NCBI RefSeq assembly: GCF_900103785.1
Contig: NZ_FNHE01000001.1
Location: 585,064-649,063, forward strand
Source of the DNA: Geodermatophilus siccatus
Lineage (GTDB): Bacteria > Actinomycetota > Actinomycetes > Mycobacteriales > Geodermatophilaceae
Direction: 5' to 3'
DNA length: 64,000 nt
Below, in pieces: positions 1 to 64,000 of the stretch. The notes under the pieces are model-generated. The model saw nothing but the letters and a program-made list of their open reading frames with translations. It searched no databases and was not told the DNA's origin. Every line of letters begins with the position of its first letter. Positions within the stretch are counted from its first letter, which is position 1. Position numbers and translations under genes: made by a program.

Positions 1-207
1 GTCCCCGTCGCCCACGATCACCAGGGCGGTGAAGCTGAAGCGCCGACCACCCTTGACGACCTTGGACACGCGGTTGATGGCCACCACGCGCTCGATGAAG
101 TTGCTCTTCTCGGCAGGCGCGCCGCCGGGCCCCCGCCCGCCGTCACGACGGTCGCGGCGGTCGTTGCCGCCGCCGGCGCCGCCGCCGCGTCGCTGTGGTC
201 CTGGCAT
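1..207 (-). CDS. rpsE: 30S ribosomal protein S5, N-terminal part (cut by window edge)
   Basis: The 207 nt present encode the first 69 residues of S5, a small-subunit protein involved in decoding accuracy. A short Gly/Arg-rich N-terminal tail is followed by the typical S5 start ([20 protein letters not shown], then [17 protein letters not shown]). The ATG at 207 has an AGAGGGA ribosome-binding site about 8 nt upstream and lies 31 nt after rplR, as expected inside the spc operon. The C-terminal part lies beyond base 1. Identity is secure; only completeness is missing. Confidence 0.95.
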
Positions 208-238
208 CAGACGTCCCTCTCGATCTGCTCGTAGCTCA

Positions 239-649
239 TCAGAAGTCCAGGCCGCCCTCGCGGGCGCCGTCGGCCAGCGCCGCGATGCGGCCCTGGTACC
301 GGTTGCCGCCCCGGTCGAAGACGACCGCGGTGATGCCGGCGGCCTTGGCGCGCTCGGCCACCAGGGCGCCGACCCGGCGGGCCAGCGTGGACTTGTCGCC
401 CTCGGCGCTGCGCAGGCTGGCGTCCAGCGTCGAGGCACTCACCAGGGTACGGCCGACGGTGTCGTCGACGACCTGGACGTGGATGTGCCGCGAGCTGCGG
501 TTGACCACCAGGCGCGGGCGCTCCGGGGTGCCCGCCACGCGCTTGCGCAGCCGGGTGTGCCGGCGCAGGCGGGAGACCCGCCGCGCGGTGCTGACGTCGG
601 TGCCCACGGGCTTGTGCACCCGAGCACCGCTCTTCTCGGTCTGTGCCAT
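239..649 (-). CDS. rplR: 50S ribosomal protein L18
   Basis: L18 binds 5S rRNA in the central protuberance of the large subunit. The 136-residue product has the family signatures [19 protein letters not shown] and [13 protein letters not shown] near the C-terminus. The ATG at 649 overlaps the rplF stop in a TGATG junction, which implies translational coupling; a GTG one codon upstream (652) is also possible. The first 20 or so residues are an unconserved tail before the 5S-binding core. The gene sits between rplF and rpsE as usual. Confidence 0.97.
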
Positions 650-1188
650 CACTTACCCGTCTTCCCGACCTTGCGCTTGACGACCTCACCCTGGTAGCGC
701 ACGCCCTTGCCCTTGTACGGGTCCGGACGGCGCAGTCCACGGATGTTGGCCGCGACCTGGCCCACCAGCTGCTTGTCGATCCCGGTCACCCGCAGACGGG
801 TCGGGGACTCGACCGTGAAGGTGATGCCCTCGGGGGCCCTCACCGGCACCGGGTGGCTGTAGCCCAGGGCGAACTCGAGGTCCGACCCGCGGGCCTGCAC
901 GCGGTACCCGACGCCGACGATCTCGAGGGTCTTGGTGTAGCCCTCGGTGACGCCGGTGATCATGTTGGCGATGAGCGTGCGCGACAGCCCGTGCAGGGCC
1001 CGGCTCTCCCGCTCGTCGTCAGGGCGCTGCACCTGCAGCGTGCCGTCCTCGCCGCGCTCGACGGTGATCGGCGAGGCGACGGTGTGGTTCAGCGTGCCCT
1101 TGGGACCCTTGACGCTCAGCGTCTGGCCGTCGATGGTGACGTCCACGCCACCGGGCACGGGAATCGGCAGTCGTCCGATCCGCGACAT
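649..1188 (-). CDS. rplF: 50S ribosomal protein L6
   Basis: L6 is a two-domain protein near the factor-binding site of the large subunit. The 179-residue product begins [19 protein letters not shown] and ends with the conserved segment [15 protein letters not shown] followed by the basic tail [12 protein letters not shown]. Length matches the family. The gene follows rpsH by 12 nt and overlaps the rplR start by one base, so it is co-transcribed and probably coupled with both. Confidence 0.97.
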
Positions 1189-1200
1189 GTCACTCGCTCC

Positions 1201-1611
1201 TCACCAGACGTAGGCGAGGACTTCCCCACCCACGCCCTTCTTGTTCGCCTGGCGGTCGGTCAGCAGCCCGGTCGAGGTGGAGATGATGGCCACCCCGAGG
1301 CCGCCGAGCACCTTCGGCAGCGCGTTGGACTTGGCGTACACCCGCAGACCGGGCTTGGAGACGCGCCGGACGCCGGCGATGCTCCGCTCACGGTTGGGGC
1401 CGTACTTGAGGTCCACCACCAGCTCCTTGCGGGTGGCGCCGTCCTTCTCGACCTCGTTGACGGTCCAGCCGGCGATGTAGCCCTCCTGCTGGAGGATCTC
1501 GGCGATGTGCGTCTTCAGCTTGGACGACGGCATGGTCGTGGAGTCGTGGTACGCCTGGTTGGCGTTCCGGATCCGCGTCAACATGTCCGCGATCGGGTCG
1601 GTCATCGTCAT
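1201..1611 (-). CDS. rpsH: 30S ribosomal protein S8
   Basis: S8 binds 16S rRNA helix 21 and in many bacteria feeds back on spc-operon mRNA. The 136-residue product starts [19 protein letters not shown], the classical S8 N-terminus, and carries the C-terminal [20 protein letters not shown] block. The reading frame stays open further upstream, but the start at 1611 matches family length; a second in-frame ATG lies two codons inside. About 150 nt separate it from rpsZ; I see no promoter there. Confidence 0.96.
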
Positions 1612-1761
1612 GTCGGGTGTTGCCTCTCTCGCCGCGGTTCCTCGTGCGCCGGGTCTCGGGGACTTGGCGCAGGGCCTATCGGCGATCGTCGAAGGACCTC
1701 GTCCCTCTCGACCCTCGCGAACTCGGGCCGAGCCTCTGGACGAGGCCATGGGGTTCTTGCG

Positions 1762-1947
1762 TTACCAGGAACTCTTGCTGACGCCCGGCAGTTCGCCGGC
1801 GTGCGCCATCTCCCGCAGGCAGATCCGGCACAGGCCGAACTTGCGGAAGACCGAGTGCGGGCGACCGCACCGCTGGCACCGGGTGTAGCCGCGGACCGCG
1901 AACTTCGGCTTGCGGGCCGCCTTGTTGATCAGCGCCTTCTTGGCCAT
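1762..1947 (-). CDS. rpsZ: 30S ribosomal protein S14, zinc-binding (type Z)
   Basis: This 61-residue protein is the short zinc-containing form of S14, needed for late assembly of the small-subunit head. The four zinc cysteines are present as CxxC pairs at residues 24/27 and 40/43 (CQRC and CRIC). The length of 61 residues is exactly that of the type Z family. It lies between rplE and rpsH as in other Gram-positive spc operons. Genomes of this group often carry a second zinc-free S14 elsewhere, which cannot be judged here. Confidence 0.97.
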
Positions 1948-1968
1948 GTGGGTGTCTCCTCCCCCGGC

Positions 1969-2553
1969 TCAGCGGGTGGTGGTGACGACGGGCTGGCCGG
2001 CGAACGGGAAGCCCAGCAGGCGGAGGAGCTCGCGACCCTCCTCGTCGTTCGTGGCGGTGGTGACCAGCGTGATGTCCATGCCGCGCGGACGGTCGATCTT
2101 GTCGACGTCGATCTCGCGGAACATCGACTGCTCGGTCAGGCCGAACGTGTAGTTGCCGTGACCGTCGAACTGCTTGGCGTTGAGGCCGCGGAAGTCACGG
2201 ATGCGGGGCAGGGCCAGCGACAGCAGCCGGTCCAGGAACTCCCACATGCGGTCGCCGCGCAGGGTGACCTTCGCGCCGATCGGCATGCCCTCGCGCAGCT
2301 TGAACTGGGCGATGGACTTGCGGGCCCGGACGACGGCCGGCTTCTGCCCGGTGATGGCGGTCAGGTCGCGGACCGCGCCGTCCATCAGCTTGGCGTCACG
2401 CGTGGCCTCGCCGACGCCCATGTTGACGACAATCTTGGTCAGCCGCGGGATCTGCATGACGTTCTCGTAGCCGAACTCGTTCTGCAGCGCCGGGACGATC
2501 TCGTCGCGGTAGCGGGCGAGCATGCGGGGCAGCTCACGGGTGGGTGCACTCAT
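1969..2553 (-). CDS. rplE: 50S ribosomal protein L5
   Basis: L5 binds 5S rRNA and contacts the P-site tRNA. The product is 194 residues, slightly longer than the 179-187 common in the family because of a short N-terminal extension ([19 protein letters not shown]). Conserved parts include [30 protein letters not shown] and [10 protein letters not shown]-like sequence with the [11 protein letters not shown] motif. The start at 2553 lies only 4 nt after the rplX stop codon, so the two are tightly linked. Confidence 0.96.
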
Positions 2554-2557
2554 GGCG

Positions 2558-2917
2558 TCAGAGGTCCTTACCGGTGCGCCGCGAGACCCGGATGCTGCGG
2601 CCTTCCTCGTCCTTGCGGTAGCCGACCCGGGTCGGCTTGTCCTCGGAGTCGATCACCATCACGTTGCTCACGTGGATGGGAGCCTCCTGCGTGACGATCC
2701 CGCCCGACTGGGCACCACGCTGGTTGGAGCTGATCCGGGTGTGCTTCTTGACCCGGCCCACGCCCTCGACGAGGACCTTCTGCAGCTTCGGGTAGGCGGC
2801 GATCACCCGGCCCTTGGCGCCCTTGTCCTTGCCGGCCAGCACCACGACGGTGTCGCCCTTCTTGACCTTCATCGACGGCGCCTTGGCCGTCGTGTCCTTC
2901 TTCGCAGCCATGGTCAC
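2558..2917 (-). CDS. rplX: 50S ribosomal protein L24
   Basis: L24 is an early assembly protein near the exit tunnel. The 119-residue product contains the KOW motif around residues 18-45 ([19 protein letters not shown]) and the conserved [20 protein letters not shown] stretch. The GTG at 2917 overlaps the rplN stop in a GTGA junction; an ATG two codons inside (2911) is the alternative start. The roughly 15 residues before the KOW domain are a variable Lys/Ala tail. Confidence 0.95.
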
Positions 2918-3282
2918 AGCACCTCCGGAGCGAGCGAGATGATCCGCATGAAGCGCTTGTCGCGCAGCTCACGGCCGACCGGGCCGAAGATGCGCGTACC
3001 GCGCGGGTCGCCGCTGTCGCGGATGATGACGGCGGCGTTCTCGTCGAAGCGGATGTAGGAGCCGTCCGGACGACGACGCTCCTTCACCGTGCGGACGACG
3101 ACGGCCTTGACGACGTCGCCGCGCTTGACCCCCGCACCGGGCAGCGCGTCCTTGACGGTGGCGACGATGACGTCGCCGATGCCCGCGTAGCGTCGCCCCG
3201 ACCCGCCGAGCACCCGGATGCAGAGGATCTCCTTCGCACCGGTGTTGTCGGCGACCCGCAGTCGCGACTCCTGCTGGATCAC
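2914..3282 (-). CDS. rplN: 50S ribosomal protein L14
   Basis: L14 lies at the subunit interface where it forms bridge B8. The 122-residue product begins [19 protein letters not shown] and includes [20 protein letters not shown] and the C-terminal [17 protein letters not shown], all diagnostic. Length is exactly that of the family. It opens the spc operon after a 222-nt gap from rpsQ that contains two hairpins, so its transcription may be partly uncoupled from the S10 operon. Confidence 0.98.
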
Positions 3283-3306
3283 GTCCTACTCCCTGATCTC
3301 AGTTGT

Positions 3307-3398
3307 GACAGCCGGGCCGGAACGGTGAACCGGCTGTCCGGTACCCACGTGCGGACGCACCGGCAGCGTCAGCCGCCGGTGCGTCCGAGCACGGGTAC
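3307..3398 (-). terminator. two tandem hairpins between rpsQ and rplN
   Basis: Reading along the minus strand after rpsQ, the first hairpin has a perfect 12-bp stem (3353-3364 with 3375-3386, loop of 10 nt), extended by outer arms GTGC/GCAC and GTACCC/GGGTAC that reach 3341 and 3398. The second has a 9-bp stem (3307-3315 with 3330-3338). Neither is followed by a T run. They mark the border of the S10 and spc operons and could terminate, attenuate or stabilise mRNA ends. The structure is visible; the function is inferred. Confidence 0.6.
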
Positions 3399-3504
3399 CG
3401 GGATGGGCGCGCACCCGTAGGGCGCGCCAGTCGTCCAGGGTACTCGCTCCTGGACCCGCCCCGGAGGGCGCATCCGGTGGGGACCGCGTGGGCCCCCGGC
3501 CGGC

Positions 3505-3819
3505 CTACTTGGCCTTCTCGAGGACCTCGACCAGCCGCCACCGCTTGGTGGCCGACGTCGGCCGGGTCTCCATGATCTGCACGCGGTCACCGATGCCGGC
3601 GACCTGCTGCTCGTCGTGGGCCTTCAGCTTGCTGGTGCGACGGATGACCTTGCCGTAGAGGCCGTGCTTCACGCGGTCCTCGACCTCGACGACGATGGTC
3701 TTGTCCATCTTGTCGCTGACCACGAGGCCCTCGCGGACCTTGCGGTAGCCACGGCCGGCCAGGCCGGGGCCCGACGCGGCAGCAGTGTTCGACGTAGCCG
3801 CCGACTGGGGCTCGCTCAT
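3505..3819 (-). CDS. rpsQ: 30S ribosomal protein S17
   Basis: S17 binds 16S rRNA helices 7 and 11. The 104-residue product has a 25-residue Ala/Ser-rich N-terminal tail, then the conserved core [31 protein letters not shown] and [20 protein letters not shown]. The start codon overlaps the rpmC stop by 4 nt (ATGA). It is the last gene of the S10 operon before the hairpin-bearing gap. Confidence 0.97.
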
Positions 3820-4049
3820 GCCACACCCTCGCTCGGGGCGACCGAGAGGCCCAGCTCGCGCTCGCGCATGATCGTGTAGATCCGGGCGATGTCGCGGCGG
3901 ACGGTCTGCAGCCGCCGGTTGTTGTCCAGCTGGCCGGTGGCCACCTGGAACCGCAGGTTGAACAGTTCTTCCTTCGACTCGCGCAGCCGCGTGGCGAGCT
4001 CCTCGGCGGAGAGCTCACGCAGCTCGGGAGCGGTCAGACCGGCGGCCAT
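3816..4049 (-). CDS. rpmC: 50S ribosomal protein L29
   Basis: L29 sits at the tunnel exit and helps form the docking site for trigger factor and SRP. The 77-residue product shows the L29 signature: [35 protein letters not shown] and [15 protein letters not shown]. The ATG at 4049 overlaps the rplP stop in a TGATG junction; a GTG one codon upstream (4052) is possible. It overlaps rpsQ by 4 nt. Confidence 0.97.
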
Positions 4050-4465
4050 CACACCTCTCCTTCACGAGTGATGAAGCGGCACTTCATCGGCAGCTTGTGG
4101 ATCGCGCGGCGCATCGCCTCGCGAGCCACCGGCTCGGCCACGCCCGACAGCTCGAACATGATCCGGCCCGGCTTGACGTTGGCGACCCACCACTCCGGCG
4201 AGCCCTTTCCGGAACCCATGCGGGTCTCGGCCGGCTTCTTGGTGAGCGGGCGGTCCGGGTAGATGGAGATCCAGACCTTCCCGCCACGGCGGATGTGGCG
4301 GGTCATGGCGATACGAGCGGACTCGATCTGCCGGTTGGTCACGTACGCCGGCTCGAGCGCCTGGATGGCGTACTCGCCGAAGTTGATCTGGGTACCGCCC
4401 TTGGCACGACCCGAGCGGCTCGGGTGGTGCTGCTTGCGGTGCTTGACGCGCCGTGGGATCAGCAC
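4049..4465 (-). CDS. rplP: 50S ribosomal protein L16
   Basis: L16 lies near the A site and binds the elbow of aminoacyl-tRNA. The 138-residue product begins [19 protein letters not shown] and contains [31 protein letters not shown] and the C-terminal [12 protein letters not shown], matching the family along its whole length. It follows rpsC by 3 nt and overlaps rpmC, so translation is very likely coupled. Confidence 0.98.
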
Positions 4466-4468
4466 GTG

Positions 4469-5383
4469 TCAGCCCTCCGTGGGGTTCTGCGCGGCCGTGG
4501 TCTCGGCCGCAGCGGTGGCCTCGGGGCCGGCGGCGTCGGCGACGGACTGCTGGGCAGCGACCTCGCCGGAGGTCGCGGCCACCGCGCTGTCGGTGGTGTC
4601 GACGGCCGGGCCGGTCGAGGACTCGGCGGCGGCGCGGCCGGCCTCGGTCCCGCCGGCGGTGGTGCCCGAGGAGCCCGAGCGACGCGGCCGCTGCGAGCGC
4701 TCACGGCGCTGCTGCCGGGCGGCGAGGGCCTCGAGGGCCTCCCGCTCGGCACGCGAGCCGCTGACGTCGCCCTTGTAGATCCAGACCTTCACGCCGATGC
4801 GGCCGAAGGTGGTCCGGGCCTCGTAGATGCCGTAGTCGATGTTCGCCCGGAGGGTGTGCAGCGGCACGCGGCCCTCGCGGTAGAACTCCGACCGGCTCAT
4901 CTCGGTGCCGCCCAGGCGACCGGAGCACTGCACCCGGATGCCCTTGACCTGCGGGCTGCGCTGGGCCGACTGCATGGCCTTGCGCATGGCGCGGCGGAAG
5001 CTCACCCGGCTGGAGAGCTGCTCGGCGACGCCCTGGGCGACCAGCTGCGCGTCGGCCTCGGGGTTCTTCACCTCGAGGATGTTCAGCTGCACCTGCTTGC
5101 CGGTCAGCTTCTCCAGCTCGCCGCGGATGCGGTCGGCCTCCGCGCCGCGGCGGCCGATGACGATGCCCGGCCGGGCGGTGTGGATGTCGACGCGGACCCG
5201 GTCGCGGGTGCGCTCGATCTCGACCTTGGAGATGCCGGCCCGCTCCATGCCCTTGGACATGAGCTTGCGGATCGCGACGTCTTCCTTGACGTAGTCCTTG
5301 TACAGCTTGTCGGCGTACCACCGGGACTTGTAGTCGGTGGTGATGCCCAGACGGAACCCGTGCGGGTTGACCTTCTGACCCAC
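4469..5383 (-). CDS. rpsC: 30S ribosomal protein S3 with long C-terminal tail
   Basis: S3 forms part of the mRNA entry channel and has helicase activity with S4. The conserved part covers residues 1 to about 220: [14 protein letters not shown], the KH-domain motif [11 protein letters not shown] and ending [10 protein letters not shown]. The following 80 residues or so are low-complexity Ala/Thr/Ser/Glu/Gly sequence of unknown role, making the protein 304 residues against the usual 210-280. The ATG at 5383 shares one base with the rplV stop. Confidence 0.97.
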
Positions 5384-5847
5384 TAGCGGGTCCCTCCCCT
5401 CGTGTTGCTCTTCTGCTGCGCAGCCGGGCCGGACTGGCCGGTGCGGCGGCGGGCCGTGCGCGACTTGCCGGCGAGCTCGGTGCTGGAGGAGACCTCCGCG
5501 ACCTCGACGGTGATGTGGCAGGTCCGCTTGTTGATGCGGTAGGCGCGGCCCTGGGCGCGCGGACGGATCCGCTTCAGGGTCGGGCCCTCGTCGACGTACG
5601 CCGCGCTGACGACCAGCGCCGCGGGGTCGAGCCGCAGGTTGTGCTCGGCGTTGGCGACCGCGCTGGCGACCACCTTGAGGACCGGCTCGCTGGCGGCCTG
5701 CGGCGCGTAGCGCAGCAGTGCCAGGGCCTCGTCGGTCGGCAGGTAGCGGATGAGGTCCACCACCCGGCGTGCCTTCATGGGGGTGACGCGGACGAACCGG
5801 GCGGTGGCCCGGGCGACCGGCGTCTCCTGTCCCAGCTGGGATGTCAT
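5383..5847 (-). CDS. rplV: 50S ribosomal protein L22
   Basis: L22 spans the large subunit and lines the exit tunnel; its beta-hairpin is where some macrolide-resistance changes map. The 154-residue product shows [20 protein letters not shown] and the hairpin region [19 protein letters not shown] followed by THITVEV-like sequence. The last 40 residues or so are an unconserved Ser/Arg/Gln-rich tail. It follows rpsS by 20 nt. Confidence 0.97.
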
Positions 5848-5867
5848 GGGGATCTCTCTCTACCTGG

Positions 5868-6149
5868 TCAGCCGCGCCGGGACCGGCGGTCGTCCTTCAC
5901 GTGCCCACGGAAGGTGCGGGTGGGGGCGAACTCGCCGAGCTTGTGCCCGACCATCGCCTCGGTCACGAAGACCGGCACGTGCTTGCGGCCGTCGTGGACG
6001 GCGATCGTGTGGCCGAGCATGTCCGGAATGATCGTCGAACGACGCGACCAGGTCCGGATGACGTTCTTGGTGCCCTTGTCGTTCTGCGCGTCCACCTTCT
6101 TGAGCAGGTGGTCGTCGACGAACGGGCCCTTCTTGAGGCTGCGTGGCAT
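5868..6149 (-). CDS. rpsS: 30S ribosomal protein S19
   Basis: S19 lies in the head of the small subunit near the A-site finger. The 93-residue product begins [20 protein letters not shown] and has [20 protein letters not shown] and the C-terminal [18 protein letters not shown]. Length and sequence match the family throughout. It sits in the canonical place between rplB and rplV. Confidence 0.98.
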
Positions 6150-6172
6150 GTCTGTCGGACTCCTCTACCCGC

Positions 6173-7006
6173 TCAGCGCTTCTTGTTGGTGCGCCGGCGG
6201 CGCACGATCAGGGCGTCACTGGCCTTGCGCTTGCGCGTGCGGCCCTCCGGCTTGCCCTTCGGGTTCACCGGGTGGCGACCACCGGAGGTCTTGCCCTCAC
6301 CACCGCCGTGCGGGTGGTCCACCGGGTTCATGGCGACACCGCGGACGGTCGGGCGCTTGCCCTTCCACCGCATGCGGCCGGCCTTGCCCCAGTTGATGTT
6401 CGACTGCTCGGCGTTGCCCACCTCGCCGACGGTCGCGCGGCAGCGGACGTCGACGTTGCGGATCTCGCCCGACGGCATGCGCAGCTGCGCCAGGCGGCCC
6501 TCACGGGCGACCAGCTGGACGCTGGTGCCGGCCGAGCGGGCGATCTTGGCGCCGCCACCGGGCCGCAGCTCGATGGCGTGGACCACCGTGCCGACGGGGA
6601 TGTTGCGCAGCGGCAGGTTGTTGCCCGGCTTGATGTCGGCCGAGGGGCCGCACTCCACCGTGTCGCCCTGCTTGAGCCGGGCCGGCGCGATGATGTAGCG
6701 CTTCTCGCCGTCGGCGAAGTGCAGCAGCGCGATGCGCGAGGTGCGGTTCGGGTCGTACTCGATGTGCGCGACCTTGGCCGGCACGCCGTCCTTGTCGGCC
6801 CGGCGGAAGTCGATGACCCGGTAGGCGCGCTTGTGCCCACCGCCCTGGTGCCGCGCGGTGACCTTCCCGTGGACGTTGCGCCCGCCGCGACCGTGCAGCG
6901 GCCGGACCAGCGACTTCTCGGGATGGTCGCGGGTGACCTCGGCGAAGTCGGCGACGCTGGAGCCGCGGCGGCCCGGCGTCGTCGGCTTGTACTTGCGGAT
7001 AGCCAT
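6173..7006 (-). CDS. rplB: 50S ribosomal protein L2
   Basis: L2 is required for subunit association and supports peptidyl transfer. The 277-residue product begins [20 protein letters not shown] and contains [29 protein letters not shown] and the invariant [15 protein letters not shown] near the C-terminus. The frame is open for about 600 nt further upstream, but that is high-GC open frame over rplW and rplD; 7006 gives the family start and length. Confidence 0.98.
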
Positions 7007-7050
7007 TGCTGACTCAGTTCCTCTGTCTCTGGTCCGATCGGTCGCGGCGC

Positions 7051-7353
7051 TCAGGCGCCGGGACCACCGAAGATCTCGATGCGGTCGCCGGGTGCCAGCG
7101 AGACGATGGCGCGCTTGGTGTCCTTGCGCTTGCCGAGCTTGTTGCCCCGGCTGCGCTTGCGCTTGCCCTGGCGGTTGACCGTGTTCACGCCGAGGACCTT
7201 CACGTTGAAGACCTGCTCGACCGCGATCTTGATCTGCGTCTTGTTGGCCTCGGGCAGGACGACGAACGTGTACTGGTTCTCGTCGAGCAGCCCGTAGCTC
7301 TTCTCCGAGATGACCGGGGACAGCAGGACGTCCCGGGGGTCGCGGACGCTCAT
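7051..7353 (-). CDS. rplW: 50S ribosomal protein L23
   Basis: L23 forms the main docking point for SRP and trigger factor at the tunnel exit. The 100-residue product has [40 protein letters not shown] and [12 protein letters not shown], all conserved. Its start overlaps the rplD stop by 4 nt. A 44-nt gap separates it from rplB. Confidence 0.97.
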
Positions 7354-8327
7354 GCCTTCTCCTCGGGGGTCGCGTCGGTGGTGCCGTCCTCGGTGGGCGG
7401 CGTGGCGTCGGCACCGGCGTTGGCGGCCTCGGCCTGCGCGACCGGAGCCGCGGCGGCCTCGGCGGCGGTGGCCGGAGCGGCCTCCTGCGGCGTGGTGGCC
7501 GTCGGCGCGGCCGTCCTCGCGGCGGACGTCGTCCCCGGGGCCGGCTCGGCCGGGCTCTCGCCCAGGTCGAGGTCGGTGGTGCCCTCGGCCGGCTGGATCG
7601 ACGGGATGGCACCCGGCACGTCCGGCGTCGTCAGGTCGGGCTTGGCGACCTCGCGACCCCTGGCCGGGCCCGAGACGAACTCGGCGAGCGCGGCCTCGGT
7701 GAAGACCACCTCGTCGGCGACCAGCACGTCGTAGGTGTTGAGCTGGCCGGCCTCGAGCAGGTGCACCTGCGGCAGGTTGCGCAGGCTCACCCAGTTCAGC
7801 GTGTCGTCGCGGTCGAGGACCACGAGCACCCGCTTGGCCTGGGTGACCGACTGCAGGGTCGCCAGCGCGGCCTTGGTCCTGGGGGCGTCGCCGTCGACGA
7901 AGGTGCTGACCACGTGCACGCGGTTCTCGCGGGCCCGGTCGGAGAGGGCGCCGCGCAGGGCGGCGGCCTTCATCTTCTTGGGGGTCTTCTGCGAGTAGTC
8001 GCGCGGCTGGGGGCCGTGGACGGTGCCACCGCCGGTGAACTGCGGCGCCCGGATCGAGCCCTGCCGCGCGCGGCCGGTGCCCTTCTGGCGGTAGGGCTTG
8101 ATGCCACCGCCGCTGACCTGGCCACGGGTCTTCGTCGCGTGCGTGCCCTGGCGCGCGGCGGCCAGCTGGGCCACCACGACCTGGTGCATCAGCGAGACGT
8201 TGGCCGACGCGTCGAAGAGCTCACCGGGCAGCGTGACGCTGCCGGAGGTCTCCCCCGCCGGGGTCCGGACGTCGACCTGCCGGTCGGTCCGGGTGTCGGT
8301 GGCCCCACCGGTGATGGACGTGGTCAC
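7350..8327 (-). CDS. rplD: 50S ribosomal protein L4 with about 100-residue C-terminal tail
   Basis: L4 lines the exit tunnel and in some bacteria regulates the S10 operon. The core (residues 1 to about 220) has the tunnel-loop sequence [19 protein letters not shown] and [19 protein letters not shown] and ends around [11 protein letters not shown]. The last 100 residues or so are Ala/Pro/Thr/Glu-rich low-complexity sequence with no recognisable domain, giving 325 residues against the usual 200-230. The GTG at 8327 overlaps the rplC stop (GTGA). Confidence 0.96.
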
Positions 8328-8989
8328 TGGTTCTCACTCCCCACGGGCCCGCCCTTGACGGCCGAGCGGACGAGCACGAGGCCGCCCTTCGGGCCGGGGA
8401 TCGCGCCCTTGATCAGCAGCAGCCCGCGCTCGACGTCCACCTTGTGCACGTTGAGCGACAGGGTCGTCGTCTTCACCGCGCCCATGCGGCCGGCCATGCG
8501 CAGGCCCTTGAACACGCGGCCGGGCGTCGAGGCCCCGCCGATGGAACCGGGCGACCGGTGCTTGCGCTGGGTGCCGTGCGCGGCACCCAGGCCGCGGAAG
8601 CCGTGCCGCTTCATGACACCGGCCGTGCCCTTGCCCTTGCTGGTGCCGATGACGTCGACCTTGGCCACGCCGTCGAAGACCTCGGCGGTCAGCTCCTGGC
8701 CGACCGTGTAGTCCGACGCGTCCTTCGTGCGCAGCTCCACCAGGTGGCGCCGCGGCGTCACGCCCGCCTTGGCGAAGTGCCCGCCCTCGGGCTTGTTCAC
8801 CTTGCGCGGGTCGATCTCACCGAAACCGAGCTGGACGGCGCTGTAGCCGTCGACCTCGGGGGTGCGCACCTGGGTCACCACACACGGGCCCGCCTTGACG
8901 ACGGTCACCGGCACGATGCGGTTGTTCTCGTCGAAGACCTGGGTCATGCCCAGCTTCTCGCCGAGGAGACCACGGAATGTGCTCGCCAT
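8324..8989 (-). CDS. rplC: 50S ribosomal protein L3
   Basis: L3 is an early assembly protein whose loop reaches the peptidyl-transferase centre. The 221-residue product shows [16 protein letters not shown] at the N-terminus and [20 protein letters not shown] followed by [19 protein letters not shown], the methylated-Gln region of the family. It overlaps the rplD start by 4 nt and follows rpsJ by 15 nt. Confidence 0.98.
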
Positions 8990-9004
8990 GTCTGCTGACT
9001 GCCC

Positions 9005-9310
9005 TTACTGGATGTTGACGTCGACCGAGGCCGGCAGGTCGATGCGCATGAGCGCGTCGACCGTCTTCGGCGTCGGGTCGAGGATGTCGATGAGGCGCTT
9101 GTGCGTGCGCATCTCGAAGTGCTCGCGCGAGTCCTTGTACTTGTGCGGCGAGCGGATGACGCAGTACACGTTCTTCTCCGTCGGCAGCGGCACCGGGCCG
9201 ACGACGCGCGCACCGGTCTTGGTCACCGTGTCGACGATGCGCCGCGCCGAGGCGTCGATCGCCTCGTGGTCGTAGGCCTTCAGCCGGATGCGGATCTTCT
9301 GTCCCGCCAT
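9005..9310 (-). CDS. rpsJ: 30S ribosomal protein S10 (NusE)
   Basis: S10 is a head protein of the small subunit and, as NusE, joins RNA polymerase to NusG in antitermination and coupling. The 101-residue product begins [19 protein letters not shown] and has [14 protein letters not shown] and [15 protein letters not shown]. The start at 9310 gives the canonical length although the frame is open upstream. It is the first gene of the S10 operon, preceded by a 167-nt gap with the tuf terminators. Confidence 0.98.
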
Positions 9311-9400
9311 CGCTGTCTTCTGCTCCTGCCGATCGGTGTCTGTTCGTAGCTGGGGAACGCCGGGTGGTCCGGACCTCATCCGGTCTGGCCCCAGCGGGAT

Positions 9401-9470
9401 GGGTGGCCGTGCCCACATGGCGCGGCCACCCGAGGACGGGCGGCGGCACAGGGGTGTGCCGCCGCCCGTC
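9401..9470 (-). terminator. tandem hairpin terminators after tuf
   Basis: Directly after the tuf stop codon, on the minus strand, lies a perfect 16-bp stem (9435-9450 with 9455-9470) closed by a 4-nt loop. A second hairpin follows, 13 bp with one G-T pair (9401-9413 with 9419-9431). Both are very GC-rich and lack a T run, as is common for actinobacterial terminators. They separate the str operon from rpsJ. I could not identify a convincing promoter for rpsJ in the remaining sequence to 9311. Confidence 0.85.
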
Positions 9471-9477
9471 GGGGGTG

Positions 9478-10671
9478 TTACTTGATGATCTTGGTGACGC
9501 GACCGGCGCCGACGGTACGGCCACCCTCACGGATGGCGAACCGCAGGCCCTCCTCCATGGCGATCGGCTGGATCAGCTCGACCGTCATCTCGGTGTTGTC
9601 GCCCGGCATGACCATCTCGGTGCCGGCCGGCAGGGTCACGACGCCCGTGACGTCCGTGGTCCGGAAGTAGAACTGCGGACGGTAGTTGTTGAAGAAGGGC
9701 GTGTGACGCCCACCCTCGTCCTTCGAGAGGATGTAGACCGAGCCCTCGAAGTTGGTGTGCGGGGTGATCGAACCCGGCTTCACGACGACCTGACCGCGCT
9801 CGACGTCCTCGCGCTTGATGCCGCGGAGCAGCAGGCCCACGTTGTCGCCGGCCTGGCCCTGGTCGAGCAGCTTGCGGAACATCTCGACGCCGGTGACGGT
9901 GGTCTTGGTCGACGAGGAACGGATGCCGACGATCTCGACCTCCTCGTTCACCTTGACGATGCCACGCTCCACGCGACCGGTGACGACGGTGCCGCGACCG
10001 GTGATGGTGAAGACGTCCTCGACCGGCATGAGGAAGGGCTTGTCGACCTCACGCTGCGGCTCGGGGATGGCGGTGTCGACGGCGTTCATCAGCTCCATGA
10101 GCTTGTCGCCCCACTCGGCGTCGCCCTCGAGCGCCTTGAGTGCCGAGACGCGCACCACGGGGACGTCGTCGCCCGGGAACTCGTACTCGGACAGCAGCTC
10201 ACGGACCTCCAGCTCGACGAGCTCGAGGATCTCCTCGTCGTCGACCATGTCGGCCTTGTTGAGCGCCACGACGATGTAGGGGACGCCGACCTGGCGGGCC
10301 AGGAGGACGTGCTCCTTGGTCTGCGGCATCGGGCCGTCGGTGGCGGCCACCACCAGGATGGCGCCGTCCATCTGCGCCGCACCGGTGATCATGTTCTTGA
10401 TGTAGTCGGCGTGCCCGGGGCAGTCGACGTGCGCGTAGTGACGGTTCTCCGTCTGGTACTCGACGTGGGCGATCGAGATCGTGATGCCGCGGGCCTTCTC
10501 CTCGGGCGCCTTGTCGATCTGGTCGAAGGCCGACGCCTCGTTGAGGTCCGGGTACTTGTCGTGCAGCACCTTGGTGATCGCCGCGGTCAGCGTGGTCTTG
10601 CCGTGGTCGATGTGCCCGATGGTGCCGATGTTGACGTGCGGCTTGGTCCGCTCGAACTTGGCCTTGGCCAC
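9478..10671 (-). CDS. tuf: elongation factor Tu
   Basis: EF-Tu is the GTPase that delivers aminoacyl-tRNA to the ribosome. The 397-residue product has the G1 motif GHIDHGKT at residues 19-26, G3 DCPGH at 83-87 and G4 NKAD at 138-141, followed by the two beta-barrel domains and the C-terminal [13 protein letters not shown]. Length matches the family. It is the last gene of the str operon, separated from fusA by a hairpin-bearing 90-nt gap and followed by strong terminators. Confidence 0.99.
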
Positions 10672-10731
10672 TGGGTTCCTCTCCTCGTGGTGTCGCAGTC
10701 GTGCGCGAACTCTGGGGTGGGCTTGCTGGGG

Positions 10732-10758
10732 GCCGGGCGGGGACGCACCCCGCCCGGC
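10732..10758 (-). terminator. hairpin between fusA and tuf
   Basis: An 11-bp perfect stem (10732-10742 with 10748-10758) with a 5-nt loop begins 3 nt after the fusA stop codon on the minus strand. There is no T run. It may act as a partial terminator or mRNA-end stabiliser, leaving tuf to be read through or from its own promoter; I found no clear promoter box in the 60 nt that remain before tuf. Confidence 0.55.
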
Positions 10759-10761
10759 GGG

Positions 10762-12861
<2,100 letters not shown>

Positions 12862-12960
12862 CTGTCTCTCCTCTTTGGATCGGGTCCGCGTGCGGCGTCC
12901 GGGTGGTGGCCCGGAACACCCGCCGGCCGCGGGGGCTGGCAGAGCCAGCCGGTGTGGCAC

Positions 12961-13431
12961 TTACCAGCGGTAGTGCGCGAAGGCCTTGTTGGACTCGGCC
13001 ATCTTGTGGGTGTCCTCGCGACGCTTGACCGCGGCTCCCAGACCGTTGCTCGCGTCGAGCAGCTCGTTCATCAGGCGCTCGGTCATCGTCTTCTCGCGAC
13101 GGGCCCGGCTGTACTGGATCAGCCAGCGCAGGCCGAGGGTGGTGCTGCGCGAGGCGCGGACCTCGACCGGGACCTGGTAGGTCGCACCACCGACGCGGCG
13201 GCTGCGGACCTCGAGGGCCGGCTTGACGTTGTCCAGCGCGCGCTTGAGCGTGACCACCGGGTCGGTGTCGGTCTTGGCGCGGCAGCCCTCGAGGGCGCCG
13301 TAGACGATCGCCTCGGCGACCGAGCGCTTGCCGTCGACGAGCACCTTGTTGACCAGCTGGGTCACCAGCGGCGACTGGTACACCGGGTCGGCGACCAGCG
13401 GGCGGCGCGGTGCGGGGCCCTTGCGCGGCAT
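12961..13431 (-). CDS. rpsG: 30S ribosomal protein S7
   Basis: S7 nucleates assembly of the small-subunit head and can repress str-operon translation. The 156-residue product begins [20 protein letters not shown] and contains [38 protein letters not shown] and the C-terminal [14 protein letters not shown]. The start at 13431 is 1 nt after the rpsL stop and gives canonical length. A small 7-bp hairpin (12934-12950) lies just downstream. Confidence 0.98.
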
Positions 13432-13432
13432 G

Positions 13433-13807
13433 TCAGCTCTTCTCCTTCTTCGCGCCGTACCGGCTGCGAGCCTGCTTGCGGTTGCGGACACCCTGGGTGT
13501 CGAGCGAGCCGCGGATGATCTTGTAGCGCACGCCGGGCAGGTCCTTCACGCGACCGCCGCGCACGAGCACCATCGAGTGCTCCTGCAGGTTGTGGCCGAC
13601 GCCCGGGATGTAGGCGGTCACCTCGATGCCACTGGTGAGGCGGACGCGAGCGACCTTGCGCAGCGCCGAGTTCGGCTTCTTCGGCGTCGTCGTGTACACG
13701 CGGGTGCACACCCCACGACGCTGAGGGGAGCCCTTCAGCGCCGGGGTCTTGGTCTTCTCGACCTTGTCCTCGCGGCCCTTGCGGACCAGCTGGTTGATCG
13801 TGGGCAT
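13433..13807 (-). CDS. rpsL: 30S ribosomal protein S12
   Basis: S12 monitors decoding in the A site. The 124-residue product begins [20 protein letters not shown] and contains [31 protein letters not shown] and [13 protein letters not shown]. Lys43 and Lys88, the positions altered in classical streptomycin-resistant mutants, are both wild-type lysine. It is the first gene of the str operon; a strong promoter lies about 260 nt upstream. Confidence 0.98.
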
Positions 13808-14339
13808 GGGTGGCCTGGATCTCCTACCTGCGCTGGGTCGTGCTGTGGACGGTGCTTCGCTGTGCCGGGTGCCGGTCCTGCCGGGGTCGTACCCACCTCC
13901 GGCCGTGGTGCACCACCGGTCCCCGCGGTCGGGCGTGTCGCCCTTCCCAGGACCGGCCGGCGGTTGGAACCGGATCGGTCGCCCCCCGCGACTCGGCGCC
14001 ACCACCTGTCGGCAGGCGCACCGCGAACGGGAGCAGGCCCAGGGCACCCTGGGCACGGCTGACCACGATACCCGCGTGCCGGAGACCGGTCAAAGCCGGG
14101 TCCGTCACGGCTCGGCGGGCAGGGTCGAGCCCTCTCCACCGGGGTACGCGGGGTCAACGCCGTCTGGTGACCTGGTGTTCCCGGGGCGGACCCGGCGCGC
14201 GCCGGGGTGGCGCGACTGTAGCGGGTCGGGCCCGTTCGCGGGCTCGTCGCCGGACCGACACCCCGGCCGTCCAGGACTGTCGTACCCCGGCCCTACGGTC
14301 GGTGCCAGGACGCCCACCCAGCGCAATCGGAGGATCCCC
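13808..14339. other. intergenic region between rpsL (minus) and the protease gene (plus)
   Basis: This 532-nt region separates two divergent genes. It holds the str-operon promoter (14065-14093) and a minus-strand leader of about 250 nt before rpsL. On the plus side only the ribosome-binding site of the protease gene (CGGAGGA just before 14340) is evident; I could not identify a plus-strand promoter with confidence. No small gene could be supported. Confidence 0.6.
14065..14093 (-). promoter_or_regulatory. sigma-70-type promoter of the str operon (rpsL-rpsG-fusA-tuf)
   Basis: On the minus strand a -35 box TTGACC (14088-14093) is followed by a 17-nt spacer and a -10 box TATCGT (14065-14070). 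Transcription would start near 14058, giving a leader of roughly 250 nt before rpsL. Box match and spacing are close to the primary sigma-factor consensus of actinobacteria, and the position fits the head of a strongly expressed operon. No experimental start site is known to me for this DNA. Confidence 0.75.
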
Positions 14340-15311
14340 GTGCACGTCGACCTCGCCCGCGAGCTGAAGGCCCACCTGTCGGCCCGGCTGGCCCGTTCCG
14401 GCGGGACGGTGACGGCCAGCGACGCCGGTGGACAGCCGTGGGCGCGCCCGGCCCTGGGGTTGGCGCCCGTCGGCCCGGGCCAGGCGCACCTGGCCATCCG
14501 GCTGGCGGCGAAGGAGGACGCCGACGTCCTCCTGTCCGGTCTGGACGACGCGGTGCTCGCCGAGGTCGACGTCCGCGTCATCGGCACCGTCCGGGCGCTG
14601 ACCGCCCCGACGCCGGAGGAGCTCCAGCGGCGCACCCGGCCGCTCGTCCCCGGCCTGTCGGTGGCCCACCCGACGGTCACGGCCGGGACGCTCGGGGGCT
14701 TCGTCCGGGTGGGCGGGCGGCTGGCGATCCTGTCCAACAACCACGTGCTGGCCGCCGGCGACGCCGCCGCGGTGGGCGACCCGGTGCTGCAGCCCGGCCC
14801 GGCCGACGGCGGGGACCCGACGACCGACCGGGTGGCCACCCTGACGGCCTTCGAGCGGTTCACCGCCGACCGGGCCAACCGGGTGGACGCGGCGGTGGCC
14901 GTCGTCGACGCCGAGGTGCCGCTGGAGCCGAGCCGGCTCCCCGGCGGACCGCTGGGGGTCGACCCCGTCGAGGTGGACGACGTCGAGCCCGACGAGCAGG
15001 TGGAGAAGGTCGGGCGCACCACCGGGTACACGATCGGGAGGGTCAGCGCCGTGGAGGTCGACGGCGTGGCCGTGCAGTACGACCAGGGTCTCTACACCTT
15101 CGACGACCAGATCGAGGTCGACGGGGTCGCGGGCGCCTTCAGCGCCGGCGGCGACAGCGGCTCGGTGATCTGGCGCAGCGCCGACCGCGCGCCTCTCGGC
15201 CTGCTCTTCGCGGGCAGCGAGACGGGCGGGCGCACCGGTGGCGGGGTCACCTTCGCCAACCCCCTGGCCACCGTGCTGTCGGTCCTGGACCTCCAGTGGG
15301 TCGCCTCCTGA
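14340..15311 (+). CDS. trypsin-like serine protease with N-terminal accessory domain
   Basis: Predicted 323-residue serine protease of the chymotrypsin/trypsin fold. The likely catalytic triad is visible: His135 in ILSNNHVLAAG, Asp183 in RVDAAVAVVD and Ser273 in GGDSGSVIW. Residues 1-87 form a separate N-terminal domain resembling the small protein encoded just downstream. No signal peptide or membrane segment is seen, so it is probably cytoplasmic unless exported by another route. The GTG at 14340 has a CGGAGGA site 5 nt upstream and is preferred over the longer open frame. The family recalls bacterial relatives of the plant NAL1-type proteases, but that link is from memory. Substrate is unknown. 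Confidence 0.8.
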   Translation: MHVDLARELKAHLSARLARSGGTVTASDAGGQPWARPALGLAPVGPGQAHLAIRLAAKEDADVLLSGLDDAVLAEVDVRVIGTVRALTAPTPEELQRRTRPLVPGLSVAHPTVTAGTLGGFVRVGGRLAILSNNHVLAAGDAAAVGDPVLQPGPADGGDPTTDRVATLTAFERFTADRANRVDAAVAVVDAEVPLEPSRLPGGPLGVDPVEVDDVEPDEQVEKVGRTTGYTIGRVSAVEVDGVAVQYDQGLYTFDDQIEVDGVAGAFSAGGDSGSVIWRSADRAPLGLLFAGSETGGRTGGGVTFANPLATVLSVLDLQWVAS

Positions 15312-15331
15312 CCTGACGACCCCGCAGGGTG

Positions 15332-15357
15332 CCGCCGCGAGCCTGCGAGCGGTGGGG
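15332..15357. repeat. copy 1 of the dispersed CGAGC-tGCGAGCGG intergenic repeat (short)
   Basis: CCGCCGCGAGCCTGCGAGCGGTGGGG lies about 20 nt after the protease stop codon. It shares its core with the copies at 15371, 17031 and 27878. This copy lacks the flanking inverted arms seen in the fuller copies. The core is an imperfect palindrome able to form a GC-rich hairpin. Confidence 0.7.
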
Positions 15358-15370
15358 ACGGAGGCCCGCT

Positions 15371-15417
15371 GCAGGGGCCCGCCGCGAGCCTGCGAGCGGC
15401 GGGCGGCAGGGGTCCTT
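15371..15417. repeat. copy 2 of the dispersed intergenic repeat
   Basis: This fuller copy reads GCAGGGGCCCGCCGCGAGC then a CTGCGAGCGG half and ends GGGGTCCTT. It lies between the protease gene and the small downstream gene, only about 15 nt from copy 1, so the two form a local tandem. The GCAGGGGCCC left arm matches the copy after nusG (27878). Confidence 0.75.
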
Positions 15418-15456
15418 CCACTGTTCTCCGGCCACCCGACAGGGCACCATGGGTGC

Positions 15457-15672
15457 ATGACCGACCGCGCGTCCGCCCGAGCCGCCAAGAGCGCCCTCAG
15501 TCACCGCCTGGCGGCCGACCCGGGCGTCGTCGGTGTCGGGCTGGCCCGGCGGGACAGCGGCTACGTCGTGAAGGTGGACCTGGCCGACGCGCACGCCGCC
15601 GAGCGGGTGCCCGGGGACGTCGACGGCGTCCGTGTGGTGACCGAGGTCGTCGGGGTCGTCCGGCCGCTCTGA
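15457..15672 (+). CDS. small protein related to the N-terminal domain of the adjacent protease
   Basis: A 71-residue protein. Its whole length can be laid over residues 4-87 of the upstream protease: an amphipathic start (ARAAKSALSHRLA versus ARELKAHLSARLA), then GVGLARRDSG versus ALGLAPVGPG, then the end VRVVTEVVGVVRPL versus VDVRVIGTVRAL. It is therefore a stand-alone version of that domain and could act as an inhibitor, chaperone or substrate adaptor of the protease; this role is inference. The ATG at 15457 was chosen because the homology starts there; there is no strong ribosome-binding site. A separate domain of unknown use cannot be excluded. Confidence 0.65.
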   Translation: MTDRASARAAKSALSHRLAADPGVVGVGLARRDSGYVVKVDLADAHAAERVPGDVDGVRVVTEVVGVVRPL

Positions 15673-15675
15673 AAG

Positions 15676-15727
15676 AGGACCCCCCTCCCCACCCCTCACG
15701 AGCTCGGGGCGGCGCCCCGCAGAGGGC
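15676..15727. repeat. copy 3 of the dispersed intergenic repeat, opposite orientation
   Basis: The sequence starting AGAGGACCCCCCTCCCC and continuing ACCCCTCACGAGCTCGGGG begins 3 nt after the stop codon of the small gene. Read on the minus strand it aligns with the other copies (GAGCTCGTGAGGGGTGGGG, then GGTCCTC). The AGGACC end abuts the stop codon, as in the copies beside rpoC and nusG. Confidence 0.6.
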
Positions 15728-15775
15728 CGATAGCGTGCACCGGGGCGCCGACGAGGGCGCCGCGGGACGACGGGA

Positions 15776-16825
15776 GTGGACGTGCGCATCGGCATCCAGG
15801 CCAGCTACAGCGGGGGGTTCCGCGAGACCGCCGCGGAGATCCGCGAGCTCGAGTCGGCGGGGCTCGACCTCGCGACCGTCGCCGAGGTCTACACCTTCGA
15901 CGCCGTCAGCCAGCTGGGCTACCTGGCCGCGGTGACCGGGCGCGTCGAGTTGATGAGCGGGATCTTCCCGATCTACAGCCGCACCCCGGCCCTGACCGCC
16001 ATGACGGCCGCGGGGCTGGACTTCGTGTCCGGCGGCCGCTTCACCCTCGGGCTGGGCGCCTCCGGGCCCCAGGTGATCGAGGGCTGGCACGGCGTCCCCT
16101 ACGACGCCCCGCTGCAGCGCACCCGTGAGGTCGTGGAGATCTGCCGGCAGGTGTGGCGGCGGGAGCGGCTGGTCCACGAGGGCCCCAAGTACACGATCCC
16201 GCTGCCGGCCGAGCAGGGCACCGGCCTGGGCAAGCCGCTCAAGCTCATCAACACCCCGGTGCGCGACCGGATCCCGGTCATGCTGGCGGCCCTCGGCCCC
16301 AAGAACGTCGAGCTGGCCGCCGAGATCGCCGAGGCGTGGGAGCCGATCTTCTTCATGCCGGAGCGGGCGGGCGCCGTCTGGGGGGACTCGCTGGCCGCCG
16401 GGAAGGCCAAGCGGGACCCGGCCCTGGGCGACCTGCAGATCGTCGTGGGCGTTGCGGTCGCCATCGGGGACGACGTCGACCCGATGCTGGAGCAGGTGCG
16501 CCCCCAGCTGGCCCTCTACATCGGCGGCATGGGCGCCCGCGGCAAGAACTTCTACAACGACCTCGCCCGGCGCTACGGCTACGAGGACGAGGCCCGCACC
16601 ATCCAGGACCTCTACCTCGACGGCAGGAAGGACGAGGCGGCCGCCGCCGTCCCCGAGGAGCTGGTGCGGGCGGTCTCCCTCGTCGGCCCGGAGTCCTACG
16701 TCGCCGAGCGGGTGGCCGCCTTCCGCGAGGCGGGGGTGACCACGCTCGTGCTGCAGCCCCTCGACGGCAGCCCCGAGGGTCGGCTCCGCACCGTCGAGAC
16801 CATGCGCACGATCGCCGACCGCTGA
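15776..16825 (+). CDS. LLM-class flavin/F420-dependent oxidoreductase
   Basis: A 349-residue member of the luciferase-like monooxygenase (LLM) superfamily, TIM-barrel enzymes using FMN or, in many actinobacterial members, reduced F420. Visible family features are the N-terminal strand with IGIQASYSGG, the ELESAGLDLATVAE helix, RVELMSGIFPIYSRTPALTA and FTLGLGASGPQVIEGWHG, where the cofactor phosphate is bound. The C-terminus has VGPESYVAERVAAFREAGVT as in mycobacterial F420 homologues. Substrate unknown. GTG at 15776 with a GACGGGAG site is preferred; GTG 15782 is possible. It stands alone between a repeat and a strong terminator. Confidence 0.85.
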   Translation: MDVRIGIQASYSGGFRETAAEIRELESAGLDLATVAEVYTFDAVSQLGYLAAVTGRVELMSGIFPIYSRTPALTAMTAAGLDFVSGGRFTLGLGASGPQVIEGWHGVPYDAPLQRTREVVEICRQVWRRERLVHEGPKYTIPLPAEQGTGLGKPLKLINTPVRDRIPVMLAALGPKNVELAAEIAEAWEPIFFMPERAGAVWGDSLAAGKAKRDPALGDLQIVVGVAVAIGDDVDPMLEQVRPQLALYIGGMGARGKNFYNDLARRYGYEDEARTIQDLYLDGRKDEAAAAVPEELVRAVSLVGPESYVAERVAAFREAGVTTLVLQPLDGSPEGRLRTVETMRTIADR

Positions 16826-16892
16826 GGACAGCTGGTTCCGTCACGTGACGGAGGAGCGCCGGCGGCGAGAGGTCGCCGTCCTGGCCCACTCC

Positions 16893-16934
16893 CCCGGTTC
16901 CGGGCTCACGACTGGTGCTGAGCCCGGAACCGGG
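16893..16934 (+). terminator. terminator after the LLM oxidoreductase gene
   Basis: A perfect 16-bp stem (16893-16908 with 16919-16934) with a 10-nt loop lies about 70 nt after the stop codon of the plus-strand gene. It faces the rpoC terminator, so the two convergent units are insulated from each other. The symmetric hairpin may work in both directions. Confidence 0.8.
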
Positions 16935-16976
16935 AGGATCAGCTGAGCCGATCACCGAGAGCACCGGACAGCGCAG

Positions 16977-17011
16977 AGGGCCCCGCAGGTCTCGTCGACC
17001 TGCGGGGCCCT
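16977..17011 (-). terminator. rpoC terminator
   Basis: A perfect 14-bp GC-rich stem (16977-16990 with 16998-17011) with a 7-nt loop lies about 70 nt downstream of the rpoC stop codon on the minus strand. It would end the rpoBC transcript. Between it and rpoC lies a copy of the dispersed intergenic repeat. Confidence 0.85.
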
Positions 17012-17030
17012 CCGCTACGTGCTGGGTCGG

Positions 17031-17080
17031 CCTCCCTCAGGGGCCCGCCGCGAGCTCGCGAGCGGTGCGGGGAGGTCCTC
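17031..17080. repeat. copy 4 of the dispersed intergenic repeat, next to the rpoC stop
   Basis: The copy reads CCTCCCTCAGGGGCCCGCC, then GCGAGCTCGCGAGCGG, and ends GGGGAGGTCCTC two bases before the rpoC stop codon. The outer arms CCTCCC and GGGAGG are inverted repeats around the core, so the whole element can fold into a long hairpin in the rpoC 3' end. Confidence 0.75.
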
Positions 17081-17082
17081 CA

Positions 17083-20988
<3,906 letters not shown>

Positions 20989-21088
20989 TGAGTGGACCCC
21001 TTTCCCGGGGACTCGTTACTGCACTTCTTGCTGATGGTCTTGGTTGGCGCCGGCCGGCCCCTGGTCAGCGGGGCCGGCCGGCGGCCGA

Positions 21089-24598
<3,510 letters not shown>

Positions 24599-24792
24599 GA
24601 TGCGTCCTTCCAAGGACCTCACGACGTGCGGGCGGTGGGTGCTGGTTCGTCCTGGGTCGTCGTCGGTAATGGCGGGGCTGTCCGCGTTCGTCCTGCCCGG
24701 ACGGTCGATGGGCATCCGGAGGACGGGTTCCCCCGGGCACCCCAGGCGACCCGTCTCGGCGGGCAAGCAGTCAGGGGGCAGCGCAACAGAGA

Positions 24793-24821
24793 ACCTTACC
24801 CCTGCTGGAGCAGGCTGTCCA
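24793..24821 (-). promoter_or_regulatory. sigma-70-type promoter of rpoBC
   Basis: On the minus strand a -35 box TGGACA (24816-24821) is separated by exactly 17 nt from a -10 box TAAGGT (24793-24798). Transcription would begin near 24786, giving a leader of about 188 nt before the TTG start. The leader crosses no other gene. The match is good and the location is where an independent rpoBC promoter is expected. Confidence 0.75.
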
Positions 24822-25067
24822 CGTCGGGGGTCCGCGCGCGAGGGGGACCACACCCGGCAGGGGCAGCCGGCCAGCGGGGCCGGGTCGGGCCGTCGTCGAC
24901 GGCTCGCCCATGATGCCAGTCCCGGGGCGGCCGTGGGGCCGCCACGCCCGGGATGATCCCGGGAAAGACCCCGAGCAGGACCCCGTCCGGCCCCGGCGGC
25001 GGGCCGCGGCCCCGCCGTCCGCACCGATGTCCTCCGCACCGGAGCTGGGGTCCGGCGCACGGACGAC

Positions 25068-25103
25068 GCAGGGGCCGCCCTCCGGGTGGAGGACGGCCCC
25101 TGC
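25068..25103 (-). terminator. rplL terminator
   Basis: A 36-nt hairpin with arms GCAGGGGCCG and CGGCCCCTGC (25068-25077 with 25094-25103) continues, after one mismatch, into CCTCC/GGAGG with a GGGT loop. It lies about 50 nt after the rplL stop on the minus strand. It should separate rplJL from rpoBC, at least partly. Confidence 0.8.
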
Positions 25104-25149
25104 GGGTCGTGCGGGGTGGTGCATCACCCGGCGAGCGCCGGGTGCCGGG

Positions 25150-25542
25150 TCACTTGACGGTGACGGTGGCGCCGGCGCCCTCGAGAGCGGCCCGGGCCTT
25201 CTCGGCGGCGTCCTTGTCGACCTTCTCCAGGATCGGCTTCGGCGCGCCGTCGACCAGGTCCTTGGCCTCCTTGAGGCCGAGCGAGGTCAGGCCGCGCACC
25301 TCCTTGATGACCTGGATCTTCTTGTCGCCGGCGCTCTCGAGGATGACGTCGAACTCGTCCTGCTCCTCGGCGGCCGGGGCGCCGCCGTCGCCGGCACCGG
25401 CGGCCGGGGCGGCCGCGACGGCGACCGGAGCAGCGGCGGTGACCTCGAAGGTCTCCTCGAACTGCTTCACGAAGTCGGACAGCTCGAGCAGCGTCATCTC
25501 CTTGAACGCGTCGAGCAGCTCCGCGGTGGACAGCTTGGCCAT
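25150..25542 (-). CDS. rplL: 50S ribosomal protein L7/L12
   Basis: L7/L12 forms the flexible stalk that recruits translation GTPases. The 130-residue product has the N-terminal dimerisation helices ([20 protein letters not shown]), an Ala/Gly/Pro hinge at about residues 45-60, and the C-terminal domain with [20 protein letters not shown] and [17 protein letters not shown]. It follows rplJ by 17 nt with a GGAG ribosome-binding site, allowing the extra copies the stalk requires. Confidence 0.98.
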
Positions 25543-25559
25543 GATCTCTCCTTCTGGGG

Positions 25560-26162
25560 TCAGTCGGTGCTGGCCGCAGCGTCCGCGGCGTCAGCGGTGT
25601 CGGTGGTGGTGTCAGCAGCAGCGGTGTCGACCGCGGAGTCGGCGCCCTCGGCGGGCTTCTTCTCCTGCAGCGCGGCGGCCAGCCGGGCGACCTGGGACAG
25701 CGGGGCCTGGAACAGGCCCGCGGCCTTGCTGAGGTTGCCCATCATGGCGCCGGCCAGCTTGGCCAGCAGGACCTCGCGCGGCTCGACGTCGGCGAGGGCG
25801 GTGACCTCGGCCGGGCCGACCGTGCGGCCCTCGACCACGCCGCCCTTGACGACGAGCAGCGGGTTGGTGCGCGCGAAGTCACGGATGGCCTTGGCCGCGG
25901 TGACCGGGTCGCCCTCGATGAAGGCGATCGCGGTCGGGCCGTTGAGCAGCGGCGCCAGGTCGGCGTGGCCGACCTGCTCCGCGGCCCGCTTCGTCAGGGT
26001 GTTCTTGACGACGGCGTAGCTGCTGCCCTCACCGAGGGAACGGCGCAGCTGGGTCAGCTGGGCCACGGTCAGCCCGCGGTACTCCGTGAGCACCGCTGCG
26101 CTGGACGACTGGAACCGCTCGGTGATCTCGTCGATCACCGCGGCCTTCGCCTGCGTGGGCAT
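25560..26162 (-). CDS. rplJ: 50S ribosomal protein L10
   Basis: L10 anchors the L7/L12 dimers and represses its own mRNA as an L10-L12 complex. The 200-residue product starts [20 protein letters not shown] and has [20 protein letters not shown] and [19 protein letters not shown]. The last 25-30 residues are an acidic Ala/Asp/Thr tail not found in the E. coli protein. The ATG at 26162 is preferred because the conserved sequence begins there. A structured leader precedes it. Confidence 0.97.
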
Positions 26163-26387
26163 GGGCCTCCTCTCGTCTGTCGGGCCGACCACCGGCCGGT
26201 GCACGACGGCGGGCGATCAACCGGGCCCGGAGACGAGGAACGCCCCGGCGCAGGCGCACGGGGCGAAGAACGCGGGCACACGGCGCCGCGCCGATCGAAC
26301 CGTCCTCCTGCGCGGGCCGCCCGGAGTCCGGGACCTTCGATCGCACGCGGACGTGCGACGACCAGCGGTCGTGGGGGGAACGGGCCC
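26163..26387 (-). promoter_or_regulatory. candidate L10(L12) autoregulatory leader of rplJL
   Basis: The transcript before rplJ would have a leader of roughly 200 nt with several hairpins, for example CGCCCC/GGGGCG (26241-26265) and TCGCACG/CGTGCGA (26341-26358). In many bacteria the rplJ leader binds L10-L12 and shuts off translation. I can see structure in the right place but did not match the conserved kink-turn base by base, so the assignment rests mainly on position. A covariance search with the Rfam L10 leader model would decide. Confidence 0.4.
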
Positions 26388-26393
26388 AGCATA
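26388..26393 (-). promoter_or_regulatory. possible -10 box for rplJL
   Basis: TATGCT on the minus strand lies between the rplA terminator and the L10 leader, where an rplJ promoter is expected. No acceptable -35 box is seen 16-19 nt upstream (the sequence there is GGCGGC-like), so this is a weak call. Confidence 0.4.
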
Positions 26394-26466
26394 CATCCGG
26401 TCGAGTCGACGCCGCCGTCCTCACCCGGACGCGGCCGGGGCAGCCACCCCGGGTGCCCGCAACGCA

Positions 26467-26503
26467 CGAGGGCCCCGCCGCGCGGTGCGCGGCGGGGCCC
26501 TCG
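26467..26503 (-). terminator. rplKA terminator
   Basis: A perfect 17-bp GC-rich stem (26467-26483 with 26487-26503) with a 3-nt loop lies about 47 nt after the rplA stop codon on the minus strand. It is the strongest hairpin in this block and should end the rplK-rplA transcript ahead of rplJL. Confidence 0.9.
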
Positions 26504-26550
26504 GGACCGTCCGTGGGTGGCTCCCTCGCAGGGGGCGAGGGGGTCCTTGC

Positions 26551-27270
26551 TCAGGCGGTGGGCTCGTCCACCGTCAGGTTGCGGGTGCGGTTGGGGTCGA
26601 CCGGGATGCCCGGGCCCATGGTGGTGGAGATGGTGACCTTCTTCACGTACCGGCCCTTGGCAGCCGCCGGCTTGGCGCGGAGCACCTCGTCGAGGGCCGC
26701 GGCGTAGTTCTCCACCAGCTTGGTCTCGTCGAACGAGGCCTTGCCGATCACCAGGTGCAGGTTGGCCTGCTTGTCGACGCGGAAGTTGATCTTCCCGCCC
26801 TTGATGTCGTTGACCGCCTTGGTGACGTCGGGGGTCACCGTGCCGGTCTTCGGGTTCGGCATCAGGCCGCGCGGGCCGAGGATGCGCGCGATCCGGCCGA
26901 CCTTGGCCATCTGGTCCGGGGTGGCGATCGCGGCGTCGAAGTCCAGGAAGCCGCCCTGGATGCGCTCGATCAGGTCGTCGGAGCCGACGACGTCGGCGCC
27001 GGCGGCCTCGGCCTCGGCGGCCTTGTCACCGGTCGCGAAGACGATGACGCGGGCGGTCTTGCCGGTGCCGTGCGGCAGGTTCACCGTGCCGCGGACCATC
27101 TGGTCGGCCTTGCGCGGGTCGACGCCCAGGCGCATGGCCACCTCGACGGTGGCGTCGTAGGCCGTCGGCGACGTCTCCTTGGCCAGGGTGGCCGCCTGCA
27201 GCGGGGTGTAGAGGTTCTCGCGGTCGACCTTCGCCGCGACCTCGCGGTACTTCTTGCCGTGCTTCGCCAT
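26551..27270 (-). CDS. rplA: 50S ribosomal protein L1
   Basis: L1 forms the mobile stalk next to the E site and represses its own operon in many bacteria. The 239-residue product begins [20 protein letters not shown] and contains [40 protein letters not shown] and [12 protein letters not shown]. The start at 27270 gives family length. It follows rplK after a 134-nt gap with two hairpins. Confidence 0.98.
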
Positions 27271-27348
27271 GGTGGTTCCCCTCCCCCAGCACCTCGGCCG
27301 GGAGTCGTGTGGTGCACGGGCCTGGCGGGGCCCTCCCACTGGTGCTCG

Positions 27349-27399
27349 AGCGGGTCCCTCGTGGGACCCGCTGGTGGAACGCCGCCGGAGCCCGGCGGC
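27349..27399 (-). terminator. two hairpins between rplK and rplA
   Basis: Just after the rplK stop on the minus strand there is an 8-bp stem with a 3-nt loop (27381-27388 with 27392-27399). It is followed by a 10-bp stem AGCGGGTCCC/GGGACCCGCT with a 4-nt loop (27349-27372). They may attenuate or serve as L1-binding structure before rplA; neither has a T run. The structure is clear, the role is not. Confidence 0.5.
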
Positions 27400-27404
27400 T
27401 TCCC

Positions 27405-27836
27405 TCAGCCCTGGACGGTGATGCCCATCGACCGGGCGGTGCCGGCGATGATCTTCTCCGCCTCGTCGAGGGAGTTGGCGTTCAGGTCCTGCATCTTGGT
27501 CTGCGCGATCTCGCGGACCTGGTCCCGCGTCACGGTGGCGACCTTGGTCTTGTGCGGCTCGCCGGAGCCCTTCTCCACGCCGGCCGCCTTGAGCAGCATG
27601 CGGGCCGCGGGCGGGGTCTTGGTGACGAAGGTGAACGAGCGGTCCTCGTAGACCGAGATCTCGACCGGGATCACGTTGCCGCGCTGCGACTCCGTGGCGG
27701 CGTTGTACGCCTTGCAGAACTCCATGATGTTGACGCCGTGCTGGCCCAGCGCCGGACCGACGGGCGGCGCGGGGGTGGCCGCACCGGCGTTGATCTGGAG
27801 CTTGATGACCGCGGTCAACCGCTTCCTGGGGGGCAT
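27405..27836 (-). CDS. rplK: 50S ribosomal protein L11
   Basis: L11 belongs to the GTPase-associated centre and is the thiopeptide-binding site; it also supports RelA activation. The 143-residue product shows [39 protein letters not shown] and the C-terminal [20 protein letters not shown]. The N-terminal PP of the APPVG motif is intact. It follows nusG after a copy of the dispersed repeat. Confidence 0.98.
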
Positions 27837-27877
27837 GACTTCCTTCTGTCTCCTCGTGGACGAGTCGGTGCGGTTCG

Positions 27878-27932
27878 GCCCTCGCTGCAGGGGCCCGCCG
27901 CGAGCGTGCGAGCGGTGGGGGCAGCGAGGTCC
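27878..27932. repeat. copy 5 of the dispersed intergenic repeat, next to the nusG stop
   Basis: This is the most complete copy: GGCCCTCGCTGCAGGGGCCC, then GCCGCGAGCGTGCGAGCGG, then TGGGGGCAGCGAGGTCCT. The arms CTCGCTGC and GCAGCGAG are inverted repeats enclosing the core. The right end runs directly into the nusG stop codon. It lies between nusG and rplK, which are normally co-transcribed. Confidence 0.8.
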
Positions 27933-28834
27933 TACAGCTTCTGGACCTGGTTGAACGACAGCTCGACCGGCGTCTCGCGGCCGAAGATGGAGACCAGCAC
28001 CTGCAGCTTCTGCTGCTCGGCGTTGATCTCGTTGATCGTGGCCGGGAGGGTGGCGAACGGGCCGTCCATGACGGTGACCGACTCGCCGACCTCGAAGTCG
28101 ACGACGGTGGTCGGGGCGGCCGTGGTGGCGGTGCTCGTCGTTTCCGCCGCCTTGGTCGTCTGCGGGCCGGCCGCGGGGGCGAGCAGGCTGACGACCTCGT
28201 CGATGCTCAGCGGCGAGGGGCGTGACGTCGCCCCGACGAAGCCGGTGACGCCGGGGGTGTTGCGCACCGCGCCCCAGGACTCGTCGTTGAGGTCCATGCG
28301 GACGAGGAGGTAGCCGGGCAGCTTCTTCCGGTTGACCTGGGTGCGCTTGCCGTTCTTGATCTCGGTGACCTCCTCGGTGGGCACCTCGATCTGGAAGATG
28401 TAGTCCTCCATGTCCAGCGACTGGATGCGCGACTCCAGGTTGGTCTTCACCTTGTTCTCGTAGCCGGCGTACGAGTGGATGACGTACCAGTCGCCGAACT
28501 GGCCGCGCAGCACCTTGCGCATCGCCTCGGCCGGGTCGGCCTCCTCGTCGTCCTCGGTCTGGTCGCCCAGCCCGTCGAGGTCGGAGGACTCCGCCGGAGC
28601 GGCCAGCGGGTCGGTGGTCAGGCTGTCGGGGTCACCGCTCTCCACGTCGGGCGCCACGTCGGCCACGCCGGTGAGGGCGTCCTGGTCGGCGGTGTCGACG
28701 GAGCCCTCGGCAGCCCCGGTCTCGCCGGCGCCGGTCTCGACGTCCGCGGTGCCGCGCACGTCGAAGCGGGCGTCGTCGAGGTCGGTGGCCGGGACGGCGC
28801 TGTCGGTCTCGAAGGGCTCGCGGGGGTCGGTCAC
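27932..28834 (-). CDS. nusG: transcription termination/antitermination factor NusG with acidic N-terminal extension
   Basis: NusG binds RNA polymerase and couples it to Rho or the ribosome. The NGN domain begins near residue 113 ([20 protein letters not shown]) and includes [20 protein letters not shown] and [10 protein letters not shown]. After an Ala/Thr linker, the KOW domain follows ([20 protein letters not shown], then [19 protein letters not shown]). About 110 acidic low-complexity residues precede the NGN domain, making 300 in all against 180-250 typical. GTG start at 28834 with a GGAAGA site. Adjacent to secE as in nearly all bacteria. Confidence 0.97.
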
Positions 28835-28873
28835 GGTGTCTCTTCCTTGTCGGTGGTGCAGGCGCGGGTGGGC

Positions 28874-29410
28874 TCAGCCGAAGACGGCGAGCACGCCCTG
28901 GGCGAAGAGGAGGTCCAGGCCGGCCACCAGCGCGACGATGAAGGCCACGAAGACGATGACGACGGTCGTGTAGGTGATCAGCTCCCGGCGCCCCGGCCAG
29001 ATGACCTTGCGGAGCTCGGCGACGACCTCGCGGAGGAACCGGCGGATGCTGCGCCGCTGCCGCGCCTCGGCGGCGCGGTCACGCTCGGCGGCGGCCCGCG
29101 ACCGGGTCGGACCGCTCTCGGCGGGTCGCGACGGCGTGCGCTCGCGGGCGGCCCGGCGGGAGCGGGGGGCCGGCTCGTCGTCCTCGTCGTCCCCGGCGGT
29201 GATCCGGCCGCCGCGGCGGGCACCGGTCTGCCGCGCCGCCACGACCTTGTCCTCGTCGCTCTCGGCCTCGGCGGCGACCTCGGCCTCGGCGGCCTCCAGC
29301 TCGGCGGCGTCGGCCACGCCCGGCGCCTCGCGGTCGAGCTGCTCGTCGGTCAGCTCGGCGTCGGAGGCGGCGCGGGGGTCGCCCTCGCGTGCCGGCTTCT
29401 CGTCGCTCAC
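28874..29410 (-). CDS. secE: preprotein translocase subunit SecE with long acidic N-terminal extension
   Basis: SecE clamps SecY in the general secretion channel of the membrane. The conserved part is residues 120-178: an amphipathic helix with RRFLREVVAELRKVIWPGRR and one membrane segment at about 146-170 (TTVVIVFVAFIVALVAGLDL). Residues 1-118 are a charged Glu/Ala/Asp/Arg region without known domain; single-TM SecE proteins are normally 60-130 residues. The GTG at 29410 is chosen from a GAGGCGCA site; a start further in cannot be excluded. It lies between tRNA-Trp and nusG, the conserved actinobacterial order. Confidence 0.92.
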   Translation of the reverse strand: MSDEKPAREGDPRAASDAELTDEQLDREAPGVADAAELEAAEAEVAAEAESDEDKVVAARQTGARRGGRITAGDDEDDEPAPRSRRAARERTPSRPAESGPTRSRAAAERDRAAEARQRRSIRRFLREVVAELRKVIWPGRRELITYTTVVIVFVAFIVALVAGLDLLFAQGVLAVFG

Positions 29411-29519
29411 TGCGCCTCGCTCGCCTCGCTGGTGGTGGCCGTTGTCCTCGGGCCGACGGTCGGTGGTCGTGCTGTCGTGCGGGTCGTGCACGTCGCCGCC
29501 GGGGAGCCGGCGGCACGGG

Positions 29520-29592
<73 letters not shown>

Positions 29593-29593
29593 T

Positions 29594-29650
29594 GGAGGAC
29601 CCCGCCCTCCCCACCCCTCGCGAGCTCAGGGTGGGACCCGGGACGGGGCC
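29594..29650. repeat. degenerate copy 6 of the dispersed intergenic repeat
   Basis: GGAGGACCCCGCCCTCCCC followed by ACCCCTCGCGAGCTCAGGG and TGGGACCC, read on the minus strand, aligns with the copy beside rpoC (GAGCTCGCGAGgGGTGgGGAGG, then GGTCCTC). This copy adjoins the 5' end of tRNA-Trp rather than a stop codon, so the positional rule is not absolute. Confidence 0.5.
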
Positions 29651-29743
29651 GCCCGGGACCGCGTGACCCGCTCCGCGCGGCACCGTTCCCCGCGAGGGGT
29701 TCCGGGGCACGCCGGTGGCGGGGTCAGTGGCCCCAGGGCAGCC

Positions 29744-29774
29744 AGTGTACGGGACCGCGGAGGACGCCGACCAA
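29744..29774 (-). promoter_or_regulatory. possible promoter for tRNA-Trp-secE-nusG
   Basis: On the minus strand TACACT (29744-29749) resembles a -10 box, with TTGGTC (29769-29774) 19 nt upstream as a long-spaced -35. It would start transcription about 145 nt before tRNA-Trp. The -10 is good; the spacing is wide, so confidence is limited. Confidence 0.4.
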
Positions 29775-29878
29775 CGTGCCGGGCGGGGACTCCTGACGCG
29801 TCGGGCGGAAGGGGCGCCGGCGGGGTCGCGCCGGGATCGGAGGCGACCGCGCACACCGGCCTCCGACATGATGGGGCC

Positions 29879-31135
29879 ATGACCGCCGTCTCCCCCTCGG
29901 AGTCCGCTGCCCCGTCCCCCGGGCCATCGCCCGCCGACCGGCGCATCTCCCGCCGCATCGCCGCGATCGCCGAGTCGGCGACGCTGGCGGTGGACGCCAA
30001 GGCCAAGGCGCTCAAGGCCGCGGGCAAGCCGGTGATCGGCTTCGGCGCCGGCGAGCCGGACTTCCCCACGCCGGACTACATCGTCGAGGCCGCCGTCGCT
30101 GCCTGCCGCCAGCCGGCGATGCACCGCTACACCCCCGCGGGCGGGCTGCCGGCGCTCAAGGAGGCGATCGTCGCCAAGACCGCGCGCGACTCGGGGCTGC
30201 AGGTCACCCCGGCGAACGTGCTGGTGACCAACGGCGGCAAGCAGGCCGTGTACGAGGCCTTCGCCACGATGCTCGACCCGGGCGACGAGGTGCTGCTGCC
30301 CGCGCCGTACTGGACCACCTACCCCGAGGCGATCGCCCTGGCCGGGGGCGTGCCGGTGCCGGTCGTGGCCGACGAGGAGAGCGGCTACCTGGTGTCGGTG
30401 GCCCAGCTCGAGGCCGCCCGGACGCCGCGCACCAAGGTCCTGCTGTTCTGCTCGCCGTCCAACCCGACCGGCGCGGTGTACCCGCCGGAGCTGGTCGAGG
30501 AGATCGGCCGCTGGGCGTACGAGCACGGGCTGTGGGTGCTCACCGACGAGATCTACGAGCACCTCACCTACGACGGCGCGACGGCGCCGTCGATGCCGGT
30601 CGTCGTCCCGGAGCTCGCCGACCGCTGCGTCGTCGTCAACGGGGTCGCCAAGACCTACGCGATGACCGGCTGGCGGGTGGGCTGGGTCGTCGGGCCCGCC
30701 GACGTCGTCAAGGCCGCCACGAACCTGCAGTCGCACGCCACCTCGAACGTGGCCAACGTGTCGCAGGCGGCCGCGGTCGCCGCGCTGACCGGTGACCTGT
30801 CGGCCGCGGCCACGATGCGGGAGGCCTTCGACCGGCGGCGGCGCACGATCGTGTCGATGCTGCGCGAGATCCCCGGGGTGGCCTGCCCCGAGCCGCGCGG
30901 CGCCTTCTACGTCTACCCGTCGGTCAAGGCCCTGCTGGGCCGGCCGATCGCCGGCCGGATGGCGGCGGACAGCGTGCAGCTGGCCGAGATCGTCCTCGAG
31001 GAGGCGGAGGTCGCCGTCGTCCCCGGGGAGGCCTTCGGCACACCGGGCTACCTGCGGATGTCCTACGCCCTCGGCGACGACGACCTGGTCGAGGGCGTGA
31101 CCCGGATGCAGCGACTGCTCGGCTCGGCCGGCTGA
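29879..31135 (+). CDS. PLP-dependent aminotransferase, aspartate aminotransferase type
   Basis: A 418-residue class I aminotransferase, most like AspC-type enzymes that interconvert aspartate and oxaloacetate. Key features: [16 protein letters not shown] near residue 53, [36 protein letters not shown], the PLP lysine at about residue 258 in [17 protein letters not shown], and LRMSYAL near the end carrying the carboxylate-binding Arg. The ATG at 29879 follows an 18-residue Ser/Pro-rich unconserved start, so a later start is conceivable. Mycobacteria carry an aspC-like gene elsewhere, so its place here is lineage-specific. Exact amino-donor range is unknown. Confidence 0.88.
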
Positions 31136-31172
31136 GCAGGACGAGGCCCTCCTACTCGTCGAGGGCGCCTGC
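31136..31172. terminator. small hairpin between two convergent genes
   Basis: GCCCTC/GAGGGC (31146-31151 with 31161-31166), flanked by outer arms GCAGG and CCTGC, lies at the meeting point of the aminotransferase and the peptidase genes, which end only 16 nt apart. It overlaps the last codons of the peptidase gene and may end both transcripts. Confidence 0.35.
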
Positions 31173-32561
31173 CTCGGTGAGGACGTCGAGCGCCGCGGGC
31201 AGGTCCTCCAGCGCTCGTGCGACGTCGTCCGGCGTGGCGATCGTCCACGCGTTGGCGTCGACGTAGCAGCGCAGGGCGGCGTCGAACGCCTCGGCGCCCG
31301 CGGCCTCGCGGGCGGTCACGAGCGCGGCGCCGCCCTTGCCGTACACCCGGCGGAGGTACTCCGCGGCGCTGTCGAACTGGTCCATCGCGGCGCCCACCTC
31401 ACCGGGCGTGCCCAGCGCCCCCGCCGCGGCCTCCTCGGACACCGGGAAGGTGACGGACTCGGCGTAGGTGGCGAACGCCTCGTCCAGCCACGGATCGCGG
31501 AACTGGGAGTCGCCGACCATCCCGTAGAACCACATGTGCGCGACCTCGTGGAGCAGCACGCGCCGGTCGGCGCCGGCCAGCAGGATCGAGCTCGGGTACT
31601 CGATGCCGCCCCCCTCGATCGGCAGCAGCGGCACGGTGAGCGTGGCGTACGGGAAGGGGCCGAAGCGGGTCTCGAGCTGGTCGATCGCGGCGAGGGTCCA
31701 CGCGGTGAGCTCCCGGGCCGGGACGTCCGCGCCCGGCAGCACGCCGGTCGTGACCTCGACCCCGCCCCCGCCGGTGGCGCTCGCGGTGTCGAACTCCCCC
31801 ACGGCGACGCTCACGTCCCGGGCGACCGGCTCGACCGAGGTCCAGGTGCGCCGGCCGTCCTGCGGCGCGGCGGGTGCGGCCTGGTCGCCGGTCATGAGCA
31901 CGGTGAGCGCCTCGGGGACCGAGACCCGGACGGTCGTCTCGGCGACGGGGCTCGTCGCGGTCTCGCCCGGGAGGCCGACGAACGGGTCGCGGGCCCAGCC
32001 GACACCGGGCTGCCAGGCCAGCAGCGGCGCGCCGCTGGCCCACCAGGAGACGCCGTCGGCCGCGCCCACCCGCTCGAAGTCGCCCTCCCCGAGGGTGAGC
32101 GTGAAGTCCAGGGCCACCTCGGTCGCCTCCCCGGCAGGGAGCTCCCCGTCCAGCCGGACGACGAACAGGCCACCCGGGCCGTCGGCCCCGGCCTCCTCGT
32201 AGCCACTGCCGGCGACGTCGTCCCCGCGCGCGGCGTCGACGACCAGGCGGTTGCCGGCCGCGGCCGGCCCGGGCCCGTTGGGGACCAGCCGGAAGACCAG
32301 CTCGTCGGTGGGCAGGTCGGGGGTGAAGACGACGGTCTCGGTGCCGGTGACCGTGCGCAGGCCGTCGTCCAGCCGGAGGTCCAGCTCGACGACCGGCCGG
32401 TCGGGGTCGGGCTCGGCGCGCTGTGCGCAGTCCTCCTCGGCCGGCGTGGTGGCGGGCGGCGGGACCGACCGCTCGGCGGCGAGGGTGTCGACGAAGGATG
32501 CTCCGCAGCCGGGGAGCAGCAGGACGGCACCGAGCGCGAGCAGGGGCCGCCGCGCGGTCAC
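31152..32561 (-). CDS. M1-family metallopeptidase-like lipoprotein
   Basis: A 469-residue predicted secreted zinc aminopeptidase-like protein. The N-terminus is a lipoprotein signal (MTARRPLLALGAVLLLPGCG) with the lipobox Cys at residue 19, so the mature protein should be tethered outside the membrane. The gluzincin signature is complete: HEVAH at 338-342 and the third ligand Glu361 in WLDEAFATYAES, 18 residues after the second His. EGGGIEYPSS near 316-325 corresponds to the substrate exopeptidase loop of the M1 family (G-x-M-E-N), but altered, so true aminopeptidase activity is uncertain. It overlaps the hadB-like gene by 4 nt. Confidence 0.85.
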   Translation of the reverse strand: MTARRPLLALGAVLLLPGCGASFVDTLAAERSVPPPATTPAEEDCAQRAEPDPDRPVVELDLRLDDGLRTVTGTETVVFTPDLPTDELVFRLVPNGPGPAAAGNRLVVDAARGDDVAGSGYEEAGADGPGGLFVVRLDGELPAGEATEVALDFTLTLGEGDFERVGAADGVSWWASGAPLLAWQPGVGWARDPFVGLPGETATSPVAETTVRVSVPEALTVLMTGDQAAPAAPQDGRRTWTSVEPVARDVSVAVGEFDTASATGGGGVEVTTGVLPGADVPARELTAWTLAAIDQLETRFGPFPYATLTVPLLPIEGGGIEYPSSILLAGADRRVLLHEVAHMWFYGMVGDSQFRDPWLDEAFATYAESVTFPVSEEAAAGALGTPGEVGAAMDQFDSAAEYLRRVYGKGGAALVTAREAAGAEAFDAALRCYVDANAWTIATPDDVARALEDLPAALDVLTEAGALDE

Positions 32562-32986
32562 GCCAGCTGGACGGTGGCGCGGGCCAGCGAGAGCACCTTC
32601 TCGCCGCCGCTGGTGACGGTCAGGTCGACGCGGGCGCGGCCGTCCTCGCCCAGGGCGCCGACCTTGCCGCGGACGGTCACCCGGGCACCGGTGCCGTCGT
32701 CGGGGACGACGACCGGCCGACCGAACCGCACGTGGTACTCGACCAGCGCGCCCGGGTCGCCGGCCCAGGCGGTGACCGCGCGCGCGGCCAGCGCCATGGT
32801 GAGCATCCCGTGCGCGATGACGCCGGGCAGGCCGACCTCGGTGGCCACCCGCTCGTTCCAGTGGATGGGGTTGAAGTCACCGGAGGCGCCGGCGTAGCGG
32901 ACGAGGTCGGCCCGCGTGACGGGATAGGTCTGCTCGGGCAGCTCGGTGCCGACGGCGACGTCGGCGGCCCGCACCGTGGCGGTCAC
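32558..32986 (-). CDS. hadB: MaoC-family (R)-hydroxyacyl dehydratase, HadB-like
   Basis: A 142-residue hot-dog-fold hydratase. The hydratase-2 motif YAGASGDFNPIHWNERVA holds the catalytic Asp and His, followed by GLPGVIAHGMLTM. Order and sequence parallel mycobacterial HadB, the catalytic partner of HadA in the (3R)-hydroxyacyl-ACP dehydratase of FAS-II. GTG at 32986 has a GGGAGGG site. It lies 52 nt downstream of hadA and overlaps the peptidase gene. Since the presumed host does not make mycolic acids, the substrate is more likely ordinary fatty-acid or other acyl chains; that is inference. Confidence 0.87.
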   Translation of the reverse strand: MTATVRAADVAVGTELPEQTYPVTRADLVRYAGASGDFNPIHWNERVATEVGLPGVIAHGMLTMALAARAVTAWAGDPGALVEYHVRFGRPVVVPDDGTGARVTVRGKVGALGEDGRARVDLTVTSGGEKVLSLARATVQLA

Positions 32987-33038
32987 CGTGCCCTCCCTTC
33001 GCTCCCGCCCGGCGGAGCCGGCGGTGCTGCGGAGTCGC

Positions 33039-33485
33039 TCACGCGGTCCCCCGGGCGACGAGCATCGAGGTGGCCGCGCAGACCGGCTCGCCGTCCTCCG
33101 TGGCGACGTCCACGCGGGTGGTGAGCAGGTCGTTGCCGCCGACGCTGCGCACGGCCTCGATGACGGGCGTGGCGACGAGACGGTCACCGGCGCGGATGGG
33201 CCGGTGGTGGGTGAAGCGCTGCTCGCCCTGGACGACGCGGCTGTAGTCGAGTGCGACGTCGGGGTCCTCGACGACGACACCGGCCGCCGAGAGCGTCAGG
33301 GCGATGGCGAAGGTGGGCGGGGCGATCACGTCGGGGTACCCGGCCGCGCGGGCGGCCTCGGGGTCCCGGTGCACCGGGTCGGCCGCACCGATGGCGTCGG
33401 CGAACTCGGCGATCTTCTGCCGGCCGACCTCGTAGACGGCGGAGGGCGGGTAGCTGCGCCCGACCAGTGCCGGATCGAGCGCCAT
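33039..33485 (-). CDS. hadA: MaoC N-terminal-type dehydratase subunit, HadA-like
   Basis: A 148-residue hot-dog protein with the HadA-type N-terminus: VGRSYPPSAVYEVGRQKIAE, FADAIGAADPVHRDPEAARA and APPTFAIALTL, then VVQGEQRFTHHRPIRAGDRL. HadA is the substrate-binding, non-catalytic partner that dimerises with HadB. The ATG at 33485 has a GGGAGGGCGGGAG site. The order rpmG-hadA-hadB is the same as in mycobacteria (rpmG2-hadA-hadB), where hadC follows; no hadC is present here. Confidence 0.87.
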   Translation of the reverse strand: MALDPALVGRSYPPSAVYEVGRQKIAEFADAIGAADPVHRDPEAARAAGYPDVIAPPTFAIALTLSAAGVVVEDPDVALDYSRVVQGEQRFTHHRPIRAGDRLVATPVIEAVRSVGGNDLLTTRVDVATEDGEPVCAATSMLVARGTA

Positions 33486-33549
33486 GCTCCCGCCCTCCCT
33501 CTCGACGACGCGCTGGCTCAGCACGTCCCTGCGGTGGCTCGAGACCGCG

Positions 33550-33714
33550 TCAGCGGGTCTCGCGGTGCACGGTGTGCTTGCGGTCCTTGGGGCAGAACTT
33601 CTTCAGCTCGAGCCGGTCGGGGTCGTTCCGCCGGTTCTTGCGCGTGATGTAGTTCCGGCTCTTGCACTCCTGGCAGGCCAGGGTGATCTTCGGACGGATG
33701 TCGGTGGCTGCCAC
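33550..33714 (-). CDS. rpmG: 50S ribosomal protein L33, one zinc ligand replaced
   Basis: L33 is a small E-site protein. The 54-residue product has [20 protein letters not shown] and [15 protein letters not shown], typical of the zinc-binding form. Cys14, Cys17 and Cys41 are present, but the expected fourth cysteine (CPxC) is Asp44 (CPKD). A His two to six residues on could substitute. GTG start at 33714 gives the family length. It lies between tRNA-Met and hadA, the conserved actinobacterial position. Confidence 0.95.
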
Positions 33715-33791
33715 GGGGCGCTCCTCGCCTTGTCGGGACCGGGCCGGGCCCGGGACGCGCGAGCGGGTGCCCGCACGGTGCTGCAACACGC

Positions 33792-33821
33792 CGACGGACC
33801 CCGGGTGAGCGGGGTCCGTCG
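33792..33821 (-). terminator. hairpin after tRNA-Met
   Basis: A perfect 11-bp stem CGACGGACCCC/GGGGTCCGTCG (33792-33802 with 33811-33821) with an 8-nt loop begins 4 nt after the tRNA-Met 3' end. It should terminate the tRNA-Thr-tRNA-Met transcript or define its processing end before rpmG. Confidence 0.7.
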
Positions 33822-33825
33822 AGAG

Positions 33826-33899
33826 TAGCGGTGACCGGATTTGAACCGGTGACACAGCGATTATGAGCCGCTTGCTCTGCCTGGCTGAGCTACACCGCC
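33826..33899 (-). tRNA. tRNA-Met (CAT), elongator type
   Basis: A 74-nt cloverleaf: acceptor arms GGCGGTG and CACCGCT with A discriminator, D arm GCTCAGCCAGGCAGAGC, anticodon loop CTCATAA (CAT), and T arm ACCGGTTCAAATCCGGT. The first acceptor pair is G-T, unlike the unpaired C-A of initiator tRNA, and there are not three G-C pairs closing the anticodon stem. Elongator Met is therefore preferred; CAT tRNAs modified to read isoleucine cannot be fully excluded. Confidence 0.94.
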
Positions 33900-33959
33900 G
33901 GACGTGACCGTGCGACCCGGTCTCGGCAACCGGGCCGAGCGGCCACTGTGTTGTTCCAG

Positions 33960-34032
33960 AGCCCCTTTACGGAATCGAACCGTAGACCTTCTCCTTACCA
34001 TGGAGACGCTCTGCCGACTGAGCTAAAGGGGC
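33960..34032 (-). tRNA. tRNA-Thr (GGT)
   Basis: A 73-nt cloverleaf: acceptor arms GCCCCTT and AAGGGGC, D stem GCTC/GAGC, anticodon stem TCTCC/GGAGA with loop ATGGTAA (anticodon GGT), and T arm TACGGTTCGATTCCGTA. It lies 60 nt upstream of tRNA-Met on the same strand. Just upstream, CGTCAGG/CCTGACG (34044-34064) forms a 7-bp hairpin that contains the possible -10 box TAGAGT. Confidence 0.97.
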
Positions 34033-34100
34033 GGGCTTCGAGCCGTCAGGAACTCTACCTGACGCCTCGAGGGGTCTGTCGCAGGGGGGTCCCGGCGTGC

Positions 34101-36644
34101 TCAGGAGCGCACGAACAGGCGCCGGTGCGGCGTGCCGGGGACAGCGGAGCGCACGCCGGTGCGGGCCAGGATCCAGCTCTCCAGCCGCTGGTCGGGCAGC
34201 GGCCGGCTGACCAGGAAGCCCTGCAGCTTGTCGCAGCCCATCTCGGCCAGCAGGTTGCGCGTCAGCTCGTCCTCGACGCCCTCGGCGACGACCCGCAGGC
34301 CCAGGTTGTGCGCCAGCTCGATGATCGAGCGGGCGATGAACGACTCGCCCTGGCTGGTGGCCATCCCCAGCACGAAGGACTTGTCGATCTTCACCTCGTC
34401 GATGGGCAGCTGGCGCAGCTGGGACAGCGAGGAGTAGCCGGTGCCGAAGTCGTCCATGGACAGCCGCAGGCCCAGGGCGTGCAGGTCGGCCAGGACGGTG
34501 CCGCTGCGCACCGAGTCGTCGACGACGCTGCCCTCGGTGAGCTCCAGGATCAGCAGCTCGCCGGGGACGGCGTGGCGGCGCAGGGCGCGCCGCACCCGGT
34601 CGACCAGGTCGGGCTCGGTGAGGCAGCGGGCCGAGAGGTTGACCGCCACCGACAGCGCGATGTCCTGGTCCAGCCACCTCCGGCAGCGGGCCAGCGCCAG
34701 GTCGAGCACGTAGTCGGTCAGGAGGCCGATCCGGCCGATCTGCTCGGCCAGGTGGATGAACTCGTCGGGCGCGATCGACCCGTAGCGCGGGTGCGCCCAG
34801 CGCACCAGGGTCTCCACCGAGACGATGTCGGAGGTGCGGGCGTCGATGATCGGCTGGAAGACGACGCTGATGTCGCCGTCGGCCATGGCCTGCTCGAGCT
34901 CGGTGCCCAGCTGCAGTCGGCGCAGGCTCTGCTGGTCGAGCACCGGGTGGTAGCTGGCCACGCCGCTCTTGCCGGCGCCGGCGAGCAGGGCGACGTCGGC
35001 CCGTTGCATGAGCGTGCCGGCGTCCGTGCCGTGCACCGGCGCGGCGGCGACGCCGATGGTCAGCGTCACCTCGAGGTCCAGGCCGGCGACCCGGGCGCGG
35101 GTCGAGGTCGCCTCACGCAGCCGGCGCGCGGCCCGCTCGGTCGCCGGCAGCGACAGCCCGGGCAGCAGGACGGCGAACTGCTCGCCCTCCATGCGGGCCA
35201 GGAGCGCCTGCGGCGGCGCGTGCTCCCGCAGCAGGCCGGCGGTGACCAGCAGCAGCTCGTCGCTGGCCGCGTGGCCGAGCGTGTCGGTGACCTCGGCGTA
35301 GTTGTCCAGCGAGGCGAGGATGAGGCCTGCCCGCCCGGCGACCGGGTCCTCGGCGAGCAGCTGGTCGATCTCGGCCGCGAGCCGCTGCCGGTTGGGCAGG
35401 CCGGTGAGCCGGTCGTGGTCGGCGTCGTAGCGGATCTGGGTCAGCAGCTGCTGCTGCCGGATCGCGGCGTTGACGTGCGTGAGCATCGACTCCAGGGCCG
35501 CCCGGTCCCCGTCGCCGAACGTGACGACGTCGTTCCGTCGGTCGCAGACCTCGAGATAGCCCGGTTCTCCTGCAGCGGTGGTCACCGGCGCGGCGAGGAC
35601 CTCCTCGGCACCCCGCCTGGACAGGGCAGCCACCTCGGCCTCCGTGGCCCGGGCGAGCGAGGTCAGGACCGGGCCGCCGCCATGGGTCCCCTCGGTGGCC
35701 CGCCGGCGGAAGAGGTCGTCGGGGTCACCGGGGCCGTCGTACCAGGCACGGCCGTCCTCCGCCGCGACGAGCAACCGCGGCTCCTCGTCCAGGTACGGCG
35801 GCAGCCACAGGGCCACGCGGTCGGCGTTGAGCAGCTCCTTGACGGCTTCGACGATCTGCCGGGTCCCGTCCGGCTGGGAGCTGACCTGCTCCACACGCCG
35901 GGCGAACTCGTAGACCCGCTCGAGGATCTGGCTCTCGCGCGTGACCGCGCCGAACCGGCGGTACAGGAGGGCCAGGGTGAGCACGAGGGGCAGGATGAGG
36001 AGCCACGACCACGGGGTGACGTGGACCAGGAGCAGCAGGGCGAGGCCCACGACGACGGCCATGGGACTGACCAGGACGACGGGGATGAGCAGACTGGCCC
36101 AGAGGGCCCGCCCGGGGTAGCCCTGCGTGAGCGTGATGGCGGCCGCGAGGCACAGCGCGCCGACCACGTTCGCCGCGAAGATGGCCACCAGGTAGAAGAG
36201 CCAGGTCGCGGGCGAGGAGATCGCCCCCACGGGCACGAGGTCGAGGACCACGACGGCCACGCAGGCCTCGAGGACGGACATGCCGACGTTGAAGGTGCCC
36301 TTGGCAGCCGGGTAGTGCTGCGCGACCAGGACGGCACCCACAGCGGCCCCTCGCGCCAGAGCCGCCCACGTCCCGCCGATCTCGACGAGCGCCACCACGA
36401 GGGCGAGCTCGCTCGCGGACCATGCGACGCCCTGTCCGCGGAACTCGAACTGGACGCTGAACACCTCGGCGGCCACCATGCCGGCGAAGACCAGGACGAA
36501 GAGGCGGAGATCGAAGGCCTCGGTGTGGTGCGGCACTATCGTCGCCACGGCGATCAGCGCAACAGCGACCACGGCGGCGGCGGCGAACCAGGGGTTCCGC
36601 AACGCCGACACCCGGATCGCCTTGCGGACCTCAGCATTCGCCAC
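34101..36644 (-). CDS. membrane GAF-GGDEF-EAL protein, probable c-di-GMP phosphodiesterase
   Basis: An 847-residue signalling protein. Residues 1-235 hold about seven hydrophobic segments (a MASE-like sensor), then a GAF-like region to about 395, a GGDEF domain (about 410-575) and an EAL domain (about 580-840). The GGDEF signature is EGEQF (486-490) and the upstream metal site reads SLDNYAEV, so cyclase activity is probably lost. The EAL domain keeps ETLVRW (611), NLSARCL, ELTEGSV, DDFGTGYSSL, KIDKSFV and AEGVED, so hydrolysis of c-di-GMP is plausible. GTG 36644 (AGGTC site) is preferred over TTG 36674, which has no site. Confidence 0.87.
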   Translation of the reverse strand: MANAEVRKAIRVSALRNPWFAAAAVVAVALIAVATIVPHHTEAFDLRLFVLVFAGMVAAEVFSVQFEFRGQGVAWSASELALVVALVEIGGTWAALARGAAVGAVLVAQHYPAAKGTFNVGMSVLEACVAVVVLDLVPVGAISSPATWLFYLVAIFAANVVGALCLAAAITLTQGYPGRALWASLLIPVVLVSPMAVVVGLALLLLVHVTPWSWLLILPLVLTLALLYRRFGAVTRESQILERVYEFARRVEQVSSQPDGTRQIVEAVKELLNADRVALWLPPYLDEEPRLLVAAEDGRAWYDGPGDPDDLFRRRATEGTHGGGPVLTSLARATEAEVAALSRRGAEEVLAAPVTTAAGEPGYLEVCDRRNDVVTFGDGDRAALESMLTHVNAAIRQQQLLTQIRYDADHDRLTGLPNRQRLAAEIDQLLAEDPVAGRAGLILASLDNYAEVTDTLGHAASDELLLVTAGLLREHAPPQALLARMEGEQFAVLLPGLSLPATERAARRLREATSTRARVAGLDLEVTLTIGVAAAPVHGTDAGTLMQRADVALLAGAGKSGVASYHPVLDQQSLRRLQLGTELEQAMADGDISVVFQPIIDARTSDIVSVETLVRWAHPRYGSIAPDEFIHLAEQIGRIGLLTDYVLDLALARCRRWLDQDIALSVAVNLSARCLTEPDLVDRVRRALRRHAVPGELLILELTEGSVVDDSVRSGTVLADLHALGLRLSMDDFGTGYSSLSQLRQLPIDEVKIDKSFVLGMATSQGESFIARSIIELAHNLGLRVVAEGVEDELTRNLLAEMGCDKLQGFLVSRPLPDQRLESWILARTGVRSAVPGTPHRRLFVRS

Positions 36645-36730
36645 TGATGACCTGCGTTCGTAGGGGCTGGACAAACAGGCCGAGGCTAGCAGCGGCAGAG
36701 CCCGGATCCAGCTCTCCTCACCCGGCCGAG

Positions 36731-36755
36731 GGGGGTGGCCCCAGCGGCCACCCCC
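36731..36755 (-). terminator. terminator after the RGGRWN micropeptide gene
   Basis: A perfect 10-bp stem GGGGGTGGCC/GGCCACCCCC (36731-36740 with 36746-36755) with a 5-nt loop starts 15 nt after the micropeptide stop codon on the minus strand. It makes the small gene a separate transcription unit from the GAF-GGDEF-EAL gene. Confidence 0.75.
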
Positions 36756-36770
36756 TCCGGGCCGCGCAGC

Positions 36771-36878
36771 TCAGCTCTGCGCGTCGCGGTTCCAGCGACC
36801 GCCGCGGTTCCACCGGCCACCCCGGTTCCACCGGCCACCCCGGTTCCACCGGCCACCGCGCTGCACGTCGTTGCTCAT
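36771..36878 (-). CDS. 35-residue micropeptide with four tandem RGGRWN repeats
   Basis: Not a family I recognise. The peptide is MSNDVQ, then four RGGRWN units (residues 7-30), then RDAQS. It has nine Arg, four Trp and only two acidic residues, so it is strongly cationic. At DNA level the unit is an 18-bp tandem repeat with silent variation in the outer copies. Coding is supported by a near-perfect GAGGAGG ribosome-binding site 4 nt before the ATG, exact in-frame periodicity and a hairpin terminator 15 nt after the stop. Possible roles are a repeat-core RiPP precursor, a cationic antimicrobial or toxin, or an RGG-like RNA binder; none is shown. No modifying enzyme is nearby. Confidence 0.7.
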   Translation of the reverse strand: MSNDVQRGGRWNRGGRWNRGGRWNRGGRWNRDAQS

Positions 36879-37268
36879 GACGCCTCCTCAGGCATGAAGG
36901 ACTGCTCGAAAATGCGGGCAGACATCCAGGCGCGGGGGCAGAGCGTCATTCGGTACGGACCGCGCCGGAGAGATTGCTGCCCGTCACCCATTGGAGGCAA
37001 GCACCGTTACTCATCCCGACACAACCAGGTGTCATGCCGTCACACACTGTGGCGACATGTGACCCTGTGTACCTCGATCGGGGTACACGTGGGCCTCCTG
37101 CGCCAGCAGGGAAAGGAGGGTCGGCCGGAGCCCGGGCCCGTCGGCGTGTCGCGGTGGGTCCACAGACCCGGGCGCGGCCTACCGGCGTTCCCCCGATCGG
37201 GTCCACAGCCCTCCACAGCGCCGTCCACAGCTCGTGGACAGGTCGGGCAGCCACCTACGCTGCGCCGC
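36879..37268. other. intergenic region between the micropeptide (minus) and TadE-like gene (plus)
   Basis: This 390-nt divergent region is less GC-rich than its surroundings. It contains the micropeptide ribosome-binding site (36883-36889), an imperfect palindrome GTGTCATGCCGTCACAC (37029-37045) that could be an operator, and a cluster of TCCACAG motifs (37156-37241). I could not pick a convincing promoter for either gene. A 22-codon minus-strand frame (ATG near 37016) is present but unsupported. Confidence 0.5.
37156..37241. repeat. cluster of TCCACAG motifs
   Basis: TCCACAG occurs at 37159-37165, 37202-37208, 37212-37218 and 37224-37230, and in inverted form as CTGTCCAC at 37234-37241. The first lies in a GGGTC-CACA-GACCC palindrome, and the last direct copy forms GTCCAC-N5-GTGGAC with the inverted one. 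The motif resembles actinobacterial DnaA boxes (TTGTCCACA) without the leading TT. It could be a regulator-binding array for the adjacent TadE-like gene. Confidence 0.6.
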
Positions 37269-37700
37269 GTGCGACGGGACGGGGACGACGCCGAGCGCGG
37301 CTCGACGCTGCCTCTGGTCCTGGTGTGCTGGCTGGTGGCCGCGCTCATGGCGTTCGGCGCGATCGCCGCATCCGACGCGTTCCTCGAGCAGCAGCAGGTG
37401 CAGTCGGTCTGCGACGGCGCCGCACTGGCAGCGGCCAACGCCACCGACGAGGCGGCCCTCTACGCCACCGGCGTCGGGACGACGCTGCCGCTGACCCGGG
37501 CCAGCACGCAGGCGGCCGTGGCCGACCAGCTGGCCGACGGCGGGACGGCGCTGCACTCCTGGTCCACCGAGACCGACGGGGTCGAGGTCACGGTGCGGTG
37601 CACGCGCTACGTGGAGATCGCGTTCGGCTGGCTCTTCCTCGGCGGGCAGCCACTGGAGCGCACCGCCGTCGCCGGCGCCCGCTCCCCGACCACCCCCTGA
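37269..37700 (+). CDS. TadE-like pilin-type membrane protein (orphan)
   Basis: A 143-residue protein with a pseudopilin-like start: a charged segment (RRDGDDAERGSTLPLV), one hydrophobic helix (VLVCWLVAALMAFGAIAASD), then EQQQVQSVCDGAALAAANAT. This arrangement is seen in TadE/TadG and Rv3654c-like proteins of Flp-pilus clusters, inserted in the membrane with the C-terminus outside. Two cysteines lie in the extracellular part. No tadA, tadB, tadC or flp gene is adjacent. GTG 37269 has no good ribosome-binding site, so the start is uncertain. Confidence 0.68.
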   Translation: MRRDGDDAERGSTLPLVLVCWLVAALMAFGAIAASDAFLEQQQVQSVCDGAALAAANATDEAALYATGVGTTLPLTRASTQAAVADQLADGGTALHSWSTETDGVEVTVRCTRYVEIAFGWLFLGGQPLERTAVAGARSPTTP

Positions 37701-37724
37701 GACGCGCCCTTCCCACCGACGGCA

Positions 37725-37758
37725 GCGGCCCCCGACCTCTGCCGAGGTCGGGGGCCGC
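37725..37758. terminator. bidirectional terminator between TadE-like gene and tRNA-Tyr
   Basis: A perfect 14-bp stem GCGGCCCCCGACCT/AGGTCGGGGGCCGC (37725-37738 with 37745-37758) with a 6-nt loop lies 25 nt after the plus-strand gene and 11 nt after the 3' end of the minus-strand tRNA. It can serve both. Confidence 0.85.
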
Positions 37759-37768
37759 GTGTACCGGG

Positions 37769-37850
37769 TGGCGGGTGAAGGATTCGAACCTTCGTAGGCT
37801 AAGCCGACGGATTTACAGTCCGCTCCCATTGGCCACTCGGGCAACCCGCC
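37769..37850 (-). tRNA. tRNA-Tyr (GTA)
   Basis: An 82-nt class II tRNA: acceptor arms GGCGGGT and ACCCGCC with A discriminator, anticodon stem/loop GGACTGTAAATCC (anticodon GTA), a long variable arm (GTCGGCTTAGCCTAC region) and T arm GAAGGTTCGAATCCTTC. A TACGAT box (37867-37872, minus strand) just upstream could be its -10 element. Confidence 0.97.
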
Positions 37851-37956
37851 GTGGTGGTACCGGGAGATCGTACAAGACAGCGGAGACCGGCCTCGGTGGT
37901 GGCTCCAGGGACGCACCGCGACCGGTGGACGACAGAGGACAAGGAGCAACCGACAC

Positions 37957-38448
37957 ATGGCCGACTCGTCGTTCGACGTGGTGAGCAAGGTCGACCGCCA
38001 GGAGGTCGACAACGCCCTCAACCAGGCCGCCAAGGAGCTGTCGCAGCGCTTCGACTTCCGCGGTACCAACGCGACCATCGCCTGGGCCGGCGAGGAGGGC
38101 GTCACCCTGCAGGCCGACACCGAGGAGCGGGTCTCGGCCGCGCTCGAGGTGTTCAAGGAGAAGCTGGTCAAGCGGAACATCTCGCTGAAGTCGCTCGACG
38201 CCGGGGAGCCGCAGTCCTCCGGGAAGTCCTACAAGATCGGGGCCCGCATCAAGCAGGGCATCGAGTCCGACACGGCCAAGAAGATCGCCAAGATCATCCG
38301 AGACGAGGGACCCAAGGGCGTCCAGGCCCAGATCCAGGGCGACCAGCTGCGGGTCAGCGGCAAGAAGCGCGACGACCTGCAGGCGGTCCAGCAGCTGCTG
38401 CGCAGCAAGGACCTCGACGTCGCCCTGCAGTTCGACAACTACCGCTGA
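37957..38448 (+). CDS. YajQ-family nucleotide/c-di-GMP-binding protein
   Basis: A 163-residue UPF0234/YajQ protein. It begins [20 protein letters not shown] and has the hallmarks [35 protein letters not shown] and the C-terminal [16 protein letters not shown]. YajQ proteins bind nucleotides; some (Xanthomonas XC_3703) are c-di-GMP effectors, but this is not proven for actinobacterial members. The ATG at 37957 has an AAGGAG site. A GGDEF-EAL protein is encoded 1.3 kb away, which is suggestive only. A weak 7-bp hairpin (38447-38469) overlaps the stop codon. Confidence 0.9.
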
Positions 38449-38478
38449 CCTGCCACGTCCCTGCAGGTCCGGGCGTCG

Positions 38479-39168
38479 TCACACCGTCTCGGTCCGGGGG
38501 GCCGCACGTGCGTCCAGCGCGGCGGCCACCAGGTCGCCGGCTGCGGCGCGCGTGCGGTCCTCGGCCGTGGGCCAGAGGTCGCGTAGACGCCGAACGTGAT
38601 CGTCGCCGAGGAGGGCCCGAGAGCCCGCTGCACGGTGACCACGTCATAGTCGGACGCGATGAGCCCGCCGGCGTAGGTTTGGGCGATCAGCTCGGCAGGG
38701 GCGTGGACGACCCGCTCGGGCACGAACCCGGGCGCCACGAGCTCGCTCGTCGAGTTGGTCCCACCCTGCAGCTGGTGGCGGACGGAGGTCGTCCGACGCA
38801 GGAAGTCGACGTCCTCCAGGCGCAGCCCGGCGAGGGCGCACACGGCGATGAACGGCCGGAACAAGGTCGAGGCGACGTCGAGCGCTCGCCCCACCTCCTC
38901 GACGGCGGGGCTCGTCATGGCCACTGCAGCCTCGCGTGCCCTCGCCAGCGGCACGCCGGCCGACGGATCGGCGTTGATCATCCGGTCGACGACGGCGGCC
39001 CGCATGGCCATGCGGACGTAGCCGTACCGGGTACGGATCGTGCTGGGGGGCGAGCCCGGTTCGCCCCCCAGCGCCGGCGGGCTGGGACATGGCCGTGACC
39101 CTGAACACTCCGATCGAGGACGTCTGGACCGCTGCAGAGCCGTACTGGCTGAACCATGTGTCCAGCAA
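38479..39168 (-). pseudogene. decayed tyrosine-type site-specific integrase
   Basis: Pieces of an actinobacterial phage-type integrase remain in order: YGYVRMAMRAAVVDRMINAD, FRPFIAVCALAGLRLEDVDF, ERVVHAPAELIAQ, and GLIASDYDVVTVQRALG then ITFGVYA. About base 38585 the frame shifts; the next frame continues LWPTAEDRTRAAAGDLVAAA to a stop at 38479. The segment that should contain the catalytic HxLRH box is deleted between APAELIAQ and YAGGLIAS, and a further deletion follows GLRL. The N-terminal part (LDTWFSQYGS) is in yet another frame. The protein cannot be an active recombinase. The upstream limit is uncertain. Confidence 0.75.
39042..39072. terminator. strong hairpin inside the integrase relic
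   Basis: GCTGGGGGGCGA/TCGCCCCCCAGC (39042-39053 with 39061-39072) forms a perfect 12-bp stem with a 7-nt loop. It interrupts the upstream part of the integrase remnant. It may be a relocated terminator or a leftover of an excised element; its role is unclear. Confidence 0.45.
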
Positions 39169-39526
39169 CGACCGGTCTCCGAGTCAGAGATTCTCCCGCG
39201 TAGATGACGGTTGACCTGCGCGGTGTTCTCCGAGCGTTTCTCACCCTCGCCGCCACGCTGACCCGCTGGAACGGACCCGCCACATGAGACGAGCTCTCGA
39301 GCCAGCGCCGGGGCGACGCTTCGTCACGGGTGCCAGGGCAGCAGGGCTTCAGCCACACCGGATCCGTTCTGCAGAACGATGATCATCTGCGACCACCGAG
39401 TGCGATCGCCGACTCCCGGACCGCCCGAGATCAGCCAGCAAGCGCATGGCCCTGGAGCACTCAACGGGGACACCTCACCTGCTCGCAGCGATCGGACCAC
39501 GCTCGACATCAGGCGCCTGCGGGCGA
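39169..39526. other. gene-free stretch beside the integrase relic
   Basis: About 360 nt with noticeably lower GC than the flanks (for example around 39361-39400, GATCCGTTCTGCAGAACGATG). No frame shows a recognisable protein. Short frames exist on both strands but lack ribosome-binding sites and conserved sequence. It looks like decayed foreign DNA. Confidence 0.5.
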
Positions 39527-40084
39527 CTACGCGGTCCTGGCCGATCGCACACTGCGGAGTTCGGCCACTGTCAACGGCTGGCCGAGCAGCGTCCTGCCAG
39601 GTCGGGACGGTGCATCCACCAGGTACTCACGATCGGGCCCGAGGACCATCTGTCGCTTCCAGACCGTCGCCCACGAGCCGACCAGGTCGAGCAGGTCCGC
39701 CTCGAACGAGGAGTAGGGCACGCCAGCGGGCTTGTCGATCCGGAGTCGGTATCCGGCATCGGAGGCCGGGTACCCGTACGCCAGCGCGTAGATGCCCCCG
39801 GCACCGGCCCCCGCCAGCGGGGCAACGGCGTCATGAGGTGCTTTGCGGGACCCGGTCACCGCTGCCGCGTTCAGCGCCCCCAGAGCGGCCCAGTCCTCGA
39901 CCAGGTACCAGTCCTCGAAAGAGCCGACGGGACCAGCTTCCGGGACGTGCCACACCCAGGAGGCGAGAAATCCGTTGGGCGGCGCTGCTGCGAGAGCGTC
40001 GTGGAACTGCTGCAAGCCCTTGACGTAGTCATCCCGGCCGATTGATGCGCCGGGGGCGTGAGTGAAGACGTACGCCAAGTGCAT
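39527..40084 (-). CDS. hypothetical protein
   Basis: I do not recognise this 185-residue protein. It starts MHLAYVFTHAPGASIGRDDY and continues with GLQQFHDALAAAPPNGFLAS, WVWHVPEAG, FEDWYLVEDWAALGALNAAA and SYRLRIDK-like and LVGSWATVWKRQMVLGPDRE segments. Real coding is suggested by the balanced amino-acid composition and helix/strand pattern, reminiscent of dimeric alpha-beta barrel proteins, though that is only an impression. No signal peptide or membrane helix is seen. The upstream site is weak (GATGAG). It is flanked by decayed DNA, so it may be recently acquired or fading. Confidence 0.6.
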   Translation of the reverse strand: MHLAYVFTHAPGASIGRDDYVKGLQQFHDALAAAPPNGFLASWVWHVPEAGPVGSFEDWYLVEDWAALGALNAAAVTGSRKAPHDAVAPLAGAGAGGIYALAYGYPASDAGYRLRIDKPAGVPYSSFEADLLDLVGSWATVWKRQMVLGPDREYLVDAPSRPGRTLLGQPLTVAELRSVRSARTA

Positions 40085-40466
40085 GCGCTCATCATCACCC
40101 CGACCCGCCGGTGGTGACAGGGACGGCTCACAGCCCCTCCGCCCATCCTCGACATTTCCCTACGAACCTCCAAGGGTCTGGCAACGAGGAAGGGGAATGA
40201 CCGCACAGCGGCACGATTCGATCCCGCGAGGGGGTCGTCGGCCAGCCGCCCGGTTCTTCGACAGACCGGTGACCATCCGGATCGGCTTCGGCGATCCCAG
40301 GACGCCACCGTCCAGCGCTACCGTCGATGCCCGGATGAGCGGGTGCCACTCGCGGCCGTGGAGGACCAACCGCGTCGAACTCCGGAGCCCGGCCCAGCGC
40401 CCTGTTCCGGCAGACACCGCACGCAGTCATGGAGCCTCGAGGAACCAGGGGTGGGCGAGGGGGTCC
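40085..40466. other. gene-free stretch between the hypothetical gene and htpX
   Basis: About 380 nt with no gene I can support. A minus-strand frame of 85 codons (40160-40417) is open but has no recognised motif or ribosome-binding site. The end next to htpX (40448-40466, GGGGTGGGCGAGGGGGTCC) resembles the right end of the dispersed intergenic repeat and abuts the htpX stop codon. Confidence 0.5.
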
Positions 40467-41339
40467 TCACCCGAGCTCCCGGGCCAACTGCTCCAGGCGG
40501 GCGATGCGCTCGGGCATCGGCGGGTGGGTGGCGAACATCGAGGCCAGGCCCTGGCCGCGGAACGGGTTGGCGATCATCAGGTGGCTCTGGGTCACCAGCC
40601 GGTCCTCCTGGGGCAGCGGCCGGGCGGCCGCACCGGCGCCGATCTTGCGCAGCGCGGAGGCCAGCGCCAGCGGGTCCTGCGACAGCAGCGCACCGGATGC
40701 GTCGGCCTGGTACTCGCGGCTGCGGCTGACCGCCATCTGCACCAGGCCCGCGGCCAGCGGGCCGAGGAACACCAGCAGCAGGCTGCCGAGGGCGTTGCCG
40801 CCCCCGCGGTCGTCCTCCGACCGCCCACCGAACAGCGAGGCGAACATCGCCATGTGCGCCAGGTAGGTGATCACCGTGGCCATGGCGCCGGCGACCGAGC
40901 TGATCAGGATGTCGCGGTTGTAGACGTGCGAGAGCTCGTGGGCGAGCACGCCGCGCAGCTCCCGGCGGTCGAGCAGCTCGAGGATCCCCTGGGTGACGCA
41001 GACGGCCGCGTTGCGCGGGTTGCGGCCGGTCGCGAAGGCGTTGGGCTGGTCGGTGGGGCTGACGTAGAGCCGCGGCATCGGCTGCCGGGCCTCGGTGGCC
41101 AGGTCGCGCACCATCGCGTAGAGCTGCGGCGCCTGGGTCTCGGTCACCGGGAACGCCCGCATGGCCCGCAGGGCGAGCTTGTCCGAGTTGAAGTAGGCGT
41201 AGCCGTTGACCGCGAGGGCGACGACCAGGGCCACGAGCAGTCCACCCCGGCCGCCGACCAGGGCACCGGCGGCCAGGATGAGCCCGCCCATCAGGCCGAG
41301 GAGCACCGCGGTCTTGAGTCCGTTGCTCCAGCGCTGCAC
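40467..41339 (-). CDS. htpX: membrane-bound zinc metalloprotease HtpX
   Basis: A 290-residue M48B-family protease of the cytoplasmic membrane that degrades misfolded membrane proteins. Two N-terminal hydrophobic segments (about 11-30 and 33-50) precede the zinc motif HELSH at residues 134-138. Two further hydrophobic segments follow (about 147-170 and 183-203), then the third ligand Glu in [30 protein letters not shown] at the C-terminus is typical. The ATG at 41339 is divergent from korA, 205 nt away. Confidence 0.95.
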
Positions 41340-41544
41340 GTCCCGACCAACGCGGTGCCCGGGGAGGCCGTTCCCCGCCTGCTCCGCCCTCGGAGTGCGA
41401 CCGCGGTCACGGAATGGGGCTGCTCCGCCGAGGGTTGGGGCTGTCAGGTGCCGGGGGGTCCCCGGCCGTCCCGAGTGTCGCTCGCATCACAGATCCGCGT
41501 GGTGTGACGGACACGTAACCTCGGCCGGTGGAGGTGCACCACTG

Positions 41545-43472
<1,928 letters not shown>

Positions 43473-43476
<4 letters not shown>

Positions 43477-44564
43477 CCACCATCGACCTCGGCATGCCGG
43501 CCGACGGTCCCATCGCCGACGCCATCGCCCGCTCCCTGGAGACCCAGGGCGAGAAGCGCACCGACCTCAAGGCCAAGGACCTCAAGACCGACCAGGAGGT
43601 GCGCTGGTGCCCGGGGTGCGGTGACTACGTCATCCTCAACGCGGTCCAGAGCTTCCTGCCCAGCCTCGGCATCGCGCGCGAGGACATGGTCATCGTCTCG
43701 GGCATCGGCTGCTCCTCGCGCTTCCCGTACTACATGAACACCTACGGGATGCACTCGATCCACGGCCGTGCGCCGGCCATCGCGACCGGCCTGGCGGCGT
43801 CCCGCCCGGACCTGTCGGTGTGGGTCGTGACCGGGGACGGCGACGCGCTGTCCATCGGCGGCAACCACCTGATCCACACGCTGCGCCGCAACGTGAACCT
43901 GAAGATCCTGCTGTTCAACAACCGGATCTACGGGCTCACCAAGGGCCAGTACTCGCCCACCAGCGAGGTCGGCAAGGTCACCAAGTCCACCCCGATGGGC
44001 TCGCTGGACCACCCGTTCAACCCGGTGTCGCTCGCGCTGGGTGCCGACGCCACCTTCGTCGGCCGGGCCATGGACTCCGACCGCAAGGGCCTCACCGAGG
44101 TGCTGCGGCAGGCCGCCGAGCACAAGGGCACCGCCCTCGTCGAGATCTACCAGAACTGCAACATCTTCAACGACGGCGCGTTCGACCTGCTCAAGGACCC
44201 GACCACCGGCGTGCAGTGGTCGATCCCGCTGGTCCACGGCGAGCCGCTGGTGTTCGGTCCGGACGGCGCCTCGTGCGTGGTCCGCGACGAGTTCGGCGGC
44301 CTGCGGATCGCCGAGACCAACCAGGTGGACGCCGGTGACATCGTCGTCCACGACGCCACCCGTCAGGACCCGTCGTACGCCTTCGCGCTGTCGCGGCTGT
44401 CCAGCCAGGACCTCCGCTACACCCCGATGGGCGTCTTCCGGTCGGTCGAGAAGCCGACCTACGACCGGATGATGGCCGACCAGGTCGAGGAGGCCCGCAC
44501 CTCCTCGCCGGCGGACCTGGGCGCGCTGCTGAGCGGCAGCGACACCTGGACCGTCAGCGCCTGA
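43473..44564 (+). CDS. korB: 2-oxoacid:ferredoxin oxidoreductase beta subunit, KorB-like
   Basis: A 363-residue thiamine-diphosphate subunit. VRWCPGCGDYVILNAVQSFL has two iron-sulfur cysteines, GIGCSSRFPYYMNTYGMHSI a further one, and GDGDALSIGGNHLIHTLRRN with LLFNNRIYGLTKGQYSPTS the TPP/Mg site. IYQNCNIFNDGAFD supplies another conserved Cys. GTG at 43473 overlaps the korA stop (GTGA), so the subunits are translationally coupled. A strong terminator lies 10 nt after the stop. The pair could replace or back up the 2-oxoglutarate dehydrogenase step of the TCA cycle. Confidence 0.94.
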
Positions 44565-45990
44565 CCCGCTCCTCGACCGGCCCGCCTCCCTCCCGGGAGG
44601 CGGGCCGGTCGTCGTCTCGGCCGAGCACGTCCCGGAGCGCCCCGGTGAGCACCGGCAGGGCGCACCCCAGGTCGGCACGGGTGGGCGCGGCGAACCCCAC
44701 GACCAGTCCGGCCGCGTGCGGACCGGGCCTCGTCCAGTGTCGCCCGAGTCCGTCCACCGCGACGCCCCGCTCGGCCGCCGCGGCGACGACGGCCTCCTCG
44801 ACCCGCAGGTCGGGCAGCGGCACCAGCACGTGCGCGCCGGCCGGGTCACCCTCGGCCGCCGCCCCACCGGCGGCCACCGCCGCCAGCACCTCGTCGCGGC
44901 GGGCCGCGAGCTCGCGCCGGAGCCGGCGCAGGTGCCGGGCGAGGTCCCCGCTCGCGGCCAGGGCGGCGAACACCCGCTGCCCGGCCCGCGCGGGCCGGGT
45001 GCCGGTCGCCGTCCGCCTGGCCACCAGCGCGGCGCGCAGCTCCGGCGGAGCCACCAGCCAGCCCACCCCCAGCGTCGGGCTGACGATCTTGCTGCTCGTG
45101 CCGAGGTGCACCGTGACGTCCGGGCCCAGCGCGCCCAGCAGCGGCAGCGGCGCGACGTCGTAGCGCAGCTCGCCGTCGTAGTCGTCCTCCAGCACCCACC
45201 AGCCCTCGGCGCGGGCACGGGCGACGAGGGCGAGCCTGCGGGCCGCGGAGAGCCGGCGCCCGAGCGGGTACTGGTGCGCGGGCGTGCAGTACACCGCCGC
45301 GAGGCCGGGGGGCACCGCCTCGACCACCAGGCCGTCGCCGTCCACCGGGAGCGGCACCACCGTTGCGCCGGCGTCCCGGAGCGCGCCGACCACGCGCTGG
45401 TAGCCGGGGTCCTCGACGCCCACCCGGCTACCGGCAGGCAGCAGCCGGGCGAGCTCCGCGACCGCGGCCGAGGTCCCCGCCGTGGCGAGCACGTCGCCGG
45501 GGGCAGCGGGGAGACCGCGGTGCCGGAGCAGGTGCTCGGTCACCGCCCGCTGGAAGCCCGGGTCCGCGGCCGGTTCGGGGCCGGCGTCGGGGGCGGGGTC
45601 CCCGGCCGCGCGCCACGCACGCCGCCAGGCGGCGCGGTCCAGGACCTCCAGGCAGGGCGCGCCGGCCCGCAGGTCGATCGGCGTCGGCGTGCGCGGACGA
45701 GCCGGCCGTGGCGCCGGGGATCGTGCCGGTGCCGCGGTCGCCGTACCGACGACGAAGGTGCCGACACCGCGGCGCCCGTCCGCCCACCCCTCGGCCAGCA
45801 GCTGGTCGTAGGCGGCGGCGGTGACGGTGCGGCTGACCCGGAGGGCGACGGCGAGCTCACGCGTGGAGGGCAGCCGGTCGCCCGGGCGGAGCGTGCCGGC
45901 CACCGTCGCCGTCCGCAGCGCGTCGGCCAGCTGGACCGACAGCGGCGTCCCGGACGCCCGGTCGAGGACCACCGGTGGCACGTCGACCAC
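44554..45990 (-). CDS. MocR/PdxR-type regulator (GntR HTH fused to aminotransferase domain)
   Basis: A 478-residue transcription factor. Residues 1-80 form a GntR winged helix (LSVQLADALRTATVAGTLRP, DRLPSTRELAVALRVSRTVT, RRGVGTFV). After a Pro/Ala linker, residues 105-460 are a class I aminotransferase fold with EDPGYQRVVGALRDAGATVV, LEDDYDGELRYD and the PLP lysine at about 301 in HLGTSSKIVSPTLGVGW. Such proteins sense PLP or related ligands and control vitamin B6 or amino-acid genes. GTG 45990 has a GGGGAGG site. It is divergent from a PNPOx-family gene, its probable target. Confidence 0.88.
   Translation of the reverse strand: MVDVPPVVLDRASGTPLSVQLADALRTATVAGTLRPGDRLPSTRELAVALRVSRTVTAAAYDQLLAEGWADGRRGVGTFVVGTATAAPARSPAPRPARPRTPTPIDLRAGAPCLEVLDRAAWRRAWRAAGDPAPDAGPEPAADPGFQRAVTEHLLRHRGLPAAPGDVLATAGTSAAVAELARLLPAGSRVGVEDPGYQRVVGALRDAGATVVPLPVDGDGLVVEAVPPGLAAVYCTPAHQYPLGRRLSAARRLALVARARAEGWWVLEDDYDGELRYDVAPLPLLGALGPDVTVHLGTSSKIVSPTLGVGWLVAPPELRAALVARRTATGTRPARAGQRVFAALAASGDLARHLRRLRRELAARRDEVLAAVAAGGAAAEGDPAGAHVLVPLPDLRVEEAVVAAAAERGVAVDGLGRHWTRPGPHAAGLVVGFAAPTRADLGCALPVLTGALRDVLGRDDDRPASREGGGPVEERVRR
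44575..44610 (+). terminator. korAB terminator, inside the 3' end of the MocR gene
   Basis: A perfect 16-bp stem (44575-44590 with 44595-44610) with a TCCC loop starts 10 nt after the korB stop. It lies within the last codons of the convergent regulator gene, so the same bases encode the regulator's C-terminus. The two genes also overlap tail to tail by 11 nt. Confidence 0.8.
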
Positions 45991-46007
45991 ACCGCACCTC
46001 CCCTCGT

Positions 46008-46053
46008 AGTGGCCTCCCGGAATGGCAGCGTATTGGCCCTGGGAGGAGGCCAC
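46008..46053. promoter_or_regulatory. candidate operator between MocR regulator and PNPOx-family gene
   Basis: The 84-nt divergent gap holds a 9-bp inverted repeat GTGGCCTCC/GGAGGCCAC (46009-46017 with 46045-46053). Between the arms lies ATTGGCCC (46032-46039), which forms a direct repeat with AGTGGCCT (46008-46015), 24 bp start to start. MocR/PdxR regulators usually bind direct repeats in such positions. The repeats are visible; binding is inferred. Confidence 0.5.
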
Positions 46054-46074
46054 GCGAGCAGGCACGGTGAGCTC

Positions 46075-46752
46075 GTGGACACCGCACCGCCGCTCTCCCC
46101 CACGCCCCGCAGCACGATCCGCCGAGGAGCGAAGCGCGCCCGCACCGACCGCACCGAGCTGTACGCGGTGCTGGACGCCGGCCTGGTGGGGCACCTGGGC
46201 GTCGTGCTGGACGGCTCGCCGGTGGTGCTGCCGACCGGCTACGGACGGCGGGGCGAGACCCTGTACCTGCACGGCTCCACCGGCGCGGCGACGCTGCGGG
46301 CGGCGGCCTCGGGCGCGCCGGTCTGCCTCACGGTCACCCACGTGGACGGCGTCGTCTACGCCCGCTCGGCCTTCCACCACTCCCTGAACTACCGCTGCGC
46401 CGTCGTGCACGGGGTGGCCCGGCCGGTGACCGACCCGGAGGAGCGCCTGCTCGGCCTGGAGGCGCTCACCGAGCACCTGGCCCCGGGGTCCTGGGCCGCC
46501 ACCCGCCGGCCCGACCGCAGGGAGCTCGCCGCCACCGCGCTGCTCGCCCTGGACCTGACCGAGGCCAGCGTCAAGGTGCGCACCGGCCCACCGGGGGACG
46601 ACGAGCGGGACCTGTCCGCGCCGGTGTGGGCGGGTGTCCTCCCGCTGCGCACCGTGGTGGGCGAGCCCGAGCCGTGCCCGCTGCTGCCCCCGGACACACC
46701 CGTCCCGGCCCGGGTGCGCGACCGGGTGTCGGGGGCGGCTACCGGGGCGTGA
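46075..46752 (+). CDS. pyridoxamine 5'-phosphate oxidase-family (NimA-like) flavoprotein
   Basis: A 225-residue split-barrel protein. LYAVLDAGLVGHLGVVLDGS, VVLPTGYGRRGETLYLHGST and the segment SAFHHSLNYRCAVVHGVARP are typical of the FMN-binding PNPOx-like/NimA group. The C-terminal part has WAATRRPDRRELAATALLAL and DLTEASVKVRTGPPGDDERD. Members bind flavin or F420 and their substrates are mostly unknown; divergence from a MocR regulator hints at a vitamin B6 link. GTG 46075 has a weak GGTGAG site. It overlaps the sugar-dehydrogenase gene tail to tail by 14 nt. Confidence 0.83.
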   Translation: MDTAPPLSPTPRSTIRRGAKRARTDRTELYAVLDAGLVGHLGVVLDGSPVVLPTGYGRRGETLYLHGSTGAATLRAAASGAPVCLTVTHVDGVVYARSAFHHSLNYRCAVVHGVARPVTDPEERLLGLEALTEHLAPGSWAATRRPDRRELAATALLALDLTEASVKVRTGPPGDDERDLSAPVWAGVLPLRTVVGEPEPCPLLPPDTPVPARVRDRVSGAATGA

Positions 46753-47974
46753 CGCGGAGGAGCTGGTCCTCGCCGTCGCCGTTGTCCGTGGTGACGTAGA
46801 GGGCGCCGTCCCCGCCCTGCTGCACGGTCCGGATGCGGCCGTACGTGCCCTCCAGCTCGGGCAGCCGGAACTGCTCGAGCAAGGTGCCGTCATCCGCGAC
46901 GCGCAGCGCCAGGACCCCCCGGTCCTTGAGGACGCCCAGCAGCAACAGGCCCTCGTAGCCCTGCCACTGCTCACCCGCGAGGAAGGTGGCGCCCGAGGAG
47001 GCGATCGTGGGGTCGCCGGACGCCCAGGTGGCCGGCATCGCATCGGGCAGGGAGAGGTCGGTCATCGGGACGAACTCGCCGTAGCCGGGCCCCTGGGGTG
47101 CGAAGCCGCCGTTGCCGCCGGGCCGCAGCAGGGTCACCTCGTCGTCCCGGCGGGGCCCGTGCTCGGCGGCGTACACCTGCCCGGAGCCGGGCCGGACGGC
47201 GAGGCCCTGCACGTTGCGGTGGCCGTAGGTCCACACCCGCGGATCGGCGTCCGGCCGGCCGGCGAACGGGTTGTCGGCGACCGCCTCGCCGGTGGCCGGG
47301 TCGACCCGCAGCACCTTGCCCGCGAGGGTGGCGGGGTCCTGGGCGTTGGTGGCGACGGCGTTGTCGCCGGTGCCCACGAGCAGGGCGCCGGTGTCGTCGA
47401 AGCGCAGCCGGCAGCCGCCGTGCCGGCCCCTGCGCTCGTTGACCGGGATGTCGTCGATGAGCGGGTCGTCGACGCGGGTCGCCCTCGTCCAGCCCGGGTC
47501 GACGGTCCAGGCGGTCACCTGGATCTCCGCGCCGCCGTCCTCCTCGATGCCCTGGCAGGTGTAGAAGCGGCGGTCCCGCGCGAAACCCGGGTCGAGCACC
47601 AGGCCCATCAGCCCGGTCTCCCCGAGGGCGAACAGGTCGCCGAAGTCGGCCGCCAGCTCGCGCACCGTGCCGTCGGGCAGCACCGCGGTCAGGCCGCCGG
47701 AGCGCTCGTCGAGCAGCAGGGTGCCGTCGGGGGCCTGGGCGACGTCCCAGGGGTGGTCCAGCCCCTCGGCGACGACCGCCACGTCGAGGGCGGGGGCCGG
47801 CTCGGGCGTCGCGGGCGCCGGCGAGGACGTCGTCGGCGCGGAGGTGGTCGGCGCGGGAGCGGTCGGAGCGGGAGCGGTCGGAGCGGCGTCGGGCTCCTCC
47901 CCCGCCGCTGTCGAGCACCCGGAGAGCAGCAGCAGCCCGACGACCAGGCCGGTCAGGTGGTGGCGGGGGCGCAC
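46739..47974 (-). CDS. PQQ-dependent sugar dehydrogenase-type lipoprotein
   Basis: A 411-residue beta-propeller protein of the soluble aldose/glucose dehydrogenase family. A lipoprotein signal ends LLLLSGCS with Cys20, then comes a Thr/Pro/Ala linker (about 25-60) and the propeller from about residue 62: GLDHPWDVAQAPDGTLLLDE, GRHGGCRLRFD, RVWTYGHRNVQGLAVRPGSG and AAEHGPRRDDEV, residues that in homologues line the PQQ and calcium sites. It should act outside the membrane, oxidising aldoses if PQQ is available; no PQQ synthesis genes are in the window. ATG 47974 lies close upstream of a short gap to the polyprenyl synthase. Confidence 0.88.
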   Translation of the reverse strand: MRPRHHLTGLVVGLLLLSGCSTAAGEEPDAAPTAPAPTAPAPTTSAPTTSSPAPATPEPAPALDVAVVAEGLDHPWDVAQAPDGTLLLDERSGGLTAVLPDGTVRELAADFGDLFALGETGLMGLVLDPGFARDRRFYTCQGIEEDGGAEIQVTAWTVDPGWTRATRVDDPLIDDIPVNERRGRHGGCRLRFDDTGALLVGTGDNAVATNAQDPATLAGKVLRVDPATGEAVADNPFAGRPDADPRVWTYGHRNVQGLAVRPGSGQVYAAEHGPRRDDEVTLLRPGGNGGFAPQGPGYGEFVPMTDLSLPDAMPATWASGDPTIASSGATFLAGEQWQGYEGLLLLGVLKDRGVLALRVADDGTLLEQFRLPELEGTYGRIRTVQQGGDGALYVTTDNGDGEDQLLRVTPR

Positions 47975-47996
47975 GCGCCCAGCATGCCCCCGGAGG

Positions 47997-49055
47997 TCAG
48001 CTGGTGCGCGTGACCACGTAGTCGCACAGCGCCGAGAGGGCCTCGCGGACCGGCCCCTCGGGGACGCCGGACAGCCGCGCCTGCGCCCGGTCGGCGTACT
48101 CGCGCAGCACCTCGGTGGCCCGCTGCAGGGCCGCCGACGAGCGCAGCAGCTCCAGCGCCTCGGCGTGCTCGGCGTCGTCGGTGATCGGCCCGGAGACCAG
48201 CTCGCGCAACCGCTGCTCGGCCGGGTCGTCGCCGGCGAGCGCGAAGAGGGCGGGCAGCGTGGCGATGCCCTCCCGCAGGTCCGTGCCGGGTGACTTCCCG
48301 GACGCGCCGTCCCGGCTGACGATGTCGAGCAGGTCGTCGGAGAGCTGGAAGGCGACGCCGACCTCCTCGCCGAAGGCGGTCAGCGCGGCGACCAGCTCGG
48401 CCGCCACCCCCGCGTAGGAGGCGCCGAAGCGCGCCGAGGTCGCGACCAGGGAGCCGGTCTTGTCGGCGAGCACCTCGAGGTAGTGCGCGACGGGGTCGTC
48501 GCCGGGCTGCGCGCCCACGGTCTCCCGGATCTGCCCGGTGACCAGCCGCTCGAAGGTCCGCGCCTGGATGCGCACCGCCTCGGGGCCGAGGTCGGCGAGC
48601 AGGTCGGAGGCGCGGGCGAAGAGGAAGTCGCCGGTCAGGATCGCGATGCTGTTGGACCACCGGCTGTTGGCGCTGGGCGCCCCACGCCGCACGGCGGCCT
48701 CGTCCATCACGTCGTCGTGGTACAGCGTGGCCAGGTGGGTGAGCTCGCAGACCACCGCGGCCTCGGTGACCCCCGTGGCGTGCGGGTCGCCGAGCTCGGC
48801 GGCGAGCAGCGCCAGCAGGGGGCGGAACCGCTTGCCGCCGGCGGCGACGAGGTGCCCGGCCGCTTCCTGCACGAACGCGTGCTCGCTGCCGACGGCGGTG
48901 AGCAGGGCCTCCTCGACCCGGCCCAGCCCCTCGGCGAGCCGGGCGCCGAGGTCGCCCTCCGGCAGCCACGGGCCGACGGTGGAGGCAGGGGTCGAGATCC
49001 GCTGCCAGGAGTCGGTCGAGGTCTCCCCGCCGACGGCGGCGCTGGCTCCGGTCAT
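47997..49055 (-). CDS. polyprenyl diphosphate synthase
   Basis: A 352-residue trans-prenyltransferase. GGKRFRP is at residues 73-79, the first Asp-rich motif DDVMD at 114-118 and the second DDLLD at 240-244 (FQLSDDLLDI). The residues just before the first motif (THLATLYHDD) are small or moderate, suggesting a long product, probably the menaquinone side chain (C35-C50), but length cannot be fixed by eye. The ATG overlaps the nuoN stop (TGATG), so it is translationally coupled to complex I; a TTG one codon upstream is possible. Placement after nuoN is common in actinobacteria. Confidence 0.92.
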   Translation of the reverse strand: MTGASAAVGGETSTDSWQRISTPASTVGPWLPEGDLGARLAEGLGRVEEALLTAVGSEHAFVQEAAGHLVAAGGKRFRPLLALLAAELGDPHATGVTEAAVVCELTHLATLYHDDVMDEAAVRRGAPSANSRWSNSIAILTGDFLFARASDLLADLGPEAVRIQARTFERLVTGQIRETVGAQPGDDPVAHYLEVLADKTGSLVATSARFGASYAGVAAELVAALTAFGEEVGVAFQLSDDLLDIVSRDGASGKSPGTDLREGIATLPALFALAGDDPAEQRLRELVSGPITDDAEHAEALELLRSSAALQRATEVLREYADRAQARLSGVPEGPVREALSALCDYVVTRTS

Positions 49056-50602
49056 CAACCGACGAATCTAGCCGCCCGCTCGGCGATATCGAGCACCGCC
49101 CCGGGGACGACGCCGAGCACCACCGTCGCGGTGACCGTCACCGCGAGCACCAGCGTCGTCGGCAGGCCGGGGACGCCGATGGTCGGCCCGTCGACGGCCG
49201 GCTCGGAGAAGTACATGAGCACGATGACCCGCAGGTAGAAGAACGCCGCCACGGCGCTGGCCAGCAGGGCCACGACCACCAGCGGCCACGCGCCGTCGTC
49301 GATCGCGGCCCGGAAGACGGCGAACTTGCCGGTGAAGCCGCTGGTGAGCGGGATGCCCGCCAGCGCCAGCAGGAACAGCGCCATGACCGCCGCGGTGAGC
49401 GGCGAGCGGCGGGCCAGGCCCGCCCACTGGGACAGGTGCGTGGCCTCGCCGTCGCCGTCGCGCACCAGGGTCAGCACGGCGAAGGCACCGATCGTGGTGA
49501 GCCCGTAGGCCAGCAGGTAGAACATCGTCGCGCCCAGCCCGGAGCCGGTGCCGTCGGCGCCGCTGCCGTACCCGAGCACGCCGGTGAGCAGGAACCCGGC
49601 GTGCGCGATCGAGGAGTAGGCCAGCATCCGCTTGAGGTCGGTCTGGGTGAGGCCCAGGACGGCGCCGACCACCATCGAGACGATCGCGATGCCGTAGACC
49701 AGCGGCCGCCACGTCCACTCGCTGGTGCCGAAGGCGACGTAGAGCAGGCGCAGGATCGCCCCGAAGGCCGCGACCTTGGTGCAGGCGGCCATGAACGCGG
49801 TGACCGGCGTCGGGGCGCCCTGGTAGACGTCCGGCGTCCACGCGTGGAAGGGCGCCACGCTGGCCTTGAACATCAGCCCGACCACCAGCAGAGCCAGGCC
49901 GAGGACCAGCAGGACGCCGCCCCCGGCCTCGGAGGCGGACGCCTCGCGGATGACCGACAGCCGGATGCTGCCGGTGGCGCCGTAGACCAGCGCCAGGCCG
50001 TAGAGGAAGAAGGCGGAGGCGAAGGCGCCCAGCAGGAAGTACTTGACCGCCGCCTCCTGCGACAGCAGCCGTCGGCGACGGGCCAGCCCGCTGATCAGGT
50101 ACAGCGGCAGGCTGAGCACCTCGAGCGCGACGAACATGACCAGCAGGTCGTTGGCCGCGACGAACAGCATCATGCCGCCGATGGCGAACGTGGTCAGCGG
50201 GTAGACCTCGGTCTGCACCCGCGGGGCGGTCATCAGCTCGCGGTCGCGCGGGCTGCCCGCCGGCACCGCGGCGGCGGCGACGAACGCCGAGCGGGCCGGG
50301 TCCAGCGAGCGCTCGGCGAACAGCAGCAGCGACAGCGCCCCGAGTCCGGCGATGGTGGCCTGCAGGAAGACCGCGGGGCCGTCGACGGCGAGCGCGCCGC
50401 CCGCGGTGACCTGCCGCTCCCCCGCCAGCAGCAGGCTGGTGACCAGGCCGCCGATGGTGCCGACCAGGGCGACGGCGACCTGCACCGGGTGGCGCACGTC
50501 CCGCGGCGCGAAGGCCTCCACGAGGACGCCGACGCACGCGGCGCCGAAGACGAACAGCAGGGGCGCCAGCGCGGCCAGGGAGATGGCCGGGGCCTCGATC
50601 AT
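49055..50602 (-). CDS. nuoN: NADH-quinone oxidoreductase subunit N
   Basis: A 515-residue antiporter-like membrane subunit of complex I, one of three proton-pumping modules. The conserved proton channel is visible: FVALEVLSLPLYLISGL with the Glu, VGLMFKASVAPFHAWTPDVY with the Lys, and KRMLAYSSIAHAGFLLTGVL. About 14 hydrophobic segments are present. Both ends overlap neighbours by one base (TGATG with nuoM and with the polyprenyl synthase). Confidence 0.97.
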   Translation of the reverse strand: MIEAPAISLAALAPLLFVFGAACVGVLVEAFAPRDVRHPVQVAVALVGTIGGLVTSLLLAGERQVTAGGALAVDGPAVFLQATIAGLGALSLLLFAERSLDPARSAFVAAAAVPAGSPRDRELMTAPRVQTEVYPLTTFAIGGMMLFVAANDLLVMFVALEVLSLPLYLISGLARRRRLLSQEAAVKYFLLGAFASAFFLYGLALVYGATGSIRLSVIREASASEAGGGVLLVLGLALLVVGLMFKASVAPFHAWTPDVYQGAPTPVTAFMAACTKVAAFGAILRLLYVAFGTSEWTWRPLVYGIAIVSMVVGAVLGLTQTDLKRMLAYSSIAHAGFLLTGVLGYGSGADGTGSGLGATMFYLLAYGLTTIGAFAVLTLVRDGDGEATHLSQWAGLARRSPLTAAVMALFLLALAGIPLTSGFTGKFAVFRAAIDDGAWPLVVVALLASAVAAFFYLRVIVLMYFSEPAVDGPTIGVPGLPTTLVLAVTVTATVVLGVVPGAVLDIAERAARFVG

Positions 50603-52269
50603 CAGTCCGTCCCCTCGACGGGAGCCTGCGGGGAGACGCCGGCCGGGTCGGCCCCCACGTCGCTCATCGTGGCGGCGACCGCCGGCTCGATCAGGTCGAT
50701 CAGCGGCTGCGGGTAGAAGCCCAGCGCGATGACGATCGCGACCATCGGCGCGGCGACGGCCAGCTCGCGCCGGGAGAGGTCCCGCACCCGCAGCCGGGCC
50801 GGCGCGGCCGCCGGGGCCTCGAGGGTCGCGGTGGCCGCGGTGGCCCCGCCGCCCGACCCGGTGGCGGGGGTGGCCCCGTCACCCGCCCCGGTGGCGCCCG
50901 CCGGGGTCTCCGGCGCCGGCTCGAGCAGCACGCCGCGCGGCGGGCCGTGCATGGTGCGTTGGTAGAGCAGCAGCACGTACAGCGCGGCCAGCACGATGCC
51001 GACGGTGGCGAGCACGGTGAACACCGGCCGGGTCGGGAACGAGCCGATGAGCACGAGGAACTCGCTGACGAAGCTGTTGGTGCCCGGCAGCGCGAGCGAG
51101 GCCAGCCCCGCGATGAGGAAGACGCCGGCGAGCAGGGGCGCCTGGGTCGCCACGCCGCCGTAGTCCCCGACCAGCCGCGAGCCGCCGCGGGCGATGAGCA
51201 TGCCGACGACGAGGAACAGCAGGCCGGTCGCGATGCCGTGGTTGACCATGTAGAGCACCGCGCCCGTGGTCGCCTCGGTGGTGAAGGCGAAGATCCCCAG
51301 CGCGATGAAGCCGAAGTGCGCGATCGAGGTGTAGGACACCAGGCGCTTCATGTCGCTCTGCCCCATCGCCAGCAGCGCGGCGTAGAGGATGCCCGCCACG
51401 GCCAGCACCAGGACGTACGGCGCGAGGTCGCGCGAGGCGTCGGGGAACAGCGGCAGGCAGTAGCGGATGAACCCGAAGGTGCCGACCTTGTCCAGGACGC
51501 CGACCAGCAGCACCGCCCCGCCGATCGGCGCCTCGGCACCGGAGTCGGGCAGCCAGGTGTGGAAGGGCACCAGCGGCGCCTTGATCGCGAAGGCCACGAA
51601 GAACCCGAGGAACAGCAGCTTCTGCACGCCCGGGTCGATCTCGATCTGCCGCAGCGCGTCGAAGGCGAACGTCCCCTCGCCCAGTTCGTTGGCGCTGACC
51701 ACGTACAGCCCGATGACGGCGGCCAGCATGACCAGCCCGCCGACCAGGCTGTAGAGGAAGAACTTGACCGCCGCGTACTGCCGTCGCGGCCCGCCGAAGC
51801 TGCCGATCAGGAAGTACATCGGGACGAGCATCGCCTCGAAGAAGACGTAGAAGAGGAAGACGTCGGTCGCGGCGAAGACGCCGACCATCATCGACTCGAG
51901 CAGCAGCAGCCAGGCCCAGAAGGCCCGCATCGAGCGCCGTCCGGTCGGCTCGTCGCGCCACGAGGCGACCACGACCACCGGCACCAGCACGCCGATGAGC
52001 AGCAGCATCACCAACGCGATGCCGTCGACCCCGAGGGCGAAGTCGACGCCGAAGTCGGGGATCCAGGAGACCGACGTCGTCAGCTGGAACCGCTCACCGC
52101 CGGCGTCGAAGGCGATCGTCGTCAGCACGGCGAGCAGCAGCACGACCAGGCTGACGCCCAGCGCGAGCTGCCGGGCGGTCCCCTCGCGCCCCCTCGGCAG
52201 GGCGGCGACGGCGGCCGCCCCGACCGCCGGGACGGCGATCATCGTGAGCAGGTACGGGAAGTCACTCAC
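50602..52269 (-). CDS. nuoM: NADH-quinone oxidoreductase subunit M
   Basis: A 555-residue antiporter-like subunit. Landmarks: FYVFFEAMLVPMYFLIGSFG with the channel Glu, FFVAFAIKAPLVPFHTWLPD with the Lys, and QSDMKRLVSYTSIAHFGFIA. The loop at residues 445-480 is an Ala/Thr/Pro-rich insertion between the last helices and the C-terminus, longer than in E. coli. GTG or ATG near 52269; the gene follows nuoL by 34 nt. Confidence 0.97.
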   Translation of the reverse strand: MSDFPYLLTMIAVPAVGAAAVAALPRGREGTARQLALGVSLVVLLLAVLTTIAFDAGGERFQLTTSVSWIPDFGVDFALGVDGIALVMLLLIGVLVPVVVVASWRDEPTGRRSMRAFWAWLLLLESMMVGVFAATDVFLFYVFFEAMLVPMYFLIGSFGGPRRQYAAVKFFLYSLVGGLVMLAAVIGLYVVSANELGEGTFAFDALRQIEIDPGVQKLLFLGFFVAFAIKAPLVPFHTWLPDSGAEAPIGGAVLLVGVLDKVGTFGFIRYCLPLFPDASRDLAPYVLVLAVAGILYAALLAMGQSDMKRLVSYTSIAHFGFIALGIFAFTTEATTGAVLYMVNHGIATGLLFLVVGMLIARGGSRLVGDYGGVATQAPLLAGVFLIAGLASLALPGTNSFVSEFLVLIGSFPTRPVFTVLATVGIVLAALYVLLLYQRTMHGPPRGVLLEPAPETPAGATGAGDGATPATGSGGGATAATATLEAPAAAPARLRVRDLSRRELAVAAPMVAIVIALGFYPQPLIDLIEPAVAATMSDVGADPAGVSPQAPVEGTD

Positions 52270-52303
52270 GCCGCCGTCGCCTCTCGTTCGGTGGAGTTGC
52301 TGC

Positions 52304-54199
52304 TCATCCGGCCGTCACCGCCAGCAGCGCGCCCGCGACGACCACCGCGCCGCCGAGCATCGACAGCGCGTAGGAGCGGACGAAGCCGGTCTGCGTGCGG
52401 CCCAGCCGGGACGACGAGCCGCCCAGCGTCGCGGCCAGGCCGTTCACCGCGCCGTCCACGCCGCGGTTGTCGAAGAACACCAGCGCGCGGGTCAGCCACT
52501 GCCCGGGCCGCATGAACAGCGACTCGTTCACCGCGTCGGCGTAGAGCGCGCGGCGGGCGGCGCGGGTCACCGGCGACACCCGCACCGGCGCGGTCACCGG
52601 CACCTCGCGGCGGCCGACGAACAGCCAGGCGGTGAGCACGCCGAGCGCCATGACGACGGTGACCAGGACGCTGACCACCAGCGGCGCGACGACGTGCTCG
52701 GCCTCCTCGGGCTCGCCGAACACCGGCGTCAGCCACGATTCCAGCGGGAAGGCGACGACCAGCAGGAAGCCCGCGAGCACGGAGCCGACCGCGAGCAGCA
52801 CCATCGGCGCGGTCATCACCGTCGGCGACTCGTGCGGGTGGACGCCGGGTTCCCACCGGGGGCGGCCGAAGAAGGTCATGAGCATCAGCCGGGTCATGTA
52901 GAAGGCGGTCAGCCCGGCGGCGAGGATCGCGACCCCGCCGAGGAGGTAGCCCCAGCCGTCGCCGCGGTCGAACGCGGCCTCGATGATTGCGTCCTTGGTG
53001 TAGAAGCCGGACAGGAACGGGAAGCCGATCAGCGCCAGGTAGCCCAGGCCGAAGGTCACGAACGTGACCTTCATCCGCGACGCGAGGCCGCCGAAGCGGC
53101 GCATGTCGACCTCGTCGTCCATCGCGTGCATCACCGAGCCGGCGCCGAGGAACAGGCCGGCCTTGAAGAAGCCGTGGGTGAGCAGGTGCGCCAGGCCCGC
53201 GACGTAGCCGACCGGGCCGAGGCCGACGGCCAGGAACATGTAGCCGATCTGGCTGACCGTGGAGTAGGCCAGCACCTTCTTGATGTCGTCCTGGGCGCAG
53301 CCGGCGATCGCCCCGATCATCAGGGTGAGCGCCCCGACGGCGAGGACGACGGCCCGCGCGGTGGGGGTCTGGTCGTAGATCGGCGCGCTGCGGGCGATCA
53401 GGTAGACGCCGGCGGTGACCATGGTGGCCGCGTGGATCAGGGCCGACACCGGGGTCGGGCCCTCCATGGCGTCGGGCAGCCAGGCCTGCAGCGGGAACTG
53501 GCCGGACTTGCCGCAGGCGCCGAGCAGGAGCAGCAGCCCGATCGCGGTCACCGTGCCGGCGGCCAGGGTGCCGACCGCACCGAAGACGCCGTCGTAGGAG
53601 ACGGTGCCCAGCTGGGCGAACATCAGGAAGATCGCCAGCGCCAGCCCGACGTCGCCGACCCGGTTCATGATGAACGCCTTCTTCGCGGCGGTCGCCGCCG
53701 ACGGGCGCTCGTGCCAGAAGGCGATGAGCAGGTAGGACGCCAGGCCCACGCCCTCCCAGCCGACGTAGAGGGCCACGAAGTTGTCGCCGAGGACCAGCAG
53801 CAGCATCGCCGCGACGAACAGGTTGAGGTAGGCGAAGAACCGCCGGCGGCGCGGGTCGTGCGCCATGTAGCCGATCGAGTAGACGTGGATCAGCGCGCCC
53901 ACGCCGGTGATCAGCAGCACGAAGACCGCCGACAGCGGGTCGAACAGCAGGCCGGCCTGCACGTCCAGCGACCCGGTCGAGACGAAGGTGAACAGGTCGA
54001 CGTCGACCCGTCGGCCGTCCAGCTGCAGCGTGCACAGCAGGCCGAGCGCGAAGGCCGCGACCACGGTGCCGGTGCCCAGCAGGTGCCCCCACCGGTCGGT
54101 GCGCCGTCCCCCGAGCAGCAGGACGGCGGCGCCGGCCAGCGGTAGCGCGATGAGCAGCCAGGACGCGGCGATCAGCCCGTCAGCCGGTGCGGTGTCCAT
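52304..54199 (-). CDS. nuoL: NADH-quinone oxidoreductase subunit L
   Basis: A 631-residue distal antiporter-like subunit with the long lateral helix at its C-terminus. Landmarks: [20 protein letters not shown] (channel Glu), [20 protein letters not shown] (Lys), [20 protein letters not shown] and [20 protein letters not shown]. Length and the about 16 hydrophobic segments match the family. It follows nuoK by 16 nt. Confidence 0.98.
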
Positions 54200-54215
54200 C
54201 CCGGGTCCCCGTCCC

Positions 54216-54515
54216 TCAGTACTTGAGCAGGTTGGCGTCGTCGACCGACGCCGACCGGCGGGTCCGGAAGAGCGACATGATGATCGCGAGGCCGACGACC
54301 ACCTCGGCGGCCGCGACGACCATGACGAAGAACGCCATGACCTGGCCGTCGACGGTGCCGCTGGCGCGGGCGAAGGTGACCAGCGTCAGGTTCACCGAGT
54401 TGAGCATCAGCTCGACGCACATGAAGACGACGATGGCGTTGCGCCGCACGAGGACGCCGACCGCGCCGATGGTGAACAGGATCGCGGCGAGCACCAGGTA
54501 GTGCGTGAGACTCAT
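54216..54515 (-). CDS. nuoK: NADH-quinone oxidoreductase subunit K
   Basis: A 99-residue subunit with three membrane helices, relative of MnhC. It begins [20 protein letters not shown] and contains [20 protein letters not shown] and [18 protein letters not shown], with the two conserved membrane Glu residues (in CVELML and AAEVVV). Its start overlaps the nuoJ stop by 4 nt. Confidence 0.98.
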
Positions 54516-55333
54516 CGGTCGCGCCCCCCCGGGATGTCGCTGGGCGCGGGGTCGAGGGTGCCGAGCGCCGCGTCGGGCGTGCCGAGCTCGGCCCGGCCGG
54601 TGGGACGCGGCATCTGCTCGATCTCCTGGGGCTCGATCCCGGTGGCGAAGCTGTCCTCGGCCAGCCGGCCGTCGGGCAGCAGCGCGGGTGCGGCGACGGA
54701 GTTGCCGCGGGCGTAGACACCGGGCCCGGGGAGCGTCTGCGGCCGGTCGGTCAGGAAGCGGGCTCGCGACAGCTCCTTCTGGGTGGGCCGGGTGCCGGCG
54801 TCGCGCTCGATGTGGGCCAGCACCATCGCGCCGACGGCGGCGGTGATCAGCAGCGCGCTGGTCACCTCGAACGCCAGCAGGTAGCGGGTGAACAGCACCC
54901 CGGCGATCGCCTCGATGTTGCTGGTCTCCCCGCCCTGCACGCCCGCCAGACCGGTGACCGCGAGGTCCTGGGTGGCCCGCGCGACGCCGGCGCCGACCAG
55001 CCCGGCGAAGCCCAGGCCGAGCACGATCGCGGCCACCCGCTGCCCGCGCAGCGTCTCGACGACCGAGTCCGAGGAGTCACGGCCGACCAGCATGAGCACG
55101 AACAGGAACAGGATCATGATCGCGCCGGTGTAGACGATGATCTGCACCGCGCCGAGGAACGGCGCCTCCTGGACGACGTAGAAGACGCCCAGCGCCAGCA
55201 TCGTGTTGACCAGCCACAGCGCCGAGTGGACGGCGTTGCGCGAGAGCACCATGCCCAGCGCCCCGACCAGGGCGATCGGGCCGAGCACCCAGAAGACGAC
55301 GGCCTCGCCGGTGCCGATGACGACGTCGCTCAC
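54512..55333 (-). CDS. nuoJ: NADH-quinone oxidoreductase subunit J with C-terminal tail
   Basis: A 273-residue membrane subunit. The conserved helices include [40 protein letters not shown] (the pi-bulge helix) and [20 protein letters not shown]. The last 90 residues or so are a soluble Pro/Gly-rich tail beyond the usual 165-200. The GTG at 55333 overlaps the nuoI stop (GTGA) and defines the start; the open frame upstream is an artefact of high GC. Confidence 0.95.
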
Positions 55334-56049
55334 GACCGCACCGCGCCTTCCACCGGCCCCGCCGCCCCGTCGGGGACGGGCTGGTCGACCCGCGCCCCGG
55401 CGGCCGGGTCGGCCGGCGGGACCCGGTGCGGCTCGCGCACGTAGTAGTCCTTCTCGTCGTCCCCCAGTCGCATGGCGTGCGGCGGGGCCTCCATGCCGGG
55501 CAGCAGCGGGGCCATGAGCTGCTCCTTGGTGTAGATCAGGTCGGCCCGGTTGTCGTCGGCCAGCTCGAAGTCGTTGCTCATGGTCAGCGACCGGGTCGGG
55601 CAGGCCTCGATGCACAGGCCGCAGAAGATGCAGCGCAGGTAGTTGATCTGGTAGACGCGGCCGTACCGCTCGCCGGGCGAGTAGCGCTCGTCCTCGGTGT
55701 TGTCGCCGCCCTCGACGTAGATCGCGTCGGCGGGGCAGGCCCAGGCGCACAGCTCGCAGCCGACGCACTTCTCCAGCCCGTCGGGGTGCCGGTTGAGCAC
55801 GTGCCGCCCGTGGTAGCGCGGCTTGGTCACCTTGGGCACCTCGGGGTACTCCTCGGTGGTCACCTTACGGAAGATCTGCGCGAAGGTGACCCCGAAGCCC
55901 TGCCCGGGCCCGGGCAGCCAGCTGGACCGCTTGACCGGTCCGGCGTCCCGGCCGCGGTGGGCCAGCTCGCGCTTCGTCTGCGCCACCATGTCGTGCCCGG
56001 GCGCGTGGGGGTCCGGCGAGCGACGGTCCACGTCGCCGTGCTCAGTCAT
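55330..56049 (-). CDS. nuoI: NADH-quinone oxidoreductase subunit I
   Basis: A 239-residue ferredoxin-like subunit with clusters N6a and N6b, which pass electrons towards N2. The two [4Fe-4S] motifs are [17 protein letters not shown] and [19 protein letters not shown] 45-residue N-terminal and a 55-residue C-terminal extension flank the core. It overlaps nuoH by 8 nt and nuoJ by 4 nt. Confidence 0.97.
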
Positions 56050-57517
56050 CGACGTCCTCCTGGGTGCCGGTGCCGCTGCGCCGCCCGGTGCCCACCACGG
56101 CGCCGTCGGGCGCGACCGTCTCGCGGCTGCGCAGCCGCGGCGACGGTGGGACGGCGAGGTCCATCGGCGGGATCGGGAAGCCGCCCTCGGCGCGGCTGGG
56201 AGCGGTGCGGTCGGCCGGGCGGCGGCGCGGCCCGGCAGGGGGCAGCACCTCCGGCTCGGCCTCGGTCGGGTGGATGGAGCCGGCCGCGGCCTTGGTCGCC
56301 GCGATGCGGGTGGCCCGGTTGCTGGCCCGGCTGGCGACGAGCAGCACGGCGATGACCAGCAGCGCGATCGGGACGCCGACGAACAGCGCCACCTGGCCGG
56401 TGGAGAGGTCGGCCTCGCGGGCGATGGTGCGCATGGTGGCCACGGCGAGGATCCAGACCAGCGCGGTGGGGACCAGCACCTTCCAGCCGAAGCGCATGAA
56501 CTGGTCGTAGCGCAGCCGGGGCAGCGTGCCGCGCAGCCAGATGAAGACGAACAGCGCGGCGACGACCTTGAGGAAGAACCACAGCAGCGGCCACCAGCCG
56601 GAGTTGGCGCCGTCCCAGATCGAGATCGGCCACGGCGCCCGCCAGCCGCCGAGGAACAGCGTCGCGGCCAGCGCCGAGACGGTGACCATGTTGATGTACT
56701 CGGCGAGGAAGAACAGCGCGAACTTCAGCGACGAGTACTCGGTGTGGAAGCCGCCGACCAGCTCGCTCTCGGCCTCGGGCAGGTCGAACGGCGCCCGGTT
56801 GGTCTCCCCGACCACCGCGATGACGTAGATGACGAAGGAGACCGGCAGCAGGACGGCGAACCAGCCCGGGCCGGTGAACGTCAGGCCGAAGAAGGAGACC
56901 TGGTTGCCGTCGGCCTGCGCGGCGACGATCTCCGAGGTCGACATCGAGCCGGCGTAGAGGAACACCGCGACGATCGACAGCCCCATCGCGATTTCGTAGC
57001 TGACCATCTGCGCGGCGCTGCGCAGCCCGCCCAGCAGCGGGTAGGTCGAGCCCGACGCCCAGCCGGCCAGCACGATGCCGTAGACGCCCATCGCCGAGCA
57101 GGCCAGCACGACGAGCACGCCGATGGGGGCGTCGGTGAGCTGCAAGGGGGTCTGCTGGCCGAAGATGCTGACCACCGGCCCCAGCGGGATGACCGAGAAG
57201 GCCAGGAACGCCGGGATGGTGGCGATGACCGGGGCCAGGAAGTAGACCGGCTTGTCCGCGAGCGCCGGCATGATGTCTTCCTTGAACGCCAGCTTCAGCC
57301 CGTCGGCGAGGCTCTGCAGGTAGCCGCGGGGGCCGACCCGGTTGGGGCCGATGCGCTGCTGCATCCGCGCGACGACCTTGCGCTCGAAGACGATGGCGAA
57401 CAGCGTCAGCAGCACCAGGACGACGAAGACGCCGACGATCTTGATGAGGACGATCCACCAGACGTCGGTGCCGAAGTCCGCGAGGGTCGGCTGGTCGGCG
57501 GCGGCCGCGATGGTCAT
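56042..57517 (-). CDS. nuoH: NADH-quinone oxidoreductase subunit H with long C-terminal tail
   Basis: A 491-residue membrane subunit forming most of the quinone-entry chamber. Landmarks: [60 protein letters not shown] and [20 protein letters not shown]. After the last helix (about residue 400) there are about 90 Pro/Arg/Glu-rich residues absent from E. coli NuoH. The ATG at 57517 overlaps the nuoG stop (ATGA). Confidence 0.97.
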
Positions 57518-59976
57518 GCCCCACCTCCGGGGACCAGGCGGACGACGCCGCCGGGCGGGGTGCCCAGCCGGGTGCGCAGCTCGCTGCCCGGTGAGCGCAT
57601 CGGCAGCCAGACCACCTGGTCGGGCATCGCGGTGACCAGCACCGGCAGGCTGACCTCTCCCATCGCGCCGCAGACGGTGACCCGGTCGCCGTGGGCCAGG
57701 CCCAGCCGGCGGGCGGTCCCCTCGCCGATGCGGGCGACCGGCGGGCGGGCGGTGCCGGCGAGTTCGGGCTCGTCGCGCTGCAGCGTGCCGACGTCCAGCA
57801 GCTGCCGCCACGAGGCGAGCACCGCCTGGTCCTCGGCGAGCTCCGGGTCACCGGGCGGGACGACGTCCAGGCCGGTGACGCGCGGGCGCTCGGCGACGAC
57901 CCCGAGGGCGGCGAGCTCGGCGCGGGCGACCTCCGGCGCGGGCAGCCGCAGGTCGACGTCCAGCTCGTCGGCCAGGCCCTGCAGCACGCGGCCGTCGGGC
58001 AGCCGGCCGGTGCCGTGCAGCGTGGTGTCGAACGGGCGCAGCCGGCCCTCCCAGTCCAGGTAGGCGCCGGCCTTCTCCGAGGCGGCGGCCACCGGCAGGA
58101 CGACGTCGGCGTGCGCGGTGACCGCGCTGGGCAGCATCTCGAGGCTGACCACGAAGTCGGCGTCGGCCAGCGCGGCCTCGGCCAGGCGCGGGTCGGGCAG
58201 GTCGGCCGGGTCGACGCCGCCGACCAGCAGCCCCCTGAGCTGCCCGTGCGTGACTGCGGTGAGGATCCCGTTCGTGTCGCGGCCGGGGGTGGCCGGCAGG
58301 TCGGGAACGCCCCAGGCGGCGGCGACCTGCGCGCGGGCGCCGGCGTCGGTGACCGGGCGGCCGCCGGGCAGCAGCGCCGGCAGCGCGCCGGCCTCGACCG
58401 CACCCCGCTCCCCGGCCCGCCGCGGCACCCAGGCCACCCGGGCGCCGGTGGCGCGGGCCAGCCCGACCAGGGCAGAGAACGCGCCCGGGGACTCGGCCAG
58501 GCGCTCGCCGGCGAGCACGACCGCGCCGGGCTGCCGCAGCGCCTCGACCGCCGGGCCGCCCCAGGTGCCCTCGGCGAGGGCGGCCAGCGAGCGGGCCTCC
58601 GCGCCGGGACGGGTGGCGAGCACGGTGGCCTGCAGCTTCTCGGCGGCGGTGGTGGGGAACGGGGCGAGGTCGTAGACCGCCAGCCGGTTCTTGCGCACCG
58701 CCCGGCGCAGCCGCAGGAAGACGATCGGCGACTCCTCCTCCGGCTCGAGGCCGGCGAGCAGCACCGCGGGTGCGCTGGTCAGGTCGTCGTAGGTGACCGC
58801 TCCGTTGGCCGGACCGGTGCCCGCGACGTGCGCCACGAGGAACGCCAGCTCCTCGGCGGAGTGGGCGCGGGCGCGGGCGTCGACGTCGTTGGTGCCCAGC
58901 GCCACCCGGGCGAACTTGGCGTAGGCGTAGGCGTCCTCGACGGTCAGCCGGCCGCCGGGCAGCACCCCGACCCCGCCGGCGTCCCGCGCGGCCCGCAGCC
59001 CCTCGGCCGCCGCCGCCCACGCCTCCGGCCAGGACGCCGGCTCCAGCACGCCGTCCCGCCGGACCAGTGGGGTGGTGAGCCGCTCGTTGGCGGTGGCGTA
59101 GCGGAAGGCCCAGCGGCCCTTGTCGCAGTTCCACTCCTCGTTGACCGCGGGGTCCTCCCCCGCCAGCCGCCGCACGACCTTGCCGCGGCGGTAGTCGGTG
59201 CGCTGCGCGCACCCGGAGGCGCAGTGCTCGCAGACGCTGGGCTCGCTGCGCAGGTCGAACGGCCGGGCGCGGAAGCGGTACTGCGCGCTGGTCAGCGCCC
59301 CGACCGGGCAGATCTGCGTGGTGTTGCCCGAGAAGTAGGAGGAGAACGGCTCGTCCTCGTAGATGGCGACCTGCTCGAGGGCGCCGCGCTCGAACAGCTC
59401 GATGAACGGGTCGCCGGCGACCTGCTGGGAGAACCGGGTGCACCGGGCGCACAGCACGCACCGCTCGCGGTCGAGCAGCACCTCGCTGCTGATCGGCAGC
59501 GGCTTGGGGTAGGTGCGCTTGACGTCGACGAACCGGCTCTCGGCGCGGCCGTTGCTCATCGCCTGGTTCTGCAGCGGGCACTCGCCGCCCTTGTCGCAGA
59601 CCGGGCAGTCCAGCGGGTGGTTGATCAGCAGCAGCTCCATCGTGCCCTGCTGCGCCTTGTCGGCGACCGGGCTGGTGAGCTGGGTCTTCACCACCATCCC
59701 GTCGGTGACCGGCATGGTGCAGGAGGCCACCGGCTTGCGCTGGCCCTCCACCTCGACCAGGCACTGGCGGCACGCGCCGACCGGCTCGAGCAGCGGGTGG
59801 TCGCAGAACCGCGGGATCTGCACGCCGATCATCTCGGCGGCCCGGATGATCAGCGTCCCCTTGGGCACCGCGACGTCGAAGCCGTCGATGGTGCAGTGGA
59901 CGGCGTCCGGCGGGGTGTGCGGGCCCGGCGCGCCGGGCGGGACCGCCGCCGCGGGGGTCGGGTTGGTGAGTGTCAC
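57514..59976 (-). CDS. nuoG: NADH-quinone oxidoreductase subunit G
   Basis: An 820-residue iron-sulfur subunit. The N-terminal part has the [2Fe-2S] motif ([20 protein letters not shown] and a later Cys), the His-ligated N3 region ([20 protein letters not shown]), the N4 cluster ([11 protein letters not shown] and ICPVGALTS) and the extra N7-type motif [11 protein letters not shown]. The C-terminal 500 residues are a molybdopterin-oxidoreductase-like fold that has degenerated from formate dehydrogenase. It overlaps nuoF and nuoH by 4 nt each. Confidence 0.96.
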
Positions 59977-61301
59977 GAGGCGACTCCGACGGGCTCGAGC
60001 CGGAGGCTGCGGCCGAGGCGGCCCTGTTCCTCCGGGGGCAGCAGCGCGACGTAGTCGTCGCGGAAGTACTTCAGGGAGCTGCTGATGCAGCTGGTCGCGC
60101 CGTCACCCAGGGCGCAGAACGAGCGGCCCAGGATGTTGTCGCAGGTGTCGGTGAGCAGGTCCAGGTCGGCCGCCGTCCCCCGGCCGTCGACCAGCCGCTG
60201 CAGGACCTGGACCAGCCAGTAGGTCCCCTCGCGGCAGGGGGTGCACTTGCCGCAGCTCTCGTGCGCGTAGAACTCGGTGAAGCGCAGGGTCGCCTCGACG
60301 ATCGAGTCGGTCTCGTCGAAGACCATGAGCGCGGTGGTGCCGAGCATCGAGCCCGCGGCGGCCACCGAGTCGAAGTCCAGCGGGACGTCGAGGTGCTCCG
60401 GCGTGAAGTACGGCGTCGAGGAACCCCCCGGGGTCCAGAACTTCAGCTGGTGCCCGGGGCGGACGCCGCCGGCCATCTCCAGCAGCTCGCGCATCGTCGT
60501 CCCCATGGGGGCCTCGTACTGGCCGGGGCGGACGACGCGGCCCGACAGCGAGTAGATCTTCGGCCCGGGCGACTTCTCCGGGCCGAACTCCTTGAACCAG
60601 TCCGAGCCGCCGCGGACGACGAACGGCACGCTGGCCAGCGTCTCGACGTTGTTGATCACCGTCGGGGCGCCGTAGAGGCCGGCGACGGCCGGGAACGGCG
60701 GCTTGAGGCGCGGCTGCCCGCGGTAGCCCTCGAGCGAGTCGAGCAGCGCGGTCTCCTCGCCGCAGATGTAGGCGCCGGCGCCCGCGTGCACGATCAGCTC
60801 CAGGTCGTAGCCCGAGCCGAGGATGTCGCGGCCCAGATAGCCGGCCTCGTAGGCCTCGCGGACGGCGTTGACCAGCCGACGGTGGGCGTGCACCGCCTCG
60901 CCGCGGACGTAGATGACCGCCAGGTGCGACCGGATCGCGTAGGCGGAGATGACCACGCCCTCCACCAGGGAGTGCGGGTCGGCCATCATCAGCGGCAGGT
61001 CCTTGCAGGTGCCCGGCTCGCCCTCGTCGGCGTTGACCACGAGGTACTTGGGCATCGCGGCCGGCCCGCTGGGCGTCTCGCCCGGCTTGGGCTGGGGGAT
61101 GAAGCTCCACTTCATGCCGGTCGGGAAGCCGGCACCGCCGCGGCCGCGCAGCCCGGAGTCCTTGACCAGGCCGACGAGTTCCTCGGGGGTCATGGACAGC
61201 GCGGTGCGCAGGGCGGTGTAGCCGTCGAGCCGTTCGTAGGTCGACAGCCGCCAGGACCGCGGCTCGGCCCAGCGGGAGGTCAGCACCGGTGCGAGGGGCA
61301 T
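59973..61301 (-). CDS. nuoF: NADH-quinone oxidoreductase subunit F
   Basis: A 442-residue NADH-binding subunit with FMN and cluster N3. The glycine-rich site [16 protein letters not shown] and [17 protein letters not shown] bind NADH and [22 protein letters not shown] follows, and the cluster cysteines lie in [13 protein letters not shown] with a later Cys in CALGDGA. The ATG at 61301 is 1 nt from the nuoE stop. Confidence 0.97.
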
Positions 61302-61302
61302 G

Positions 61303-62355
61303 TCAGGCCTTCCCGTCGGCTCGGGGTGGATTCGGGCTGGGCGGGGAGGGCGGAGTCGTGCCGGTGGCGGGTTCGGCCGCGGGCGGGGTCTCGGTGCCGG
61401 CCCGTTGCCGCCCGCGCGGCTGGCCGTACTCGGCTCCCCTGTCCGGGTGGGCCTGCGCGGCGCCGGCCCGCTCGGCGGGGGTGTCGGCCGCGGCGACGCG
61501 GGCGTCGGCGGCCTCGGCCTCCGGGGTCTCGCCGGTGCGGCCGGAGGGCCGCGTCGTCTCGCGCGGCTCGGTCCCCGCCGGCTCGGCCTCGTCGGCCGGC
61601 GGGCGGCCCGGCATCGGCGGGGCGGACTCGCCGCGCTCGGCGGCCAGCCGCAGCCCGGCCAGCGTCGGGTCGATCGAGCCCTCGGCGTCGATCGCCGCCG
61701 CACGGGCGTCCTCGGTGCCGTACTGGTCGAAGCCGGCCAGCTGGCGGGAGACCCCGCGGAAGTCGGTCAGCGGGGCGCCGCGGGTGGGGTGCGGCTTCTC
61801 CCCCCGGCGCAGGGCGGCGACCAGCGCGCGGGCGCTCTCGACGTCCTGCTGGTCGTAGAACTCGTAGTCGACGGTGACCACCGGCGCGTAGTCGCAGGCG
61901 GCCAGGCACTCGGCGTGCTCGAGGGTGACCGAGCCGTCGGCGGCGGTCTCGTCGTGGTGGACGCCGAGGTCGGCGCTGAGGGCGTCGAAGATCCGCTGCC
62001 CGCCCAGCACGCTGCACAGCGTGTTGGTGCAGACGCTGACCAGGTGCCGACCGGTGGGACGGCGCTTGTACATCGTGTAGAAGGTCGCGACCGCACCCAC
62101 CTCGGCCTTGGTCAGGCCCAGCTCCTCGGCGCACAGCGCCACGCCCTCGGGCGAGACGTAGCCCTGGTGGCTCTGGACCAGGTGCAGCATCGGCAGCAAC
62201 GCCGAGCGCGGCTGCGGGTAGCGGGCGATGATCTCCCGCGCCTCGAGCCGGACCTGCTCGGTCAGCGGCGGCAGGTCCGCGGCGGGCGGCTCGACCGGGC
62301 TGGAGTCCAGCCCGGTGACCGCCGTCCCCTCGGCCGATCCCGGGAGCGCACTCAC
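61303..62355 (-). CDS. nuoE: NADH-quinone oxidoreductase subunit E with long C-terminal tail
   Basis: A 350-residue subunit with the [2Fe-2S] cluster N1a. The thioredoxin-like core (about residues 25-190) carries VCTNTLCSVLGGQ and the second pair in AECLAACDYAP. The final 150 residues or so are Pro/Ala/Glu/Arg-rich with no domain, against about 160-240 residues for typical NuoE. GTG 62355 has a perfect AGGAGG site 5 nt upstream; the alternative GTG 62439 overlaps the nuoD stop but lacks a clear site. Confidence 0.93.
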   Translation of the reverse strand: MSALPGSAEGTAVTGLDSSPVEPPAADLPPLTEQVRLEAREIIARYPQPRSALLPMLHLVQSHQGYVSPEGVALCAEELGLTKAEVGAVATFYTMYKRRPTGRHLVSVCTNTLCSVLGGQRIFDALSADLGVHHDETAADGSVTLEHAECLAACDYAPVVTVDYEFYDQQDVESARALVAALRRGEKPHPTRGAPLTDFRGVSRQLAGFDQYGTEDARAAAIDAEGSIDPTLAGLRLAAERGESAPPMPGRPPADEAEPAGTEPRETTRPSGRTGETPEAEAADARVAAADTPAERAGAAQAHPDRGAEYGQPRGRQRAGTETPPAAEPATGTTPPSPPSPNPPRADGKA

Positions 62356-62428
62356 GTCGCCTCCTCGCTGGCGCTCGTCGACGCCGCTCGTGGCACTGCT
62401 GTGTCCCTGGCCGAGCTCGCGAGCTCGC

Positions 62429-63760
62429 TCATCTGTCACACCCGCCCATCACCGGGTCGAGCGAGGCGATCGCGGCGATGACGTCGGCGATCATGCCGCC
62501 CTCGCTCATCGCCGCCGTGGCCTGCAGGTTGACGAAGCTGGGGTCGCGCACGTGCACCCGCCAGGGTCGGGTGCCGCCGTCGCTGACCACGTGGTAGCCG
62601 AGCTCGCCGCGCGGGGACTCGATGGGCACGTAGACCTGGCCGGCCGGTACCCGGAAGCCCTCGGTGACCAGCTTGAAGTGGTGGATCAGGGCCTCCATCG
62701 ACTGCCCCATGATGTGCTCGACGTGCTCCGGGCTGTTGCCCATGCCGTCGGGCCCGAGGGAGAGCTGCGCGGGCCAGGCGATCTTCTTGTCCTCGACCAT
62801 GACCGGCCCGGGCTCCAGGCGGTCCAGCGCCTGCTCGACGATCTTCAGCGACTCGTTGATCTCGGCCATGCGGACCAGGTAGCGGCCCCACGCGTCGCAG
62901 GTGTCGGCGGTCGGCACCTCGAAGTCGTAGGTCTCGTAGCCCAGGTACGGCTCGACCTTGCGCAGGTCCCACGGCAGCCCGGCAGCGCGCAGCACCGGCC
63001 CGGTGACGCCGAGCGCCACGCAACCGGTCACGTCGAGGTAGCCGGCGTCCTTGAGCCGGGCCTGCCAGATCGGCTGACCGGTGAGCAGCTTGTGGAAGTC
63101 GGCGACCCGGGCCGGCATGACCTCGAGGAACTCCCGGATGTGCTCCACCGCGCCGGGCGGGAGGTCCTGCGCCAGACCGCCGGGGCGGATGTAGGCGTGG
63201 TTCATCCGCAGGCCGGTGATCTCCTCGAGCAGGTCGAGGACCAGCTCCCGCTCGCGGAAGCCGTTGGTCATCCCGGTGAGCGCGCCCATCTCCATGCCGA
63301 AGGTGGCCAGCGCGACCAGGTGCGAGGCGATCCGGTTGAGCTCCATGACCAGGACGCGGATGGTCCGCGCCCGCTGCGGCGCCTCGACGCCCAGCAGCTT
63401 CTCGACCGCCATGGAGTAGCCGGCCTCGTTGTACAGCGGGGACAGGTAGTCCATCCGCGTCACGAAGGTCGTGCCCTGGACCCAGTTGCGGTACTCGGTG
63501 TTCTTCTCGATCCCGGTGTGCAGGTAGCCGATGACCACCCGCGCCTTGGTGACCGTCTCGCCCTCGAGGTCGAGCACCAGCCGCAGCACGCCGTGGGTGG
63601 AGGGGTGCTGCGGACCCATGTTCACGACGAGGCGTTCCTCGCCGTAGGCCTCGGTGCCCAGCGTCTGGTCCCAGTCGCCGCCGGTGACGGTGTAGACCCG
63701 ACCCTCGGTCGTCTCCCGGGAGCCGGCGTAGGGGTCGGCCGGGTTGTACGTGGTGCTCAT
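62429..63760 (-). CDS. nuoD: NADH-quinone oxidoreductase subunit D
   Basis: A 443-residue 49-kDa-type subunit that shapes the quinone site. Landmarks: [56 protein letters not shown] and [20 protein letters not shown] with [10 protein letters not shown]. The ATG at 63760 overlaps the nuoC stop (ATGA). Length matches the actinobacterial family. Confidence 0.98.
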
Positions 63761-64000
63761 CGGTAGGCCCTCCGGGTGTCCGGTGGCGGGATGGTGGCGT
63801 CGTGGTACTCGACCGGCACGCCGCCGAGCGGGTAGTCCTTGCGCTGGGGGTGGCCGTCCCAGTCGTCGGGCATGAGGATCCGGGTCAGCGCCGGGTGGCC
63901 GTCGAAGACGACGCCGAACATGTCCCAGGTCTCCCGCTCGTGCCAGTCCGCCGTCGGGTAGACCGACGTGACCGACGGGACGTGCGGGTCCTCGGCGGTG
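63757..64000 (-). CDS. nuoC: NADH-quinone oxidoreductase subunit C, C-terminal part (cut by window edge)
   Basis: The last 80 codons or so of the 30-kDa subunit are present. They encode [38 protein letters not shown] and [20 protein letters not shown], the diagnostic C-terminal region. The stop overlaps the nuoD start. nuoA and nuoB, and the operon promoter, lie beyond base 64000. Confidence 0.95.

Follow-up and report, generated by a model that had tools for sequence, protein, structure and literature searches.

Yeast alpha-factor and Gram-positive peptide signals derive from precursors that hold multiple copies of a peptide pheromone. The locus described here resembles these precursors in that one product carries identical copies of a short, species-specific peptide and has as its gene neighbour a membrane protein whose domain is sensor-like, and in that the peptides of other lineages have a hydrophobic, export-like N-terminus and variable linkers. 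It differs in that the Geodermatophilaceae peptide has no export signal and in that the partner is a GGDEF-EAL protein, not a kinase, a Rap-type protein or a GPCR. The predicted fold of the partner's membrane domain is like that of ECF S-components (RibU, FolT, ThiT, biotin S-component); unlike these, the domain is fused to GAF-GGDEF-EAL.

By domain make-up, the partner can be likened to Streptomyces RmdB, which two papers describe as a c-di-GMP phosphodiesterase with eight transmembrane segments, GGDEF-EAL and a dispensable GGDEF motif (PMC13232838, PMC6205966). Both proteins have membrane helices, GGDEF and EAL, and the window protein has EGEQF at its GGDEF site; it differs in its GAF match and its predicted S-component-like membrane domain. 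Neither "upstream" nor "small peptide" was found in PMC13232838. The c-di-GMP-binding motif of CleD is [Y/F]XGP[D/E][R/K]R, flanked by Arg and Asp (PMC5677366). The repeat unit described below, RGGRWN, is likewise part of a short tandem aromatic/basic motif beside c-di-GMP signalling; however, it has no GP or D/E, the tandem CleD pattern does not occur among the family's units, and related units are acidic. Each known kind that we compared fails a defining feature or has one that is beyond sequence analysis, and we therefore set the module apart as a new kind. Within our partial coverage of the literature, which left most subscription journals outside, the peptide, its units and the gene pair are not described, and the sole match to a unit string was a DNA consensus in an unrelated paper. 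Together, a G-x-x-W-x motif and a membrane GGDEF-EAL enzyme suggest an undescribed peptide signal for that enzyme.

The window is the whole 64,000-nt stretch of Geodermatophilus siccatus DNA that was analyzed. It contains the following micropeptide gene:

36771..36878, minus strand: micropeptide ORF of 35 aa, MSNDVQ-(RGGRWN)4-RDAQS, based on translation and orthologues
36789..36860, minus strand: four 18-nt RGGRWN units (36843-36860, 36825-36842, 36807-36824 and 36789-36806), with a core, GGRWN, of the G-x-x-W-x type
36883..36889, minus strand: ribosome-binding site GAGGAGG, with the ATG 4 nt further on; conserved block ATGCCTGAGGAGGCGTCATG in the leader alignment

The original prediction had described a 35-codon ORF with this composition, a GAGGAGG site 4 nt 5' of its ATG, and an 18-bp repeat with silent codon differences in the outer units. 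Translation confirmed the first and the sequence the second, and the third was borne out by TRF, which detected the 18-bp array with a score of 117, and by a unit-by-unit comparison: the DNA of units 2 and 3 is identical, unit 1 is one codon off, and unit 4 is four codons off. The prediction was also right that this is an easily missed, multi-unit gene outside described families, as the micropeptide had no family match in Pfam, NCBIfam or PHROGs. Nothing better than E 0.2 was returned when it was searched against PDB sequences, its predicted structure has a pLDDT of 56 without secondary structure, and its sequence, on reading, shows no hydrophobic N-terminal stretch or signal.

A protein search in 61 relatives identified loci whose frames encode the same type of peptide. 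The gene is preceded by a conserved leader:

36876..36992, minus strand: conserved 5' leader, match to model R1 ending at the ATG (G000:C20:621939-622055; 101/112 family genomes)
36930..36965, minus strand: near-invariant leader core GCGCGGTCCGTAC-n-GACGCTCTGCCCCCGCGC; a short stem is possible, with no covariation support

We used the leader model (113 positions) to scan genomes of the family and of the class. The leader was found in 101 of 112 Geodermatophilaceae genomes, including 92 of the 96 of good quality, and under strict filters in 2 of 394 class-sample genomes, both of which are Geodermatophilaceae. Each leader is followed by a W-motif micropeptide, giving 102 peptides from 101 genomes; genome G095 has two complete modules with differing units. 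All but two of the peptides (100/102) parse into two to five units, the others being a single unit in G033 and an irregular sequence in G129. Because a leader and a small W-repeat ORF are kept at the same place in 101/112 genomes, the RGGRWN micropeptide gene is beyond chance, and it is real. Of the family genomes, 11 gave no leader match, and most of these have no close orthologue of the partner enzyme. An exception is G099, which has two GGDEF-EAL homologues (~31-33% identity), each with its own upstream micropeptide, MSRNGRWGRNGRWGRNGRWGRS and MSRAGRWGRAGRWGRAGRWGR, carrying three copies of RNGRWG and three of RAGRWG.

The exact RG-W pattern matched in 56/112 family genomes vs 17/112 for its backwards control, and given that control rate, identity was judged from sequence. 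In the class, this pattern matched in 22/394 genomes, two of them in the family; at the one locus read in each of the other 20, there was no ribosome-binding site with a comparable short repeat ORF. A wide scan for three copies of R-x-x-[KR]-W-x matched 119 of 388 class genomes and was rejected, as the backwards control also matched widely and the rows looked like ordinary tandem repeats. A scan of an 84,980-species collection covered the K-form in three copies; it returned 64 stretches, of which 35 encode the micropeptide and 29 look like chance repeats. Of these 35, 31 have the strict leader string and four, from Klenkia, do not. The K-form micropeptides belong to records of Geodermatophilus, Blastococcus, Klenkia or Geodermatophilaceae, plus one record labelled Bacillus sp. 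AZ43, which carries an unverified flag.

The leader core, CTCTGCCCCCGCG (36930-36965), shows stronger conservation than either the peptide or the gene of the partner. As a structured RNA, the leader was rejected: the alifold covariation term of its stem was -0.03, a second hairpin had a mean z of -0.29, and an Rfam scan returned only tRNAs at gathering score, with chance matches below it. A second promoter-and-leader core occurs 0.6-2.2 kb upstream of the micropeptide at L109 (G003), L110 (G006) and L111 (G013), where it is followed by a small hydrophobic ORF (70 aa in G003, 77 aa in G006 and, by eye, ~47 aa in G013). Judged by its sequence context, the leader behaves like a portable regulatory element.

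Based on 101 peptides (G129 was dropped), the unit has the general form R-x-x-[K/R]-W-[small]. Positions 1 and 5 are R and W in all 101, position 4 is K or R in 98, and position 6 is limited to G, S, T, N or A. A G fills position 2 in 77/101, and at position 3 we counted 14 different residues. Of 316 unit pairs compared inside arrays, 296 have the same protein sequence (pS 0.395, pN 0.012, pN/pS 0.03). Protein identity extends to every unit in 89 of 100 arrays, and in 80 of those 89 the units are encoded by at least two DNA versions. The residue at position 3 differs in 0.95% of pairs from the same array vs 88.6% of between-genome pairs. Recent DNA copying does not account for this identity: inside arrays, codon identity is 0.664, which does not exceed the value between genomes sharing a unit, 0.656 at the same index (0.595 at different indices). 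On these sequence comparisons, unit identity is maintained at the protein level while the unit changes in concert between species, and selection holding each species' own unit is strongly supported; the predicted selection on the peptide is thus upheld by the pN/pS ratio and by positions that are constant within arrays and variable between species. It is a rare evolutionary pattern for the units of an array to diverge at silent sites and keep one protein sequence, and yet to change in concert between species.

The number of copies varies with the residue at position 3. With W (21 peptides) or F (five) at position 3, there are always two copies, whereas N, G, S and A are associated with means of 3.4-3.8. 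We computed contrasts on the partner-protein tree (aligned to the window protein) for three property scales. Bulkier position 3 residues go with fewer copies (residue volume: contrast r -0.42, with p 2.5e-4 by permutation); the contrast r was 0.39 (p 4e-4) for interfacial hydrophobicity and -0.30 (p 0.004) for the Kyte-Doolittle scale, for which the raw rho was 0.04. Aromatic residues number three or four in 93/102 peptides. We read this trade-off as units contributing additively to binding.

The sequences surrounding the micropeptide bear on its transcription:

36971..37000, minus strand: promoter-like TTGCCT-18-CAATCT, not consensus; a looser pattern is kept across the family
36731..36755, minus strand: 10-bp GC hairpin, 15 nt past the stop, without a T-run; probable terminator, with fold z taken over 101 loci
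36683..36691, minus strand: TGCTAGCCT, which resembles an extended -10 element and is probably the GGDEF-EAL gene's promoter

Consensus sigma-70 promoters were absent from a scan of the window locus; however, TTGN[CT]N-16..18-NANNNT is present upstream of the micropeptide in 90/101 loci vs 5% of shuffles. The hairpin reported by the original prediction is present and has a mean fold z of -2.75 across the 101 loci; the terminator role given to it is less secure, as it lacks a T-run and a consensus terminator scan of the locus found no T-tail match. In 31/51 loci vs 2.5% of shuffles, palindromes of the form GTCAC-N3..12-GTGA, a probable operator judging from sequence, lie 5' of the promoter (window 37000-37200).

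The order of short ORF, hairpin and gene, together with the repeated Trp and Arg codons, raises the question of whether the micropeptide is an attenuator leader peptide that controls the GGDEF-EAL gene in cis. We consider this very unlikely. The extended -10-like sequence lies between the hairpin and the GGDEF-EAL gene in 81/101 loci, and with a promoter-like sequence and hairpin of its own, the micropeptide is probably its own transcription unit and not an attenuator. An attenuator does not need identical units and leaves the species-specific positions 2, 3 and 6 unexplained. W and F at position 3 both go with two copies, so the Trp codon count is not what is kept; there is also no run of codons for one amino acid, as the Trp codons are six codons apart and each peptide has one to five repeat Trp.

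The original prediction overlooked the gene on the 3' side of the micropeptide, which encodes a membrane GGDEF-EAL protein:

34101..36644, minus strand: partner gene, membrane domain + GAF + GGDEF + EAL; the start may be a TTG at 36674
35826..36644, minus strand: partner membrane domain with a predicted ECF S-component-like fold, based on a structure model and Foldseek

This gene lies downstream of the micropeptide at 101/102 loci, and at the remaining locus the contig ends first; the flank on the YajQ side varies more than the GGDEF-EAL side. The sequence data thus make the pairing of the two genes well supported. Where GGDEF and EAL would stand, the partner has EGEQF and ETL, respectively, and both DDFG and EGVE are intact; going by these residues, the enzyme looks more like a phosphodiesterase. 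Unit-specific co-variation with 395 N-terminal partner columns was not detected (p 0.60).

We modelled the membrane domain (window 35826-36644) with AlphaFold2 from 11 diverse sequences, and the model has a mean pLDDT of 82. By title, the first 13 Foldseek matches in the PDB are RibU, FolT, ThiT, biotin S-components, a transition-metal transporter and two transporter chains that we take to belong to the ECF family. The best match had a probability of 1.00 and an E-value of 9.8e-3, with none at 0.001 or better and sequence identities of 9-20%. The domain is thus predicted to resemble ECF S-components. Since S-components bind small ligands from outside, a peptide pocket in the modelled domain is plausible.

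Relatives in other families were picked up by searches with the partner membrane domain or profile A3, so that the partners of motif ORFs share this membrane-domain type; their upstream DNA was then read. Octapeptide arrays, DGGSWTFA and DGNTWTFV, are encoded in two genomes from another family of the order, and in a third family GALWG occurs twice upstream of a homologue. Many other relatives have small, exported-looking peptides that contain identical copies with variable linkers (AGASWN x3, ASNGWQ x4, AGTSWH x3, AASIWN x3, AGSGWH x3) or just one motif close to the C-terminus (SHKWY, GVVWL, DVVWT, DITWN, GRRWI, GHRWS). Long ORFs end in long W arrays of GLRWN, GAGWR, GATWS or GRTWA. Across lineages, the unit period is 5, 6, 8 or 9. 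Seven relatives gave weak matches only against the libraries, with none at E 0.05 or better.

The counts are based on 93 windows, each 960 nt long and with 900 nt or more of upstream sequence; orthologues of the micropeptide and windows shorter than this were excluded. Seven of the 93 are Geodermatophilaceae paralogues or come from outlying genera. A genome can contribute several windows, and those that share a genome or lineage are not independent. Under strict criteria that were fixed after the first examples had been seen, 56/93 windows have a W-motif ORF. In 39 of them the ORF is long, with a periodic W tail, and in 17 it is small. A small ORF preceded by a ribosome-binding site and containing a repeated W-containing 5-mer occurs in 15 windows, and an ORF with a hydrophobic start and a W near the C-terminus in 13, these two classes having a union of 21. 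A hydrophobic N-terminal stretch is present in 13 of the 17 small W-motif ORFs. The motif is missing from 37 windows under the strict criteria, or from ~33 if four by-eye cases are added (total 60). Each strict criterion gave 0/93 on the opposite strand, and 20 passes of dinucleotide shuffles, which addressed the small-ORF criteria only, gave none. In a control of 20 random 20-kb stretches from six of the genomes, both strands, 6/800 windows matched, none resembling the motif by eye. A looser 4-mer repeat criterion matched 31 windows on the same strand but also 18 on the opposite strand.

All seven long W-tailed ORFs that were scanned, of 39, are Peptidase_S8 subtilases. They are like mycosin-type subtilases in that TIGR03921 is their best NCBIfam match; however, all seven score 109-150 bits vs a curated cut-off of 278.75, and they differ from mycosins in their W-repeat tail. 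Upstream of two GGDEF-EAL paralogues within the family (L270 in G087 and L272 in G008), the place of the micropeptide is taken by a Peptidase_S8 ORF that has a W-repeat tail.

The motifs of other families keep G-x-x-W and not the charges, as in DGNTWTFV and DGGSWTFA, which speaks against two general functions offered by the original prediction, a cationic antimicrobial and an RGG-type RNA binder. The RGG reading is further weakened in that position 2 is G in 77/101 family peptides and that R is absent in the DG- and GALWG-type relatives. A cytosolic peptide that binds c-di-GMP or RNA through Arg and Trp side chains, by analogy with CleD, also seems to us a poor prospect. A c-di-GMP enzyme is its constant neighbour, and CleD peptides bind c-di-GMP via a tandem aromatic/Arg motif (PMC5677366); however, the homologous pairs of another family have acidic units, and elsewhere it is exported proteins that carry the motif in such pairs.

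The subtilase tails also bear on whether G-x-x-W-x is a secreted or surface adhesive, that is, a tag for binding or self-assembly (cell wall, polysaccharide, each other), with the GGDEF-EAL protein controlling the same biofilm or developmental programme without sensing the motif. Long tail arrays (about twenty copies of GAGWR, nine of GLRWN) resemble avidity or assembly tags, and identical units with a trade-off between bulk and copy number would fit homotypic or multivalent binding. On the other hand, periods of 5, 6, 8 and 9, single motifs and variable linkers are more in keeping with a short linear motif than with a periodic structure, and two-unit micropeptides without a signal fit badly. 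We regard this reading as rather unlikely.

The original prediction had compared the peptide with multi-core precursors. In the wide sense of identical copies of one short peptide, this is possible; in the RiPP sense, it lacks an adjoining maturase, in line with the earlier observation that none is next to the gene: around it lie ORFs of GGDEF-EAL, TadE-like and YajQ/DUF520 type together with tRNA-Tyr, and none matched a maturase. A RiPP-like modified peptide (e.g., with a W-x-R cross-link) would need a maturase encoded elsewhere. Identical cores, species-specific sequence and a short N-terminal leader are features that such a peptide might show, and one SPASM radical-SAM match was present in 18/18 genomes tested, so that a maturase may act in trans; however, an RRE/PqqD model was missing in 9 of those 18, the last unit often has no following Arg, and the motif is also carried by large exported proteases. 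From these sequence features, we judge a RiPP-like product improbable. The RiPP, RNA-binder and attenuator readings are all weaker than the ligand reading.

In the ligand reading, to which we give about an even chance, the micropeptide is the free-standing form of a wider actinobacterial G-x-x-W-x module, and the motif is a species-specific ligand or obligate partner of the membrane domain. The carriers of the motif would be subtilase tails, small exported-looking peptides or micropeptides, encoded directly upstream of the GGDEF-EAL gene, and the window peptide would present several identical GGRWN copies with Arg between them. Once translated at whatever level, processed or released and, in Geodermatophilaceae, exported, the motif, released or presented in multiple copies, would bind the S-component-like membrane domain, and this binding would tune c-di-GMP turnover, probably hydrolysis. 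The main gap is that Geodermatophilaceae peptides have no hydrophobic signal with which to reach an outward-facing pocket. A more specific version, which we hold tentatively and find somewhat doubtful, is an undescribed actinobacterial peptide-signalling system in which a species-specific pentapeptide, released from exported subtilases, small exported peptides or micropeptides that each bear it in several identical copies, is sensed by an S-component-like GGDEF-EAL receptor and sets c-di-GMP; the window micropeptide would be its most reduced, signal-less form. If true, this would give actinobacteria a peptide input into c-di-GMP, which controls development in Streptomyces, with adjacent genes for ligand and sensor and a ligand sequence that can be read from the genome. 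Because units are identical within arrays and change in concert between species, ligand-sensor co-evolution is directly testable by unit swaps.

The surroundings of the locus include ORFs for NusG and SecE and genes for tRNA-Trp, tRNA-Met and tRNA-Thr, which lie downstream on the same strand (window 27932-34032). The tRNA-Tyr gene is at 37767-37850, on the other side of the micropeptide locus. An ORF at 31152-32561, ~4 kb from the micropeptide, has a short Peptidase_M1 match (38 residues, E 1.7e-10).
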